Positions 1-64,000 of a DNA stretch of 64,000 nucleotides are shown here, one piece after another. The translations under genes and the position numbers were made by a program. Where the stretch lies: assembly GCF_000176855.2 (NCBI RefSeq), contig NC_015138.1, positions 4,216,001 through 4,280,000 on the forward strand, read 5' to 3'. Every line of letters begins with the position of its first letter. Within the stretch, counting starts at the first letter, position 1. The notes beneath the pieces are model-generated. The model was not told where the DNA came from and made no database searches. It was given only the letters and a program-made list of their open reading frames with translations. The stretch comes from Paracidovorax avenae ATCC 19860 (GTDB lineage: Bacteria; Pseudomonadota; Gammaproteobacteria; Burkholderiales; Burkholderiaceae_C).

Positions 1-1557
1 GCTCGCCAGCGCGTGCATGACACGGTCATGCCTGAACGCGATCACCTCACCCTTCTCGGAGCAAGACAGCCGGATGACGCTCCCTTCGCGGAAGACGCAT
101 CGCAGCGTGTGGATAACCTCTTTTTCCTGGATCCAGGTCCTGATCTCATCCCAATTGGGGGACAGATTTCGCCGCTCCAGCCCGTGTCGCAGCAGGCGAT
201 GCACGGCATCAACGGTTTCGGTGGGTGTCACCTGAGACTCGATGGACACGACACGAAGGCGCTCATCGACGTAGGACCGAATGACGCCTGTAGCCATAGC
301 CTCGGACTGGAGGTCATGCAGACCGATTAGAAGGGGATCGCATCCCAACCTTGAAGCAACGGTTGCCGCACCGCCTTCGTCCATCGGTACGCCTAGCGCC
401 GTCGCGCGGGTCATGATGGCTCGGACGGCCTCCGACTGGCTGTACCTGTCGATCCGGAGGACCTCCACGACTTTGAATGCCGATTTCTGGTCTTCAATCG
501 CATCGATATGTCGAGGCCAGATCGGGCAGACTACGCGCCATCCTCGGCCGCCGGAGCCTGCGCCAGATGACGCAGTGACCCACGCGAGGATCTTGTTTAA
601 GAGCCGACCTGGGCTCGGCGAGCGATTAACGTCTTCGAGCAGGACAAACATGGGCGCATCGACCGTGCACAATGACACCGCCTTCGCGCCGGCAGCCGGT
701 TCGAGGCCAGGCTCCTGACGACGAAGCTCCCTGTCGAGCGCCTCTTCAAACGTGGGCGCCGCGTCGAGATACTCCGCCGGAACAACGATTGCCGGCAATC
801 CACCCTCGATGCGTGAACTCAGGACCGCTGCGCACGCCGTGGATTTCCCCATCCCGGAGTCTCCGACGACAAGGCTGTCGGCGCGGCCGAGAACGAAGTT
901 GTCGCGGTGGATGGCATCCTCCACCAATGCATGCGGGATATGATCTCGAAAGCTACGCCGCCCCATATCCAGCAGAAGCTCAAGTGACAAAAGTTCAACC
1001 GGTGCGCCAAGCTGAGACCTTCGAATGAGCTGGCCCTTCGGGTCAGTGTCGAGGAAGTGTGCGATTCGGGAGACAGACCAGACGTCCAGGTCGACCTTCG
1101 CAGCTCCCGCCATCGTCTTGGCCGCGACCAGCAGCTCAAGGGATACCTCGAGGTTGGTCGTGAGGGCAAAGGTCACTTCTAGGCCGGGCGTGGCCTTGCG
1201 CAACTCCTCGATTTCCTCGATGCCTTTGACAAGGTCACCCGCTGACTTCGTCGGCTTTCCGCCAGGCTTCCTTACCTTCACGGTTGATGGATTGTGAAGC
1301 CACTTTCCTGTCAGGTCATGCTGTTCCGTGGTATGCGCTGCACAGACTAGCCGCGGCTGGCCATTCGGCTGATTCAACCATCCGATGTTGTCGAAGGGTG
1401 CCTTCACGGTCTTGCCGCCTGGCTGAACTCCAGGATGGGAGATGCTCCGGTAAAGGGAAGGATCGCTCTCCCGCAGAACGGCAGCCGCGATGCGTTCGAA
1501 CGCGGCGGCATCCGTCATCGCCGCGAGACGCCTGACGGTCTCAGTGCTTGAGGTCAT
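1..1557 (-). CDS. Nuclease-like domain plus P-loop ATPase, 3' end beyond window
   Basis: This frame is open for 519 codons from the ATG at 1557 to the left edge of the window, so the C-terminus is missing. Residues 15-180 resemble a PD-(D/E)xK nuclease module. The visible candidate metal ligand is D56, followed by acidic and basic residues near 78-85, but the exact active site is uncertain. A Walker A motif GDSGMGKST lies at 232-240 and a Walker B-like FVLLEDVN at about 304-311. The rest is helical and looks like a STAND/AAA-type ATPase. It is transcribed away from the SIR2-HerA operon across a 450-bp divergent spacer, which suggests a defence role. That role is inferred. ATP binding is well supported; the nuclease assignment is tentative. 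Confidence 0.7.
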   Translation of the reverse strand, partial: MTSSTETVRRLAAMTDAAAFERIAAAVLRESDPSLYRSISHPGVQPGGKTVKAPFDNIGWLNQPNGQPRLVCAAHTTEQHDLTGKWLHNPSTVKVRKPGGKPTKSAGDLVKGIEEIEELRKATPGLEVTFALTTNLEVSLELLVAAKTMAGAAKVDLDVWSVSRIAHFLDTDPKGQLIRRSQLGAPVELLSLELLLDMGRRSFRDHIPHALVEDAIHRDNFVLGRADSLVVGDSGMGKSTACAAVLSSRIEGGLPAIVVPAEYLDAAPTFEEALDRELRRQEPGLEPAAGAKAVSLCTVDAPMFVLLEDVNRSPSPGRLLNKILAWVTASSGAGSGGRGWRVVCPIWPRHIDAIEDQKSAFKVVEVLRIDRYSQSEAVRAIMTRATALGVPMDEGGAATVASRLGCDPLLIGLHDLQSEAMATGVIRSYVDERLRVVSIESQVTPTETVDAVHRLLRHGLERRNLSPNWDEIRTWIQEKEVIHTLRCVFREGSVIRLSCSEKGEVIAFRHDRVMHALAS

Positions 1558-2008
1558 TCGGTCCCAGGTCCCTTCGTGCTGTCGCCTTGTACTCTTGTTA
1601 GGGCTAGGGGCTTCGGCTTCAGTGACTCCGACCGAGCTGCCCCATGTCGTTAGATTACCAGTGACAGTCTCTGCTAAGTACATCCGTGTAGGAACTCCTG
1701 AGCCACAGGATGAGGCGACCACCATGACCTACCCCCACATGCACCGAATGTATAGCGGCGCGGTGCGTGGCCCTTGACCGCGTCTTCTAGTGTTGAGACG
1801 CCGCCAAGCAGTCGCTGGTGAACTTCAGTAATCAGACTGAAGCCGCCACGTTGGAGATGGGTTCTGCAGCGATTGCGGCCCGTGGTGCGCCGCTCGATGA
1901 ACGCCCGGTATTGAATTGCCCAGCAGACGGTCGCGCCGCGCGCAGCCTTTTTAGACTGTGCGGTTCATTGAGCGCAGGCATAGTGCCCTCCAATAAAACG
2001 CGTGCAGA
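1558..2008. other. Divergent intergenic region of the defence locus
   Basis: I see no convincing gene in these 450 bases between two divergent coding regions. The stretch must hold promoters for both directions. It contains one perfect inverted repeat at 1823-1842, listed separately. Confidence 0.5.
1823..1842. promoter_or_regulatory. Perfect inverted repeat, candidate operator
   Basis: The arms CTTCAGT and ACTGAAG are exact complements separated by six bases. The site lies in the divergent spacer, about 170-220 bp upstream of the SIR2 start candidates and 265 bp upstream of the ATPase gene. Its function as an operator is inferred from position and symmetry only. Confidence 0.35.
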
Positions 2009-3307
2009 ATGGGCCTACTAGAAGTTCAGAGAGGGGTCCGCTTGCACACTTACCACAATCCTGACCGCTTCATGTCGGACCTCCGACAGATCCTGTCCCA
2101 AGGTCGGAAGCGCATTGGCCTGCTGGTCGGTGCTGGAGCACCAATGTCGCTCCGAATAAATGACACAGGAACGCTGGTATCAGAAGGCGGACACTCATTG
2201 ATGCCGGGTGTGGAGGCACTGACCAGCCAGGCGATTGAAGCGTTGGCCGGACAGCAGAAGGCTGCCGCGGAGGCGATTCGTGCAGAACTTGGTGCTACCG
2301 CAAACATTGAATCGATACTCACTCGCATTCGACTCTTGCAGCAGGCGCTCGGGCCCGCTCAGGTTCATGGACTTGACTCCGAAGGATACAAGGCCCTCGG
2401 TGCAGAGGTGTGCAAGAAGATTGGCGAGGTGGTGGGTGTCCCCCTGCCCAAGGAACGGAACGCATACACGGAGCTAGTGTCCTGGGTCAGCGGAACGCTT
2501 CGGGCGCATGCCGTCGAAATCTTCACGACCAATTACGACTTATTGTTCGAAGAGGCTTTCGAGCGATCCCGTGCCTCGTATTTCGATGGCTTCACTGGAG
2601 GACATCTGCCCTTCTTTGATCCCGTTAGCGTCGCCAGCGACGATCTACCACCAAGGTGGTCTCGCCTGTGGAAGCTGCACGGCTCCTTAGGCTGGGCTCT
2701 AGAAGGCGACTCCGTTGTTCGCGGCCGCGGGCGGGCTGCATCCCAACTCGTCTATCCCGACCATCTGAAGTATGAGCTGACCCAGAAGCAACCATACTCG
2801 GCCCTGTTCGAGCGGCTGCGCCAGTTTCTTCTGACCCCGGACAGCATCTTGCTCACCTCTGGCTTCTCGTTCCGTGACGCACACATCTGCGCCGTGTTGG
2901 ACGAAGCACTTGCCATGAATGCAAACGCCTCGGTGATGGCCTTTCAGTATATGCATCTGGCGTCTGAAGAGCCAGCCTGCAAATTGGCATACGAACGTCC
3001 CAATCTGTCGGTTTATGCGTCCGACGGGGCAGTGATCGGAGGTGTCAAAGGAACATGGCGACCCGGAGACCCCCCAAAGAACTGGGAAGATATCCGTGCG
3101 ACCTTCTGGGGTGCACGATGGCAAGGGGGGCCGAGCGAGTTCCTGCTGGGAGACTTTGCGCTGCTCACTCGCTTCTGCGCTCTTGCACAAGCAACCGACT
3201 TGAGTGCACGAGCCATGACACCCGATGCCGCCGTCGCAGCACTGGGAGGTGGCGCACCCGCTGCCGTCGCAGTTGCTCTAGCGACTGCGGGGGAGACTAA
3301 CTTGTGA
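2009..3307 (+). CDS. SIR2-family protein of SIR2-HerA defence system
   Basis: This is a 432-residue SIR2-domain protein, expected to deplete NAD+ during phage infection as part of a SIR2-HerA complex. The Rossmann motif GAGAP is at 41-45, TNYD at 174-177, the catalytic-type histidine in KLHGS at 224, and GFSFRDAHI at 285-293, all typical of prokaryotic SIR2 effectors. A C-terminal domain of about 130 residues follows. The ATG at 2009 has no visible ribosome binding site. An in-frame TTG at 2042 follows AGAGAGGGG by a good spacing and may be the real start, giving 421 residues. The stop overlaps the HerA start by four bases (GTGA), so the two are probably translationally coupled. The family assignment is strong; the biological role follows from known SIR2-HerA systems. 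Confidence 0.88.
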   Translation: MGLLEVQRGVRLHTYHNPDRFMSDLRQILSQGRKRIGLLVGAGAPMSLRINDTGTLVSEGGHSLMPGVEALTSQAIEALAGQQKAAAEAIRAELGATANIESILTRIRLLQQALGPAQVHGLDSEGYKALGAEVCKKIGEVVGVPLPKERNAYTELVSWVSGTLRAHAVEIFTTNYDLLFEEAFERSRASYFDGFTGGHLPFFDPVSVASDDLPPRWSRLWKLHGSLGWALEGDSVVRGRGRAASQLVYPDHLKYELTQKQPYSALFERLRQFLLTPDSILLTSGFSFRDAHICAVLDEALAMNANASVMAFQYMHLASEEPACKLAYERPNLSVYASDGAVIGGVKGTWRPGDPPKNWEDIRATFWGARWQGGPSEFLLGDFALLTRFCALAQATDLSARAMTPDAAVAALGGGAPAAVAVALATAGETNL

Positions 3308-5136
3308 GCGCCAAAGATCCTACCTTCCTTGGCTTGGTGACTTCAGTTTCGGGTCCCACCGTAACTGTGTCCCTGGCCGAGTCCCTAGCTTCAGGCATCG
3401 CGATGATCGAAGGGCACATGTACCGCGTTGCTCAGGTTGGGGGCTTCGTGCGTATACCTCAGGGTTACCAAGACCTATTCGGAATCGTGAGCGAGGTCGG
3501 TGCATCGGCAGACTCCAAAGCAGGGAGCGGTGGACGCTGGATGACCGTGGAACTCGCAGGAGAAGCCCTCGGTCAGCGCTTTGAGCGCGGCCTTAGCCAA
3601 CTGCCATCCATCAACGACGCAGTGCACATCGTTAGTGAAGGAGACCTCAAGCGCATCTATGGGAGCGAAGGCCTGGACCAGATCGCGATCGGCACTCTAT
3701 CCAGTTCCGAGAGTATCACCGTCAAACTCTCTCTGGACGCACTGGTCACTCGGCACTCCGCTGTCTTGGGATCAACAGGCTCAGGCAAGTCGACAACCGT
3801 CGCCAGTCTGTTGCGGTCAATTGTTCGACCAAATCAAGAAAGCGGTGCACCAGCGTCTCGGATACTTCTTCTCGATTTGCACGGGGAATACACTCATGCC
3901 CTGGCGGACTTTGCCCGTGTGTACAGCGCTACGCCACAACCCGGTGAACGCCCGCTGTTCGTACCCTACTGGGCGCTTCAAGCGAAAGACCTCCTCGACT
4001 TCGTTGCAGGAGGCCTGACTGAGAACCAAGAGATTGCATTCTCCGACAAGATCCAGGAAATGAAGACTTCGGTGCTGGCGGCGGCCAACTTCGCAGGATT
4101 GGATCCACAGTCGCTCACAGTCGATAGCCCGGTACCGTTCAGCCTCAAACAGTGCTGGTACGACCTCATCGACTTCGAGATGCGGACCTTCAACGGACCA
4201 CAGCGAGACCAGCCTGCACTGGAGCAGGCGGGTGACCCTGTGTCTCTCACGCCTCCCAAGTACGCCCCTGCGGCACTGGGCTCTGCTGGACCATTCTTGA
4301 ATACGCAAGCAAGGGGCATTCGCCGACAGCTAAATCTGATGCGTTCTCGGCTGCTCGACCATCGATTCGACTTCATCCTTCATCCCGGCCCGTGGGAACC
4401 TGCGCTGAATGGAACCGCTCAACTTGACTTGGACAAACTCCTGGACGACTGGTTGGGACACGAGAAGCCGGTCACAATCCTGGACCTTTCGGGCGTACCA
4501 AGCTCCGTGTTGACAACACTTGTAGGCTCAATCTTGCGGATCGTTTACGAGGCACTCTACTGGAGCCGCGAGAAAACCGAAGGGGGAATACACCGCCCGC
4601 TGCTGGTCGTGATGGAAGAGGCACACCGTTACCTATCCGGCGCGAAGGAAGATGGCCCGGCTGCTGACATAGTTAAGCGCATCGCCAAGGAAGGCCGCAA
4701 GTACGGGATTGGCGCGATGGTGGTTTCACAGCGCCCCGCCGAGGTCGATGAGACCATCCTGTCACAGTGCGGCACTATCTTGGCCTTGCGGCTGTCGAAC
4801 CCAGAAGACCGCGCCCGTGTGAAAGGAGCACTTCCCGATAACCTCGGTGGGCTAGTGGACCTACTGCCGGTGTTAAGAACGGGGGAAGCCATCGTCGCCG
4901 GAGAGGCCGCCAGACTTCCGGTGCGATGCCGCGTCACGTTGCCCGCACTTGAGCATCGCCCAAAGAGTTCTGACCCCAAGGTCTCCGAAGCCTGGGCTAC
5001 CAAGCGGATAGCGGAAGGGTATGACCGAGTCGTGGCCTCGTGGCGAGCTCAGAGGACGTTTGCAGTCACGCAAGAACTTGGCATCGTGCGAGTTCCAGTC
5101 GAAGACACACCAGAACCACAGGGAGATAAACAATGA
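3304..5136 (+). CDS. HerA-type hexameric ATPase of SIR2-HerA system
   Basis: This 610-residue protein has a HAS-like beta-barrel at about residues 8-100, then a FtsK/HerA-type ATPase. Walker A GSTGSGKST is at 156-164 and the Walker B strand PLLVVMEEAH is at about 432-441. It carries the VVSQRPAEVDETILSQC segment typical of HerA. The start is GTG, within the SIR2 stop region (GTGA overlap), and the stop overlaps the next gene (ATGA). In known SIR2-HerA systems this protein forms the hexamer that assembles with SIR2. Housekeeping HerA normally pairs with NurA; here the neighbour is SIR2, which points to defence. Confidence 0.9.
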   Translation: MSAKDPTFLGLVTSVSGPTVTVSLAESLASGIAMIEGHMYRVAQVGGFVRIPQGYQDLFGIVSEVGASADSKAGSGGRWMTVELAGEALGQRFERGLSQLPSINDAVHIVSEGDLKRIYGSEGLDQIAIGTLSSSESITVKLSLDALVTRHSAVLGSTGSGKSTTVASLLRSIVRPNQESGAPASRILLLDLHGEYTHALADFARVYSATPQPGERPLFVPYWALQAKDLLDFVAGGLTENQEIAFSDKIQEMKTSVLAAANFAGLDPQSLTVDSPVPFSLKQCWYDLIDFEMRTFNGPQRDQPALEQAGDPVSLTPPKYAPAALGSAGPFLNTQARGIRRQLNLMRSRLLDHRFDFILHPGPWEPALNGTAQLDLDKLLDDWLGHEKPVTILDLSGVPSSVLTTLVGSILRIVYEALYWSREKTEGGIHRPLLVVMEEAHRYLSGAKEDGPAADIVKRIAKEGRKYGIGAMVVSQRPAEVDETILSQCGTILALRLSNPEDRARVKGALPDNLGGLVDLLPVLRTGEAIVAGEAARLPVRCRVTLPALEHRPKSSDPKVSEAWATKRIAEGYDRVVASWRAQRTFAVTQELGIVRVPVEDTPEPQGDKQ

Positions 5137-5345
5137 ACCGAGAACCAGTAGCCTCCTCCAACATTGCCGCTATCGGGTACGACGAACCGTCTCAGACTTT
5201 GGAGGTGGAGTTCACGAGCGGTGCCATCTACCAGTATTACAACGTGACGCAGACGCTTTTTGAGCAACTCATTCAGGCAGGCTCCAAGGGGCAGTTCTTG
5301 GCCTATCAAATCAAGAATTCTTACCCGTACTCCCGCATCGGTTGA
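5133..5345 (+). CDS. KTSC-domain small protein, third gene of SIR2-HerA operon
   Basis: This 70-residue protein is essentially one KTSC domain. It shows the YD...L.VEF.SGA.Y.Y pattern near residues 13-32 and the G(S/K)KGQF...I...YP pattern near 49-66. Its ATG lies inside the HerA stop (ATGA) and is preceded by GGGAGA, so it is coupled to HerA. KTSC domains are short modules often found near nucleic-acid or defence genes, and their biochemical role is not known to me. The tight coupling suggests an accessory subunit or regulator, but this is inference. Confidence 0.75.
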   Translation: MNREPVASSNIAAIGYDEPSQTLEVEFTSGAIYQYYNVTQTLFEQLIQAGSKGQFLAYQIKNSYPYSRIG

Positions 5346-5521
5346 GAGGAATCTGCATTGAATGCCCTGGCGGCATCGCTTTACGCACGGGCCATGTTGA
5401 TACGTCCGCTGCTCAGGATGCCTTAGCCCCGGTTGGGTACCGTATCGCCTGTTTCCCGACGTGTGTTTCAGACTGGCTCAGGGCGCCAAAGGAAATTTAA
5501 CGATCTTTAATTCCAAGAAGA

Positions 5522-5609
5522 CCTGCATAAAATCATTTGCCCTCAATGCAAAAAGGCTTTCAAAATCGATGAGGCGGGCTACGCGGATATTCAGAAGCAA
5601 GTCCGCGAC
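5522..5609 (+). pseudogene. DUF2130 gene remnant, cut by an IS3-family insertion
   Basis: The frame after a stop near 5510 reads LHKIICPQCKKAFKIDEAG and then YADIQKQVRD. This is the characteristic amino-terminal Cys-x2-Cys and Q-V-R-D block of DUF2130 proteins. The first codon of the remnant is CTG where ATG would be expected. The frame ends abruptly at 5609, where the next bases (TGAAGTTGCCCC) look like an IS3-family terminus. The remaining 300 or more codons are absent from the window. Confidence 0.65.
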
Positions 5610-6218
5610 TGAAGTTGCCCCGGTTTGACGGACACCTTACGCTGTAGAGCAAGGAGTTCAAAATGGGCAATACAAGGCCGCCGTATCCGGCGGAGTTCCG
5701 AGAGCAGATGGTGGAGCTGGTGCGATCGGGCAGGACACCAGCAGAATTGGCGCGCGAGTTCGGGGTAACCGCGCAAACCATCGCCAACTGGGTTGGCGCC
5801 ACTGGGGGCCAAGCGTCGCGGAGCCAGGCGGCAGGTGCGCTCTCCGAGAGCGAACGCGAGGAGCCGGCAAGGCTGCGCCGGCAGTTGCGGCAAGTGCAGA
5901 TGGAGCGCGACATCCTGGCAAAGGCTACGGCCTGGTTCGCCGCCAAGAGCGACAAGACGTTCACACCGTCTTCGAACTCATGGACGCGAACCTGGCCGAC
6001 TTCCCCGTTCGAACGATGTGCCGGGTGCTGGGCATGTCCCACAGCGGTTTTTACCACTGACGGTACCGAATGCCAAGCCAGCGCGGTGGACGACCTGGTG
6101 GTCACCGAGCGGATCAGGCAGGTGCATGTGGGTTTCCCGTGAGAACTACGGCCGGCCACGGATGCGGGCCGAGTTGGCTGCGCCAGGGTGTCATCCACCA
6201 CTCGGACCAGGGCAGTCT
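5610..6218 (+). mobile_element. Decayed IS3-family element (forward remnant)
   Basis: A left terminus TGAAGTTGCCCCGG starts at 5610. The orfA frame at 5663-5960 (MGNTRPPYPAEFREQ, then a helix-turn-helix) is recognisable and ends in the RQVQMERDILAKATAWF heptad region. OrfB follows only as scraps. GMSHSGFYH runs into a stop, ENYGRPRMRAELA is out of frame, and the DDE-region motif VIHHSDQGS appears directly after it, so most of the catalytic domain has been deleted. The piece ends where it meets a second, reverse-oriented IS remnant. Confidence 0.75.
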
Positions 6219-6408
6219 GGGCTTCCTCGGCATTCATGCCGCCGTACCTGGCTCGCCACTTGTAGAACGTGGGCTCGCTGGACCCGCCCTGCCGGCAGAC
6301 CTCCTTGACCGCGAAGCCCGCTTCGGCCTGCTTCAGGAAACCAATGATCTACTGCTCCGTGAATCGACTCTTCCTCATGTCCGTCATTCTCCAAGTTGAC
6401 GGTCCTCA
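6219..6408 (-). mobile_element. Decayed IS3/IS407-type element (reverse remnant)
   Basis: Read on the minus strand from the ATG at 6378, the start MRKSRFTEQ is followed by a TAG stop at codon 10. Beyond it the frame continues IIGFLKQAEAGFAVKEVCR and on to FYKWRARYGGMNAEEA. This is the helix-turn-helix start of an IS407-type orfA. The element is truncated after about 65 codons at its junction with the forward IS remnant. It appears to end at a TGA-type terminus near 6408, inside an integrase remnant. Confidence 0.7.
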
Positions 6409-6514
6409 TTTCCATTCGGCTGGTGCGGCTATCGGGGAGCACGTCATGGGAGCTCCAGAGCCGTACTTGACAAAGAAGTCTAAGCACATTTGTCGCGATT
6501 TTGCGAGCGCGACG
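6406..6514 (-). pseudogene. Integrase remnant, distal fragment
   Basis: The minus-strand frame reads SVALAKSRQMCLDFFVKYGS and more before a TGA at 6408-6406, which coincides with the IS407-type terminus. When the two intact IS elements and their target duplications are removed, this sequence joins the integrase fragment at 8778-8880 after a one-base frameshift. The combined peptide resembles the amino-terminal arm of a DUF6538-type tyrosine recombinase. Confidence 0.5.
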
Positions 6515-6578
6515 TGAGATAGCCCCCTGATTCCCCGGCCCCGTCCTGTCGCTTATCTTTGGAGATAGGAACAGGACT

Positions 6579-6971
6579 GTGCATATGACTAGACATACGG
6601 AGTCAGTAGAGGTAGTGGTGAAGGACCAGCGCCGCAGGCGCTGGTCCCTCGCAGAGAAGGCGGCCCTGGTGCGCCGCACCTATGAACCAGGCATGAGTGT
6701 GTCGCTGGTGGCTCGCCAGGAAGGCGTCTCGGCGGGGCTGCTGTTCCAGTGGCGCAAGCTCGAACGCCAGGGGGCCTTGACCGCTGTGTCTGCTGGCGAA
6801 GCCGGGGTGCCGGCATCCGAGCTGGCTGCTGCTCGTGCGGAAATCGCCAAGCTCCAGCGCGTGCTCGGTAAGAAGACCCTGGAGAACGAAGTCCTCAAGG
6901 AAGCCGTGGAGTACGCAGCCGAAAAAAAGTGGATTGCGCGCTCGCCCTTGTTGCCCGGGGACGACCAGTGA
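6579..6971 (+). CDS. IS2-group transposase OrfA
   Basis: This 130-residue protein has an amino-terminal helix-turn-helix (about residues 15-60) and a leucine-zipper-like helix (about 85-120), as expected of an IS3-family OrfA. The frame opens at GTG 6579; the ATG two codons later (6585) is the more usual start. The slippery heptamer A_AAA_AAG at 6923-6929 lies in the correct phase for -1 frameshifting into OrfB, which would make the OrfAB transposase. Confidence 0.85.
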
Positions 6972-7861
6972 AGACGGTCTGCCGGACGATGGGGCTGGCG
7001 CGCTCGCACGTGCGCGACCTGCTCGGGCGCGATGAAGACTGGCGCGATGGCCGCAGGCACCGCACGCCTACGGACGATGCCGCGCTGCTTGGTGAACTGC
7101 GCCAGAAGATTGCGCAGTTGCCCAGCTATGGCTATCGACGCGCTTGTGCCTTGGTCAACCGCCAGCGCGCGGCTCAGGGTGGTCCCAGGGTCAATGCCAA
7201 GCGCGTCTATCGCGTGATGGCAGCAGCCGGCCTGCTGCTGCCCAAGGCACCGCGCCGACGCCAGTCGGCACGCACGCATGAGGGCCGTGTGGCGGTCTCG
7301 CGCAGTGACCTGCGATGGTGCTCCGACGGCCTGGAGATCAAGTGCGACTCGGGTCAGACCGTGACAGCCACCTTCACGAAGGACTGCTGCGACCGGGAGG
7401 TCATGGCCTGGCGGGCCTGGGAAGGCAAGGGACTGCCGGGTGAGCCCGTGCGCGAGATGCTCATTGAAGCGGCCGAGCGCCGCTTCGGCGCGGTGGAGGC
7501 AGTGCCGGCGGGCCAGGAGCTCGAGTTCCTGAGCGACAACGGTGGGGCTTACATCGCAGCCGAGACGCGAGCGCTGGCCCGCGCACTGGGCCTCAAACCC
7601 ATCAACACGCCCGTGTGCAGCCCGCAGAGCAACGGCATGGCCGAAAGCTTCGTGAACACCTTCAAGCGCGACTACGTAGCGCGCATGGACCTACGTGACG
7701 CAAGGACGGTGCTGGCACAGTTGTCAGCAGCCTTCGAGCACTTCAACGAGGTGCATCCGCACTCGTCGCTGAAAATGCGCTCGCCTCGGGAATTCAGGCG
7801 GCAACAGGCCGCCCGGGTGCGGCTGGAGCCATCGATGGACCAGTCGCTTTATTGCGAATAG
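6929..7861 (+). CDS. IS2-group transposase OrfB (DDE integrase domain)
   Basis: This is the catalytic part, 310 residues if read from the GTG at 6929, but normally made by -1 frameshifting from OrfA. It shows the HTH_21-like YGYRR region near 68, then the DDE triad: D in WCSDGLE (about 130), D in LSDNGG (about 199), and E in SNGMAESF (about 236). The frame is intact. The closest known relatives are OrfB proteins of IS2. Confidence 0.88.
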
Positions 7862-7901
7862 GACGGGCCGGGAATAAGGGGGCAACATCAGACGCTCTTT
7901 A

Positions 7902-8774
7902 GAGCGGCTAACACCACCGATCCACGAAGCGCGCGCAGATGATCGCTGCCGCCAGTTTCAATAGCGCTTCGTGGATGTCCAGCCGCCTCTCGAATCGGAT
8001 GCGCAGCTTGCCGAAGCCTGCAAACCATCCGTGCGTTCTCTCCACCACCCACCGATGCCGACCCAGCCGCTCGCTGCTTTCGATGCCTCGTCTGGCAATC
8101 CGGCTGGCGATGCCCCGCTGTCTCAGGAAGACACGGCAGCGCTCATAGTCGTAGCCCTTGTCGGCGTGCAGCTTCGATGGCCTGCGACGCGGCTTGCCCT
8201 GCAGTCCCCTGACGGCTGGCAGAGCATCGATGCATTTCTCGAACATCATCGAATCGTGCCGATTCGCACCACTGACCAGCACCACCAGCGGAATGCCCCG
8301 CGCGTCTACGACGATGTGCCGCTTGGAGCCGAGTTTGCCTCTGTCCGTGGGGTTGGGCCCTGTTTCCTGGCCCCCCGGGGGCTTGGTACCGACGAGCCAT
8401 CGATGCTTGCCCGGCTCCAATCGATCTGGTCGTGCTCGCGCAGGCGCACCAGCATGGCGTGGTGCAGCTTCTCCCACACCCCGGCAGCGTTCCAGTCGCG
8501 CAGCCGCCGCCAGCACGTCATGCCACTGCCAAAACCGAGTTCCTGCGGCAGGTCCTCCCAGGCGATGCCGGTGTGCAGCACGAATAGGATGCCATTGAGT
8601 GCGGCTTCATCGCTGACGGTGCGCTTGCGCGCCCCGCCTTTGGCCGAGGGCACGAAGGCCGGGATGAGCGGCTGCAGCTGTCGCCACAGTTCTTTGCTGA
8701 CGGGTCTTCTTGCCATGAGGGCGCCAAGCATAGCTGCTTCGCGCTGGGCTATGAACAGGTCGTGTTAGCCGCTC
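7902..8774 (-). mobile_element. IS5-family (IS427-type) element
   Basis: Terminal inverted repeats GAGCGGCTAACAC (7902-7914) and GTGTTAGCCGCTC (8762-8774) are perfect. A TTA triplet flanks both sides (7899-7901 and 8775-8777), which is the short target duplication expected of this group. The element is 873 bp and sits 11 bp from the right end of the IS2-group element. Confidence 0.85.
7908..8716 (-). CDS. IS5/IS427-type transposase made by -1 frameshift
   Basis: The upstream frame from the ATG at 8716 (MARRPVSKELWRQ) carries the DUF4096-type domain with SIDGSSV, the first acidic catalytic residue. The downstream frame, in the -1 phase, carries GQETGPNPTDRGKLGSKRH, LHADKGYD (second D) and RHRWVVERTHGW (final E). 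The two join at a run of C and G at 8371-8381, where a -1 slip restores the conserved PPGGQETGP reading. This organisation is normal for the IS427 group, so I treat the gene as functional rather than broken. Confidence 0.8.
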
Positions 8775-8777
8775 TTA

Positions 8778-8880
8778 GGGCCACCTTACGCGGAGTAGCT
8801 CCCTATGGTGGGCCCGAATGTGCTCGGGCACGACCAAGCGCATGTACCAGATGCCATTGGCGCCCCTGGAAAGTGAGTTA
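8778..8880 (-). pseudogene. Integrase remnant, amino-terminal fragment
   Basis: The minus-strand frame reads NSLSRGANGIWYMRLVVPEH and then IRAHHRELLR, the typical opening of a DUF6538-type phage/island integrase. No normal start codon is visible directly before it. The fragment stops at the IS5 element; its continuation lies beyond both intact IS elements at 6406-6514. The orientation and the closeness to tRNA-Ser fit a recombinase that once inserted the island there. Confidence 0.55.
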
Positions 8881-9110
8881 AACCCAGACGAGGTGCCTAG
8901 CCCGAAAGGCAGGTGTCGGACGCGTCAGAGTCGCTGAGCGTCGCTTTCGGGTTGCCAGTGGAAGCTCCGAACGTTGAGGAAACAGGCTCGGGTGCCAGCG
9001 CATCGGAGCCCGGCTGAGTTGTCGCTGGCGGAGATGCAGAACACGTGTAGTTGGACATGGAAGTTGGACGTTTTGGACAAACAACTTCGAAGCCATGCCG
9101 CACAAAGAAA
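8881..9110. other. Non-coding stretch between integrase remnant and tRNA terminator
   Basis: I find no supportable gene here. The open frames are short and biased by local GC content. An integration-site core could lie near the tRNA-proximal end, but no second copy is visible within the window. Confidence 0.4.
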
Positions 9111-9138
9111 AAAGCCCTTGAAATCATTCAAGGGCTTT
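9111..9138 (-). terminator. Rho-independent terminator of tRNA-Ser
   Basis: A 12-bp perfect stem, with the AAAGCCCTTGAA arm at 9111-9122 and its complement at 9127-9138, encloses a four-base loop. On the minus strand it is followed by a run of T residues. It starts eight bases after the tRNA CCA end. Confidence 0.9.
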
Positions 9139-9145
9139 GTTCATT

Positions 9146-9235
<90 letters not shown>

Positions 9236-9330
9236 TGCATTCGTGTCGAAGCGTGCGATTGTAGCAGGAAGTTTGCAGGGCACAACGCCCAACGCACGCA
9301 GCTCGCCCCATCTCCCCAGCACGGGACGAC

Positions 9331-9747
9331 TCAGGCGGCCTTGTACAGATCGTCGAGGCTGCGGAAGCCCTTCATCTCGATGGGATTGCCGAAGGGGTCC
9401 ATGAAGAACATCGTCCATTGCTCGCCGGGCTGGCCTTCGAAGCGAACCTGGGGCTCCAGCACGAATGCCGTGCCTGCGGCCTTGAGACGGTCCGCCATGG
9501 CCTGCCAGTCAGGCAGCTCCAGCACCAGGCCCAGGTGGGGCATCGGCACCAGGACATCGCCCACGTGGCCGGTGCGCGCCGTGGCGAAGGGCTCGCCCAG
9601 GTGCAGGGACAGCTGGTGGCCGAAAAAGTCGAAATCGACCCAGGTGTCGGTGCTGCGCCCTTCGGAGCAGCCGAGGACCTGTCCGTAGAAGCGCCGGGCT
9701 TCGTCCAGGTCGCGAACGTTGTAGGCCAGGTGGAAGATACTGCGCAT
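9331..9747 (-). CDS. VOC-superfamily (glyoxalase-like) protein
   Basis: This 138-residue protein is a single vicinal-oxygen-chelate domain. Candidate metal ligands are the His in FHLAYNVRD near residue 6, H73-type in MPHLGLVLE, and the Glu in PFGNPIEMKGF near 124. The DP(F/D)GN motif is typical of the superfamily. The substrate cannot be told from the sequence. The start is the ATG at 9747, beyond which homology-like sequence ends. It may be co-transcribed with the oxidoreductase gene that lies 78 bp upstream. Confidence 0.8.
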   Translation of the reverse strand: MRSIFHLAYNVRDLDEARRFYGQVLGCSEGRSTDTWVDFDFFGHQLSLHLGEPFATARTGHVGDVLVPMPHLGLVLELPDWQAMADRLKAAGTAFVLEPQVRFEGQPGEQWTMFFMDPFGNPIEMKGFRSLDDLYKAA

Positions 9748-9824
9748 GAATGAGTGTGTTGCCGGGGAGCGGGCCAGGATCAGCACCGCATTAGACCACT
9801 GGACACCTATGGCGCCCCCCGCCC

Positions 9825-10829
9825 TCATTCCACCGTCATGACGATCTTGCCCTGGATGTGCCCTCGCCCGGCGCGTTCGTGGGCCTGCCGCACCTGCGAC
9901 AGTGCGAAGGTGCTGTCGATGGCGACGCGCACCGAGCCCGCATCCAGCAATGCCGCGAGTTCGCCGAGTTGCGCGCCGCTGGAGCGCACCTGGGTGGTGG
10001 ACACCGTCACGCCCAGCGCCGCCGCCGCGTCGTGCCCGTCGAAGCCGAGCGGGAAGATGGGGAACAATGCGCCGCCGCGGCGAAGCGTGCGCAGGAACCT
10101 GCCGGCGCTGGCGCCACCGACGGCATCCACGACCAGGTCCACGTCGTGCAATATTTCCTCCGGCTTCACCTGGGTGTAATCGAGGAACGTCTCGGCGCCC
10201 AGCTGGCGCACGAAGGCTTCGTGTTTGCCGGAAGCCACCGCGATGACGCGCGCGCCCTGCCACCTGGCCAGCTGCAGCGCGAAATGGCCGACGCCGCCGG
10301 CCGCCCCGTTGACCACGACGGTCTTGCCGCGCAACGGCACCGGCACGTGTTGCGCGGGCTGCAGGGGATTGGTGACATCGTGGCCCAGCGCGATCAGGAA
10401 CTGCCAGGCCGTCAGCAGCGACATCGGCGCGCCCGCGGCGTGCACATGGTCGATCCCCGCCGGCTTGAGCGCGACCTCGCTGGCGGGCGCGGTGACGTAT
10501 TGCGCATACGCCTGGCTGCCGCCGGCCAGTCCGCTCGGGAACCGCACCATGGCGTACACGGCGTCGCCTGGCGACAGCCCTTCCACGCCCTCTGCCACCG
10601 CCTCGATCACCCCCGAGACGTCCGTGCCCAGGATCAGCGGGAACGCCACCGGGGGGCGCCATTCCGGGGGGAGGAGGCTGTAGCCCTCGCGCAGGTACAG
10701 GTCTGGCGGGTTCAAGCCAATCGCGCGTACCCGGATGAGCACCTCGCCCGGCCGCAGCACCGGCAGGGGCGCATCCTCGTAGTGGAGCACGTCGGGGCCG
10801 CCGAACGCGTGCTGGCGGACCGCTTTCAT
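9825..10829 (-). CDS. Zinc-type alcohol dehydrogenase-like / quinone oxidoreductase
   Basis: The protein begins MKAVRQHAFGGPDVL, the normal start of NADPH:quinone oxidoreductase-like MDR enzymes. An in-frame ATG at 10859 would add ten residues. The GroES-like fold covers residues 1-120 and the Rossmann motif is in NGAAGGVGHFALQLA. The catalytic zinc cysteine is absent, which fits the zinc-independent quinone-reductase branch. It is divergently transcribed from a TetR regulator across a palindromic operator, so induction by that regulator's ligand is likely. The substrate is unknown. Confidence 0.85.
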   Translation of the reverse strand: MKAVRQHAFGGPDVLHYEDAPLPVLRPGEVLIRVRAIGLNPPDLYLREGYSLLPPEWRPPVAFPLILGTDVSGVIEAVAEGVEGLSPGDAVYAMVRFPSGLAGGSQAYAQYVTAPASEVALKPAGIDHVHAAGAPMSLLTAWQFLIALGHDVTNPLQPAQHVPVPLRGKTVVVNGAAGGVGHFALQLARWQGARVIAVASGKHEAFVRQLGAETFLDYTQVKPEEILHDVDLVVDAVGGASAGRFLRTLRRGGALFPIFPLGFDGHDAAAALGVTVSTTQVRSSGAQLGELAALLDAGSVRVAIDSTFALSQVRQAHERAGRGHIQGKIVMTVE

Positions 10830-10880
10830 GGTGCGGGGCTTTTCTTCGGAACGGTGCATGGCGTATCCTGACAGGAACAG

Positions 10881-10900
10881 TGCTCCGAATATACGGAGCA
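10881..10900. promoter_or_regulatory. Palindromic operator for the divergent TetR regulator
   Basis: The arms TGCTCCG and CGGAGCA are exact complements around the centre AATATA. The site lies between the oxidoreductase and tetR genes, about 20 bp from the regulator start, and the TATATT read on the minus strand could serve as a -10 element. Binding by the TetR protein would repress both genes. This is inferred from position. Confidence 0.7.
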
Positions 10901-10923
10901 GTGATCCACTTGTAAAGGCCCGC

Positions 10924-11514
10924 ATGCGCATCGATGCCCAGAAAAATTACCAACGCCTGTTGCACGTGGCCCGCGAGGCGCTGGCCGAAACCGGTGCAGA
11001 GGCTTCACTGCGGGACATCGCCCGGCGCGCCGAGGTCGGCCTGGGAACCTTGTACCGCCACTTCCCCACCCGCGAAGCCCTGCTCGAGGCGCTGCTGCGC
11101 AACGACTTCGAGGACCTGGCGACCAGGGCCGATGCCCTGTGCACGGCAGCGGCCCCGGACCAGGCGCTGCTGGCCTGGCTGCGGGAGATCATTGCCTTCA
11201 CCCATCGCCAGCGTGGTGTCATTGCGCCGATGATGTCCGCCATAGAAGATGAATCCTCTGCGCTGCACGCATCCTGCGTGCGGCTGCGCTCCGCGGGCGC
11301 AGCCTTGCTGGCGCGTGCGCAGGCGGATGGGAAGGCACGCGCCGACATGGACGGCGACGAGTTGTTCGACCTGATCGCCGCGCTCGCATGGCTGCGCGAC
11401 CAGCCATCGCATGCCGGGCGCTCCGAGCGCATGCTCGAAATCGTGAGCGGCGCGATCCTTGCGCAACCCGCGACGCCCCCGACGAGGTCGCCGGCGCGGA
11501 AGCCGGGACCGTGA
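10924..11514 (+). CDS. TetR/AcrR-family transcriptional regulator
   Basis: This 196-residue protein has an amino-terminal TetR DNA-binding domain. The helix-turn-helix runs over about residues 24-48 and ends in the signature GLGTLYRHFPTREALLEAL. The remainder is an all-helical ligand-binding domain. I chose the ATG at 10924 because longer forms would run through the operator. It likely represses the adjacent oxidoreductase and itself. Confidence 0.9.
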   Translation: MRIDAQKNYQRLLHVAREALAETGAEASLRDIARRAEVGLGTLYRHFPTREALLEALLRNDFEDLATRADALCTAAAPDQALLAWLREIIAFTHRQRGVIAPMMSAIEDESSALHASCVRLRSAGAALLARAQADGKARADMDGDELFDLIAALAWLRDQPSHAGRSERMLEIVSGAILAQPATPPTRSPARKPGP

Positions 11515-11521
11515 ACGCGGT

Positions 11522-13829
<2,308 letters not shown>

Positions 13830-13976
13830 GAAGCGGACACCAGGAGAAATGCGGTGGAACGGCGCCCCGGGATTCGGAGGCGAAACCTGACAGTGTATGC
13901 ACACCTTCGGCGCGGGGTGCCGATAACATGGCACGGGCCGCGCGATGCGGCCGGCCTTCAGCAGGAGATGCGTCCC

Positions 13977-14651
13977 ATGTTCTTCGTGTTCGGCCCCTCG
14001 GGCCAGATGTACCGCGGCGGCCCCGAGCAGCTGGACCAGGTATCGCCCGTTCGCCGTGTGCAGCGGCCCCAGGCGCTGCGCACGCGCGGGCCCGACGTGT
14101 CCGACCGCGAACCGGAACTGCCCGCCCCGGACGCCGCGCCGGCGGCCCCGGTCAACCTGCGGGCCCAGGTGGCCGTGAGCGCCTACGCGCAGACGGAGCA
14201 GGGGCCGCAGCAGGCGCGCCAGCCGCTGACCCGCGTGCGGGACGTGATGACCTCCGGCTCCCTCTCCGTGCCGCCCGACGTGCGCGTGAACGACGCCTGG
14301 CAGACCCTGGCCGAATACCACGTCGCGCAGGCACCCGTGGTGGATGCGCAGGGACACGTGGTGGGATTGCTGCTGCGCGCCGACATGGCGCCGCTCGACC
14401 TGCTGCCCGAGCCCGGCAGCGTGAAGGCCGCGATCGACCTCGCGCGCCGGCCGGTGTCGGAAGTCATGGTGAGCCCCGTGCCCACGGTGGCCCCGAACAC
14501 GGAACTGCGCCGCGTGGCCGGGGTGCTGCTGAACACAGGCCTGCCCGGGCTGCCGGTGACGGACGAGCACGGCACGCTCGCCGGCTTCATCTCGCGCACC
14601 GACATCCTGCGCGCGGTGGCGGCGGATCCGCCGCTCGACCTCTGGAGCTGA
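13977..14651 (+). CDS. CBS-domain pair protein
   Basis: The protein begins MFFVFGPSGQMYRGG. AGGAG at 13963-13967 stands nine bases before this ATG, whereas the ATG at 13968 directly abuts it, so I prefer 13977. Residues 1-70 are a proline-rich leader. Two CBS motifs follow at about 78-130 (VRDVMTSGSLSV) and 150-210 (VSEVMVSPVPTV). CBS pairs bind adenine nucleotides; the partner or output of this stand-alone protein is unknown. Confidence 0.85.
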   Translation: MFFVFGPSGQMYRGGPEQLDQVSPVRRVQRPQALRTRGPDVSDREPELPAPDAAPAAPVNLRAQVAVSAYAQTEQGPQQARQPLTRVRDVMTSGSLSVPPDVRVNDAWQTLAEYHVAQAPVVDAQGHVVGLLLRADMAPLDLLPEPGSVKAAIDLARRPVSEVMVSPVPTVAPNTELRRVAGVLLNTGLPGLPVTDEHGTLAGFISRTDILRAVAADPPLDLWS

Positions 14652-14655
14652 AGGC

Positions 14656-15981
14656 TCAGTCGGCCATCGCCGCGCCCTGGGGCTGCGCGATCTCGACCGA
14701 GGGCAGCGGGCTGGCGAGCACCTTGTCGATGGTCTTGCCGTCCATGTCCACCACCTCGAACTGCCAGTCTTCCCACTGCACGGTGTCGGTCACCTTGGGC
14801 AGCTTGCCGGTCAGCAGCATCACCATGCCGCTCAGCGTGTGGTAGCGGCCGCGCTCTTCCTCGGGCACGGTGTCCAGGCCCAGGCGGTCCTTGAGCTCCG
14901 GCACGGGGATGTGGCCGTCGAGCAGCCAGCTACCGTCCTCGCGCTGCACGGCCCAGGAGGTTTCCGGATCGCGCGCGTGGAATTCGCCGGTGATCGCCTC
15001 GATCAGGTCGCGCAGCGTGACGATGCCCTGCACCTCGCCGTACTCGTCGATCACGAAGGCCATCTGCAGGTCGGACTGTCGGAAGTTGTCGAGCAGCTCC
15101 ATGCCGGTGATGGTCTCGGGCACGTAGAGGGCCGACTGCAGCGGCTGGGCCGCGAGGTCGCGCACGTCCTCGCGCAGCGAGCGCGAGAGCCACTGGCGGG
15201 CATTGAGCACGCCCAGCACGTTCTCCATGCCGCCGCGCACCACGGGGAAGCGGCCATGGTCGGAGGATTCGATGCGCTGCAGGTTCTCCTCGAAGGAGTC
15301 CTCCACGTCGAGCACCACCACGTCGGCGCGCGGCACCATGAGGGAGCCGATCTGGCGGTCGTCCAGGCGGAACACGTTGCGCACCATCTGGTGCTCGTGG
15401 GATTCGATCACGCCCGCGCTCGTGCCTTCGGCCAGCACGGCATGGATCTCGGCCTCGGTCACGGCGCTGGCGGTGTTCTCCTTCACGCCCAGCAGCCGCA
15501 GCAGGGCCTGGGTGGACACCGACAGCAGCCGCACGAACGGCTTGGTGGCGAGCGCCAGCCAGTTGATGGGGCGGGCCACCAGGCGGGCGAGCGTCTCGGG
15601 GTAGCTCTGGCCCAGGCGCTTGGGCACCAGTTCGCCCACGACGATGGAGAAGTAGGTGATGAAGACCACCACGAGGCCCGTCGCCGTGTAGCCGGCGGCC
15701 TTCTCGGGCATGCCCACAGACAGCAGCCACTCGCCGAGCGGCGCTGCGAGGGCGGCCTCGCCGACGATGCCGTTGAGCACGCCGATCGAGGTGATGCCGA
15801 TCTGGATGGTGGAGAGGAAGCGCGTCGGGTCTTCGCCGAGCTTCATGGCGGCGATGGCGCCGGTATCGCCCTCATCGATCAGCTTCTGCAACCGGGTCTT
15901 GCGCGCGGAAACCAGCGCCAGCTCGGACATGGCAAACAGGCCATTGAGAAGGATGAGGGCGAAAAGTATTGCTATTTCCAT
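14656..15981 (-). CDS. HlyC/CorC-family (CNNM-like) membrane transporter
   Basis: The 441-residue protein has a DUF21 membrane domain (about residues 1-195) with four hydrophobic segments and the GELVPKRLG signature. A CBS pair at about 215-335 contains SLMVPRADV and FVIDEYGEVQGIVTLRDL. A CorC_HlyC domain at about 350-430 completes it. Members of this family move Mg2+ or other divalent ions, or affect resistance to them. It converges with the CBS protein gene, four bases apart. Confidence 0.9.
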   Translation of the reverse strand: MEIAILFALILLNGLFAMSELALVSARKTRLQKLIDEGDTGAIAAMKLGEDPTRFLSTIQIGITSIGVLNGIVGEAALAAPLGEWLLSVGMPEKAAGYTATGLVVVFITYFSIVVGELVPKRLGQSYPETLARLVARPINWLALATKPFVRLLSVSTQALLRLLGVKENTASAVTEAEIHAVLAEGTSAGVIESHEHQMVRNVFRLDDRQIGSLMVPRADVVVLDVEDSFEENLQRIESSDHGRFPVVRGGMENVLGVLNARQWLSRSLREDVRDLAAQPLQSALYVPETITGMELLDNFRQSDLQMAFVIDEYGEVQGIVTLRDLIEAITGEFHARDPETSWAVQREDGSWLLDGHIPVPELKDRLGLDTVPEEERGRYHTLSGMVMLLTGKLPKVTDTVQWEDWQFEVVDMDGKTIDKVLASPLPSVEIAQPQGAAMAD

Positions 15982-16085
15982 AGACAGGGAGTGAAGGCTC
16001 CCTCGGAGTGAATCGGACTCAAATTGTAAGAAGTCCTACCCCGGATGGGGGATTCAATGCCCGGCGGCGTAGGGATTTGGCCCGG

Positions 16086-16107
16086 CCGTGGCGTGCGCGC
16101 GCCACGG
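16086..16107. repeat. GC-rich hairpin between corC-like gene and ispH
   Basis: The arms CCGTGGCG and CGCCACGG form a perfect 8-bp stem with a six-base loop just after the ispH stop codon. It has no T tract, so it may only support Rho-dependent termination or mRNA stability. Confidence 0.4.
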
Positions 16108-16129
16108 AACGGGCCGTGCAGCAGGCCGG

Positions 16130-17128
16130 TCAGGGCCGCCCCGCCCCCGTCTCGGGCGTGCGCTGGGAGATCTCCAGGCCGGTGGCCGCGTCGAGCTTCA
16201 GGCCCTTGGGCAGCGGGAATTTCACGGTCTCCTCGATGCCGTCCATCCGGCGCAGCGACACCGCACCCAGCGCCCGGATGCGGTCGATCACCTGCTGCAC
16301 CAGCACCTCGGGGGCCGACGCGCCTGCCGTGAGGCCGACGCGGGCCACGCCCTCGAACCACTCCGGCCGCAGCTCGTCGGCGCTGTCCACCATGTAGGAG
16401 GGCGTTCCCAGCCGCACCGCCAGTTCGCGCAGCCGGTTGCTGTTGGAGCTGGTGGGGCTGCCCACCACGATGACGAGATCCACCTGGCCGGACAGCACCT
16501 TCACCGCGTCCTGGCGGTTCTGCGTGGCATAGCAGATGTCCTGCTGCTTGGGTTCGCGCACCTGCGGGAAGCGTGCGCGCACGGCAGCGGTGATCTCGGC
16601 CGCGTCGTCCACCGACAGCGTGGTCTGCGTGACCACTGCCAGCTTCGCGGTCTGCGCCGGCTGCACGCGGGCCACGTCCTCCACGTCCTCCACGAGGTGG
16701 ATGCCGTGGTCCAGCTGGCCCATGGTGCCCTCGACCTCCGGGTGGCCCTTGTGGCCGATCATGATGAATTCGTAGCCTTCCTTCGCGAGCTTGGCCACTT
16801 CCACGTGCACCTTCGTGACCAGGGGGCAGGTGGCATCGAAGATGCTGAAGCCCCGGGCCTCGGCCTCGGCCTGTACCGCCTTGCTGACGCCGTGCGCGCT
16901 GAACACCAGCGTGGCGCCGGGCGGCACCTCGGCCAGGTCTTCGATGAAGATCGCGCCCTTGGCCTTCAGGTCGTTGACCACGTAGGTGTTGTGCACGATC
17001 TCGTGGCGCACGTAGATCGGCGCGCCGAACTTCTGCAGCGCCCGCTCGACGATCTCGATCGCGCGGTCAACGCCCGCGCAGAAGCCGCGCGGCTCGGCCA
17101 GAACGATTTCCTGGGGTTGGATGGCCAT
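16130..17128 (-). CDS. ispH: 4-hydroxy-3-methylbut-2-enyl diphosphate reductase
   Basis: The 332-residue [4Fe-4S] enzyme makes IPP and DMAPP in the last step of the MEP isoprenoid pathway. The three cluster cysteines are visible in [22 protein letters not shown] and near the [10 protein letters not shown] region ([10 protein letters not shown]). The substrate-binding H-x-E and S-x-N residues are in [12 protein letters not shown]. It follows fkpB by four bases, the usual fkpB-ispH pairing. Confidence 0.97.
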
Positions 17129-17132
17129 GGCG

Positions 17133-17606
17133 TCAGAGCACTCCGATGAGCTGCACCTCGAAGGTGACGGGCTGGCCCGCGAGCGGGTGGTTGAAGTCGA
17201 AGCGCACCGCGCCGTCGTCCCGCACCTCCAGCACCACGCCGGCATAGCTGCCCGTGCCGTCGGGCGTGGGAAACTGCACCACGTCGCCCAGGGTGTACTG
17301 CTCGTCGGGATCGCCCAGCTCGGCCAGCAGCCGGCGCGCCACCCACTGCTGCATCTCGGGGTTGCGCTCGCCGAAGGCCTCGCCGGCCGGCAGCTCGAAG
17401 GTGGTGCGGGTGCCTTCCGCCAGGCCGATCAGGCGCTGCTCCATCGCGGGCGAGAGTTCGCCGGCCCCCAGGGACAGCGTGGCCGGCTTGTCGCCGAACG
17501 TGTTGATGACATCGCCCGAAGGGCCCGCCAGGCGGTAGTGCAGGGTCAGGAAGGACCCGGGCTGCACGGTGGGCACGGAAGGGAAAGCGTTGGAAATCAT
17601 GGACAA
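17133..17606 (-). CDS. fkpB: FKBP-type peptidyl-prolyl isomerase, SlpA/FkpB-like
   Basis: This 157-residue protein has an FKBP core with the inserted IF (insert-in-flap) chaperone domain. The FKBP strands [13 protein letters not shown] and [21 protein letters not shown], the PEMQQWV insert and the C-terminal [15 protein letters not shown] are typical of SlpA/FkpB. It acts in the cytoplasm as a folding catalyst. Pairing with ispH supports the symbol. Confidence 0.92.
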
Positions 17607-17709
17607 AAGCGCCTGTCAGCTTGCGGATGGTGTATAAAAACCCAGTATCCATGCCGCCCATCCGCGGTCACGGTGTCTGCCCCGATTGTCCTTCCTTCTG
17701 TGCAACCCC

Positions 17710-18423
17710 ATGGCTCTCAAGACTCTGCCCATCGAAGCCCGCCCCCGCGAACGACTGCTGGCGCGCGGCCCCTCCTCCCTCTCCGATACCGAACTCCTCG
17801 CCATCCTCCTGCGCACGGGCATCGTGGGCAAGGGCGTGATGCAGATGGCGCAGGAGTTGCTCTCGCCCGCGCTGCCCGACCCGGCCACCGGCGCGCTGCG
17901 CGGCGGGTTCGGCGGCATCCGCGGCCTGCTGCAGGCCGATGCCGACGACCTCAAGCGCATCAAGGGCCTGGGGCCCGCCAAGCGCACGTCGCTCGTGGCC
18001 GTGCTGGAGCTGGCGCGCCGCATGCTGGTGCAGACGCTGCCCAAGCGCGAGCTGTTCCACTCGCCGCGCGCCGTGCGCGACTACCTGCAGCTGCACCTGG
18101 GCGGCAAGCCGCACGAGGTGTTCTCGGTGCTCTTCCTGGACAGCCAGAACGGCCTCATCGCCATGGAGGAAATGTTCCGCGGCACCCTGTCCCAGGCCAG
18201 CGTCTATCCGCGCGAGGTGGTGGTGCGCGCGCTGCACCACCACGCCGCCGCCGTGGTGCTGGTGCACAACCACCCCAGCGGCCAGGTGCAGCCGAGTCGC
18301 GCGGACGAAACCCTCACCCGGTCGCTGACCGACGCCCTGCGGCTCGTGGACATCCGGGTGCTGGACCACATCATCGTCGCGCCGGGCGCCTCGCTGTCCA
18401 TGGCGGAAGAAGGCCTGCTCTGA
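17710..18423 (+). CDS. radC: RadC-family JAB/MPN domain protein
   Basis: The 237-residue protein has an amino-terminal helix-hairpin-helix region ([15 protein letters not shown], about residues 85-100). The C-terminal RadC/JAB domain carries the metal motif HNHPSGxxxxSxxD at about 182-195. Start [16 protein letters not shown] is the conserved start of the family; an in-frame upstream ATG at 17686 has no support. Despite its name the role in DNA repair is unproven. The stop overlaps the next gene. Confidence 0.93.
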
Positions 18424-19646
18424 CCCCCGCGGCCCCATTCCGCGACCCCGGCCCGGGCCGACCGGCCCGCGCCGCCCGCCTGGCCGCCGCGCTGGCGCTG
18501 GGCGCCCTGCTCGCGGCCTGCGCGCCCGCACCGATCGCCCCCCTCGCGCCGCACGGGCCCGGGACACCTCCGGGCGCTGCGCGCCTGCGCTGGATCGGCA
18601 CCGCGAGCCTTCCGCCCGGCACGGAATTCCTCGGCAGCACGGTGGGGGGTATTTCCGGCATCGACTACGACCCCGTGCACGACCAGTGGGTGCTGCTGAG
18701 CGACGACCGCTCCGCGCACCAGCCGGCGCGCTTCTATACCGCTCGCCTGCGCTACCGTGCCGACGCGCTGGAAACGCCCCGGCTCACCGGCGCCGTCACG
18801 CTGCGCCAGCCGGGCGGGGAGCCCTTCCCGTCCGCCCTGCAGGCCCGCCGCGGCGGCCCGGCCGCCGGCGAGGTCGTCGATCCCGAGGCCGTGCGCTGGC
18901 TGCCCGGCGGCCGAAACCTGCTCTGGACCAGCGAGGGGGATTTCTCGCGGGGGTTCGGGCCGTCGCTGCGCGAAAGCCGCGCCGACGGGTCGGCCGTGCG
19001 GGAATTCCCGCTGCCCCCGGGTTTCCAGCCGCAGCCCGGTGGCGGACGCGGCCCCCGCCCCAACCGCACGCTGGAGGGCCTGGCCCTGTCCCCCGACGGC
19101 CGCACCGCCTGGCTGGCCATGGAAGGCGCCTGGCGGCAGGATGGCCCGCTGCCCACGCGGCAGGCGCCCGGCGGGCCGCTGCGCATCACGGCCCTCGACA
19201 TCGCCAGCGGACAGGCGCTGCGGCAGATCGCCTACGTGCCGGACGCCGTGTCCCGCGAACGGCGCATTCCCTGGGGGCCCCGGCTCAACGGCGTGAGCGA
19301 GATCCTGGCGGACGGCCCCGGCCACCTGCTGGTGCTGGAGCGTGCCTACAGCGCCGGGGCGGGCTTCTCCGCGCGCCTCTACCGCATCGACACCCGCAGC
19401 GCCACCGACACGCTGGCGCTCGAACGTCTGGAACCCGGCAACCACATTCCGGCCGCCAAGACCCTCGTGGCCGACATGCCGGGCCCGGGCCTGGATGCCG
19501 TGGACAACCTCGAGGGCATGGCCTGGGGGCCACCCCTGCCCGGCGGCGGCCGCGTGATCGTGTTCGTGAGCGACGACAATTTCAACCCGGCCCAGGCCAC
19601 GCAATTCATCGCGGCGGAGTACCTGGAACCGGCAGCTTCGCGATGA
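18420..19646 (+). CDS. Phytase-like esterase lipoprotein, CTG start proposed
   Basis: The frame encodes a lipoprotein signal ([14 protein letters not shown], lipid cysteine near residue 34) followed by an esterase-like domain of the phytase family. The beta-propeller pattern includes [31 protein letters not shown] and NLEGMAWG. No ATG, GTG or TTG lies between the radC stop and the signal peptide. A CTG at 18420 overlaps the radC stop as CTGA and is preceded by GGAAGAAGG at 18405-18413, so I propose it as the start. The protein probably sits in the envelope and acts on a phosphate ester or lactone; the substrate is unknown. Confidence 0.8.
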
Positions 19647-20461
19647 CACAACACCCCTCCCCCCACGACTGGGTCCGGCAGGCAGGCGACATTGAGCGCA
19701 TCCCCTGCATCGAGGCGTACTTCCAGGGCCACGGCTACGCGCCGCACCGGCACGATACCTATGCCATCGGGCGTACGCTGTCGGGCGTGCAGAGCTTCCG
19801 CTACCGCAGCGAGCACCGCCACAGCCTGCCGGGCCAGACGCTCGTGCTGCACCCGGACGAACTGCACGACGGCCACGCGGGCACCGGCGACGGCTTCCGC
19901 TACCGCATGGTGTACGTTCCCCCGGCGCTGCTGCAGTCCATGCTGGGCGGCCGGCCGCTGCCGTTCGTTCCCGGCGGCATCACGTCCGACCCGCGGCTGG
20001 CGGCCCCCGTCGAGGCGCTGCTGCGCCGCATGGATGCTCCGCTCGACGCCCTGGAAGAAGACGACGCCCTCTTCGACCTGGCCCAGGCGCTGTGCGCGGT
20101 GTCTGGGCCGGCCGGCGGGCGCCGCACCTGCGACTGGCAGGCCGCGGAGCGGGCCCGCCACTTCCTGCACGCCCAGCTGCAGTCGCCGCACCCCCTGACG
20201 CTGGCGGACCTCGAGCGGGCGAGCGGGCAGGACCGCTGGCGCCTGTCGCGCGATTTCCGGGCGCTCTACGGCACCAGCCCGTACCGCTACCTCGTGCTGC
20301 GGCGCCTCGACCTGGCGCGGGGCTTGATCGCCGGGGGCACCCCGCTCGCCGAGGCGGCCGCAGCGGCAGGTTTCCACGACCAGAGCCACATGACGCGGCA
20401 CTTCGTACAGGCCTTCGGCGTGCCGCCCGCGCGCTGGGTCCGGATGCAGGGCAGGCGCTGA
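19643..20461 (+). CDS. AraC-family transcriptional regulator
   Basis: This 272-residue protein has an AraC-type cupin sensor domain (residues 1-160, APHRHDTYAIG near 35) and a C-terminal pair of helix-turn-helix motifs ending FHDQSHMTRHFVQAFGVPPARW. Its ATG overlaps the preceding stop (ATGA). Because such regulators often control adjacent transport or metabolic genes, it may regulate the cupin gene downstream. Confidence 0.9.
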   Translation: MTQHPSPHDWVRQAGDIERIPCIEAYFQGHGYAPHRHDTYAIGRTLSGVQSFRYRSEHRHSLPGQTLVLHPDELHDGHAGTGDGFRYRMVYVPPALLQSMLGGRPLPFVPGGITSDPRLAAPVEALLRRMDAPLDALEEDDALFDLAQALCAVSGPAGGRRTCDWQAAERARHFLHAQLQSPHPLTLADLERASGQDRWRLSRDFRALYGTSPYRYLVLRRLDLARGLIAGGTPLAEAAAAAGFHDQSHMTRHFVQAFGVPPARWVRMQGRR

Positions 20462-20565
20462 GAACCTGTTTCCGGAATCTGCCAGACAGGTTGCACGATC
20501 GTGCAAGACGGCGGATGGAGCGCTGCCTAAGCTGTGGCGCTGTTTCCATCACCTGTCTCACGTCC

Positions 20566-20973
20566 ATGACCCTCTCCACCATTCCCGGCACCGCCAACAC
20601 CCCGAAGGCGGCTCCTGCCGCCATCGATCTCGCGCACAAGTTTTCTCTCATCGACGCCCTGTGGCAGCCCCGGGTCGTGGCGGAGATGAACGACTACCAG
20701 TTCAAGCTCGCCAGGATCGACGGCGATTTCATCTGGCACCAGCACGACGTTACCGACGAAGCCTTCATCGTGGTGCGCGGGCACCTGCGCATCGACCTGC
20801 CGGACACGGCCGTACACCTGCGGGCCGGGGACATGTTCGTCGTGCCGCGGGGCACGCCCCACCGCCCCAGCGCGCAGGGCGAGGTCTGGCTGATGCTGGT
20901 GGAGCCGCGCGGCGTGGCCAACACGGGCGATGCCGGCGGCGAGCGCACGGCGCCCAACGACATCTGGGTCTAG
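20566..20973 (+). CDS. Single-domain cupin protein
   Basis: This 135-residue protein has one cupin barrel. Motif 1 includes HQHDVTDEAFIVVRG (the His, His and Glu metal ligands at about 59-66) and motif 2 includes GDMFVVPRGTPHRP. An isolated cupin next to an AraC regulator is a common pair, but no enzymatic function can be assigned. Confidence 0.85.
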   Translation: MTLSTIPGTANTPKAAPAAIDLAHKFSLIDALWQPRVVAEMNDYQFKLARIDGDFIWHQHDVTDEAFIVVRGHLRIDLPDTAVHLRAGDMFVVPRGTPHRPSAQGEVWLMLVEPRGVANTGDAGGERTAPNDIWV

Positions 20974-21074
20974 GAGCCTGGCGGCCCAGGGGCGCAAGCC
21001 GGCCCGCACGGCTTTTCCGGTTACTCCGCACGCCGCCGCAGGCCAGCGCGCGGATCGGATACAACCGGCATTCC

Positions 21075-21743
21075 ATGACCGTGAAAGCCCGCTCCCTCCA
21101 GGACCTGCAACCGCTGCGCAAGGCGCTGGCCGAGGCCGCCGAGCGCGAGGCCCGGCTGCTGCGCGAGCGGCAGGAGGCCGCGCGCCGCGCACGGGCGGAG
21201 CGCATGCTCTTCCAGGATGCGGTCGGCCCGGTGCAGGCCCTGCGCGGCACGCAGGAGCGCCGCTGGCACCTGCCCGAACCGCCCGAGCCGCAGCCCGTGC
21301 AGCGCGAGCTCGACGAGGAACGCGTGCTGCGGGAATCGATCAGCGACGAGTTCGACGTGAGCACGCTGCTGGACGTGGACGACCAGCTCAGCTTCCGCCG
21401 CCCCGGCATCGGCACCGACGTGACGCACCGCCTGCGCGCCGGGCACTGGAGCATTCAGCGCCAGCTCGACCTGCACGGCCTGCGCACCGACGAGGCGCGC
21501 GAGGCCCTGGGTGAATTCATCCGGCTGGCCCACCGCACCGGCCTGCGCTGCGTGCGCGTGGTGCATGGCAAGGGCCTGGGCTCGCCCGGCAGGACACCCG
21601 TGCTCAAGGGCCGCGTGCAGCGCTGGCTCGTCCAGAAAAAGGAAGTCCTGGCGTTCGTGCAGGCGCGCCCGGCCGAAGGCGGTGCCGGCGCGCTGGTCGT
21701 GCTGCTGCAGCCGGGCCGCCGCCGCACCGCGCCGGCCAGCTAG
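21075..21743 (+). CDS. Smr-domain protein (MutS2 C-terminal-like nuclease domain)
   Basis: The 222-residue protein has a charged amino-terminal coiled-coil (about residues 15-50) and a C-terminal Smr domain. Its motifs are LDLHGLRTDEAREAL (about 136-150) and VVHGKGLGSPGRTPVLK (about 163-180). Smr domains cut RNA or DNA non-specifically. It converges with the sensor kinase gene; the coding ends overlap by four bases. Confidence 0.88.
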   Translation: MTVKARSLQDLQPLRKALAEAAEREARLLRERQEAARRARAERMLFQDAVGPVQALRGTQERRWHLPEPPEPQPVQRELDEERVLRESISDEFDVSTLLDVDDQLSFRRPGIGTDVTHRLRAGHWSIQRQLDLHGLRTDEAREALGEFIRLAHRTGLRCVRVVHGKGLGSPGRTPVLKGRVQRWLVQKKEVLAFVQARPAEGGAGALVVLLQPGRRRTAPAS

Positions 21744-23257
21744 CCGGCCGGGCTGCCTGCAGGCAGGACCAGGCCGCGCATCTCCAGCCGCACGCCCAGG
21801 CCCCGCAGGTCCGCGCTGCGATAGAGCTCCAGCCGGCCGCCGTAGGCCTGGGCGATCTGGCCCGCGATCGCCAGTCCCAGGCCGCTGCCCTGCACCGACT
21901 CGTCGAACCGCACGCCGCGCCGGCCTGCGGCCTGCCATTGCTCGGGCGTCATGCCGGGGCCGTCGTCCTCGATGTCCAGGCCCAGGCGGCCGTGGCCGGC
22001 GACGGTATCGGCCGACAGCGTGACCCGCACCCGGGAGGCCGCCCACTTGCCGGCGTTGTCCAGCAGGTTGCCCAGCACCTCCTCCAGGTCCGCCCGCTCC
22101 CCGCGCCACCGCACCGGGCCCGCGGCGCGGTCCTCCAGCACCCAGTCCAGTTCCTGCGCGGCATGCAGTCGCTGCATCATGCGCAGCACCTGGCCCACGC
22201 ATTCGCGCACATCGACCGCGGGCGCGCCGGCACCGGGGTGGGCGTGCAGGGCGTCGCTCAGCGTGCGCCCCTGGTAGCGGTCCACCAGCTGTGCCATGGC
22301 CTCGACCTGGCGGCGCACTTCGCTGCTGGCCACCTGGGGGTGCGCGCTGGCCTGCGCGCCCAGCAGCGCCAGGGGCTTCTTGAGGGCGTGGTTCAGGTCC
22401 ACCGCATGGGCCCGCGCGCGCGCCACCACGTGCGCGTTGTGCGCCAGCAGGCCGGCCAGCTCGCTCTGCAGGGGCTGCAGGTCCCTGCCCGTGGGCGCCG
22501 CGAGGTGCTCCGCCACATCGGATCCCGCACCCTGCGGCCCGCGCAGCGTGGCGATCAGCGCCTCCAGCCGGCGCAGCGGTGCGAGCCCCACGCGCACCTG
22601 CAGCCAGGCCAGCACGCCGGCCAGGGCCAGGAGCACGCAACCGGCCGCCAGCAGGTTGCGGTCGATCTGCCGCACGCTGCGCTGCAGCTGGTCGGCGGGG
22701 CCATACACCGTGAGCGCCACCGCGACGGGAGGCTGGCCCAGCGCGATGGGGACGGTGAGCGCCAGCAGGGGCTCCTGCATCGGGCCCGTGGCCGGGTGCA
22801 GCACGGCCGATCCCGGCACCGGACCGGGCCCGGCCGGCAGGCTGCCCATGTCCCAGAGCGAGCGGGAACGCAGCACCTCGCTGCCGGCCTCGGCCCGCCA
22901 GTACCAGCCGGCATAGATGGCGCTGAATTCGTCCGCCCCGCCCGCGGCCTCGCGCAGTTGCCCCGCCGGGCCCGGCTGCAGCCGCGCGCCCACGCGCTGG
23001 GCCTTGTCGCGCAACACCTGCTCGAAGCCCTCCAGCAGACTGCGGTGCATCTGCCCGCGCATCCACAGCCCGCCCGCGGACACCAGCAGCAGCATGGGGA
23101 TCAGCACCAGCAACGCGATGCGCGTGGCCATGGGCCACTGGGCCACCCGGAGCGCCCATGCGGACATGCCCCGCGCAGGCGGCACCGGAGCGGCCGGTGC
23201 CGCGGCTTCCGGCGCATGGCTGGGGCTTGCACCGTCCGTCATGGCCGGCCCCGCCAT
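21740..23257 (-). CDS. Sensor histidine kinase, PhoQ-like
   Basis: The 505-residue inner-membrane kinase has transmembrane segments at about 46-64 and 201-221 flanking a periplasmic sensor. The phospho-acceptor is H290 in DLNHALKKPL. The ATPase domain has NLLDNAGKWA (N box), DIEDDGPGM (G1) and GSGLGLAIAGQI (G2). The response regulator gene ends three bases upstream. PepSY genes on the other side suggest control of an envelope-stress or divalent-cation response, as in PhoP/PhoQ-type systems; this is inference. Confidence 0.9.
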   Translation of the reverse strand: MAGPAMTDGASPSHAPEAAAPAAPVPPARGMSAWALRVAQWPMATRIALLVLIPMLLLVSAGGLWMRGQMHRSLLEGFEQVLRDKAQRVGARLQPGPAGQLREAAGGADEFSAIYAGWYWRAEAGSEVLRSRSLWDMGSLPAGPGPVPGSAVLHPATGPMQEPLLALTVPIALGQPPVAVALTVYGPADQLQRSVRQIDRNLLAAGCVLLALAGVLAWLQVRVGLAPLRRLEALIATLRGPQGAGSDVAEHLAAPTGRDLQPLQSELAGLLAHNAHVVARARAHAVDLNHALKKPLALLGAQASAHPQVASSEVRRQVEAMAQLVDRYQGRTLSDALHAHPGAGAPAVDVRECVGQVLRMMQRLHAAQELDWVLEDRAAGPVRWRGERADLEEVLGNLLDNAGKWAASRVRVTLSADTVAGHGRLGLDIEDDGPGMTPEQWQAAGRRGVRFDESVQGSGLGLAIAGQIAQAYGGRLELYRSADLRGLGVRLEMRGLVLPAGSPAG

Positions 23258-23260
23258 GCG

Positions 23261-23935
23261 TCAGCCCGGCGCCCCGGAGGCCACGAGCCGGAAACCCTGG
23301 CCGCGCTCGGTCACCAGCTGCGGCGCGGCGCCGAGCTTGCGGCGGATGCGGCCGATCAGCACGTCCAGCGTGTTGGAATCCGGATCGAGGTCGCGCGCGT
23401 ACACGTGCTCGGCGATGTCGGTGCGCGTAAGCAGCCGACCCGGATGGTGAATGAAATACGCCAGGATCTTGTGCTCCTGCGCGGTGAGTTGCAGCGCCTG
23501 TCCGTGCAGCGAGAACCGGCCCTGCACCGCGTCGTATTCCAGCGGGCCCGCGCGCATCACCGCGGCGGCGGCCCCGGCCGCGCGACGCAGCATGGCCCGC
23601 AGACGCAGCACCACCTCGTCCATCAGGAACGGCTTGGTCAGGTAGTCGTCGGCCCCCGCATTGAAACCGGCGAGCTTGTCGCTCCAGCGGTTGCGGGCCG
23701 TGAGCACCAGCACGGGCCAGCCACAGCCGGCCTCGCGCCAGTCGTGCAGCACGCTCAGCCCGTCCTTGAGCGGCAGGCCCAGGTCGAGCACCGCGGCGCT
23801 GTAGGCCTCCACGCTGCCGGCGAAGGACGCGGCCTCTCCGTCGTGCTCCACGTCCACCGCGAAGCCCGCGGCCTCCAGGGCCTCGCGCAGCTGCCGCGCC
23901 AGCGCCACGTCGTCTTCCACCACCAGTACACGCAT
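23261..23935 (-). CDS. OmpR/PhoP-family response regulator
   Basis: The 224-residue regulator has a receiver domain with phospho-acceptor D51 (LDLGLPLKDG), acidic pocket E7/D8/D9 and K101 (YLTKPF). A winged-helix effector domain follows, with NTLDVLIGRIRRKLG near the C-terminus. Its ATG overlaps the stop of the PepSY gene upstream (TGATG). A PhoP-box-like direct repeat stands upstream of that PepSY gene. Confidence 0.93.
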   Translation of the reverse strand: MRVLVVEDDVALARQLREALEAAGFAVDVEHDGEAASFAGSVEAYSAAVLDLGLPLKDGLSVLHDWREAGCGWPVLVLTARNRWSDKLAGFNAGADDYLTKPFLMDEVVLRLRAMLRRAAGAAAAVMRAGPLEYDAVQGRFSLHGQALQLTAQEHKILAYFIHHPGRLLTRTDIAEHVYARDLDPDSNTLDVLIGRIRRKLGAAPQLVTERGQGFRLVASGAPG

Positions 23936-24672
23936 CAGTCGTCGTCCACCTTCTGCCGCGTCACCTCCAGGGTGGCGGCATCCACTTCCAGTTCCAGCTT
24001 GAAGCCGTTGGGCTGCTGCAGTTCGACACTGTAGTAGGGGCGCCGGCGGTGGTCGGTCTCCAGCTCCACCTCCAGCACCAGCCCGGAGAATTTCGGCTGC
24101 AGCGATTCGAGCATGACCGCCATGGACCTGGGCGGAGGCTGCACGGCGCCGGCTTCTGGCGGGTGCAGCACCTCGCCCGTGCGCACATCCAGCAGCAGCT
24201 TCGTCTCGCCGGCGGGCCGCTCGGAAAGCTTGACCTCGTACACCGCCTGCCCCTGGCCGTCGCGCTCGAATTCCGCGTTCACCACGCGGGTTCCGTACTT
24301 CTGCTCCAGCTGCCGGATGTAGCGGGCCATCTGCGCCAGCGCAACGGGCTGCGTCGGCCATTCGCGCTCGCGCGCGACCACGGCGCCGGAGGCCGCGTCC
24401 ACCAGCACCTCGTGCTTCTCGCCCCGGGCGTCGATAACCTTGATCTCGTAGCGGAGCTCACCCTGGCGGCCCCTCTTGGTCTCCACCTCGATGACGCGCC
24501 CCCCGTACTTGCGCCCGATGTCCGCAATGATGCTGTTGAGGGGCTTGAGCTGGCCGGCGAGCACGCCGCGCCGCGCGGCGTCCTGCTCGGCGGCGGGCAC
24601 CTGCGCGCACGCGAGCGCCGCCGCGGCAAGGGCAGCGGCCCGCAGGAAAGCACCGGGTGTCGGTCGTGTCAT
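23935..24672 (-). CDS. PepSY-domain secreted protein, first gene of the kinase operon
   Basis: This 245-residue protein has a signal peptide (AFLRAAALAAAALACAQVPAA) and three related PepSY-like units. These are IIADIGRKYGGRVIEVE, YIRQLEQKYGTRVVNAE and MLESLQPKFSGLVLEVE, each followed by a beta-hairpin (for example RYEIKVIDARG). PepSY domains are extracytoplasmic modules thought to inhibit proteases. It heads the operon PepSY-regulator-kinase, so it may report envelope state to the kinase. Confidence 0.85.
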   Translation of the reverse strand: MTRPTPGAFLRAAALAAAALACAQVPAAEQDAARRGVLAGQLKPLNSIIADIGRKYGGRVIEVETKRGRQGELRYEIKVIDARGEKHEVLVDAASGAVVAREREWPTQPVALAQMARYIRQLEQKYGTRVVNAEFERDGQGQAVYEVKLSERPAGETKLLLDVRTGEVLHPPEAGAVQPPPRSMAVMLESLQPKFSGLVLEVELETDHRRRPYYSVELQQPNGFKLELEVDAATLEVTRQKVDDD

Positions 24673-24695
24673 CGCCCGATTATTGCGGCCCGCGT

Positions 24696-24712
24696 TAAAC
24701 GGACCATGAACG
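24696..24712 (-). promoter_or_regulatory. PhoP-box-like direct repeat in divergent PepSY promoter
   Basis: On the minus strand the sequence reads CGTTCA, five bases, then CGTTTA, an 11-bp-period direct repeat close to the PhoP box (T/G)GTTTA-N5-(T/G)GTTTA. It lies 24 bp upstream of one PepSY gene and about 85 bp upstream of the other. The neighbouring OmpR/PhoP-type regulator is the likely ligand; this is inferred. Confidence 0.5.
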
Positions 24713-24794
24713 GGCGCTTCACGGTGGATTTAGGGACCGCGGCACACACTGCCGCCATCACCTGCCAACCATCGCAACATCGAAAGGAAACACC

Positions 24795-25442
24795 GTGAAC
24801 AAGAAAACCCTCGTGACGATCGCCCTCTCCGCCGCAGCCGCCACCGCCCTGCCCTCCATGGCCTGGGCCCTGAGCGCTGCCGAGGCCGTCGATGTGATGG
24901 CCCGCAACCAGTATGTCGCGCCGCACGACCTGCAGAAGCAATATGGCTACTGGACGGCCAGCGCCGTCTCCAGCGACGGCGCCCGCGCCACCGTGCTGGT
25001 GAAGGATGCCGACGGCAGCTTCACCGCCGTGCGCAAGAGCGACATCGGCGGCGCCCTGCCCGGCGTGGAGCAGGTGACGCAGCGGCTGCGCGCCGCGGGC
25101 TACGCCGTCGTCTATGACGTGGAACTGGACGACGGTTTCTGGGAAGCGAAGGCGCGCCAGTCCACCCTGCAGGGCGAGAAGGTGGAATTCGTGCTGCACC
25201 CCGCGACGCTGGAGGTGCTGAGCCAGGTGGGCCGCAGCGGCGGCACGCTCAACGGCCAGCCGGTGCTGAGCGCGGACCAGGTCCAGCAGGCCCTGCAGGT
25301 GGCGGGATACACCCGCATCCGCGACATCGACTACGACGACGGCTTCTGGGAAGCCGAGGCCACCAACGCCGCCAACCAGCCGGTGGAACTGCGCATCGAG
25401 CCCACCACCGGCAAGGTGCTGCGCGAGAAGCTGGACGACTGA
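24795..25442 (+). CDS. PepSY-domain secreted protein, divergent copy
   Basis: The 215-residue protein has a signal peptide (LVTIALSAAAATALPSMAWA). Two clear PepSY-like repeats include GYAVVYDVELDDGFWEAKA (about 105) and GYTRIRDIDYDDGFWEAEA (about 176). A related unit precedes them. GAAAGG upstream of the ATG serves as the ribosome binding site. It is divergent from the PepSY-regulator-kinase operon and shares its promoter region. Confidence 0.85.
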   Translation: MNKKTLVTIALSAAAATALPSMAWALSAAEAVDVMARNQYVAPHDLQKQYGYWTASAVSSDGARATVLVKDADGSFTAVRKSDIGGALPGVEQVTQRLRAAGYAVVYDVELDDGFWEAKARQSTLQGEKVEFVLHPATLEVLSQVGRSGGTLNGQPVLSADQVQQALQVAGYTRIRDIDYDDGFWEAEATNAANQPVELRIEPTTGKVLREKLDD

Positions 25443-25455
25443 CGGATGCAGCAAG

Positions 25456-25495
25456 GCGGTGCCGGCGGCCCCTCGGGGCCCCGCCCGGCACCGCC
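25456..25495. terminator. Strong GC hairpin between convergent genes
   Basis: The arms GGCGGTGCCGG and CCGGCACCGCC are exact complements, with a second nested GGCCCC/GGGGCC pairing inside. It lies between two convergent genes and has no T tract, so it may act as a bidirectional terminator in this high-GC genome. Confidence 0.5.
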
Positions 25496-25521
25496 CGCCG
25501 GACACCTGCCGCCCCCGTTGT

Positions 25522-27588
25522 CTACTTCGACAGGTCGAGCGCGTACTTCGACGTGCCCTTGCCCGAGCCGTCGTCGGCCGCCAGCACGGAGATGTTGGCG
25601 AGGCCGGCGGCCTGCGCCACGGACAGGGCATTGGCGCCGGAGCTGAACACCACCGGGCCGGCGGTCTTCACCTTCGTGAAGCGCCAGCTCTTGGCGCTGC
25701 CGTTGGCCGTGCGCGTCACCGACGGGTTCTTGCGGATGTAGTCGATCACCACGTCGCGGTTCGCGTCGGGAGACGCCCAGATCGTGCCGGAGCCGTCCAG
25801 CTTGTCGATGAAGCTCTTGCCGCTGGTCGCGCGGTAGTTGTTCGTGGCGATCACGAACTCCTGCGCCGGGTCGATCGCCTGGCCCTTGTAGGTCAGGTTC
25901 CTGATGCGGCTGCCGGCGGCCTGGGTGACGTCGATCTCGTACTGCACGTCGGCCGTGGTGAACATGTCGAAGTTGTAGCCCGGGAAGGTGCTGATCAGCG
26001 CCTGCTCGGATGTCTTCGCCGGGTCGATCTGGTTGAAGCGCTTGGCCGCGGCCTCCAGCCAGTTCTTGATGTCCGCGCCGTTCACCTTCACCGCATAAAC
26101 GGTGTTCGGGTAGAGGTACAGGTCGGCCGCGTTGAAGATCGCGAGCGGGCCCACGGCCACGTCGGTGTAGTCGGCGCCGCCCTGGAAGCCGGACTTGAAG
26201 GGCGCGCTCACCGACAGCACCGGCAGGCTCTTGTACTGCGGCAGGTTGGCCTGGATGTAGGCCGACACGTAGGCCTGCTGCGCCTGGTTCACGATCTGGA
26301 TCGCGCCCGGATCGCCCACGTCGGCGAACAGCGTGCTCATGCGGAAGTCCGTGCTGCCGATGGGCGTCTTCACATAGCCGATGGTGGCCTGGTGCTGCGT
26401 TTCGACCAGCGGCGCGATGCTGCTGTCGGCATCCACGAACACGGCCTTGCCCGCGGCGTCCTTGCCCGTCTGGATGTTGCGCAGCTCGCTCTTCGACGCG
26501 CTCCTGTCCACGGTCCAGGCCTTGCCGTCCCACTTCAGCGCGAGGCGGACCACGCCCAGGGCCTTGCCCCAGGAACTGGCCATCACCGCGGGCACGCCAT
26601 TGATGGTGCCGGCCTTGTTGTCCACGCCCGCCTGGGTGAAGGCCGGCGTGGCTGCCGTGTCGGGGAACACGCTGTGCTGGTGGCCCATCACCATCGCGTC
26701 GATGCCCGACACCTTGGACAGGTACAGGCCCGGGTTCTCCATGGTGGAGGTGTACGCACTGGCGTCCAGGCCGCCGTGCAGCAGCGCCACGACCACGTCG
26801 GCGCCCTTGGCGCGCAGTTCCGGCACGTATTTGGTGGCGGCCTCGACGGCACCTTCCGTATAGACCTTGCCGTCCAGGTAGCGCTTGTCCCAGTTCATGA
26901 TGCCGGGGGTGGTGAAGCCGATCACGCCGACCTTGATCGGCAGCTTCACTTCCTTGCCGTCGGTATCGGTGGCCACCACCGTCTTCTCGATCAGCGTGTA
27001 GGGCTGGATCAGCGGCTGGCGGGTCTTGCTGCTGTACACGTTGGCCAGCACCGTGGGGTAGCCCGCGCCGGCGCACTTCACGCTCGAATCGACGCCATCG
27101 ACCTGCATGCCGCCGCCCAGCACCTGGTTCAGGAACGGCAGGCCGTAGTTGAACTCGTGGTTGCCCAGCGTGCCCACGTCGAAGCCCAGGGCGCCCATCG
27201 CCTTGTACATCGACAGCTGCTGGTTGCACGGAATGGTCTTCACCACGGCTTCGTAGTCGGCCAGGGCCGTGCCCTGGATGGTGTCGCCGTTGTCCACCAG
27301 CAGCGTGTTCGCGAACTCCTTGCGGGCCTGGCGCACCAGGGTGGCCGTGCGCTCGAAGCCGTACGACTTGTCTTCGGCGAGCTTGAAGTAGTCATAGCTG
27401 CGCACGTTGAAGTGCAGGTCGGTGGTTTCCAGCACGGCCAGCGTGGCGGTGGCCTGCTTGCTGCTGGTGAAGCTGCCGCCATCGCCGCCGCCACCGCAGG
27501 CGGCCAGGAACAGCGAGGGGATCGCGCACAGGGCCACCAGCGGGAACCGGGGCAGTCGCAGGGCAGCGGAAGGGGAATGTGGAGACAT
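25522..27588 (-). CDS. Bifunctional metallophosphatase / 5'-nucleotidase lipoprotein
   Basis: The 688-residue lipoprotein (lipid cysteine C31 in LFLAAC, followed by a glycine tract) has a calcineurin-like metallophosphatase domain, with DLHFN near 57, GDTIQG near 101 and GNHEF near 142. The C-terminal 5_nucleotid_C domain (about 380-580) includes PLAIFNAADLYLYPNTVYAVKV. Such enzymes hydrolyse 2',3'-cyclic nucleotides and nucleoside monophosphates outside the cytoplasm. It is divergent from vgrG. Confidence 0.92.
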   Translation of the reverse strand: MSPHSPSAALRLPRFPLVALCAIPSLFLAACGGGGDGGSFTSSKQATATLAVLETTDLHFNVRSYDYFKLAEDKSYGFERTATLVRQARKEFANTLLVDNGDTIQGTALADYEAVVKTIPCNQQLSMYKAMGALGFDVGTLGNHEFNYGLPFLNQVLGGGMQVDGVDSSVKCAGAGYPTVLANVYSSKTRQPLIQPYTLIEKTVVATDTDGKEVKLPIKVGVIGFTTPGIMNWDKRYLDGKVYTEGAVEAATKYVPELRAKGADVVVALLHGGLDASAYTSTMENPGLYLSKVSGIDAMVMGHQHSVFPDTAATPAFTQAGVDNKAGTINGVPAVMASSWGKALGVVRLALKWDGKAWTVDRSASKSELRNIQTGKDAAGKAVFVDADSSIAPLVETQHQATIGYVKTPIGSTDFRMSTLFADVGDPGAIQIVNQAQQAYVSAYIQANLPQYKSLPVLSVSAPFKSGFQGGADYTDVAVGPLAIFNAADLYLYPNTVYAVKVNGADIKNWLEAAAKRFNQIDPAKTSEQALISTFPGYNFDMFTTADVQYEIDVTQAAGSRIRNLTYKGQAIDPAQEFVIATNNYRATSGKSFIDKLDGSGTIWASPDANRDVVIDYIRKNPSVTRTANGSAKSWRFTKVKTAGPVVFSSGANALSVAQAAGLANISVLAADDGSGKGTSKYALDLSK

Positions 27589-27743
27589 GGAGTGGGATGG
27601 GTAACGAAAGAAAGCCGCCAGTGTTGGCCGGCCGTGTGACATCGCCATGACTCCATGCCGATGCGGCATGAACCGCCGGCAACTGCAGCCTTCCACATCA
27701 CTACGTCGAACATTTGGATGCAATTGGCTCGACGGTGGCACGC

Positions 27744-27758
27744 GTTCGCGAGGCGAAC
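27744..27758. promoter_or_regulatory. Inverted repeat before a -10-like sequence upstream of vgrG
   Basis: GTTCGC and GCGAAC are perfect arms with three bases between. CATAAT, a plausible -10 element, follows six bases later at 27764-27769, about 40 bp from the vgrG start. Control by this site is a guess from layout. Confidence 0.3.
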
Positions 27759-27807
27759 CGCACCATAATTCGCGCCACAAAAATAACGGCTGGAAACAGT
27801 TGATCGC

Positions 27808-30138
27808 ATGACGCAACGCCGCGTGACCATTCAGACACCCTTGGGAGAGGCCCTGCAGTTCCGCCAGCTGCAAGGAGAGGAAGCGCTGTCGGCGCTGTAT
27901 GGCTTCGAGATCGACCTGCTCTCGAAGGACAAGGGCATCGACCCGAAGGCCCTGCTCGGCCTGGGCACCACCGTCTCCATCGAAACCGAAGGCCTGGGCC
28001 GCCGCTACCTGGACGGCATCGTCACCCGCTTCGGCATGCGTGGGCAGGACACCTCCGCGCAGATCGCCTACCGGCTCACCCTGCAGCCGTGGCTGTGGCT
28101 CGCCACGCGCCGCACCGATTTCCGCATCTTCCAGGAAATGGACGTGCCGGCCATCGTCTCGCAGGTGCTCTCGCGCTACGGCCGGCCCTTCGTGCTGCGC
28201 CTCACGCGCGGCTACCGCAGCCGGCCCTATACGGTGCAGTACCACGAGAGCGACTACCAGTTTATCTCCCGGCTGTGCGAATCGGAGGGCATCTACTGGT
28301 TCGTGGAACATGCCAGCGGCAGCCATACGGTGGTCTTCGCCGACGACGTGGTGGCGTCGCACGCGCCGCTGCCAGGCGGGCACGTGATTCCCTTTTACCC
28401 GCCGGGCAAGACGGCGATCGCCGACCGCGAGCACATCTTCGCCTGGCGCATGGGCCAGGGCGTCGCGCCCGGTCGCGCCTACCTGGACGACTACGACTTC
28501 ACCAAGCCGCGCGCCGATCTTTCCGAGATGCGCCAGTCGCCCCCGGGCCATGCGCACGATGCCTACGAGCGCTACGAGTGGCCGGGCGGCTACACCGAGT
28601 TCTCCGACGGAGAGATCTATACCCGGCTGCACATGGAAGAAGGCATGGCGGCCCGCGAGCGCGCCCACGCCGAATTGAACAAGCGCAGCATCGCCCCGGG
28701 CTACACCATCGTGCTGGAGAACTACCCGCGCGGCGACCAGAACCGGCAGTACCTCGTCACCCGCGTGCACTACCACCTGGAAGAGAACGTGCAGGCCACC
28801 CAGGGTACGGGCGGCGCCGGGCAGACGCAGGCCGGCTCCGTGCAGAAATTCAGCATGGAGGTGCACCCCACCTCCGTGCCCTACCGCCCCGAGGTGACCA
28901 CCCCGCGCCCGCGCACCACCGGCCCCCAGACCGCCGTGGTCGTGGGCCCGCCCGGCGAGGAAATCTGGACCGACCAGTACGGCCGCGTGAAAGTGCAGTT
29001 CCACTGGGACCGCATCGGCTCGATGAACGAGAACTCGAGCTGCTGGGTGCGCGTCTCCACCAGCTGGGCCGGCCCCGGCTTCGGCGCCGTGTTCACGCCG
29101 CGCATCGGCATGGAAGTCATCGTGGACTTCCTCAACGGCGACCCGGACTACCCGATCATCCTGGGCTGCGTCTACAACGCGGCCAACATGCCGCCCTGGG
29201 GCCTGCCGGGCAATGCCACGCAATCGGGCATCAAGACGAAGTCGAGCAAGGGCGGGGCCTTCGGCGACGGGATGAAGAACGGCGCGGGCGATGCGAACGC
29301 AATCCGCTTCGAGGACAGGAAGGGCGCGGAGCAGCTGTGGCTGCATGCGCAGAAGGACCAGCTCACCGAAGTCGAGAACGATGAGGATAAGTGGGTGGGT
29401 CAGGACCGGCGCAAGACGATCGACAGGGACGAGACCACCATCGTGCATCGCGACCGGACAGAGACCGTGGACCGCGACGAAAAGATCACGGTGCACAACA
29501 ACCGCACCGAGCGGGTGGACCACGACGAGACGATCAGCATCGGCGACAACCGCCGCGAGGACGTCGGCATCGACGAGACGGTCTCCATCGGCAAGAACCG
29601 CACGAAGACCATCGGCCGCAACGAGAAGGACAAGATCGGCAACAACTGGTCGATCAAGGTCGGCAAGATGAAGACGGAGACCATCGGCATTGCTTACATG
29701 CAGAACGTGGGGGTGGGGCGGATGGAGAACGTCGGCGTGGCGTACAACCTCAACGTGGGCGCCGTCATGGCCACGGTGGTCGGGAGCACGCAGACCACGA
29801 TGGTCGGCAGTGACCGCAGCGTGAAGGTCGGCTCCAACCAGAGCACGGACGTGGGTACCAAGTACACGCTCACCGTGGGCGGTGGTGGGGGCGGTGGCGG
29901 CGGAGGTCCGTCTGGTGCGGGCGGGCCCAAGAACATCGTGGCCTCGTCACCGCAAGGCGGTGGCGGTGGAGGAGGCGGATCGAGCATCACGATGGATGCC
30001 GAATCCATCACCCTCAAGGTGGGCGGCAGCACGCTGATCCTGCAGGCCGACGGCACCATCACCGCCAACGGCGAGAGCATCAAGCTGATCGGCGCCAGCG
30101 ACGTGACCACCAACTCCGGAGGTATCCATGAAAACTGA
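27808..30138 (+). CDS. vgrG: Type VI secretion spike protein VgrG (TssI)
   Basis: The 776-residue protein forms the trimeric needle tip of the T6SS. The gp27-like head covers about residues 1-370, and the signature IWTDQYGRVKVQFHWDRIG is at about 384-402, followed by the OB-fold. A long beta-helix stretch (about 530-660) is built of short repeats of the ETVDRDEKI / NRTERVDHDETI kind. Two glycine tracts (about 691-700 and 716-723) separate a small C-terminal extension. The stop overlaps the next gene by 11 bp, so this vgrG heads an effector-delivery operon. Confidence 0.96.
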   Translation: MTQRRVTIQTPLGEALQFRQLQGEEALSALYGFEIDLLSKDKGIDPKALLGLGTTVSIETEGLGRRYLDGIVTRFGMRGQDTSAQIAYRLTLQPWLWLATRRTDFRIFQEMDVPAIVSQVLSRYGRPFVLRLTRGYRSRPYTVQYHESDYQFISRLCESEGIYWFVEHASGSHTVVFADDVVASHAPLPGGHVIPFYPPGKTAIADREHIFAWRMGQGVAPGRAYLDDYDFTKPRADLSEMRQSPPGHAHDAYERYEWPGGYTEFSDGEIYTRLHMEEGMAARERAHAELNKRSIAPGYTIVLENYPRGDQNRQYLVTRVHYHLEENVQATQGTGGAGQTQAGSVQKFSMEVHPTSVPYRPEVTTPRPRTTGPQTAVVVGPPGEEIWTDQYGRVKVQFHWDRIGSMNENSSCWVRVSTSWAGPGFGAVFTPRIGMEVIVDFLNGDPDYPIILGCVYNAANMPPWGLPGNATQSGIKTKSSKGGAFGDGMKNGAGDANAIRFEDRKGAEQLWLHAQKDQLTEVENDEDKWVGQDRRKTIDRDETTIVHRDRTETVDRDEKITVHNNRTERVDHDETISIGDNRREDVGIDETVSIGKNRTKTIGRNEKDKIGNNWSIKVGKMKTETIGIAYMQNVGVGRMENVGVAYNLNVGAVMATVVGSTQTTMVGSDRSVKVGSNQSTDVGTKYTLTVGGGGGGGGGGPSGAGGPKNIVASSPQGGGGGGGGSSITMDAESITLKVGGSTLILQADGTITANGESIKLIGASDVTTNSGGIHEN

Positions 30139-30649
30139 CCTCCGCGTGCTGCGCGCATCCGGCGAAGCCGCCGGCACCGCTTCGGCCCAGCCGCATGCCG
30201 GCGCGGCCTTCGGACTCTTGCCCGCCCAGGTGCTGCGCGTGGAGCATGGCGAAGCCGTCATTCTCTGCCACGGCCGCGAATGGCGCGCCGCACTGGCGTC
30301 ACAGGTGCCGGGCGTGATCACGGGGCAGTCCGTGCTGGCCGCGCTCCCTGCAGAAGGCCAGGAAGGCACCAATGGCAACGGGGCGGCGCTACCGGCCCTG
30401 ATCGTGGCCGCCTGGCCGGCCCCGGGAGCGCCGGCCTGCCCGCCGTGGCAGTTCGACCGCGACACCGGCAGCCTCGCGCTGGAAGTGGCGCAGATCGACC
30501 TGGCTGCCGTGGGCCGCGTGGTACTGCGCTGCGGCGACACCCGGATGCAGTTCGAGAAGGACGGCTCCGTGGAAACGCGCGCCCACCAGATCACGTCGGC
30601 CGCGATCGAGACGCACCGCATCGAAGGCGGTTCCATCGAGCTCAACTGA
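30128..30649 (+). CDS. DUF6484-type VgrG-associated protein
   Basis: The 173-residue protein begins inside the vgrG stop region (11-bp overlap). Its beta-rich middle (GLLPAQVLRVEHGEAVILCH, DLAAVGRVVLRCGD) and the C-terminal Q/E-rich strands match the DUF6484 proteins that sit directly after VgrG in Burkholderiales effector operons. A role in loading or stabilising the cargo is inferred from position. Confidence 0.75.
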   Translation: MKTDLRVLRASGEAAGTASAQPHAGAAFGLLPAQVLRVEHGEAVILCHGREWRAALASQVPGVITGQSVLAALPAEGQEGTNGNGAALPALIVAAWPAPGAPACPPWQFDRDTGSLALEVAQIDLAAVGRVVLRCGDTRMQFEKDGSVETRAHQITSAAIETHRIEGGSIELN

Positions 30650-30729
30650 CCGGCATGCCGCCCGCCGTCAGGCCAGGCGGTTGCCCTTTTCCGCCATAGA
30701 CCCGAGGCCGTGCCTACCAGGGCGCGTCA

Positions 30730-32094
30730 TTGCACTTTCAGACGATGTCCTCTGTTCCATCGATCGCCCCGCCCCCGCTGCCCGGCATGCTGCCGCGGCA
30801 GATGGGCATCGCCATCCGCGCCTACGGCCGCCGCGCGGGTCTGTTGCGCGGTGGGCACACGGTCCGCGCCCTCAAGGCCGTGGACCAGCGGCTGGACGCC
30901 CTGCTCGCGGTCTGCCGCTACTATGGGCCCGCCTGCCTGGACGCCGCTGCTGAAGCCGCCGCAGCAGCACCGGCAGAAGACCAGACCGGCGCGGCCTTTG
31001 TGCGAACCATGCTGTCCGAACACCATGAGCCGGACGCGGGCGCGCGCCTCGCACTCATCGAAGCACTGCTGGCCGAGCACCCCGACGCCGTGGGCGATGC
31101 CTTGTGGTTCCATGGCAAGCCCGACACCTGCGCTCGGCTGCTCAGTGCCGCCAACCCCGTGCTGCGGGACTGCGGCGTGCAACTGGCCGGCCGGCTGGCC
31201 CTTCCGGTCCAGGCCGATGCCGTCTATGCCGCAGCCCGCAACGGCGCCGACCAGGATGCCTGCCTGCTGGCATGCGCCGGCATGGACGCGCTGCCGCCCC
31301 GCGCGGAAGAACGCTGGGCCGAAGTGCTGCAGGGCCAGGACCTGTCGCGCCAGATCACGGCGCTGCGGGCACTGGCCATCACCGGCGGGCAGCGGCTGGC
31401 AGCGGAGGTGCGCAGCTACATCACCCGCATCACCGCGCCCGACGGCCCGAACGAGCAGTCCCATCCGGTCGGCTGGGCACTGGCCGCCGATGCGGCCATG
31501 GCCCTCTGGGCGGCCCGCGAGCCCGACGCCGCGCTGGACGCGGTGGTGGGCGGGCTGCGCGTGCCCAACGACACCGCGCTGCGCGTGGTGGCGCTCACCG
31601 GCAAGGCACGCGGCCTGCTGCCCGTGCTGGATTTCATCGAACGGCAGGACCGGCCCGTGAGCCCGGCAGAACGCGACGTGCTGCAGCTGGTGTTCGGGCA
31701 GGTGCCACCGGAACTGGCTAACACGCAAGGGGCCAGCCCGCAGGCGCGACAGGGCGCGCTGCGCGCACTGGCCTGCGGCGTGTTCGCCGCCAACGGCTGC
31801 ACCGGTCTCGCGCCCGAAGACGTCACCTCCTGGGCCGATCCCGCCATGAAGGAGCGGCTCTGGGCGCTGGAGCCGGTGCGCCTGCGCGGTGCCCGCCCCT
31901 GGTCGCCGCGCGCCTGCCTGGAGCAGGCCTTCGACGTGGGCCATACCCTGCGGCGCTGGCTGTACACCGAGCATGCACGCTACGGCACCCGATGCTTCCC
32001 CCTGCAGCCGGAAGACCTGGCCACGCGCCAGATGGCCGCCGTCGAGGCCGTGCAACTGATCGCCTCGCTCGAAGACGGCAGCGACAACCCATGA
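30730..32094 (+). CDS. TIGR02270-type HEAT-like protein of T6SS operon
   Basis: The frame opens at a TTG at 30730; an in-frame ATG at 30745 is equally possible and neither has a clear Shine-Dalgarno. The 449-454-residue protein is almost wholly helical, with repeated alanine/leucine-rich helices (about residues 90-330) of HEAT type. It ends with an ARYGTRCFPLQPEDLATRQM block. Such proteins occur in VgrG-Rhs operons as likely scaffolds or chaperones. Its stop overlaps the DUF2169 gene (ATGA). Confidence 0.75.
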   Translation: MHFQTMSSVPSIAPPPLPGMLPRQMGIAIRAYGRRAGLLRGGHTVRALKAVDQRLDALLAVCRYYGPACLDAAAEAAAAAPAEDQTGAAFVRTMLSEHHEPDAGARLALIEALLAEHPDAVGDALWFHGKPDTCARLLSAANPVLRDCGVQLAGRLALPVQADAVYAAARNGADQDACLLACAGMDALPPRAEERWAEVLQGQDLSRQITALRALAITGGQRLAAEVRSYITRITAPDGPNEQSHPVGWALAADAAMALWAAREPDAALDAVVGGLRVPNDTALRVVALTGKARGLLPVLDFIERQDRPVSPAERDVLQLVFGQVPPELANTQGASPQARQGALRALACGVFAANGCTGLAPEDVTSWADPAMKERLWALEPVRLRGARPWSPRACLEQAFDVGHTLRRWLYTEHARYGTRCFPLQPEDLATRQMAAVEAVQLIASLEDGSDNP

Positions 32095-33242
32095 GCTGCG
32101 AGATCCTCAACCACACGCCGTTCCGGGCCCAGACGTTCGTGCACCGGGATGCACACATGGGCCCCGTCCTGGTGGTCGTCGTGAAAGGCAGCTGGCTGCT
32201 GTCCCATACGGAAGGCGCACCTGCGCGCCTCGCCCCTGCGGAGCGGCAAGCGCCCCTGTACCGCAGCGGCCTGCAGCAAACGCTGGGCAGCCTGCCGCTC
32301 GAAGACGCACAGGCCGCCGCCATCGCGGACCGGGCGAATGAATGCTGGAGCCGCATCGAAACCGAGCACGTGCCGCCGAAGCCCTGCTTCGACCTGCTGC
32401 TCCATGCCTGGGCTGTGGCGCCCGGCGGCCAACCCGCGCGCGCCATGGATGCCGCTGTCGATGTCCTGGCCGGCCCCACGGCACGCCGCCTGCTGGCCCT
32501 GCGCGCCTTCGCGCCCCGGACATGGACGGCCGACTTCGGTGGCCTGGGCCGCCTGCGCGCAGACTGCACGCACACGGCATCGCGCATCCCGCTGCTGCGC
32601 CCCTTCGCCTTTGGCGGCCAGTACACCGACCCGGCCACGGGCGAGCACCATGCCATCGAAACCAACCCGGAAGGCATGGGGTACCACCGCACGGCCGCCG
32701 ATGCCCGGGGCCGGCCCCTGCCCTGGGTGGAATCGGCCGACCGGCTACTGCGCGACTGGAACGACCGTCCCGAGCCCGCCGCATTGGGTTCGGTCCCGCC
32801 CCACCACGTGCCGCGCCGCGACCTGCAGGGCACCTTCGACGAACATTGGCGCGCCACACGCGCTCCCGAATTGCCGGAGGACTTCGCCCCCCGGCACTAC
32901 AACGCCGCGCCCGAAGCGCTGCAACTGCGCGAGTCCCCGCGCCCCGGCCATCGCCTGGGGCTGCACGGCATGGACGCAGCAGGGCCGCTGTTTTTCACCT
33001 GGCCGGAGATCGCCCTCACCGCCCAGGCGGAAACCACCGGCGGCACGCTGCTGCCTCCGCAGGAGATGCGCTGGGACACGCTGATGGCGGACACCGGCGA
33101 CCGCCTCGCCGGCCTGCTCTGGCGCACTGCCATCGCCCTCCCGGCCCGGGAAGACATCGGCCTCGTGCACATCGCTGCCCATGCCCGCTCGCCTTCGACC
33201 GTGCCATCGCACACCGCACGACCTTCCGCGCAGCCCGCCTGA
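32091..33242 (+). CDS. DUF2169-type T6SS accessory protein
   Basis: The 383-residue protein starts at an ATG overlapping the previous stop. Features of the DUF2169 family are the amino-terminal LVVVVKGSWLL, the DVLAGPTARR region, and the RLRADCTHTASRIPLLRPFAFGG segment. This family accompanies PAAR/Rhs effectors and is thought to help attach the effector to VgrG. No catalytic residues are evident. Confidence 0.75.
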   Translation: MSCEILNHTPFRAQTFVHRDAHMGPVLVVVVKGSWLLSHTEGAPARLAPAERQAPLYRSGLQQTLGSLPLEDAQAAAIADRANECWSRIETEHVPPKPCFDLLLHAWAVAPGGQPARAMDAAVDVLAGPTARRLLALRAFAPRTWTADFGGLGRLRADCTHTASRIPLLRPFAFGGQYTDPATGEHHAIETNPEGMGYHRTAADARGRPLPWVESADRLLRDWNDRPEPAALGSVPPHHVPRRDLQGTFDEHWRATRAPELPEDFAPRHYNAAPEALQLRESPRPGHRLGLHGMDAAGPLFFTWPEIALTAQAETTGGTLLPPQEMRWDTLMADTGDRLAGLLWRTAIALPAREDIGLVHIAAHARSPSTVPSHTARPSAQPA

Positions 33243-33256
33243 CGCACGCAGTTCCC

Positions 33257-34456
33257 ATGGCCTCCCCTTCCCCCGCTTCGCCCACCCGCCTCTGGCGCAT
33301 CGAACACTGCGGCGCCGTCACTTCGGCCGGCACGCGCGCATGGCAATCGGCCGCCTCCTGGGTGGGCCTGCAGAAGCGCTTCCGCAAGTCCGCCTGGCCC
33401 GCCGTCGGCCCGCATCCCATCACCACGGCCCCCTGCCCGGAAATCACCGGCGACACGACCGGCATCCCGCGCCTGGCACGCCTGCTGGGCGCCGCGCTGG
33501 CGGATCTCGCTGCCAGCCTCCAGACCGCAACGGGCGCTGCAAACCCGGCAGGCATTGCCCGCCTTCCCATCCCCGGCCAGATGGTCCTGGCCCTGCCCGC
33601 ATGGCTGGACGATGCTAGCTGCGCCGAGGTCTGGCGATCGGGGCTTGCAGAGCTGGCACGCTGGGCCGGAGCCGGGGCCGAAGCGCCCTGGACGACACTG
33701 CCCTGCCGCTTCGTGCGCGGCGGCCACACGGCGGGCTTCGCGGCCCTGTCTGCGCTGCAGCGCAGCCCGGCACCCGGTGGCACCGCACTGCTCATGGCCG
33801 TGGACAGCCTGCTCGATGCGCCGCGGCTGGCCCGAGGCTACGCGGACGGCGCGCTGCTCACGGACCGCACACCGGAAGGCTGCGTGGCGAGCGAGGCGGC
33901 GGCCTGCCTGTGGCTGGCCAGCGTGCCCGATACCCACGCCAGCAGCGAGCGCCGCCTCGTGCTGCATGCCCCCGCCCTGGCGGAAAGCAGCGGCCCGCAC
34001 AGGAGGCCACCACAGCCTCCCGATACCGGCGCGCTCGAACAGGTGCTGCGCAACGCGCTGGCCCAGGCAGGTTGGCAGGGCGAGGACGTGGGCTATGGCA
34101 TCTCGGATTTCGATGGCTCCGCATGGCGGGCGCTCGCCCAGGTGACCGCCCGCGTGCGCGCTGCCCCGGACCTGGAACCCACCGACTGGGAGCCCGCTGC
34201 CGTGATCGGCCAGGTGGGCGCCGCCACCGGGCCCGTGCATTGGGCCCTGGCCGCCGAGCGTGCATGGCATGACGAGCGCCCGCCGAATTCGGTGCTGTCC
34301 TGGGCACTCGACGAGGGCACTGGCGCCGCAGCGGTGGCGCTGGAGCGGACGGTGGCGCTGCCTGATCGACCTGGTACCCGATCACGAACGGACGAAAGCA
34401 CGGCCATGGAACCAGTACGCACGTATTCGTCGCGCTTCCTCCAGCGCGGCGACTGA
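33257..34456 (+). CDS. Ketosynthase-like pseudo-enzyme of T6SS operon
   Basis: The 399-residue protein has a thiolase/ketoacyl-synthase fold, shown by the GGHTAGFAALSAL helix at about 155-167, AVDSLLDAPRLA at about 179-190 and VASEAAACLWLA. At the position of the catalytic cysteine nucleophile there is H157-T158 instead, so condensing activity is unlikely. Such proteins recur in VgrG-Rhs operons and are probably structural or chaperone-like. It precedes rhs by 50 bp. Confidence 0.75.
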   Translation: MASPSPASPTRLWRIEHCGAVTSAGTRAWQSAASWVGLQKRFRKSAWPAVGPHPITTAPCPEITGDTTGIPRLARLLGAALADLAASLQTATGAANPAGIARLPIPGQMVLALPAWLDDASCAEVWRSGLAELARWAGAGAEAPWTTLPCRFVRGGHTAGFAALSALQRSPAPGGTALLMAVDSLLDAPRLARGYADGALLTDRTPEGCVASEAAACLWLASVPDTHASSERRLVLHAPALAESSGPHRRPPQPPDTGALEQVLRNALAQAGWQGEDVGYGISDFDGSAWRALAQVTARVRAAPDLEPTDWEPAAVIGQVGAATGPVHWALAAERAWHDERPPNSVLSWALDEGTGAAAVALERTVALPDRPGTRSRTDESTAMEPVRTYSSRFLQRGD

Positions 34457-34506
34457 CGGACAGAAGAACGAATACGGAACGAACAAGAGCAGGGAGCCGA
34501 CCGAGC

Positions 34507-37500
34507 ATGGGAACGCATATCTTCAGCGGGGGCAACGGCGCGATCACCCAGGTCGCCAACGGATGGACCTTCGAGCCGGCCACCCCCGTCAAGCTCAAGA
34601 CCAGCGGCACGCCCGGCGTGGCATGGCATGCCAACAACAGCCGCGCCATCGATGTGCCGCTGGGCACCATCCGCGAGCACGGCACGCAGATGGCCAACCG
34701 CTACGGCGCCATGGACCAGGGCAAGCATGACCCGGTCAGCGTCATCGTGGGCCTGTTCACCAACGTGCGCGACAAGGTCAACGAACACGTGACCTACGTG
34801 AAGACGGTGGTTCACGAAGCAGGCGAGATGGTCGTGAACGGCGTGACCACGCTGACGAACTCTGTCCTCAGCAAGCTTGCCCCCGAGATCCAGCAGACGG
34901 TCAGGAACGGCGCCGACGTCCTGGGCGGTATGAAGGTCGAGCACTTCGAGGGGGCGGCCCAGGAGCAGATCGACCAGATCATGGAAATGCTCAAGGACCC
35001 GGCCACCTACGGCGGATTGGCGCTCTCGATGGCGGCCACCGCAGCGCAGGGCGTGCCGGTGGTCGGGCAGGTCCTGGGCGGCGCGGTCGTCGCTGATCGC
35101 ATCATGACCCTGGGGGAGTCGGGCATCGCGGCCGCCGAAGAACTGAAGTCCATCATGGAAACCTGGAGCTCCCCCATGACGGAGGCGCAGCGCGAGGCTG
35201 CCCGCAAGCGTCTGGCGAAGTGGCTGCTCGGCGCCGGTCTTGCGCTTCTTCTGGCCCTGGCCGGCAAGAAGTTCAAGATGCACACGAAGAGCAAGGGGAA
35301 TAACGACAAAAAGCCCACGACGGCGCAGAGCGACACCAAGCCGCCCCACGGCAAGGGCCCCTGCGAATCGTGCGCCATCGGCAGCCCGGTGCTCATCTCC
35401 AGCGGGCAGAAGCTCATGGACGAGACAGATTTCACGCTGCCCGGCCCCGGCCCATTGCTGTCCCTGCCCTGGCGCAGGCGCTATCGCTCGGGCCTGGCCG
35501 AAGACGGCCCCTTCGGACGCGGCTGGAGCCACCCGGTGGCGCAGCAGTTGCGCCTTTCGGCCGAGGGGATGGTGCTGCTGGACGAAGCCGGACGCCATGT
35601 CCCTCTGCCCCTGGTGCCCGAGGGCACCGACTACTTCGACCCCTACGAGAAATTCACCGTGCGCCGCCCTGGCGCCGACCTGTGGATCGTCGAGCACAAG
35701 AGCGGCCTGCAACATCACTTCCGCCGCGAGGCCCCCGAGCAGTGGCGCCTGCCGCTCGCCCGTCTGCAGGACCGCGATGGCAACGCCATCGCAATGCACT
35801 GGGAGCCCATGGAACCCGGCACTGGGGGCGGCACGACAGAGCCGTTGACCTGGAGCGGCCGCCAGGAGCGAGAACGCCGGGCGCGTGAAGGAGTGGCGGC
35901 ACGACCCAGCCCCGATCCATTCGCCGCAGCCTTTCGCCCGCTGCGCCTCACGGGCCTCACCGACACGGCCGGCCGCCACCTTCGCCTGGCATGGCAGCGC
36001 TCCCCGGCCCCCGCAACGCACGATGCCCTGCAGGGCGAACGCATCGCACGTGTCGAACTCCTCGTGCCTGGCCATGCACCCACCGAACTTGCGCGCTACG
36101 ACTACGATGCCCACGGCCAGCTCGTCGCCACCCACCACGGCGCCGCCCCCTACCGCCAATATGCCTGGCGCTCGGGCGTGCTGGTGGGTTACCGCAAGGC
36201 CAGCGGCCACCGCTACTTCGCCCAATACGACCACGAAAGCCCCGAGGGCCGCGTGCTGCGCTCCTGGTGTGCCGACACGCCCGTGCCCGGCCAGGACGAC
36301 GACCGCTTCGCCTACTTCCCCGCCGAGCGCATCACCCGCCACATCGACGGCCTGGGCCGCGTCACCGCCTACCACTGGGACGCGCGCTTCAACATCGTGG
36401 CCACCATCACCGCAGAAGGCACGCCCGAGGCCGTGCGCGAGGAAACCCCCTTCGACGCCACGGGCACCCCGCGCGGACGCATCGACGCGCTGGGCCGGCG
36501 CACCAGCCTGCGAACCGACGCACGGGGCAACATCGTGCAGGTCACCGATGCGCTGGGGCAGAGCACGCAGTTGCAATACGACCGGCGGGACCTCGTCACC
36601 GTGCTGCGCGATGCCATGGGCCATGCATGGCGGCGCGAGTACGACGTTCGCGGCCATCTCGTACGCTCCATCGATCCCCTGGAACAGGCCACCGGCTACG
36701 CCTACGACGCACAGGGCCGGCCCGTGGAGATCACCGACGCGCGCGGCGGCACGCGGCGCCTGTCGTGGGACGAGGCCGGCAACCTTGTCGCCACCACCGA
36801 TTGCTCGGGCCGCACCACACGCTTCGCCTACGGCCCGATGGGGCAGATCCTGGAACGCACCGATGCGCTCGGTCACACCACGCGCTACGCCTATGACGGC
36901 ACAGGCAGGCTGGTGCGCGTGGAAGAGCCCGGCACGAACGGAGCATCCGCCGTCCACCAATACGCCTGGAACGGAGAAGGCCAGTTGCTGGCCTATTCCG
37001 ACCCGCTCGGCCAGACCACCCGCTACACCTACGATGGCGCAGGCCGCCCCCTCACCCGCCAGGACGCGGCCGGCCGCATCCTGGCCTACCACTACGACGC
37101 CGCCGGCCGTCTCGTCTCTCTCATCAACGAGAACCGCGCGCAGACCACCTTCCGCTACGACCTGCGCGACCAACTCACCGACGAGATCGGCTTCGACGGC
37201 CGCTGGCAGCGCTACGTCTACAACCCCGCGGGTGAGCTCACCCACGTGATCGAAGCAGGAGGCTGCGAGGCCGGCCCGGGCAAGGCCACGCGTTTCGAAC
37301 GCGACGCGCTCGGCCGGCTGCTGGCCAAGCGGTCGCACGGGCATGGCACCGTGGAGGAGTCGAGCTATCGCTATGACGCGCTGGGCCGCCTCACCCAGGC
37401 GAGCAATGGCGCGGCGCACCTCGCCTTTGCCTATGACCCGGTGGGGCAGTTGCTGTCGGAGACACAGACATTGATCGGGCAAGGGACCGGCACCGTGCGC

Positions 37501-39267
37501 AGTCGCCCGGGCCATCCGGTCTCCAACGATCTGGTCCGCACGCTCACCCACGCCTACGATCCGCTGGGCAACCGCATCAGCACGGGCCTTCCCGACGGGC
37601 GCACGCTGAACTGGCTGTTCTACGGCTCCGGGCATCTGCACCAGATCAACATCGCGCCAACGGACGACCAGAGCGCCCACGAAGTCATCACCGACATCGA
37701 GCGCGACGCACTGCACCGTGAGATCGAGCGAAGCCAGGGCGCCGCCACCAGCCACTACGGCTGGGATCCGGCGGGCCGCCTCGTGCGCCACCGCGCCAGC
37801 CTGCGGGGCAGCGGGAATATGGCGCCAGCGGGATCCAATGCGTCAAGCGCGGTGCTGGAACGCGCCTACGCATACGATGCCACGGGCCAGCTCATCGCGC
37901 GTGCCGACACCTTGCGCGGCCGACAGGATTTCCGCTACGACCCCACGGGGCGCATCCTCGCCGCGCTGCCTGCCCAAGGCAGCGCACTCGCCAGGGAACT
38001 GTTCGCCTTCGATCCCGCAGGCAACCTGCTGGACGCCAACGAAGCGCAGATGCAGCGCCAACAGGCAGGCCAGGGCATACCCCAGCAAGGACTGGTCGTG
38101 GTGGGCGACAACCGCTTGCGCTTCTACCAGGACCTGCACTACGAGTACGACCTCCACGGAAACGTGACGAAGCGCACGCGCGGCAATCGCAAGGCCGGCC
38201 ACCACGAAACCATCGAACTGCGCTGGAACGCCGACCACCAACTGGTCGAATCCACCACCACCCGACACGGCGTGACGCAGGCCACCCGCTACGCCTACGA
38301 TGCCCTTGGCCGCCGCGTTACCAAGAGCGATAGGTTCGGCTCCACGCACTATCTCTGGGATGGGGACCTGATGGTGCACAGCCAGCGGGGCGGGCGCGGA
38401 TCGCTGTTCATCTATGAGCCAGACAGCTTCGTGCCGCTGGCCACCATCCAGGGCACGGCAGAGGAACAACATACTTACTGGTACCACTGCGACCAGATCG
38501 GGGCGCCGCTGGAGTTGACCGATGTCTATGGGCAGATTGCCTGGGCGGTCGATTACAAGGTATGGGGAGAGGCGGCGTTGCGGGCCGTCCCGAGGTCGGC
38601 TACGGGTACCGATAACCTGCTTGGACTACGGCGCAGGGAGGATGAAATTGGAGCAAGTTGGCACACGGTTCGCAAAGAAAACACACGTGGTGCCGTTTCT
38701 GGGTTTATTGATCAACCTTTCCGACTTCAAGGGCAGCAGTTCGACGAAGAAACAGGGCTCCATTACAACCGGTATAGATATTACGATCCAGCTTCAGGCA
38801 GGTTCGTTAGCGAAGATCCTATAGGATTAAAAGGTGGTGACAATCTCTTTATCTACGCCAGTAATGCATCCACATGGATTGATCCGCTAGGCCTAGCAGC
38901 GACTGCCGGAAGCCTTGCCAATAGGGCCCAAAACCTTCCAGCATCATCAAGACCCAATACAGTCGCAGTTATTCGCCACAAAGACGGAACCATAACTGCC
39001 GGCCGAAACCAGGGCGGCCAAATGAACGATGAGGTGTCAAACAAGTTGAAAGATATACCTCAAAACTCTTATAGTGGAGAGTGTGCCGAAGTCAATGCAA
39101 TAGCTAGAGCGAAAAATAAGGGGCGCAGTCTTGAAGGTGCAGTAATAACAGTGGTGGATGTTAGAGGCAAGGGAAGTGTCAGCGGCAAGCATGGAAAACC
39201 CAAGTGTCCATGCGACGTTTGCAGTGAGCTATTAAAAGCATTCGGAGTAAAATATGTTATCGAGTGA
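34507..39267 (+). CDS. Rhs-family T6SS effector with C-terminal deaminase-type toxin
   Basis: The 1586-residue polymorphic toxin has two hydrophobic segments (about 169-197 and 239-255) before a DUF6531 start (about 286, CESCAIGSPVLISSGQK). YD repeats (about 528-1330) form the shell. The core ends at RYRYYDPASGRFVSEDPIGL and IDPLGL at 1463. The variable C-terminus (1464-1586) has C1526-A-E1528 and PCxxC at 1568-1572, the zinc and proton-shuttle pattern of the deaminase superfamily, closest in my judgement to YwqJ/XOO2897-type toxins. A target nucleobase cannot be read from the sequence. GC content falls sharply from about 38640. Confidence 0.9.
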   Translation: MGTHIFSGGNGAITQVANGWTFEPATPVKLKTSGTPGVAWHANNSRAIDVPLGTIREHGTQMANRYGAMDQGKHDPVSVIVGLFTNVRDKVNEHVTYVKTVVHEAGEMVVNGVTTLTNSVLSKLAPEIQQTVRNGADVLGGMKVEHFEGAAQEQIDQIMEMLKDPATYGGLALSMAATAAQGVPVVGQVLGGAVVADRIMTLGESGIAAAEELKSIMETWSSPMTEAQREAARKRLAKWLLGAGLALLLALAGKKFKMHTKSKGNNDKKPTTAQSDTKPPHGKGPCESCAIGSPVLISSGQKLMDETDFTLPGPGPLLSLPWRRRYRSGLAEDGPFGRGWSHPVAQQLRLSAEGMVLLDEAGRHVPLPLVPEGTDYFDPYEKFTVRRPGADLWIVEHKSGLQHHFRREAPEQWRLPLARLQDRDGNAIAMHWEPMEPGTGGGTTEPLTWSGRQERERRAREGVAARPSPDPFAAAFRPLRLTGLTDTAGRHLRLAWQRSPAPATHDALQGERIARVELLVPGHAPTELARYDYDAHGQLVATHHGAAPYRQYAWRSGVLVGYRKASGHRYFAQYDHESPEGRVLRSWCADTPVPGQDDDRFAYFPAERITRHIDGLGRVTAYHWDARFNIVATITAEGTPEAVREETPFDATGTPRGRIDALGRRTSLRTDARGNIVQVTDALGQSTQLQYDRRDLVTVLRDAMGHAWRREYDVRGHLVRSIDPLEQATGYAYDAQGRPVEITDARGGTRRLSWDEAGNLVATTDCSGRTTRFAYGPMGQILERTDALGHTTRYAYDGTGRLVRVEEPGTNGASAVHQYAWNGEGQLLAYSDPLGQTTRYTYDGAGRPLTRQDAAGRILAYHYDAAGRLVSLINENRAQTTFRYDLRDQLTDEIGFDGRWQRYVYNPAGELTHVIEAGGCEAGPGKATRFERDALGRLLAKRSHGHGTVEESSYRYDALGRLTQASNGAAHLAFAYDPVGQLLSETQTLIGQGTGTVRSRPGHPVSNDLVRTLTHAYDPLGNRISTGLPDGRTLNWLFYGSGHLHQINIAPTDDQSAHEVITDIERDALHREIERSQGAATSHYGWDPAGRLVRHRASLRGSGNMAPAGSNASSAVLERAYAYDATGQLIARADTLRGRQDFRYDPTGRILAALPAQGSALARELFAFDPAGNLLDANEAQMQRQQAGQGIPQQGLVVVGDNRLRFYQDLHYEYDLHGNVTKRTRGNRKAGHHETIELRWNADHQLVESTTTRHGVTQATRYAYDALGRRVTKSDRFGSTHYLWDGDLMVHSQRGGRGSLFIYEPDSFVPLATIQGTAEEQHTYWYHCDQIGAPLELTDVYGQIAWAVDYKVWGEAALRAVPRSATGTDNLLGLRRREDEIGASWHTVRKENTRGAVSGFIDQPFRLQGQQFDEETGLHYNRYRYYDPASGRFVSEDPIGLKGGDNLFIYASNASTWIDPLGLAATAGSLANRAQNLPASSRPNTVAVIRHKDGTITAGRNQGGQMNDEVSNKLKDIPQNSYSGECAEVNAIARAKNKGRSLEGAVITVVDVRGKGSVSGKHGKPKCPCDVCSELLKAFGVKYVIE

Positions 39268-39739
39268 AGACTTTTTAAAATCACTAACTACCCGTTCAAT
39301 GCAAGCATTAGGGGGAGTTATTGTTCACCATTTTTTCAAAGAAAAGGGGAGGCTCACTAAAGACATTGAGATCTTGGTGCTTCATCAGCTATCAATCTTG
39401 GTCAAGGACAACCTCCTAGAGTGGGAAAATATTGGAGCAACCCTGCCGATTAATGGCAGAGGCGACCCTGTTCCCGAGAGTTTCAAGAAAATAGATCAAG
39501 AGCTAAACGGCCTAGCAAGCCAAGTGACCGATTACTCAACAGAAATCGGGCTCTGCGCCCTGTACACAAGCGATCACAGCGAATCTCGGTCCTTTCTCCT
39601 ACAATTATTAAACATAACCAATCTCGCAAACTGCGAATCAATTGACGCAGTCATCTTAAATCTCTTGCCAAGAGGGGTCGGATGGGGGCCGACGATTTCA
39701 CAAGAAGAATACACAATAATAACAAGAAATGTTACGTAA
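39254..39739 (+). CDS. Candidate immunity protein to the Rhs deaminase toxin
   Basis: The 161-residue protein starts inside rhs, 14 bp before its stop, a coupling typical of cognate immunity genes. It is AT-rich and mostly helical (HHFFKEKGRLTKDIEILVLH), with no signal peptide, as expected for a cytoplasmic inhibitor. I do not recognise its family. Position is the main evidence. Confidence 0.65.
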   Translation: MLSSEDFLKSLTTRSMQALGGVIVHHFFKEKGRLTKDIEILVLHQLSILVKDNLLEWENIGATLPINGRGDPVPESFKKIDQELNGLASQVTDYSTEIGLCALYTSDHSESRSFLLQLLNITNLANCESIDAVILNLLPRGVGWGPTISQEEYTIITRNVT

Positions 39740-40175
39740 TTCGCAAGATATTTTATTTCTATCTTTATTTTTCGGAACGCTCACGCTTGAACGGAAGATC
39801 GCAGATCGCCGAAACTCCACTCCCTTCACCATAACCTACGTATCAAGGGATTACTTGAGCTTGAGTGCATACACAGATAAGGCCAGGGAAGGTGAAAAAT
39901 ATTCACCCGTACAGAGCGCCACCCGTTCTCCCGCTACAGGATAAGTATGTGCAAAACAAAATTGACGAGCAAAGCTTCTTCGAGTCAAACAACGAAGAAA
40001 TAAAATTTGGATTGAACAAGCATTATCAATACATCTAAAAGCAGTCACCAGAGATAGTGACCCTGTAGAGATTTCCGTGGAGGAAGCTATTGAAATTTCC
40101 GAGAAGCTTAAAGCATTTGCACTCCAAATTTTGACAAATGAAAATCAACAAATTTCAGTTGTACGCCACATCTAA
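39729..40175 (+). pseudogene. Frameshifted second immunity-like gene
   Basis: Three reading frames in succession look coding: 39729-39944, then DKYVQNKIDEQSFFESNNEE up to a stop near 40040, then WIEQALSIHLKAVTRD through VRHI with a stop at 40173-40175. Joining them needs two single-base indels and yields a protein of about 147 residues. The AT-rich composition and the position behind a toxin/immunity pair suggest an older cassette. The family is unknown, and I infer the pieces to be one gene. Confidence 0.45.
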
Positions 40176-40389
40176 GGATGATGAAAGATCGTTTAAGACT
40201 CATGAGATCGCCATATCTGCTGACCCAGCCACATTGCGCAAAATAGGGCTATTTTTTATCAACTCTGCTCACGAAATGGATTTTAATGAAACGGACCACA
40301 TCCATTTGCAGGACAGGTTGACAGAGTTCTCTCACAAGAAGCATTGCGAGATAGTTCTGATCAACAGTAAAAAAATAAAACGGCAATGA
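40138..40389 (+). CDS. Imm32-like orphan immunity protein
   Basis: The 83-residue protein has the pattern EIAISADPATLRKIGLFFI followed by NSAHEM and HIHLQD. This resembles Imm32-type immunity proteins (strand, helix with RKI, acidic helix, H-x-L-x-D). It overlaps the end of the decayed frame upstream by 38 bp. No matching toxin is nearby, so it appears to be an orphan immunity gene left by earlier replacement of the Rhs tip. Confidence 0.55.
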   Translation: MKINKFQLYATSKDDERSFKTHEIAISADPATLRKIGLFFINSAHEMDFNETDHIHLQDRLTEFSHKKHCEIVLINSKKIKRQ

Positions 40390-40465
40390 TTTCTGAAATA
40401 CCATCAAAGTGAAAAGAGATGACCATTGATAAAAGAGCATGCCATTTCCACGCCGCCCTTCCTAA

Positions 40466-41560
40466 GGAAGGTCTGCATAAACCGCCCCGCGACGTGCTTG
40501 GCATCGACGTGAAGCCCTGAGACGATACGGCACATGAAGCAGCACAGCCTGGGCTTGGGAATGACGGCGAAGCGAACGCGGCGCCGGGAGTTCCTGGATG
40601 AGATGGAGAAGGTCGTACCGTGGGCCGAGCTGGTGGCCCTGGTGTCGCCGTACCTACCCGAAGGCAGGCGGGGACGTCCTCCATTCCCATGCGAGACCAT
40701 GCTGCGCATCCATTTCATGCAGCAGTGGTTCGCGCTAAGCGACCCGGCCATGGAGGAAGCGTTGCACGACATGCCGGTGTTTCGTGAGTTCGCAGGGCTC
40801 GGAGGCTGGGATGAGCGGCTGCCCGACGAGAGCACGATTCTGCGGTTCCGACACCTGCTGGAGAAGCACAAGTTGGCTGTGCAGATCCTGCAGACCGTCA
40901 ACGATCTGCTCAGCGCCAAGGGCGTGATGCTCAAGAGCGGCACGGTGGTGGACGCCACCTTGATCGCAGCACCCAGCTCGACCAAGAACAGTAGCGGCGA
41001 GCGCGACCCGGAGATGAAGCAAAGCCGCAAGGGGCAGCAGTGGTACAACGGGTAAGAAGTGCCACATCGGAGTGGATGCCGACTCGGGCCTGGTGCATAC
41101 AGTGCGCGGCACCAGCGGCGCGGTCAATGATGTGATCGAGGCCAACAGTCTGCTGCGTGCAAGCGACCACGATGCCTATGCCGACGCTGGCTACCAAGGC
41201 GCCGGCCAACGCCCTGATGCCAGGCGCGACGTGAGCTGGCACATCGCCATGCGGCCCGGCAAACGCCGCCTGCTGGATCCGGCCAAGCCGATCGAGGCCT
41301 TGACCCGGCAACTCGAGCGCGTGAAGGCCGGCATCCGGGCGCGGGTCGAACACCCATTCCGAGTGCTCAAGCGCCAGTTCGGGCATGCCAAGGTACGCTA
41401 CAGAGGACTGGCCAAGAACACCGCGCAATTGCACACGCTGTTTGCGCTGGCCAATCTCTGGCTGGTACGGCGCAAATTGTTGGCTGCCTTGGCATGAGTG
41501 CGCCCGCAGTTCGCCAAGACTAGCAAGTGCCTGAATTTCTCATTGAACTTATCACCCTCC
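40466..41560 (+). mobile_element. IS5-family element with frameshifted transposase
   Basis: The left end GGAAGGTCTGCATAA begins just after CTAA (40462-40465). A related right end, read in reverse complement as GGAGGGTGATAAG, stops before TTAG (41561-41564). Both flanks fit the YTAR target preference of IS5, but they are not identical, so the element is old or rearranged. The body has the GC content of the chromosome and interrupts AT-rich immunity sequence. Confidence 0.7.
40534..41497 (+). pseudogene. IS5 transposase, frameshifted near 41050
   Basis: The first frame (MKQHSLGLGMTAKRTRRREF) holds the DUF772 amino-terminus and the first catalytic Asp in VVDATLIAAPSS. It ends prematurely at WYNG-stop. 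The second frame continues KCHIGVDADSGLVHTV, DAGYQG and the C-terminal RARVEHPFRVLKRQFG (catalytic Glu). One extra base at about 41050-41054 explains the break; no typical slippery run is present, so this looks like inactivation rather than programmed frameshifting. Confidence 0.8.
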
Positions 41561-42219
41561 TTAGTCTGGACTGTGCTTCGACCTCTATTCTTCCTAATAT
41601 TGAAACGCAAGAAAGAGAGAAGATAATCAATTTTTCGAGAAGCCTGCTAGCTACGCCCCCGGGAAGTCAAGATACCTCCTTCACACCAGCATCAAGAAAA
41701 CGCAAAAATTTTCCAAAACAATTCAATGCAGAACTTCTTATACACCTGAAACCATCCACTCAAGCAACGTTAAAACGCTATGCAAGAAGGCTAGAAATAG
41801 GGTTCAATCGAAGCAAAAATCAAGATCTCGGACTGGTTGAAGATATATCAATTTACGTCAAATCCTTAGAAGCAGGAGCGTTCATCCAGAGGGATGAAAT
41901 CACTAGCATCCTCGAAGAGATTAAAATAAAAAATGAATATGATTTCCAAAGGAAAATATCACTTACCGACGCCATCATTGGAAGCACCTCGGAGCCAACA
42001 GACGCATGGGATGAACAACTTGCAGACCTATGGAACTCCGAATATGACATACCATACATAACATCAATAGCCCTACGGCTCAAACCGGCTGAAGAAAGTC
42101 TGAATTTCCTCTATAGCTGGAAAATATCCATAAAACCTGACGACTATGAAGATCTCAGGTCTCTTGTCATCCGCGCGATTCCTCGAATGAGCGAAGACGA
42201 CATCTTGCTACCCTATTGA
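41527..42219 (+). CDS. AT-rich hypothetical protein, 5' end replaced by IS5 terminus
   Basis: The open frame starts at GTG 41527 within the IS5 right end, and from 41561 on it is AT-rich sequence. About 218 codons (STSILPNIETQEREKIINF and on to ILLPY) show good coding character, with helical and strand segments and no signal peptide. I do not recognise the family. It may be a further immunity gene or a tip fragment that lost its native start to the insertion. Confidence 0.5.
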   Translation: MPEFLIELITLLSLDCASTSILPNIETQEREKIINFSRSLLATPPGSQDTSFTPASRKRKNFPKQFNAELLIHLKPSTQATLKRYARRLEIGFNRSKNQDLGLVEDISIYVKSLEAGAFIQRDEITSILEEIKIKNEYDFQRKISLTDAIIGSTSEPTDAWDEQLADLWNSEYDIPYITSIALRLKPAEESLNFLYSWKISIKPDDYEDLRSLVIRAIPRMSEDDILLPY

Positions 42220-42331
42220 ATTCCGCTTGGATTTGGTGCACAGCATTCCATATTAAATTCGTCGCCAGGTAGACCTCGGCTTTATTTAAAGGGCGCAGAA
42301 CGAAAGTTCAAAAACTGGTTCAGGTTTGCAC

Positions 42332-42826
42332 TCACCCACCCCGATTCCTCATCCAATCCGCCGTCCCCATGAAACTCTCCCGCAGCCTCATCCGCAGCGC
42401 CTCGGGCACGCCGGTCTCCCCCATCGCCTGGTCCATACACGCCACCCACTGGTCGCGCTCCTTGATGCCGATGGAAAACGGCATGTGCCGCATGCGCAGG
42501 CGCGGGTGGCCGAAGCGTTCGATGTAGTGGTCGGGCCCACCGAGCCAGCCGCAGAGGAACCAGAACAGCTTGTCGCGCGCATCGGCCAGGGTGGTGCCGT
42601 GGGCGGCGCGCAGTTCCTTGTATTCCGGCTCCAGGTCCATGAGGTCGTAGAAGCGGTCCACGAGGGTGCGCACGGCGGGTTCGCCGCCGATCCATGCGAA
42701 GGGCGTGGCGGCAGGAGATGGCTGCTCTACTGCCTCGACAGAGGCTGCCGGGGATGGGGCCGGAGTAGGAGCGGGGGTGGAAACGGAGGCCGGGTCTTGG
42801 GAAGAAGAAGGGTCGATCGTCGTCAT
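42332..42826 (-). CDS. Group II truncated haemoglobin
   Basis: The 164-residue protein has a proline-rich leader (1-45) and a 2/2 globin fold. Tyr B10 is Y60 (RFYDLM), the proximal His is H114 (HPRLRMRHMPF), and the diagnostic Trp G8 is W127 (RDQWVACMDQAM). Such globins bind O2 or NO and protect against nitrosative stress. Confidence 0.92.
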   Translation of the reverse strand: MTTIDPSSSQDPASVSTPAPTPAPSPAASVEAVEQPSPAATPFAWIGGEPAVRTLVDRFYDLMDLEPEYKELRAAHGTTLADARDKLFWFLCGWLGGPDHYIERFGHPRLRMRHMPFSIGIKERDQWVACMDQAMGETGVPEALRMRLRESFMGTADWMRNRGG

Positions 42827-42933
42827 CCGCGGACTATGGCACGCCTCGCCGAAGCCTCCGCAGATCCCGGGCCCCCATCCGGTCGATCCGTGTCCTGCCC
42901 TCCTTCTTCTGACTCACTCACTTGTTGATTCAA

Positions 42934-45465
42934 TCACTCCGCCGCCCGCCGCAGTGTCTCCACCACCGGCCGCCGCAGCACTTCGCGCAGGCCCCACCAC
43001 CCCGCAGCCAGGGCGAGTAGCGCACCCGCGAGGGCACCGGCCAGGGGCACCCAGGGGGAGGCGGTCCACTGGAAGTCGAACACGTAGCGCGCCAGGGCCC
43101 AGCCCACGGCGACGGCGACGGTACTGGCCAGGAAGCCCGCGAGCAGGCCGATGCCCGCCAGTTCGGCGCGCTGCACCTGGCGCAGCAGGCTGGCGCGGGC
43201 GCCGACGGCGCGCATGATGGCGAATTCGCGGGCGCGCTCTTCGCGCGTGGCGGTAACGGCCGCGAAGAGCACGACCAGGCCGGCGGCGAGCGTGAAGCCG
43301 AACAGGAATTCGACGGCCCGCACGACCTGCCCCAGCACGCGCTGCACCTGGGCCAGGGTGGCGCCCATGTCCACGTTGGTGATGTTGGGGAAGGCCTGCA
43401 CCAGGCGGTTGTCGAAGCCGGGCGTGGCGGGTGCGCGGTAGGCCGCCAGGTAGGTGACGGGCAGCTCGGGCGGCATGCGGTCGGTGGTGTACATGACGAA
43501 GAAGTTGGCGCGCAGGGAGCTCCAGTCCACCTTGCGCAGGCTCGTGATGCGCGCCTCGCTGGCCACGCCGGCGATGTCGAAGCGCAGGGTGTCGCCCAGC
43601 TTCAGGCCCAGGGTTTCGGCGATGCCGTCCTCCACGCTGATCTCGCCGGCAGCGCCCTCCGTCCAGCGGCCGGCCACGACAGTGTTGTGCTCCGGCGCCT
43701 TCACGGCGTTGGAGAGGTTGAATTCGCGGTCCACGAGGCGCCTGGCGCGGTCGTCGGTGTAGTCCTGCGGGCCCACTTCGCGGCCATTGATGGCGACGAG
43801 GCGGCCGCGGATCATGGGGAACCAGTCGTAGCGGCGCACGCCCGCGTCGCGCAGCGCGGCCTGGAAGGCGTCGGCCTGGTCGGGCATGACGTTGATGACG
43901 AAGCGGTCGGGCGCGTCGGCCGGGGTGGCGCGCTGCCAGCTGTCGATGAGGTCGGTGCGCAGCAGCACGAGCAGCACCAGGGCGAGCAGGCCCACGGCCA
44001 GGCTGCTGACCTGCACCACGGCATAGACGGGCCGGGCGGCGATCTGGCGCGTGGCCAGCACCAGCCAGCGCGGCGCCGTGGCCTCGTTGACGCTGGCGCG
44101 CAGCACCCTGACGGCCACCCAGCCGAGCAGCGCGAACAGCACCACCGCGCCCGCGAAGCCGCCCACGGCGATGAGGCCGAGCTTGCGGTCGCTGCTCACG
44201 GCCAGCAGCAGCGCCGCGAAGCCGGCCACGCCCACGCCGAGCACGGCGAGCGATGCGGGCTTGAGGGCGCCCAGGTCGCGCCGGATGACGCGCAGCGGCG
44301 GCACGCGGGCCAGTTGCAGCACGGGCGGCAGGCCGAAGGCCATCATCAGGGTGAGCCCCATGCCGAAGCCGAAGGCCACGGGCCAGGGGCTGGGGGCGGG
44401 CAAGGTGGCCTCGACGAGGCCGGCGAGCAGCAGCACGAACACATGGTGCACCGCGTAGCCCAGGGCCACGCCCACGGCGCTGGCGAAGAGGCCCACCAGC
44501 GCGAACTCCACCACGTAGCCGCCCGCGATGCCGCGCTGGCTCTGCCCCAGCACGCGCAGCAGCGCGGCGGCATCCAGATGGTCGCTGGCGAAGCCGCGTG
44601 CGGCCAGGGCGACGGCCACGGCGGAGAGCAGCGCGGCCAGCAGGGCCACCAGGCTGAGGAACTTGCGGGCGCGGTCGAGCGTCTGGCGCATTTCCGGGCG
44701 GCCGCTGTCTAGCGACTCCACCCGCACGCCATGGACGCCGGGCGCCTGCACGGCCTCGGCGGCCCAGGCGGTGTATTGCTGCACGGCGGCCGGCGCGTCG
44801 CCGGCCACGGCGAAGCGGTAAGTGAGCCGGCTGGCCGGCTGCACGAGGCCGCTGGCGGGCAGGTCGGCAGCGTTCACCATGGCGCGCGGCGCGAAGCTCA
44901 TGAAGCCGGCCCCGCGGTCGGGCTCGATGGCGATGGTGCGAGCGATACGCAGGCGCGCATCGCCCAGCAGCAGTGGATCGCCCAGCTTCAGGCCCAGGGA
45001 CTCCAGCAGCGCGGGATCGACCCAGACCTCGCCGCGCGCCGGGATGTCACGGGTGGCCGCCGCAGGCGCACCCGGTGCATCGGTGGTCTGCAGGCTGCCG
45101 CGCAGCGGATAACCGGGCTCCACGCTCTTGAGGGCCACGAGCCGGCTGGCGCCGCCCTGGGCATCGTCCGCCCGTCCCATGGTGGGAAAACCGATGGTGG
45201 TCACGCCGCGCAGGCCCAGGGCGCGCGCCTTGTCGATGAAGGCCTCGGGCGTGGGCTGGTCGCTGGCGATGACCACGTCGCCGCCCAGCAGTTGCAGCGC
45301 GTCCCGCTCCAGCCCGCCCTGCAGGCGGTCGGAGAAGAACCCCACGGAGGTGAGGGCCGCGACGGCCAGGGCCACGGCGACGGTGAGCAGGCGCAGGCCG
45401 CCCGCGCGCAGGTCGCGCCGGAGCATGCGCCAGCCCAGCTGGATGAAGGGCGGCAGGGAGGTCAT
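42934..45465 (-). CDS. ABC transporter permease, FtsX/YbbP-like
   Basis: The 843-residue protein has an amino-terminal transmembrane helix (about 28-46), a periplasmic MacB-type domain, and two FtsX permease bundles (about 260-400 and 700-843). In between are two further hydrophobic regions (about 400-480). It resembles YbbP, which normally pairs with the ATPase YbbA, but no ATPase gene is adjacent here. It may work with a partner encoded elsewhere. Confidence 0.85.
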   Translation of the reverse strand: MTSLPPFIQLGWRMLRRDLRAGGLRLLTVAVALAVAALTSVGFFSDRLQGGLERDALQLLGGDVVIASDQPTPEAFIDKARALGLRGVTTIGFPTMGRADDAQGGASRLVALKSVEPGYPLRGSLQTTDAPGAPAAATRDIPARGEVWVDPALLESLGLKLGDPLLLGDARLRIARTIAIEPDRGAGFMSFAPRAMVNAADLPASGLVQPASRLTYRFAVAGDAPAAVQQYTAWAAEAVQAPGVHGVRVESLDSGRPEMRQTLDRARKFLSLVALLAALLSAVAVALAARGFASDHLDAAALLRVLGQSQRGIAGGYVVEFALVGLFASAVGVALGYAVHHVFVLLLAGLVEATLPAPSPWPVAFGFGMGLTLMMAFGLPPVLQLARVPPLRVIRRDLGALKPASLAVLGVGVAGFAALLLAVSSDRKLGLIAVGGFAGAVVLFALLGWVAVRVLRASVNEATAPRWLVLATRQIAARPVYAVVQVSSLAVGLLALVLLVLLRTDLIDSWQRATPADAPDRFVINVMPDQADAFQAALRDAGVRRYDWFPMIRGRLVAINGREVGPQDYTDDRARRLVDREFNLSNAVKAPEHNTVVAGRWTEGAAGEISVEDGIAETLGLKLGDTLRFDIAGVASEARITSLRKVDWSSLRANFFVMYTTDRMPPELPVTYLAAYRAPATPGFDNRLVQAFPNITNVDMGATLAQVQRVLGQVVRAVEFLFGFTLAAGLVVLFAAVTATREERAREFAIMRAVGARASLLRQVQRAELAGIGLLAGFLASTVAVAVGWALARYVFDFQWTASPWVPLAGALAGALLALAAGWWGLREVLRRPVVETLRRAAE

Positions 45466-45578
45466 GGGCGGCTACCTTAGCGCAAACGCGGCAGCCCTCC
45501 GCTGCGCCGGGGCACCCGGCCGCACGGTGCACTGCGCGCCCGTACGGGCACCAGGGGCCACGGCAGCCGGTGCGCCGG

Positions 45579-45971
45579 TCAGGCGCCGCCGATGCCGACG
45601 GTCACCCGGCCGGTGCCGGCGCATTCGGTGCAGGGCGCGCCTTCGCGCCGGCCCGTGCCGCCGCAGGCGGGGCAGAGGTTCTCGCCCGTGCCGGGCGTGC
45701 CGGGCGCGGCTTCGTCGCCCGGCGCCAGCGGGGGCGTGGCCGGGCGCGGATCGCGCCCGCCCTGCCCTGCGGGCTGGTCGGATGCGCCCGGCTGCGGCGC
45801 CGCGCCGGCCGGGCCGCTGGCCTGCGGCGTCTCGTTGTCGAACGCCGCGCCCGGGTCTTCCTCGCCCGCGACGGAAATGCCGAAGGACAGCGGATCGCGG
45901 CCGGGCTGGCCGCCCGGCGGCTGCGGGCTGGAAGGGGACGGCGTGGGGGAACCGGAAGATGGGGATGCCAT
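45579..45971 (-). CDS. Small protein with DnaJ-type CxxCxGxG pair
   Basis: The 130-residue protein is proline/glycine-rich and disordered until a C-terminal zinc-ribbon-like unit: CPACGGTGRREGAPC then TECAGTGRVTVGIGG, two CxxCxGTG motifs as in the DnaJ cysteine-rich repeat. No J domain is present. It lies between the ABC permease and fdhD. The function is unknown. Confidence 0.7.
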   Translation of the reverse strand: MASPSSGSPTPSPSSPQPPGGQPGRDPLSFGISVAGEEDPGAAFDNETPQASGPAGAAPQPGASDQPAGQGGRDPRPATPPLAPGDEAAPGTPGTGENLCPACGGTGRREGAPCTECAGTGRVTVGIGGA

Positions 45972-46099
45972 AAGGAATGTGCCTCCTGAAGGGAAAGGCG
46001 GGCCGGGGCGCCAACGCGGCGCCGCAGCCCGTCTCCGGGTCAGGCAATCCGCATGCCCGGGCACCGCGCCAGCGGTGCGACCGGCCTGTGCTGCGCCGT

Positions 46100-47314
46100 T
46101 CAGGAGTCGGTGCTGGCGGTGTAGCGCACCGCGCGGGGTGGGCGGCACAAGCCCCAGAGCGCGATGCCGGCCTGGGCCGCCAGATCCACGGCCAGGGAGG
46201 TGGGCGCGGAGACGGTGGCGAGCAAGGGGATGTCGAGCCGGGCGCATTTGCGCACCAGTTCGTAGCTGGCGCGGCTGGACATCACGACGAAGCCGTCCTC
46301 GCCGGAGCGCCCCTGCAGGGCGAGGCGGCCGATGAGCTTGTCGAGCGCGTTGTGGCGCCCCACGTCTTCCAGCAGGTCCGTCAGTTCGCCGTCCGGCGTG
46401 GCCCAGGCCGCCGCGTGCAGGGCGCCCGCGGCGGCGTTCAGCACCTGCAGGGCCGGCATGGCGGCCACCGCGCGCAGCACCACGCCGGCCGGCAGCGCCG
46501 CCGCCCAGGGGCGGGCGCGGACGCGTTCGGGCACGAGGTCCAGCGCCTGCAGGCTGTCGATGCCGCACAGGCCGCAACCCGTGCGGCCCGCCAGCGCCCG
46601 GCGCCGTTCCTTGAGGCGCGCGAAGCAGCGCGTGGCGATCTCCAGGTGCACCTCGCAGGCCACACCACTGCCGCCGGCCTGCGGGCCGCTGCGCGCGAAC
46701 ACCTCGATGCCGCGGCAGTCCGCGGGCGTGTCGATCAGCCCCTCGCTGAGCGCGAAACCCAGGGCGAAGGCCTGCAGGTCCGAGGGCGTGGCCATCATGA
46801 CGGCATGCGAGAGGCCGTTGAAGACCAGGGCGACGGGCACTTCCGACGCCACGGCATCGTCCTGCCAGGCCAGGGCATCCGCCGGCGGGGCCCCGGCAGC
46901 GGCCGGCGTGTCGCCGGACACCCCGGCATGGCGCTGCACGGGGCGCGCCACCACGGGCTCCGGCACGGGCGCGGCAGGCGCTTCATCGTCGCCCGGTGCG
47001 TCCGGCCCACTTGCAGCGGCCGACATGGCACAGGCATCGCCCACCCCATGGGCCACCCTGCTGGCCGCCCGCACGCGCCCGGCCTCGGTGAGGTGGGCCA
47101 GCCAGCGGTCGCCGTCCTGGGCCACGCGCACCCATCCGGGCCCCGGCGTGCCGCCCAGCACGGCGTCGCCGAGCAGGTGCAGGCGGCGCAGCACGGCGCT
47201 GCCGGGCTGTCCCAGGCGCTTGGCAAGGCGCGGCAGGGACACACCCTGCGGCGCATCGAGTTCGGCGAGCGCCGCGAGCAGCGCGGCGGTGAAATCGTCG
47301 TCCGGAACGGTCAA
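46100..47314 (-). CDS. fdhD: FdhD sulfurtransferase with amino-terminal winged-helix-like extension
   Basis: The 404-residue protein has the FdhD domain from about residue 120, with CGLC at 247-250 (GRTGCGLCG) as sulphur-carrier cysteines and LLEDVGRHNALDKLIG near 313-328. FdhD delivers sulphur to the Mo-bisPGD cofactor of formate dehydrogenase. Residues 1-95 form an extra domain resembling a small winged helix (SLPRLAKRLGQPGSAVLRRL, WVRVAQDGDRWLAHLTEAG), not part of typical FdhD. The stop of the oxidoreductase gene lies seven bases upstream, so the two form an operon. Confidence 0.9.
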   Translation of the reverse strand: MTVPDDDFTAALLAALAELDAPQGVSLPRLAKRLGQPGSAVLRRLHLLGDAVLGGTPGPGWVRVAQDGDRWLAHLTEAGRVRAASRVAHGVGDACAMSAAASGPDAPGDDEAPAAPVPEPVVARPVQRHAGVSGDTPAAAGAPPADALAWQDDAVASEVPVALVFNGLSHAVMMATPSDLQAFALGFALSEGLIDTPADCRGIEVFARSGPQAGGSGVACEVHLEIATRCFARLKERRRALAGRTGCGLCGIDSLQALDLVPERVRARPWAAALPAGVVLRAVAAMPALQVLNAAAGALHAAAWATPDGELTDLLEDVGRHNALDKLIGRLALQGRSGEDGFVVMSSRASYELVRKCARLDIPLLATVSAPTSLAVDLAAQAGIALWGLCRPPRAVRYTASTDS

Positions 47315-47321
47315 GGCGGGC

Positions 47322-49661
47322 TCAGACGGCGGCAGGCGCCACTTCGGCGGACGGGCCCTCGGCCGTGGCCCCGGCCACCGCGGCGCTGGGCACCAGCACG
47401 ACGGGGATGGACTTGGAGGTCGGCGTGCCCGCGTTCAACGCCACGGACGACAGCGGCACCAGCGGGTTCGTCTCTGGGTAGTAGGCGGCGAGGTTGCCGC
47501 GCGGGATGTCGTAGCCCACCAGCTTGAAGCGGTCGGCGCGCCGCTCCTGCCCGTCGCTCCACACGGTCTGGATATCGACCCAGTCGCCGTCCTTCAGGCC
47601 CAGCGCGCGGATGTCCTCGGGGTGGATGAAGACCACGCGGCGCTGGCCATAGACGCCCCGGTAGCGGTCGTCGTGGCCGTAGATGGTGGTGTTGTACTGG
47701 TCGTGCGAGCGCGTGGTGAGCAGCGTGAACACCACGGTGTCGCGGGTGCGGGCGCGGGCCTGGTGCACGGGAGTGTCCTGCGGCACCGGGTGGGCCACGA
47801 AGACGGCCTTGTGCGCCTCGGTGTTCCAGATGCGCTCGCTGGCCGTGTTGCGCAGGCGAAAGCCCCCCGGCACGGCGATGCGCTGGTTGAAGTCCTTGAA
47901 GTCGGCGAACACCTGCTCGATCTTGTCGCGGATGCGGGCGTAGTCCTCGATGAGCCAGAGCCACGGAACGCGGCTGCGCGCCCCCAGCGTGGCCGCGGCC
48001 AGCCGCGCGACGATGGCGGGCTCGGACAGCAGGTGCTCCGAGGCCGGCGGATTGATGCCCACGGAGATGTGCACCATGCTCATGGAGTCCTCCACCGTCA
48101 CGCCCTGCGGGCCGGCGGCCTGCATGTCGATCTCGGTGCGGCCCAGGCAGGGCAGGATCAGCGCCTCGCGCCCGTGCACGATGTGGCTGCGGTTGAGCTT
48201 GGTGGTCACGTGCACCGTGAGGTCGCAGCGCTGCAGTGCCTTCCAGGTCTCGTAGGTATCCGGGGTGGCCGCGGCGAAATTGCCGCCCAGCGCGAAGAAG
48301 ACGCGCGCCTTGCCGTCCAGCATGGCCTGGATGGCCTCCACCGTGTCCACGCCGGGCTCGCGCGGCGGCTCGAAGCCGAAGACTTCCTGCAGGCGGTCCA
48401 GCAGCGCGGCCGGGGGCTTTTCCCAGATGCCCATGGTGCGGTCGCCCTGCACGTTGCTGTGGCCCCGCACGGGGCACGGCCCTGCGCCGGGGCGGCCGAT
48501 GTTGCCGCGCAGCAGCAGCCAGTTGACGATCATCTGGATCGTCGCCACGGAATGCATGTGCTGGGTGATGCCCATGCCCCAGCAGGCGATGACGCTGCGG
48601 GCCTGGCGATAGACCTCGGCAGCGGCGCGGATCTGCGCCTCGAACAGGCCCGACTCCTGCTCGATGAGCGCCCAGGATTCGGCCCGCAGGTCCGCCAGCA
48701 GCGCCTCGATGCCGGTGGTGTGCTCCCGGATGAAGGCATGGTCCAGCACGCCGCCCTCGCGGTCCTCGACCTCCACCAAGTGCTTCATCATGCCCTTGAC
48801 CACGGCCAGGTCGCCCCCCACGCGCACCTGGAAGTAATGCGTGCTGATCGGCGTGGAGCCCAGGGTGGCCATCTCCATCTTGCTCTGCGGGTCGGCGAAG
48901 CGCTCCAGGCCGCGCTCGCGCAGCGGGTTGAAACTCACGATCTGCGCGCCGCGCTTGTGGGCCTCGCGCAGCTCGCCCAGCATGCGCGGGTGGTTGGTGC
49001 CGGGGTTCTGGCCGAAGATGAAGATCGCGTCGGCCTGCTCGAAGTCCTGCAGCGTGACCGTGCCCTTGCCCACGCCGATCTGCGGGCGCATGGCGCTGCC
49101 GCTGGGCTCGTGGCACATGTTGGAGCAGTCGGGAAAATTGTTCGTGCCGTATTCACGCACGAAGAGCTGGTAGAGGAAGGCGGCCTCGTTGCTGGCCCGG
49201 CCGGAGGTGTAGAAGATGGCCTGGTCGGGGTCGGGCAGCGCGTTCAGGTGCCGGGCGATGAGCGCGAAGGCGTCGTCCCAGGCGATCGGCACGTAGCGGT
49301 CGCTCGCGGCGTCGTACACCATGGGGTGCGTGAGGCGGCCCTGGTCTTCCAGCCAGAAGTCGCTCTGCGCGGCCAGTTCGGCCACCGTGTGCCGCGCGAA
49401 CAGCTCCGGGCCTGCGCGGCGCGCCGTGGCTTCGGCCGCCACGGCCTTGGCGCCGTTCTCGCAGAACTCGAAAGTGGAGGCATGGTTGCGGTCCGGCCAG
49501 GCGCAGCCGGGGCAGTCGAAGCCGTCGGGCTGGTTGGCCGAGAGCAGCGTCTTGGCGCCCTTGAGGGGGATGTCCTGCCGCAGCAGGGTGTTCTTCACGC
49601 TGTTGAGCGCGCCCCAGCCTCCCGCCGGGCCCTTGTAGAACTCGATTTTCTGTTCGCTCAT
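47322..49661 (-). CDS. FdhF/YdeP-family molybdopterin oxidoreductase
   Basis: The 779-residue protein has the molybdopterin oxidoreductase domain with NTNHPRMLGELREA-type segments and GRASNEAAFLYQLF, and the C-terminal Molydop_binding domain (about 640-760). Only C50 and C53 remain at the amino-terminus (FDCPGCAWPD) where classical FdhF has four cluster cysteines, which is usual for YdeP-type proteins. NMCHEPSG near 186 is the conserved Mo-region. It is co-transcribed with fdhD. Confidence 0.9.
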   Translation of the reverse strand: MSEQKIEFYKGPAGGWGALNSVKNTLLRQDIPLKGAKTLLSANQPDGFDCPGCAWPDRNHASTFEFCENGAKAVAAEATARRAGPELFARHTVAELAAQSDFWLEDQGRLTHPMVYDAASDRYVPIAWDDAFALIARHLNALPDPDQAIFYTSGRASNEAAFLYQLFVREYGTNNFPDCSNMCHEPSGSAMRPQIGVGKGTVTLQDFEQADAIFIFGQNPGTNHPRMLGELREAHKRGAQIVSFNPLRERGLERFADPQSKMEMATLGSTPISTHYFQVRVGGDLAVVKGMMKHLVEVEDREGGVLDHAFIREHTTGIEALLADLRAESWALIEQESGLFEAQIRAAAEVYRQARSVIACWGMGITQHMHSVATIQMIVNWLLLRGNIGRPGAGPCPVRGHSNVQGDRTMGIWEKPPAALLDRLQEVFGFEPPREPGVDTVEAIQAMLDGKARVFFALGGNFAAATPDTYETWKALQRCDLTVHVTTKLNRSHIVHGREALILPCLGRTEIDMQAAGPQGVTVEDSMSMVHISVGINPPASEHLLSEPAIVARLAAATLGARSRVPWLWLIEDYARIRDKIEQVFADFKDFNQRIAVPGGFRLRNTASERIWNTEAHKAVFVAHPVPQDTPVHQARARTRDTVVFTLLTTRSHDQYNTTIYGHDDRYRGVYGQRRVVFIHPEDIRALGLKDGDWVDIQTVWSDGQERRADRFKLVGYDIPRGNLAAYYPETNPLVPLSSVALNAGTPTSKSIPVVLVPSAAVAGATAEGPSAEVAPAAV

Positions 49662-49824
49662 CGTGGTCTCCTTGGAACGGAATCATCGCGGATGGATGCA
49701 GCACGGCCGCCCGCATCGCGCCGGACGCACGGCCCACAGGCTACGCCGCAGGCCCAGGCCCTTGCAGGCGCCGGGTTATCGCGGCGCGGCCCATGGCCGC
49801 CGGCAGGGCAACGGGAGCGCGCGG

Positions 49825-51345
49825 TCATGCGGGGGTCCTGAATTTCGCGGCCGCGTCGGCCAGCCCCGCCGCCTGCTCGCGCATGCGCAATGCCGCCGCG
49901 GCGGCCTGCTCGACCAGGGCCGCATTCTGCTGGGTCATCTGCTCGATGCGGCCCACGCTGTCATGGATGCCTTCGATGCCCTGGCTCTGCTCGCTGCTGG
50001 CCGCGGCGATGCCCTCGATGAGCCGGGTCACGTCGCCGATCGATCCCGCGATGCCCTGCATGGATGCGCGGGCTGCATCCACGAGGCCGCTGCCGCCGTC
50101 CGCCCGCTCCACCGACGCCGCGATCAGCGTTCGGATTTCCCGCGCGGAGCCGGCCGAGCGCTGCGCGAGCGCGCGCACCTCCGCCGCCACCACCGCGAAA
50201 CCGCGGCCCTGCTCGCCCGCGCGCGCCGCCTCGACGGCCGCGTTGAGCGCGAGGATGTTGGTCTGGAAGGCGATGCCGTCGATGATGCCGATGATGTCCT
50301 GGATGCGGTGGGCATCCTCCCGCATCCCGGCCATGGTCTGCACGACACGCTCCACCGCCTCGCCGCTCTGCGCCGAGGCCTGCGAGACTTCGCCCATGAG
50401 GCCGTTCACCTGCCGGGCATGCTCGGCGTTCTGCGCCACGGTGGCCGTAAGCCGCTGCAGTGCCGAAGCCGCGGCGTTCAGCTCGCCTGCCTGCCGCTCG
50501 GTGCGCGAAGCCAGGTCGCCGTTGCCTTCGGCAATCTCGCGCGTGGCCACGCGCAACGATTCAGCCCCCTGGCGCACCTGCGTGACCAGGCCGGTGAGGC
50601 CCACGCCGATGCCGTTGATGGCCTGCAGCATCTGGCCCACCTCGTCCCGGCGATCGACGTGCATCTGCGTGGTGAGGTCGCCCGCGGCAACGCGCCGGGC
50701 CGCGGAGCAGCCCTCGGCCACGGGCCGGGTGATACCGCGCCGCGCGAGGACGTACACCACGGCGGCGACGACCGGCGGCAGGGCCACCGAGACCGCGAGC
50801 CAGGCCAGCTGCAGGGGCGGCAGCAGCGCCCAGGCCACGGCGCCGATCGCGTACTGCGCGACCACCACCGACAACGCCAGCCGCGCCGCCGCGCCCAGCG
50901 CGGGCATGCCGCTCACGTCCAGCCCGACATAGAGCACGCCCACGACCTGGCCTGCCGCATCGCGGACCGGGTCGTAGCGGGTGAGGTTCTGCCGGCCGAA
51001 CACCGTGGCGTAGCCGGCATACGGGCGCCCCGCGGCAAGGGCGCGGTAGGCGGGGTGGGAGCGGTCCAGCAGCGTGCCCACGGCCCGCTCGCCGTCCTGC
51101 TTGCGCACCGACGTGGCGATGCGCACGAAGTCGTCGCCCTGGCGGGCGAACACGGTGCCGCGCACGCCGGTCTGCCCGGTGAAGCGGTCGATGGCCGCGA
51201 AGTCGCCGTTCAGGACGCGGCCGCCGCAGCGCAGCACGGGCGGCTGGCCCGCGGGAGCGGGCTGCAGGTCGAAGCCGCCCTGGTGGACCGCGGCGAAGGC
51301 CCGCGCCGCCGCGCGGATCCGCCGGGCGAGGCTTCGGGGCAGCAT
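49825..51345 (-). CDS. Methyl-accepting chemotaxis protein lacking an N-terminal membrane helix
   Basis: The 506-residue receptor has a Cache-like sensor (about 35-150, DVSGMPAL end), two membrane helices (about 156-175 and 180-201), a HAMP (about 203-255) and a signalling domain. The hairpin [20 protein letters not shown] and [14 protein letters not shown] is near 350-385. Unlike usual receptors there is no hydrophobic segment before the sensor. GAGGAAG eight bases before the ATG and a nearby upstream stop argue that this start is real. The ligand is unknown. Confidence 0.88.
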
Positions 51346-51361
51346 GCCGGCTTCCTCGCCT

Positions 51362-53008
51362 TCAATGGAAGAACTTGGCCGCGCTCACCAGGGTCTTGTA
51401 GATGCCCCAGGCCAGCGGGATGCCCACGGCGGCCCAGGCGAAGGCGACCAGCGCCGGGCTGGTGGTGCCGCCACCCGCGCCCGCGCCGGTGCCGACCTCG
51501 GCCGCGACGGCCTTCTCGTGGGCCAGTTTCTTCTCGTGGGCCAGTTCCTCGTCGCTCATGAACCACTTGGCCGCCAGCGGGCGCACCATCAGGTTGGCGA
51601 TCAGGCCGATCACCAGCATGCCCACGAGGATGTACATGGTCTGGTTGTAGACCTGCTCGCGCGGGATGCCCAGGCCGAGCTGGTATTCGCGCATGTAGTT
51701 CACTACGACCGGGCCCAGGATGCCGGCGGTGGCCCAGGCGGTGAGCAGGCGGCCGTGGATGGCGCCCACGAACTGCGTGCCGAACAGGTCGGCCAGGTAG
51801 GCGGGCACCGTGGCGAAGCCGCCGCCGTACATGGAGAGGATGATGCAGAACGCGCCCACGAACAGCAGCTTGCTGCCCGCGCTGGCGGAGCCCGGGATGC
51901 TCGCGTAGAGCAGGCCGCCCAGAACGAAGAACACCACGTAGGTCATCTTGCGGCCGAGCTTGTCGGAAAGGCTGGCCCAGAAGAAGCGGCCGCCGATGTT
52001 GAACAGCGACAGCAGCGCCGTGAAGCCGCCGGCCACGGCGGCGATGGCGGCGAGCTGGCCCTTGTCGAGTTCGCCGAACTTCGCGGGCACGTTGATGAGC
52101 GAGCCGCCGAAGACTTCCTGCAGCATGGGCGAGGCCATGCCGATCACGCCGATGCCCGCGCTCACGTTCATGCACAGCACGATCCACACGAGCCAGAACT
52201 GCGGGATGCCCCAGACGCGCTTCACGTGCACGTGGCGCTGCGTGATCATCGCGTTGGCGGAGGGCGGCGGGGGCGTCCAGCCTTCCGGCTTCCAGCCCGT
52301 GGGCGGCACGCGGTAGCCGAGCGCACCGGCCATCATGAACACGAAATAGACGAGTGCCATCACCACGAAGGTCTGCATCACGCCGACGTCCGTGGGCGTG
52401 GAGAAGGTCTTCATCAGTTCCACCGCCAGGGGCGAGCCGATCATCGCGCCGCCGCCGAAGCCCATGATGGCCATGCCGGTCGCCATGCCGCGGCGGTCGG
52501 GGAACCACTTGATGAGGGTGGACACCGGCGAGATGTAGCCCAGGCCCAGCCCGATGCCCCCGATCACGCCGGAGCCGAGGATCATGAGCCAGAACTGGTG
52601 CAGATAAATGCCCAGCGCCGACAGCAGCATGCCGCCGCACCAGCACAGGGCCGAAACCACGCCGGCCTTGCGCGGGCCGGCGCGCTCCAGCCAGCCGCCC
52701 CAGATGGCCGCCGAGCAGCCCAGGAACACGAAGAAGAGCGTGTACATCCAGCCCAGGGTGGCCACGCGCCAGTCGCAGCCGGTGGCGAACAGCTCGGCGA
52801 AGAAGCTCATGTCCTTCGGGCAGGCCGTCGCGCCCGTGCCGGCGGTGGACAGCGCCTTGGAGAGCGGCAGCCAGAACACCGAGAAGCCGTAGGCCATGCC
52901 GATGCACAGGTGGATGGCCAGCGCGGCCGGCGGCACCAGCCACCGGTTGAAACCCGGTCCCGCGATGATCCGCTCCTTGTCCAGAAAACCTGGTCGTGTA
53001 TCCGCCAT
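51362..53008 (-). CDS. OFA-family MFS transporter (oxalate/formate antiporter-like)
   Basis: The 548-residue protein has 12-14 predicted membrane helices. It shows the OFA pattern, including [25 protein letters not shown] near 385-410 and [27 protein letters not shown] near 165-190. Oxalate/formate antiporters exchange dicarboxylates or formate. An FNR-like box lies about 90 bp upstream, and formate-related genes lie downstream, which suits carboxylate handling in low oxygen; this is inferred. Confidence 0.85.
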
Positions 53009-53095
53009 GCCCGCTCCTTAACGCAAGGTTGTTGTATTCCGCTTGATGAAAAATCCGGAAACAGTTACCGGATGCGCGGAGTTTCAACGCTGCGG

Positions 53096-53109
53096 TTGAC
53101 GCGCGTCAA
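53096..53109. promoter_or_regulatory. FNR/Anr-like box upstream of the OFA transporter
   Basis: TTGAC, four bases (GCGC), GTCAA forms a perfect palindrome close to the FNR consensus TTGAT-N4-ATCAA. It lies about 88 bp upstream of the OFA transporter start. Oxygen-dependent control is inferred. Confidence 0.5.
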
Positions 53110-53175
53110 TAGATCAAGTCAGCAAAAGCAATTGACTTTTTCTACTGAACGGGCGATCAACGAAGGGGCTTGCGC

Positions 53176-53195
53176 GGTGCCGCCGGAGCGGCACC
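53176..53195. terminator. GC-rich hairpin after the Mrp/ApbC gene
   Basis: GGTGCCGC and GCGGCACC form a perfect 8-bp stem with a CGGA loop, seven bases past the stop of the Mrp gene on the minus strand. It lacks a strong T tract. Confidence 0.45.
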
Positions 53196-53201
53196 ATCGG
53201 C

Positions 53202-54293
53202 TCAGGTGTCCTTGCTGACCGCGATGGTGGGGAACTTCGAGGAAAAGTCCTTGGCCTGGGTCGCGATCTTCGCGGCCACCTCGCGCGCCACCCGGCGGTA
53301 GATGTTCGCCACCTCGCCAGCGGGCTCCGCCACCACGGTGGGGGTGCCGCTGTCGGCCTGCAGGCGGATCTGCAGGTCCAACGGCAGGGCGCCCAGGTAG
53401 GCCATGCCGTTCTCCTCGGCCATGCGGCGGCCGCCACCCTCGCCGAAGATGTGCTCGACATGCCCGCACTGGCTGCAGACATGGACGGCCATGTTCTCCA
53501 CCACCCCCAGTATGGGCACGCCCACTTTCTCGAACATCCTGATGCCCTTGCGGGCGTCGAGCAGCGCGATGTCCTGCGGCGTGGTCACGATCACGGCGCC
53601 CGTGAGGGGCACGCGCTGCGAGAGCGTGAGCTGGATGTCACCGGTGCCGGGGGGCATGTCCACGACGAGGTAATCCAGGTCCTGCCAGTTCGTCTGCCGC
53701 AGCAGTTGCTCCAGCGCCTGCGTGGCCATGGGCCCGCGCCAGATCATGGCCTGGTCGGGCTCCACCAGGAAGCCGATGGACATCACCTGCACGCCATGGT
53801 TGCGCAGCGGCTCCATGGTCTTGCCGTCGGCGCTCTCGGGCCGGTCCGCGATGCCCAGCATCATCGGCTGGCTGGGGCCGTAGATGTCGGCATCGAGCAC
53901 GCCCACGCGCGCGCCCTCGGATGCCAGCGCGAGCGCGAGGTTGGCAGCCGTGGTGCTCTTGCCCACCCCGCCCTTGCCCGAGGCGACGGCGATGATGTTG
54001 CGCGCCTGCGGCAGCACCTGCACGCCGCGCTGGACCGCATGCGCGACGATGCGCGTGGCGATGGTGGCGGACACCCGCTCCACGCCCTCCACGGTGCGCG
54101 CCGCGGCCTCCAGCTCGCCCGCCAGGGCGGCTTCCAGGCTGCGGGCCGGGTATCCCAGTTCCACGGTGAAGGACACGGCGCCGCCCTCGATGCGCAGGTC
54201 GCGCAGCGCGCGCGTGGAAACGAAATCCTTGCCCGTGTGCGGATCGCGTACGCTCGCGAGCGCCGCGAGTAGCGCCTGTTCAGTCACTGCCAT
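53202..54293 (-). CDS. apbC: Mrp/ApbC-family iron-sulphur cluster carrier ATPase
   Basis: The 363-residue protein has an amino-terminal DUF59/MIP18 domain (about 5-75) and a MinD-like ATPase with the deviant Walker A SGKGGVGKST at 105-114. It has the cluster-binding CxxC near 270 (CSQCG). It carries [4Fe-4S] clusters to apoproteins in the cytoplasm. Start ATG 54293 gives the usual length. It is divergent from the Mrr-like membrane protein. Confidence 0.93.
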   Translation of the reverse strand: MAVTEQALLAALASVRDPHTGKDFVSTRALRDLRIEGGAVSFTVELGYPARSLEAALAGELEAAARTVEGVERVSATIATRIVAHAVQRGVQVLPQARNIIAVASGKGGVGKSTTAANLALALASEGARVGVLDADIYGPSQPMMLGIADRPESADGKTMEPLRNHGVQVMSIGFLVEPDQAMIWRGPMATQALEQLLRQTNWQDLDYLVVDMPPGTGDIQLTLSQRVPLTGAVIVTTPQDIALLDARKGIRMFEKVGVPILGVVENMAVHVCSQCGHVEHIFGEGGGRRMAEENGMAYLGALPLDLQIRLQADSGTPTVVAEPAGEVANIYRRVAREVAAKIATQAKDFSSKFPTIAVSKDT

Positions 54294-54403
54294 ATCGGTA
54301 AATCTCCTTGGGGCCGGGTAGTCTATTCCCTGCCCTCCACCCTCGCGCGGCGCAGGACAATGCCGCGGTTTTTCGTTTTTTTGCTTTTGAGGATTGCCGT
54401 TCC

Positions 54404-54994
54404 GTGAAACTGAAGATGGCCCCCAACTCGCTTTTCGCCATCCTGCTGCGCTCGCCGTGGTGGGTGAGCTTCCTCGCGGCGGGCGCCATCGCCCTGGCCT
54501 GCGGGGCGCTGCTGCCGGCGCACGTGGCGCCGTTCGCGGCCGTGGGCGTGCTGCCCCTGGTCGGCGTGGGCAGCATGGCGGCCTGGCGGCAATGGAACGC
54601 ACCCAGTGCCGCACGCCTGCAGGAAGCGCTGGACGAGGCCGGCGCCCTGCCCTGGCGCACGCTCGCGGACCGGCTCGAGCGTGCCTGGCTGGCAGAGGGC
54701 TACACCGTCCAGCGGCTGGCCGGTGGCGCGGCGGACTTCCGCCTCGACAAGGGCGGGCATGCCGTGCTGGTGGGCGCCCGCCGCTGGAAGGCCGGCACCC
54801 ACGGCGTGGAGCCCCTGCGCGAACTGCAGGCCGCGGTGCAGGCGCAGGATGGCGCCTCGGGCGCCTACCTCGCGCCCCTGGGCGCCGTGAGCGATGCGGC
54901 CCGGGATTTCGCGCGCAGCCACGGGCTGGACATCCTGGACGGCCCCGCCGTGGCCGCGCTGCTGCTCAAGGCCCCGGCCGGCACGGGCCGCTGA
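54404..54994 (+). CDS. Membrane-anchored Mrr/restriction-endonuclease-like protein
   Basis: The frame from the GTG at 54404 gives 196 residues; an ATG at 54416 is the alternative. Two hydrophobic segments (about 18-37 and 42-59) precede a cytoplasmic domain of the Mrr-cat kind (PD-(D/E)xK). ADFRLDKGGHAVLVGARRWK is a candidate active region with D, and VEPLRELQAAVQ follows. Family members are usually annotated as restriction endonuclease-like without known target. Confidence 0.7.
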   Translation: MKLKMAPNSLFAILLRSPWWVSFLAAGAIALACGALLPAHVAPFAAVGVLPLVGVGSMAAWRQWNAPSAARLQEALDEAGALPWRTLADRLERAWLAEGYTVQRLAGGAADFRLDKGGHAVLVGARRWKAGTHGVEPLRELQAAVQAQDGASGAYLAPLGAVSDAARDFARSHGLDILDGPAVAALLLKAPAGTGR

Positions 54995-55010
54995 AGCGGC
55001 CGCCCCTCCC

Positions 55011-56267
55011 ATGGCAGCCGCGCCGTCCCGAGCCACCGCGCAGCGCCCGGCCGGCCTCGTGCTCACGGGCGGCGGCGCACGCGCGGCCTACCAGGTGGGC
55101 GTGCTGGAGGCCATCTCCGACCTGCGCAAGGCCTGCGGCGCGGGGCGCGAGCCCAACCCTTTTCCCATCATCACCGGCACGTCCGCCGGGGCCATCAACG
55201 CCGCCGCCCTGGCCTGCGGGGCGGACCATTTCGACCGGGCGGTGCGGCGCATCGCGCACGTGTGGAGCGGCTTCCACGCGCAGCAGGTCTATCGCGCGGA
55301 CTCGCTGAGCGTGATGCGCAGCGGAGCGCGCTGGCTCACTTTGCTCTCGCTGGGCTGGGCGCTGGCCCGCTGGCGGCGGATGCGACCGCGCTCGCTGCTG
55401 GACAACGCCCCCCTGGCGGAGCTGCTCTCCCGCCTGGTGCCGCTCTCGCGCCTGCCGCGCCTGGTCCGCGCGGGGCACGTGCAGGCGCTGGCCGTCACGG
55501 CATCCAGCTACACCTCGGGCGAGCACATCACCTTCTTCGAAGCCGCCGATTCGCTCGCGCCCTGGCAGCGGCAGCAGCGCCGCGCGGCACGGGGCCGCAT
55601 CACCCATGACCACCTGCTGGCCTCGTCGGCGATCCCGTTCGTCTTTCCGGCCACCGCGCTGGAGCTGGACGGGCGGACCCAGTTCTTCGGCGACGGCTCC
55701 ATGCGCCAGTCCGCGCCGATCGCTCCGGCCATCCACCTGGGCGCCGGCCGCGTGCTGGTGATCGGCGCGGGCCGCATGCACGAGCCGGCCGGCGACCTGT
55801 CCGCGGAGACCGTGCCGGCCTACCCGACGCTCGCCCAGGTGGCGGGGCATGCGCTGTCCAACATCTTCCTGGATGCCCTGGCGGTGGACGTGGAGCGCGC
55901 ACAGCGCATCAACCAGACCCTGGCGCTGATCCCGCCCGAGGCGCGGGCGCTGAGCCCGCTGCGGCCGCTGGAACTGCTGGTGATCGCCCCGTCGCAGCGG
56001 CTGGATGCGCTGGCGGCCCGCCACGTGGGCGACCTGCCCGCACCCGTGCGCACCCTGCTGGGCGCCCTGGGCGTGACCGCCAACGAGCGGGACGTGCGCG
56101 GCGCCGCGCTGGCGAGCTACCTGCTGTTCGAGCCCGGGTACACGCGCGAACTCATGGCGCTCGGCCGGCAGGACGCGCTCGCGCGCCGCGCCGAGATCTG
56201 CCGCTTTTTCGGCTGGCACGACGCGGGCCAGCCGGTCCGGGCCCCGGCGCGGCAGCCTTCCCGCTGA
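55011..56267 (+). CDS. Patatin-like phospholipase
   Basis: The 418-residue protein has the oxyanion loop GGGARAAYQVG (20-30), the nucleophile S58 in GTSAG, and the catalytic Asp of DGS in FFGDGSMRQS near 225. A helical C-terminal part (DUF3336-like) follows. It probably hydrolyses membrane lipids or lysophospholipids. It begins 16 bp after the Mrr-like gene. Confidence 0.9.
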   Translation: MAAAPSRATAQRPAGLVLTGGGARAAYQVGVLEAISDLRKACGAGREPNPFPIITGTSAGAINAAALACGADHFDRAVRRIAHVWSGFHAQQVYRADSLSVMRSGARWLTLLSLGWALARWRRMRPRSLLDNAPLAELLSRLVPLSRLPRLVRAGHVQALAVTASSYTSGEHITFFEAADSLAPWQRQQRRAARGRITHDHLLASSAIPFVFPATALELDGRTQFFGDGSMRQSAPIAPAIHLGAGRVLVIGAGRMHEPAGDLSAETVPAYPTLAQVAGHALSNIFLDALAVDVERAQRINQTLALIPPEARALSPLRPLELLVIAPSQRLDALAARHVGDLPAPVRTLLGALGVTANERDVRGAALASYLLFEPGYTRELMALGRQDALARRAEICRFFGWHDAGQPVRAPARQPSR

Positions 56268-56356
56268 AAGCGAAAACGTCCGACATTCAGGGTTTACACC
56301 GATGGCTCCGGCGTACCTAGAATGACCTGACCGCAACTTCCAGGGAGTTCCTGGCG

Positions 56357-58108
56357 ATGGGCATTTTTGGTTCCTCCAAGGCGAAATCGGTGGCCGACCT
56401 CCTGGTCGAGACCCTGGCGCACGCCGGCGTGCAACGCATCTGGGGCGTCACCGGCGACAGCCTGAACGCCATCAACGACAGCCTGCGCCGGCACGGCGGC
56501 ATCGAATGGATGCATGTGCGCCACGAGGAGGCCGGCGCCTTCGCCGCGGGTGCCGAGGCCCAGGTCACGGGGCGGCTCGCGGTGTGCGCAGGCAGCTGCG
56601 GGCCGGGCAACCTGCACCTGATCAACGGGCTCTACGACTGCCAGCGCAACCACCAGCCCGTGCTGGCCATTGCCAGCCACATCCCCGGCAGCGAGATCGG
56701 CCTGGGGTACTTCCAGGAAACCCACCCGACCGAGCTGTTCCGTGAATGCAGCCATTTCTGCGAGATGGTGCAGGACCCGAAACAGTTGCCCGAGGTGCTG
56801 CACCGCGCGATGCGCACGGCCATCGGCCGCCACGGCGTGGCCGTGATCGTGCTGCCCGGCGACGTGTCCACCCTCGACGCGCCCGAGGGCGCCCGGCCGG
56901 ATTTCGCGCCGCCGGCCGCGCCCCGCATGCTTCCGGACGAGGCAGCGCTCTCGGAACTTGCCGCGCTGCTGAACGGCTCCGACGCCGTGACCATCCTGGC
57001 CGGTGCCGGCACGGCCGGAGCGCACGACGAGGTCGTGGCCCTGGCGAGGGCCCTGGCCGCGCCCATCGTGCATGCCTTCCGCGGCAAGGAGCACATGGAG
57101 TGGGACAACCCGTTCGACGTCGGAATGACCGGGCTGATCGGCTTCTCGTCCGGCTACCACGCGATGCGCGAGTGCGACACGCTGCTCATGCTGGGCACGG
57201 ACTTCCCCTACCGCGACTTCTATCCGGACGATGCGGCCATCGTGCAGATCGACCGCGATCCCGGCGCGCTGGGCCGGCGCGCGCAACTGCGCCTGGGGCT
57301 GGTGGCCGACGTGCGCGAGGCTGCTGCCCTGCTGGCCCCGCTCATCGAGCCGGGCCGCGACACCGGTTTTCTCGACAAGGCACGCGAGCACTACCAGGCG
57401 GCGCGCAAGGAGCTGGACGCGCTCGCGTCGCCGCGCGCCGGCGACGAACCGCTGCACCCGCAGTTCGTGGCGGCCACGCTCGACCGGCTGGCGGCCGACG
57501 ATGCAGTATTCACCTTCGATGTCGGCACGCCCGCGATCTGGGCCGCCCGCTACCTGCGCATGAACGGCCGGCGCCGGCTGCTCGGCTCCTTCAACCACGG
57601 CTCGATGGCCAACGCGATGCCGCAGGCCCTGGGCGCGCAGGCGGTGCGACCCGACCGCCAGGTGGTGTCGATCTCCGGCGACGGCGGCCTCGCGATGCTG
57701 ATGGGCGACATGCTCACGGCAGTGCAGATGAAGCTGCCGATCAAGATCGTGCTCATCAACAACGGCGTGCTCGGCTTCGTGCAGATGGAGCAGAAGGCCT
57801 CGGGCTACCTGGACACCAACGTCGCGCTGCAGAACCCGGATTTCAGCGCCATCGCGAACGGCATGGGCTTTCTGGGCCTGCGCGTCGCCCGCTCGGACGA
57901 ACTCGAGCCCGCCCTGGTGCGGGCGCTGGCCCACGACGGCCCCGCCCTGGTGGACGTACGGGTGGACCCGATGGAGCTGTCGATGCCGCCGAAGATCCGG
58001 GCCGCACAGGTCAAGGGCTTCAGCCTGTACGCCGCGCGGGCGGTGATGAACGGCCGGGGCGACGAGATCGTCGAGCTGGCGAAAACCAACCTGCTGCGCC
58101 GCAGGTGA
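56357..58108 (+). CDS. poxB: Thiamine-pyrophosphate pyruvate:quinone oxidoreductase
   Basis: The 583-residue enzyme oxidatively decarboxylates pyruvate to acetate and CO2, passing electrons to quinone at the membrane. The TPP Glu is in [13 protein letters not shown] near residue 54, the FAD-binding region includes [14 protein letters not shown] and the GxPTP-type linkers, and the TPP Mg2+ motif is [15 protein letters not shown]...NN (about 439-478). A membrane-binding tail at the C-terminus ends with [10 protein letters not shown]. Upstream, TTTACA and TAGAAT (19-bp spacing) may be promoter elements. Confidence 0.88.
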
Positions 58109-58209
58109 CGGCGGCCGGCGCGGCGCCGGACCGGGGAGGCTCTTAAAATCATCCGTTGCGCCCGGAGCCCTCCGCCCGGGCCGCACTCCCCTCAGAAAGC
58201 CCGCTCCCG

Positions 58210-60303
58210 ATGCCCGCACGCAAGATCTTCGTCACCACCGCCCTGCCGTATGCCAACGGCAACTTCCACATCGGCCACATCATGGAATACATCCAGGCCG
58301 ACATCTGGGTGCGGTTCCAGCGCATGCAGGGCGCCGAGGTGAACTTCGTCGGCGCGGACGACACGCACGGCGCGCCGATCATGATCGCCGCCGAGAAGGC
58401 CGGCAAGACGCCGCAGCAGTTCGTGGCCGACATCGCCGCCGGCCGCAAGCCCTACCTGGAGGGCTTCCACATCCGCTTCGACAACTGGCACAGCACGGAC
58501 GCGCCCGAGAACCACGAACTCGCCCGCCAGATCTACCGCGACCTGCAGGCCGCGGGCCTGATCGAGACGCGCACCATCGAGCAGTTCTTCGACCCCGAGA
58601 AGAACATGTTCCTGCCGGACCGCTTCATCAAGGGTGAATGCCCGCGCTGCCACGCCAGGGACCAGTATGGCGACAACTGCGAGAACTGCGGCGCGGTGTA
58701 CGCCCCCACCGACCTGATCGAGCCCTATTCGGCCCTCTCCGGCGCCAAGCCGGTGCTGAAAAGCTCCGACCATTTCTTCTTCCAGCTCTCCGACCCGCGC
58801 TGCGTGGCCTTCCTGCAGGAATGGACGCAGGACGGCCGCCTGCAGCCCGAAGTGGCCAACAAGGTCAAGGAATGGTTCTCGGTGCGCACCAACCCCGACG
58901 GCACCACCAGCGAAGGCCTGGGCGACTGGGACATCAGCCGCGACGCGCCCTACTTCGGCATCGAGATCCCGGACGCACCGGGCAAGTACTTCTACGTCTG
59001 GCTGGACGCGCCCGTGGGCTACCTCGCCTCGCTCAAGAACCTGCTGGAAAAGCGCGGCCAGAGCTACGACGACTACGTGGCCGATCCGCAGCTGGAGCAG
59101 TACCACTTCATCGGCAAGGACATCGTCACCTTCCACACGCTGTTCTGGCCCGCGATGCTGAAGTTCAGCGGCCGCAAGACGCCGGATGCGGTCTTCGTGC
59201 ACGGTTTCCTCACCGTGAACAACGGCGAGAAGATGAGCAAGAGCCGCGGCACGGGACTCGACCCGCTGAAGTACCTGGGCCTGGGAATGAACGCCGAATG
59301 GCTGCGCTACTACCTCGCGGCCAAGCTCAACGGCCGCAACGAGGACATCGACTTCAATGCCGAGGATTTCATGGCGCGGGTCAACAGCGACCTGATCGGC
59401 AAGTTCGTGAACATCGCGAGCCGTGCCGCCGGCTTCCTCACCAAGCGCTTCGGCGGCCGGCTCGGCACGCCCGATGCCGACGGCGCGGCACTGCTGGAGG
59501 CCCTGCGCGCCCAGGCCGGCGCCATCGCCGAGGCGTATGAGCGGCGCGACACCGCCCGCGCCGTGCGCGAGACCATGCTGCTGGCCGACCGCGTGAATGA
59601 ATACGTGGACGCACGCAAGCCCTGGGAACTCGCCAAGCAGGAAGGCCAGGAAGCCGCGCTGCAGGCCGCCTGCACCACCTGCATCGAGGCCTTCCGCCTG
59701 CTCACGCTCTACCTCAAGCCCGTGCTGCCGGCCCTGGCGGCGCAGGTGGAAGCGTTCCTGAACGTCCAGCCGCTCACCTTCGCCGATGCGCCCGCCCTGC
59801 TGGGCGAAGGCCACGCCATCGGGGCCTACCAGCACCTGATGCAGCGCGTGGACATCAAGCAGCTCGAGGCGCTGTTCGAGGCCCCGGCCGCCGCTGCCAC
59901 ACCCGCAGCGTCCGCTGCCGCCGATGCCGGAGCGGATGCACCGGGCGGCGAGGCCATCGCCCCCACCATCACCATCGACGATTTCGCGAAGATCGACCTG
60001 CGCATCGCACTGATCGTGAACTGCGAGCCGGTCGAGGGCTCCACCAAGCTGCTGCGCCTCACGCTCGACGTGGGCGAAGGCCGCCACCGCAACGTCTTTT
60101 CCGGCATCGCGAGCGCCTACCGCCCCGAGGAACTCGTGGGCAAACTGACGGTGATGGTCGCCAACCTCGCGCCGCGCAAGATGAAGTTCGGCGTCTCCGA
60201 GGGCATGGTGCTTGCCGCCAGCCACGGCGACGAGAAGGCGCATCCGGGCATCCATGTGCTGAACCCGTGGCCTGGGGCTACGCCGGGCATGCGGGTGCGG
60301 TGA
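58210..60303 (+). CDS. metG: Methionyl-tRNA synthetase
   Basis: The 697-residue enzyme attaches methionine to tRNA-Met. The class I HIGH-type motif is GNFHIGHI (17-24) and KMSKS is at about 339-343. The zinc ribbon is in [19 protein letters not shown] (about 138-156). A C-terminal tRNA-binding OB-fold (about 590-697, [13 protein letters not shown]) aids dimerisation. Start ATG 58210 gives [17 protein letters not shown], the usual family start. Confidence 0.98.
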
Positions 60304-60382
60304 TTGAGAGCGGCTGACACGGTCCATTTGGGCGTCATCGTCGCATCCCGCCTCCTTTCAGGCGAAAGATGAAGACGCCGAT

Positions 60383-60808
60383 ATGCACTCAATGCGGCAT
60401 ATCGCGTTTGCAGCCTGCCTGGGAGCCTTCCAGGTAACTGCGGCTGCCGCAGACCAGGCTGTTTCAGGCGTTTTCGAGGGAACTGGCAGGGCCTGCTCCG
60501 GCATCTTGAAGGTTCAAAAGAAAACCCTTGAATGGCGCTCGGCTTTCAGTTCATGCCATTCGACGCGATACGAAGTATTGGAGAAAAGCCAAGGCCCCCG
60601 TCCAGAACGCATAGCTCTCCACTTCGAGAAATTGAACGACCAATGCCGCTACTCAGTGATCGAAATGGAGCGCAGGGGGAGCTACCAATGGAACGTGACG
60701 GCCTATCCATCGTTGAAGGGATTCAACAACAGGAAATCGCCTGACCGGAGCGACTCCTCATTGCCGGAAGAGCAAACACTATCATGTCCGATGGTCGGCC
60801 CCCGTTGA
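60383..60808 (+). CDS. Small secreted hypothetical protein
   Basis: The 141-residue protein has a signal peptide (MRHIAFAACLGAFQVTAAA, from the ATG at 60383 or 60392). The mature part is beta-rich with four cysteines (for example GRACSGIL and SSCHST) that could form disulphides. Its GC content is lower than its neighbours', a hint of later acquisition. The family is unknown. Confidence 0.6.
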   Translation: MHSMRHIAFAACLGAFQVTAAAADQAVSGVFEGTGRACSGILKVQKKTLEWRSAFSSCHSTRYEVLEKSQGPRPERIALHFEKLNDQCRYSVIEMERRGSYQWNVTAYPSLKGFNNRKSPDRSDSSLPEEQTLSCPMVGPR

Positions 60809-60876
60809 GACCTATGGGGGCCGCTGCGGGCGGCGCTTTGCGCCACGGTTTACTGACACGAAAAGAAAGGGCCGCA

Positions 60877-61197
60877 ATGCGTGCTGCTTCGCGCTTTTTG
60901 CGCGCCCTGACGCGGCCGTTCGCTCTGGCAGTCTGCCTGTCCGCGCTCGCCGGCTGCACCGTGGTGAGCGTGGCCACCACGGCCGTCGGCGTCACCGCGA
61001 GCGCCGTCGGGCTGGCAGCCGACGCCGCCATCGGCACGGTGAAGATCGTCGGCAAGGGCGTGGGCATGGCGGCGGATGCCGTCACGGGTGGCGACTCCGA
61101 CAACAGCGGCATCCATATCCGCGAGTCGATCCGTCCGGCCCCGGTGCAGGCCGCACCCGCACCGCCATACCCTGCCGCGCCCTACTCCCCCACGTAG
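60877..61197 (+). CDS. Small lipoprotein (NF038104-like)
   Basis: The 106-residue lipoprotein has a lipobox LAGC at 24-27. The mature part has repeated VGV/VGLAA-type hydrophobic-alanine blocks and a proline-rich tail. It resembles NF038104-type lipoproteins of beta- and gamma-proteobacteria. Its last 16 bases overlap the end of the convergent YitT gene. Confidence 0.7.
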   Translation: MRAASRFLRALTRPFALAVCLSALAGCTVVSVATTAVGVTASAVGLAADAAIGTVKIVGKGVGMAADAVTGGDSDNSGIHIRESIRPAPVQAAPAPPYPAAPYSPT

Positions 61198-61817
61198 CGC
61201 CCCGGCCGGTGGCTGATCCAGAGGAACACGCTCATCACCACCGCCGCCAGCACCGAATAACCCACGCGCTCGGGCGGCACCACGAAAAGGGCCAGCGCCA
61301 GCACGGTGCAGTCGATCGCCATCTGCACCTTGCCCGCACGGATACCGTGCCGGTTCTGCAGGTACAGCGCGACGATGGTGGCCCCGCCCAGGCTCGACTT
61401 GTGCCGCGCAAGGAACAGGCAGCCCGTGCCCAGCAGCAGGCCACCCAGCACCGCCGCAAACAGGGGATCGAGGTAGTCCACGTGCATCACGTGCGGAAAC
61501 ATTTCGGTGAGCAGCGACAGCAGGGCCACGCTCAGGAAGGTCTTGAGGGTGAACTCCCGCCCCATGCGCGTCCAGGCGAACCAGTAGAAGGGCAGGTTGA
61601 CGGCGAAGAACAGCTTGCCGAAGGACACGTCCGTCAGGTAATGCAGCAGGAACGCGATGCCGGCCGTACTGCCGATGAGCAGCCCGGCCTGCCCGAACAG
61701 CATCAGGGCCATGGCCACGAACAGGGTGCCAGCGACCAGCGCCTGGACATCCTCGTAGCGGCCATGCCGCAGCGAAGGAACGGGAACCGGAATGGGATCG
61801 GGCGGCGTGGATGGCAT
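61182..61817 (-). CDS. YitT-family membrane protein
   Basis: From ATG 61817 (MPSTPPDPIPVPVPS) the protein has 211 residues with five or six hydrophobic segments, such as LVAGTLFVAMALMLFGQAGL, AGIAFLLHYL and the LGGLLLGTGCLFLARHKSSL region. This matches the YitT/DUF161 family. A more distal ATG at 61868 adds only a leader. Function of the family is not established. Confidence 0.8.
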   Translation of the reverse strand: MPSTPPDPIPVPVPSLRHGRYEDVQALVAGTLFVAMALMLFGQAGLLIGSTAGIAFLLHYLTDVSFGKLFFAVNLPFYWFAWTRMGREFTLKTFLSVALLSLLTEMFPHVMHVDYLDPLFAAVLGGLLLGTGCLFLARHKSSLGGATIVALYLQNRHGIRAGKVQMAIDCTVLALALFVVPPERVGYSVLAAVVMSVFLWISHRPGRYVGE

Positions 61818-61911
61818 GGCAGGCAGCAGCGGCGGGAGGTGCAGGGGGAAGGTACAGAAGCCATGCAAGCGGCGGGCCAGAGGCCAGCGGCGGCACCTCC
61901 ACCGCGCAGGC

Positions 61912-62481
61912 TCAGCGGCCGTCCTGCAGCTCGGCCGTGCTGCCGCTGCGCAGCACGCGGCCGCGGAGGTCGAAGGTCACGCTGAACACCATGGGCTGGT
62001 TGCCGCCGTCGTTCCAGCGCCAGTCCCAGACGGTCTCGCCCTTGCGTTCGAACGTCATCATTTTCGCCGGCTTGCCGAGGCTGCGGCGCACCTCCTCCAT
62101 GAGCATGCCGGGAACGATGGTCTCGAACACGTGGGGGGCCAGTACCTGGCGCAGCGCGCTCATGCGGCCATCGGGGCCGATGGTGATCATGTAGTTCTGG
62201 TGCCCGGCGGGCTGGCGGTTGTATTCGAGCGTGCGCGCGCCGCCGGGCTCGTCCCAGATGCGCTCGGGCTCGCCGAAGCGGGCGCGCACGTCGGCCTCGG
62301 TCGAGACGCCCTCTTCCAGTTCGCTGATGCGCTGGGGGTCGCAGGCGGCAAGCAGCCAGAGCGCCGCGCCGCCCGCGGCGGCGACGGCCAGCGCGCGGCG
62401 GCGTGCGGGGGAGGCAGGCCCGGGAAGGCCGGGCAGGGTCAGGGAATGGAGGGAGGATGCAGGGGACAGGGCAAGCGTCAT
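61912..62481 (-). CDS. BamE/SmpA-like outer membrane lipoprotein
   Basis: The 189-residue lipoprotein has a signal with LLAAC (lipid C47) and a BamE-type fold in duplicate: LEEGVSTEADVRARFGEPE and MLMEEVRRSLGKPAKMM, each followed by a beta-strand pair. BamE assists assembly of beta-barrel outer membrane proteins; this double-domain form may be a relative rather than BamE itself. Confidence 0.8.
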   Translation of the reverse strand: MTLALSPASSLHSLTLPGLPGPASPARRRALAVAAAGGAALWLLAACDPQRISELEEGVSTEADVRARFGEPERIWDEPGGARTLEYNRQPAGHQNYMITIGPDGRMSALRQVLAPHVFETIVPGMLMEEVRRSLGKPAKMMTFERKGETVWDWRWNDGGNQPMVFSVTFDLRGRVLRSGSTAELQDGR

Positions 62482-62638
62482 CGATAAAGGGGGAAAAGCG
62501 GGCGCGCGCCAGGCGCGGAATGCAGGGGGGACGTGCGGCCCCGGCCGCCGGAGCGGCCGGGAACGCCAGCCGGAAATGGTAGCCGCGTCCGGCCCCGGTA
62601 AAATCTCCGGTTGTTACAAAGACTTCGATCCGCCTGCC

Positions 62639-62842
62639 ATGTCCTTCTTCCGCCGCCCCGACTACCAGTCCGACGCCACCCAGTTCATCCAGAAGCTCAA
62701 GTCCGACCGGCCCGAACTCGACGCCCAGCAGGTGGCGGGCCGCGCCCTGCTGTGGGACAAGCAGGTGGACCGCGACATCTGGGAGGAATACGACGAAGCC
62801 CGCGTCGCCCAGAAGCCCTACGTGTACCAGACCCAGGGCTGA
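62639..62842 (+). CDS. DUF3460 family protein
   Basis: The 67-residue protein starts MSFFRRPDYQSDATQFIQ and ends with WEEYDEARVAQKPYVYQTQ, the family pattern. It is a short cytoplasmic protein of unknown role, typically located upstream of scpA in beta-proteobacteria. Confidence 0.85.
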   Translation: MSFFRRPDYQSDATQFIQKLKSDRPELDAQQVAGRALLWDKQVDRDIWEEYDEARVAQKPYVYQTQG

Positions 62843-62906
62843 CCGCACAGCCCATGGACCGGCCGGCATGCCGTCGATCGGCGGGCGGCCCGCCCCATCC
62901 GGATGA

Positions 62907-63767
62907 ATGCAGCGCATGAGCGCCGACACCATGGACGCCCCGCCGCACGCCGGTGACGCCGCGCAGGACGCCGCCGGCGGTGCGGCCGGCGACGCCGTGG
63001 CGCGGCTCTACGGAGAGCCCCTGTTCGCCCTGCCGCAGGACCTCTACATCCCGCCCGATGCGCTGGAAGTGTTCCTGGAGGCCTTCGAGGGCCCGCTGGA
63101 CCTGCTGCTCTACCTCATCCGCAAGCAGAATTTCAACATCCTCGACATCCCGATGCTGGATGTCACGCGGCAGTACCTCGGCTACGTGGACGAGATCCGC
63201 AGCCGCAACCTGGAACTGGCGGCCGAGTACCTGCTGATGGCGGCGATGCTCATCGAGATCAAGTCGCGCATGCTGCTGCCGCCCAAGAAGCAGGAAGGCG
63301 CCCAGGAGCCGGAAGACCCGCGCGCCGAACTGGTGCGCCGGCTGCTGGAATACGAGCAGATCAAGCTCGCGGCGGCCAACCTGGGCAGGGCCCCGCAGTA
63401 CGGCCGTGACTTCCTGCGCGCGCAGGTCCACATCGAGCAGAGCCTGGTGCAGCGGTTTCCCGACGTGCACGTGGCCGAACTGCAGGAAGCCTGGCGCGAC
63501 ATCCTCAAGCGCGCGAAACTCGTGCAGCACCACCGCATCACCCGCGAGGAACTGAGCGTGCGCGAGTACATGAGCGCCGTACTCAAGACACTGCAGGGCC
63601 GGCGCTTCGTCGAGTTCGAGGAACTGTTCGATCCCTCCAAGGGCTCCACGGTGCTCGTGGTGACCTTCATCGCCCTGCTGGAGCTGGGCAAGGAAACACT
63701 GATCGAGATCACCCAGGCGGAAGCCTTCGCGCCCATCTACGTGCGCCTGGCCTACACCCCGGTGTGA
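62907..63767 (+). CDS. scpA: Segregation and condensation protein A
   Basis: The 286-residue kleisin of the SMC-ScpAB condensin has [23 protein letters not shown] at about 58-80 and the C-terminal winged helix (about 215-286, [10 protein letters not shown]...[12 protein letters not shown]). An alternative ATG at 62916 is possible. ScpB lies outside the window. Confidence 0.93.
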
Positions 63768-63834
63768 ACCGCCGCCGCGGCACCGCCCTCCGGCGGACAG
63801 CGGCCCCATCCGACTTCCATCCCTTCCGAACCGC

Positions 63835-64000
63835 ATGGCCTCCTTCGATTACGACGTACTCATCATCGGCAGCGGCCTGGCGGGCCTGTCCACCGCGCTG
63901 CATCTCGCCCCCACGCACCGCGTGGCCGTGCTCACGAAGCGGGGACTGGCCGACGGCGCCAGCGGCTGGGCGCAGGGCGGCATCGCCGCCGTGCTGGCCG
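63835..64000 (+). CDS. nadB: L-aspartate oxidase, 5' part only
   Basis: The open frame continues off the right edge. The 55 residues visible contain the FAD dinucleotide-binding motif [15 protein letters not shown] and then [16 protein letters not shown], the distinctive opening of NadB, which starts NAD biosynthesis by oxidising aspartate. The rest of the protein is beyond the window. Confidence 0.9.

Follow-up and report, generated by a model that had tools for sequence, protein, structure and literature searches.

A SIR2-HerA operon of Paracidovorax avenae in which a KTSC gene probably encodes a detached C-terminal domain of HerA

In the E. coli SIR2-HerA system Nezha (8J4U, 8SU9, 8UAE), a SIR2 gene lies beside a HerA gene and the two products are an NADase and a HerA-type ATPase. 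Nezha of Vibrio cholerae is a SIR2-HerA system of the same NADase and ATPase kind (PMC11559045). HerA-DUF4297 (8XAU, 9C1M, 8ZIQ) consists of a HerA ring and an effector, in this case a nuclease. A further group of solved SIR2/HerA complexes (8WIV, 8WJ3, 8WK0, 8WLD, 8WOC, 8WOD, 8WOF and 8W9L) is the one that we take to come from Paenibacillus sp. 453MF (Liao et al. 2024); the abstract of that paper reportedly describes a split spiral of HerA to which a unique extension at the C-terminus gives stability. This last group gives the best PDB match of both the SIR2 and the HerA protein of the locus described here, which lies in Paracidovorax avenae ATCC 19860. The whole stretch of DNA that was analysed, 64,000 nucleotides of contig NC_015138.1, is referred to as the window.

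The locus holds three intact genes (Table 1), and the initial annotation was right in describing them as coupled by four-base overlaps, GTGA and ATGA, both of which are exact in the sequence. Pfam assigns to them, in order, SIR2_2 (4.2e-18), the DUF87/HerA central domain (1.1e-35) and KTSC (PF13619, 1.7e-23). PADLOC recognises the first gene by its SIR2 model PDLC04094 (531 bits) and the second by its HerA model PDLC04105 (524 bits); no PADLOC family matches KTSC. Together with the top PDB matches, which are 8W9L, the SIR2 of a solved SIR2/HerA complex (242 bits), and 8WIV for HerA (547 bits), this bears out the earlier identification of the first two genes as a SIR2-HerA pair in the broad sense. 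Residues N175-Y176-D177 and H224 of SIR2 are invariant across 10 relatives. N133, Y134, D135 and H171 of the DSR2 pocket are reported to be conserved in the Sir2 of Sir2-HerA, and the four window residues may be read as their counterparts, the match in numbering being a reading of the motif. The nucleotide-binding motifs of HerA are intact, with GSTGSGKS and EEAH invariant and Walker A in the G156-S163 region. By its NADase pocket residues, HerA ATPase motifs, gene adjacency and homology to a solved complex, the locus is SIR2-HerA in the broad sense, yet its scores lie far below the cut-offs of the NCBIfam antiphage equivalogs NF042942 (52 against 500 bits), NF042943 (152 against 800) and NF042944 (245 against 850). 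NADase and anti-phage activity are predicted for it from sequence.

Table 1. Features of the SIR2-HerA-KTSC locus in the window, and the fourth gene of one related locus
Feature	Position	Strand	Basis
SIR2-family gene, predicted NADase effector, 432 aa	2009..3307	+	ATG 2009 to TGA 3307; Pfam SIR2_2, PADLOC SIR2
HerA-like ATPase gene, 610 aa	3304..5136	+	GTG 3304 to TGA 5136; Pfam DUF87, PADLOC HerA
KTSC gene, 70 aa, predicted HerA subunit (putative detached form of the HerA C-terminal domain)	5133..5345	+	ATG 5133 to TGA 5345; Pfam KTSC
GTGA overlap, SIR2 stop and HerA start	3304..3307	+	sequence
ATGA overlap, HerA stop and KTSC start	5133..5136	+	sequence
GGGAG, ribosome-binding-site-like, 8 nt 5' of HerA start	3291..3295	+	sequence; putative function
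AGGGAG, ribosome-binding-site-like, 7 nt 5' of KTSC start	5120..5125	+	sequence; putative function
Fourth gene of a related locus	L234:4608-5645		directly after KTSC

With 82.5 bits against a PF13619 gathering cut-off of 25, the third protein belongs to the KTSC family; it is the sole PF13619 match in the genome, and its structural model, of the KTSC fold, has a pLDDT of 95.7. Measured against the two nearest relatives (L061 and L020), dN/dS is 0.034-0.059 for all three genes and 0.036-0.059 for KTSC. With values similar to those of SIR2 and HerA, KTSC is a real gene under purifying selection. Scans of positions 1600-5700 were uninformative, with 0 sigma-70-like promoter sites (chance alone would give 1.2) and nothing resembling a terminator on the + strand. 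An Rfam search of positions 1-9000 returned no match.

The neighbourhood of related HerA genes was surveyed in viral contigs, five plasmid records, GTDB species genomes and a sample of 398 genomes of the phylum. The GTDB scan contributed the best 79 of 255 confirmed loci, so that the GTDB set leans to close HerA relatives. Loci were scanned with profiles, each built from 10 loci; duplicates (L001, L093-L099, L114, L119) and KTSC-anchored loci (L144-L172) were excluded before the main count, in which L113 gave no HerA match. In this set, with its best 79 of 255 GTDB loci, KTSC lies directly 3' of HerA in 94 of the 97 loci whose HerA exceeds 650 bits. HerA is broken before its C-terminus in the three exceptions (L032, L038, L049), and KTSC is present in 94/94 close-HerA loci in which this terminus is intact. 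A 400-bit HerA fragment at L071 is without KTSC. The close loci have KTSC, whereas none of the 35 loci with a HerA below 380 bits does (SIR2 occurs in 13 of them), and KTSC therefore marks one HerA clade. Its presence requires one change on the HerA tree, whose 102 rows include near-copies among the 94 loci (99 rows are different). SIR2 is upstream in 91 of the 94 loci; two of the others (L067, L082) start at a contig end, and in the third (L092) HerA is N-terminally truncated. At this third locus (4095-7298), where SIR2 is absent, similar open reading frames flank the HerA-KTSC remnant in a recombination-like arrangement.

The same association is seen in sets that were less selected, across the phylum and on plasmids. 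Among the 398 phylum genomes, 8/8 HerA genes above 650 bits adjoin both KTSC and SIR2, and two HerA genes of about 335 bits (L122, L123) as well as 20 weaker ones scanned (L124-L143) are without KTSC. KTSC as such is not common there: 51 of these genomes hold 69 PF13619 matches, of which 61 lie away from HerA, so that its presence beside all eight strong HerA genes exceeds chance; the solo KTSC genes that were inspected have housekeeping or prophage-like neighbours. Two further samples of 337 and 321 genomes, which share some genomes with the 398, yielded three loci with SIR2 and KTSC (L187, L189, L190; HerA 657-943 bits) and two weak HerA genes of about 300 bits without KTSC. On plasmids, 647 records gave a match, 145 of them with at least 80% cover, and 15 were opened. 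An annotated KTSC gene follows HerA in 12 of the 15, at HerA identities from 71% down to 37%, and the archaeon Natrinema zhouii is among the bearers. Three of the 12 score only 480-514 bits with the HerA profile, so the KTSC-bearing clade extends below 650 bits. The three KTSC-negative records are two SIR2-HerA pairs (H34, 31%; H35, 35%) and a shortened HerA near a transposase (H33). Thus the enrichment of KTSC beside HerA holds in close loci, plasmids and phylum genomes alike, clearly against the refuting outcome that the initial annotation had named, a lack of such enrichment. To see the trio as peculiar to this locus would be too strong: KTSC belongs to the usual architecture of one HerA clade. 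Two plasmid neighbourhoods were recorded in addition. A Klebsiella pneumoniae plasmid (L240) has a SIR2-HerA pair but no KTSC, flanked by DUF499 and DUF1156 genes in what seems to be a larger, different operon. On the Natrinema zhouii plasmid (L238), two open reading frames of the ADP-ribosylglycohydrolase family (4362-5339) follow the archaeal SIR2-HerA-KTSC trio.

The genomic setting raises the question of whether KTSC is a passenger, carried by a mobile island without contributing to the system. G+C is low around the locus (0.57-0.61 over positions 1-6000 against 0.67-0.73 over 9500-16000), transposase genes adjoin it, and at E 1e-100 this HerA is absent from all 59 other sampled relatives, 16 of them of the same genus. 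A passenger would nevertheless hardly be kept in every locus with an intact HerA across many phyla, be fused to its neighbour and stay under purifying selection. Conservation with HerA leads us to reject this reading, to which next to no credence is given. The transposase gene run (HTH_Tnp_1, rve, DDE_Tnp_1, DUF4096) extends over 5663-8731 after KTSC, and several of its members are short or split. Among the best 79 of 255 GTDB loci, the nearest copies are those of Limnohabitans sp. G3-2 (94%) and Ideonella aquatica (93%), and a genome of the same family in the 398-genome sample (G207) has a HerA relative of 848 bits. On the other side of the operon, a divergent gene occupies positions 1-1725 on the - strand; the whole gene, seen at L232:9895-13725, encodes a protein of 1276 aa that scores weakly for AAA_16, below the cut-off, and matches nothing in PADLOC at E 0.01. 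This island may thus possess a large ATPase that has escaped recognition.

KTSC also occurs in solved complexes. In the cryo-EM structures of SIR2/HerA, the HerA chain of 8WIV and of six more PDB entries carries KTSC at residues 628-696. The domain is ordered in some HerA chains of 8WLD, 8WOF, 8WJ3 and 8WIV, to which the window KTSC aligns; several other chains are short and unmatched at KTSC, and the domain may therefore be mobile. Since solved HerA chains end in KTSC, the third gene of the window is best read as encoding the detached C-terminal domain of an already studied HerA type, and the earlier view that KTSC stands outside the described core system does not hold. The C-terminal extension reportedly described by Liao et al. 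2024 would fit a KTSC that docks on HerA. A VIA-align comparison of a natural-fusion model (L014) with the PDB has HerA rows that stop at about model residue 557 and is uninformative on KTSC placement.

Nature has joined the two proteins more than once. Eight of the 94 loci encode KTSC as an in-frame extension of the HerA C-terminus, behind linkers of 21-27 codons, and the other 86 encode it separately; a ninth fusion, found in the further genome samples (L191), involves a partial HerA frame of 480 bits, with no SIR2 seen within its 3.9 kb. The fused state changes four times on the HerA tree, and five of the eight fusions group in a single supported clade, so that a missed stop codon is unlikely to account for these five. 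These fusions hint at a 1:1 HerA:KTSC unit better than the gene overlap does. The initial annotation had taken the ATG inside the HerA stop to imply shared stoichiometry, but a four-base overlap only suggests co-translation, and the HerA-KTSC junction elsewhere ranges from -29 to +30 nt. Distances between HerA and KTSC sequences correlate (r 0.72, n=94), as would be expected from operon co-inheritance alone. Residues special to the clade's HerA, among them W285, W383, R537 and Y573, are candidate KTSC docking sites only.

The locus is likely to be a defence operon of the SIR2-HerA kind that belongs to a distinct HerA clade, with KTSC as an obligate third component. In this model, the detached C-terminal domain would dock on HerA in trans, as the fused domain does elsewhere, and the docked domain would brace or gate the HerA hexamer. 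In this way KTSC may control assembly of the HerA-SIR2 complex, which in turn would switch on NAD+ cleavage during infection. The proposal that KTSC is a regulator, an inhibitor or a third subunit is thereby narrowed: the third subunit is best supported, by HerA fusions and solved chains, and the inhibitor is disfavoured. An inhibitor or antitoxin that keeps the SIR2 NADase off until infection is suggested by a small protein encoded last in an operon with a predicted toxic effector, its start overlapping the preceding gene. However, KTSC is fused to HerA in the eight loci and in the solved complex, and a KTSC-SIR2 fusion occurs in none of these loci; a fused KTSC, moreover, cannot be lost as a labile antitoxin would be, though inhibition in place is possible. 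Because the fusions join HerA rather than SIR2, this role is considered very improbable.

The electrostatics of KTSC bear on another possibility, namely that KTSC is a nucleic-acid-binding sensor that would hold phage DNA or RNA at the entrance of the HerA ring and thereby trigger the complex. A 2022 survey (PMC9503650) couples a DNA-binding KTSC protein to HerA, a 2021 paper treats KTSC as an RNA-binding domain, and HerA itself is a DNA motor. Yet the net charge of HerA-linked KTSC is zero or negative in 98/98 cases (mean -3.35), whereas solo KTSC of one phylum is positive in 49 of 59 and zero or negative in 10 (mean +2.46; 2 of 61 were dropped as partial). The shift includes an E-x-E strand (E24 and E26 in the window) and lost arginines. 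Furthermore, Foldseek and VIA-align comparisons of KTSC gave no clear match outside KTSC proteins. The charge of the HerA-linked proteins therefore favours protein docking, and docking on HerA is judged more likely than nucleic-acid binding, which as the role of KTSC appears unlikely. The contrast may be a single event, because the KTSC tree gives only two supported independent contrasts; from few columns, that tree places 5 changes between HerA-linked and solo forms on 116 rows and 9 on 157 rows.

Related loci may carry a further component. A gene of about 345 aa lies directly 3' of KTSC in seven distinct loci (L234, L120, L121, L073, L068, L060 and L043), two of which carry further labels (L120 also L151, L186 and L243; L121 also L152). 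The loci that have it lie in separate parts of the HerA tree (6 of 94 rows, with 5 changes). Compared with the first, the members show 60-73% identity, and all have an invariant D134 and E150-x-K152, which we take to be a PD-(D/E)XK nuclease motif; on this reading the product would be nuclease-like. Searches of Pfam (2 members), PADLOC (7 members) and the PDB found no credible family. Across 299 phylum genomes the gene matches only once, at a SIR2-HerA-KTSC locus, and it is absent from the genome of the window. In a bolder variant of the preferred model, KTSC would act as a safety catch on a modular platform, detachable and charge-switched. Its acidic face would mimic nucleic acid and plug or brace the HerA ring until KTSC is displaced by phage DNA or by some other signal from the phage, upon which the ring would close and SIR2 be switched on. 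The split form would make the catch exchangeable, and the platform would recurrently recruit the nuclease-like fourth subunit. Such a catch is regarded as a speculative and rather improbable scheme.

Among known systems, the 8WIV group is nearest, its HerA ending in the same KTSC domain, which is fused there and encoded by a separate gene in the window. E. coli Nezha is distant (101 bits for the HerA of 8J4U), and its PDB chains have no KTSC match. As Nezha and other SIR2-HerA systems in the PDB search are without such a match, KTSC is dispensable for defence of the SIR2-HerA kind in general. The HerA of HerA-DUF4297 matches that of the window at 188-218 bits, and that system differs in its nuclease effector and in giving no KTSC match. 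Another variant, in which HerA and KTSC are accompanied by an endoDNase in place of the sirtuin, is known from one sentence on unpublished observations in PMC9503650. It has in common with the window the coupling of HerA and KTSC genes, whereas in the window the sirtuin is present, transposase genes follow KTSC and there is no endonuclease gene. Solo KTSC proteins such as 7X8C and 4RGI differ, coming from separate genes; the sampled solo genes of the phylum are mostly basic, and the surroundings of those inspected are unrelated or of prophage type. The literature searched, which did not extend to the SIR2-HerA structure papers, gave no account of the SIR2-HerA-KTSC trio. The description of SIR2-HerA as a two-gene system is incomplete for one HerA clade, found in many bacterial phyla and on one archaeal plasmid, which has a third component, split or fused, wherever its HerA is intact. 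Cloning just SIR2 and HerA from a split locus drops a domain that the solved fused version keeps, and could yield weak or no activity. The comparison thus argues against the usual nucleic-acid-binder label of KTSC in the HerA setting and offers, for a functionally uncharacterised domain, a testable position within a solved complex.
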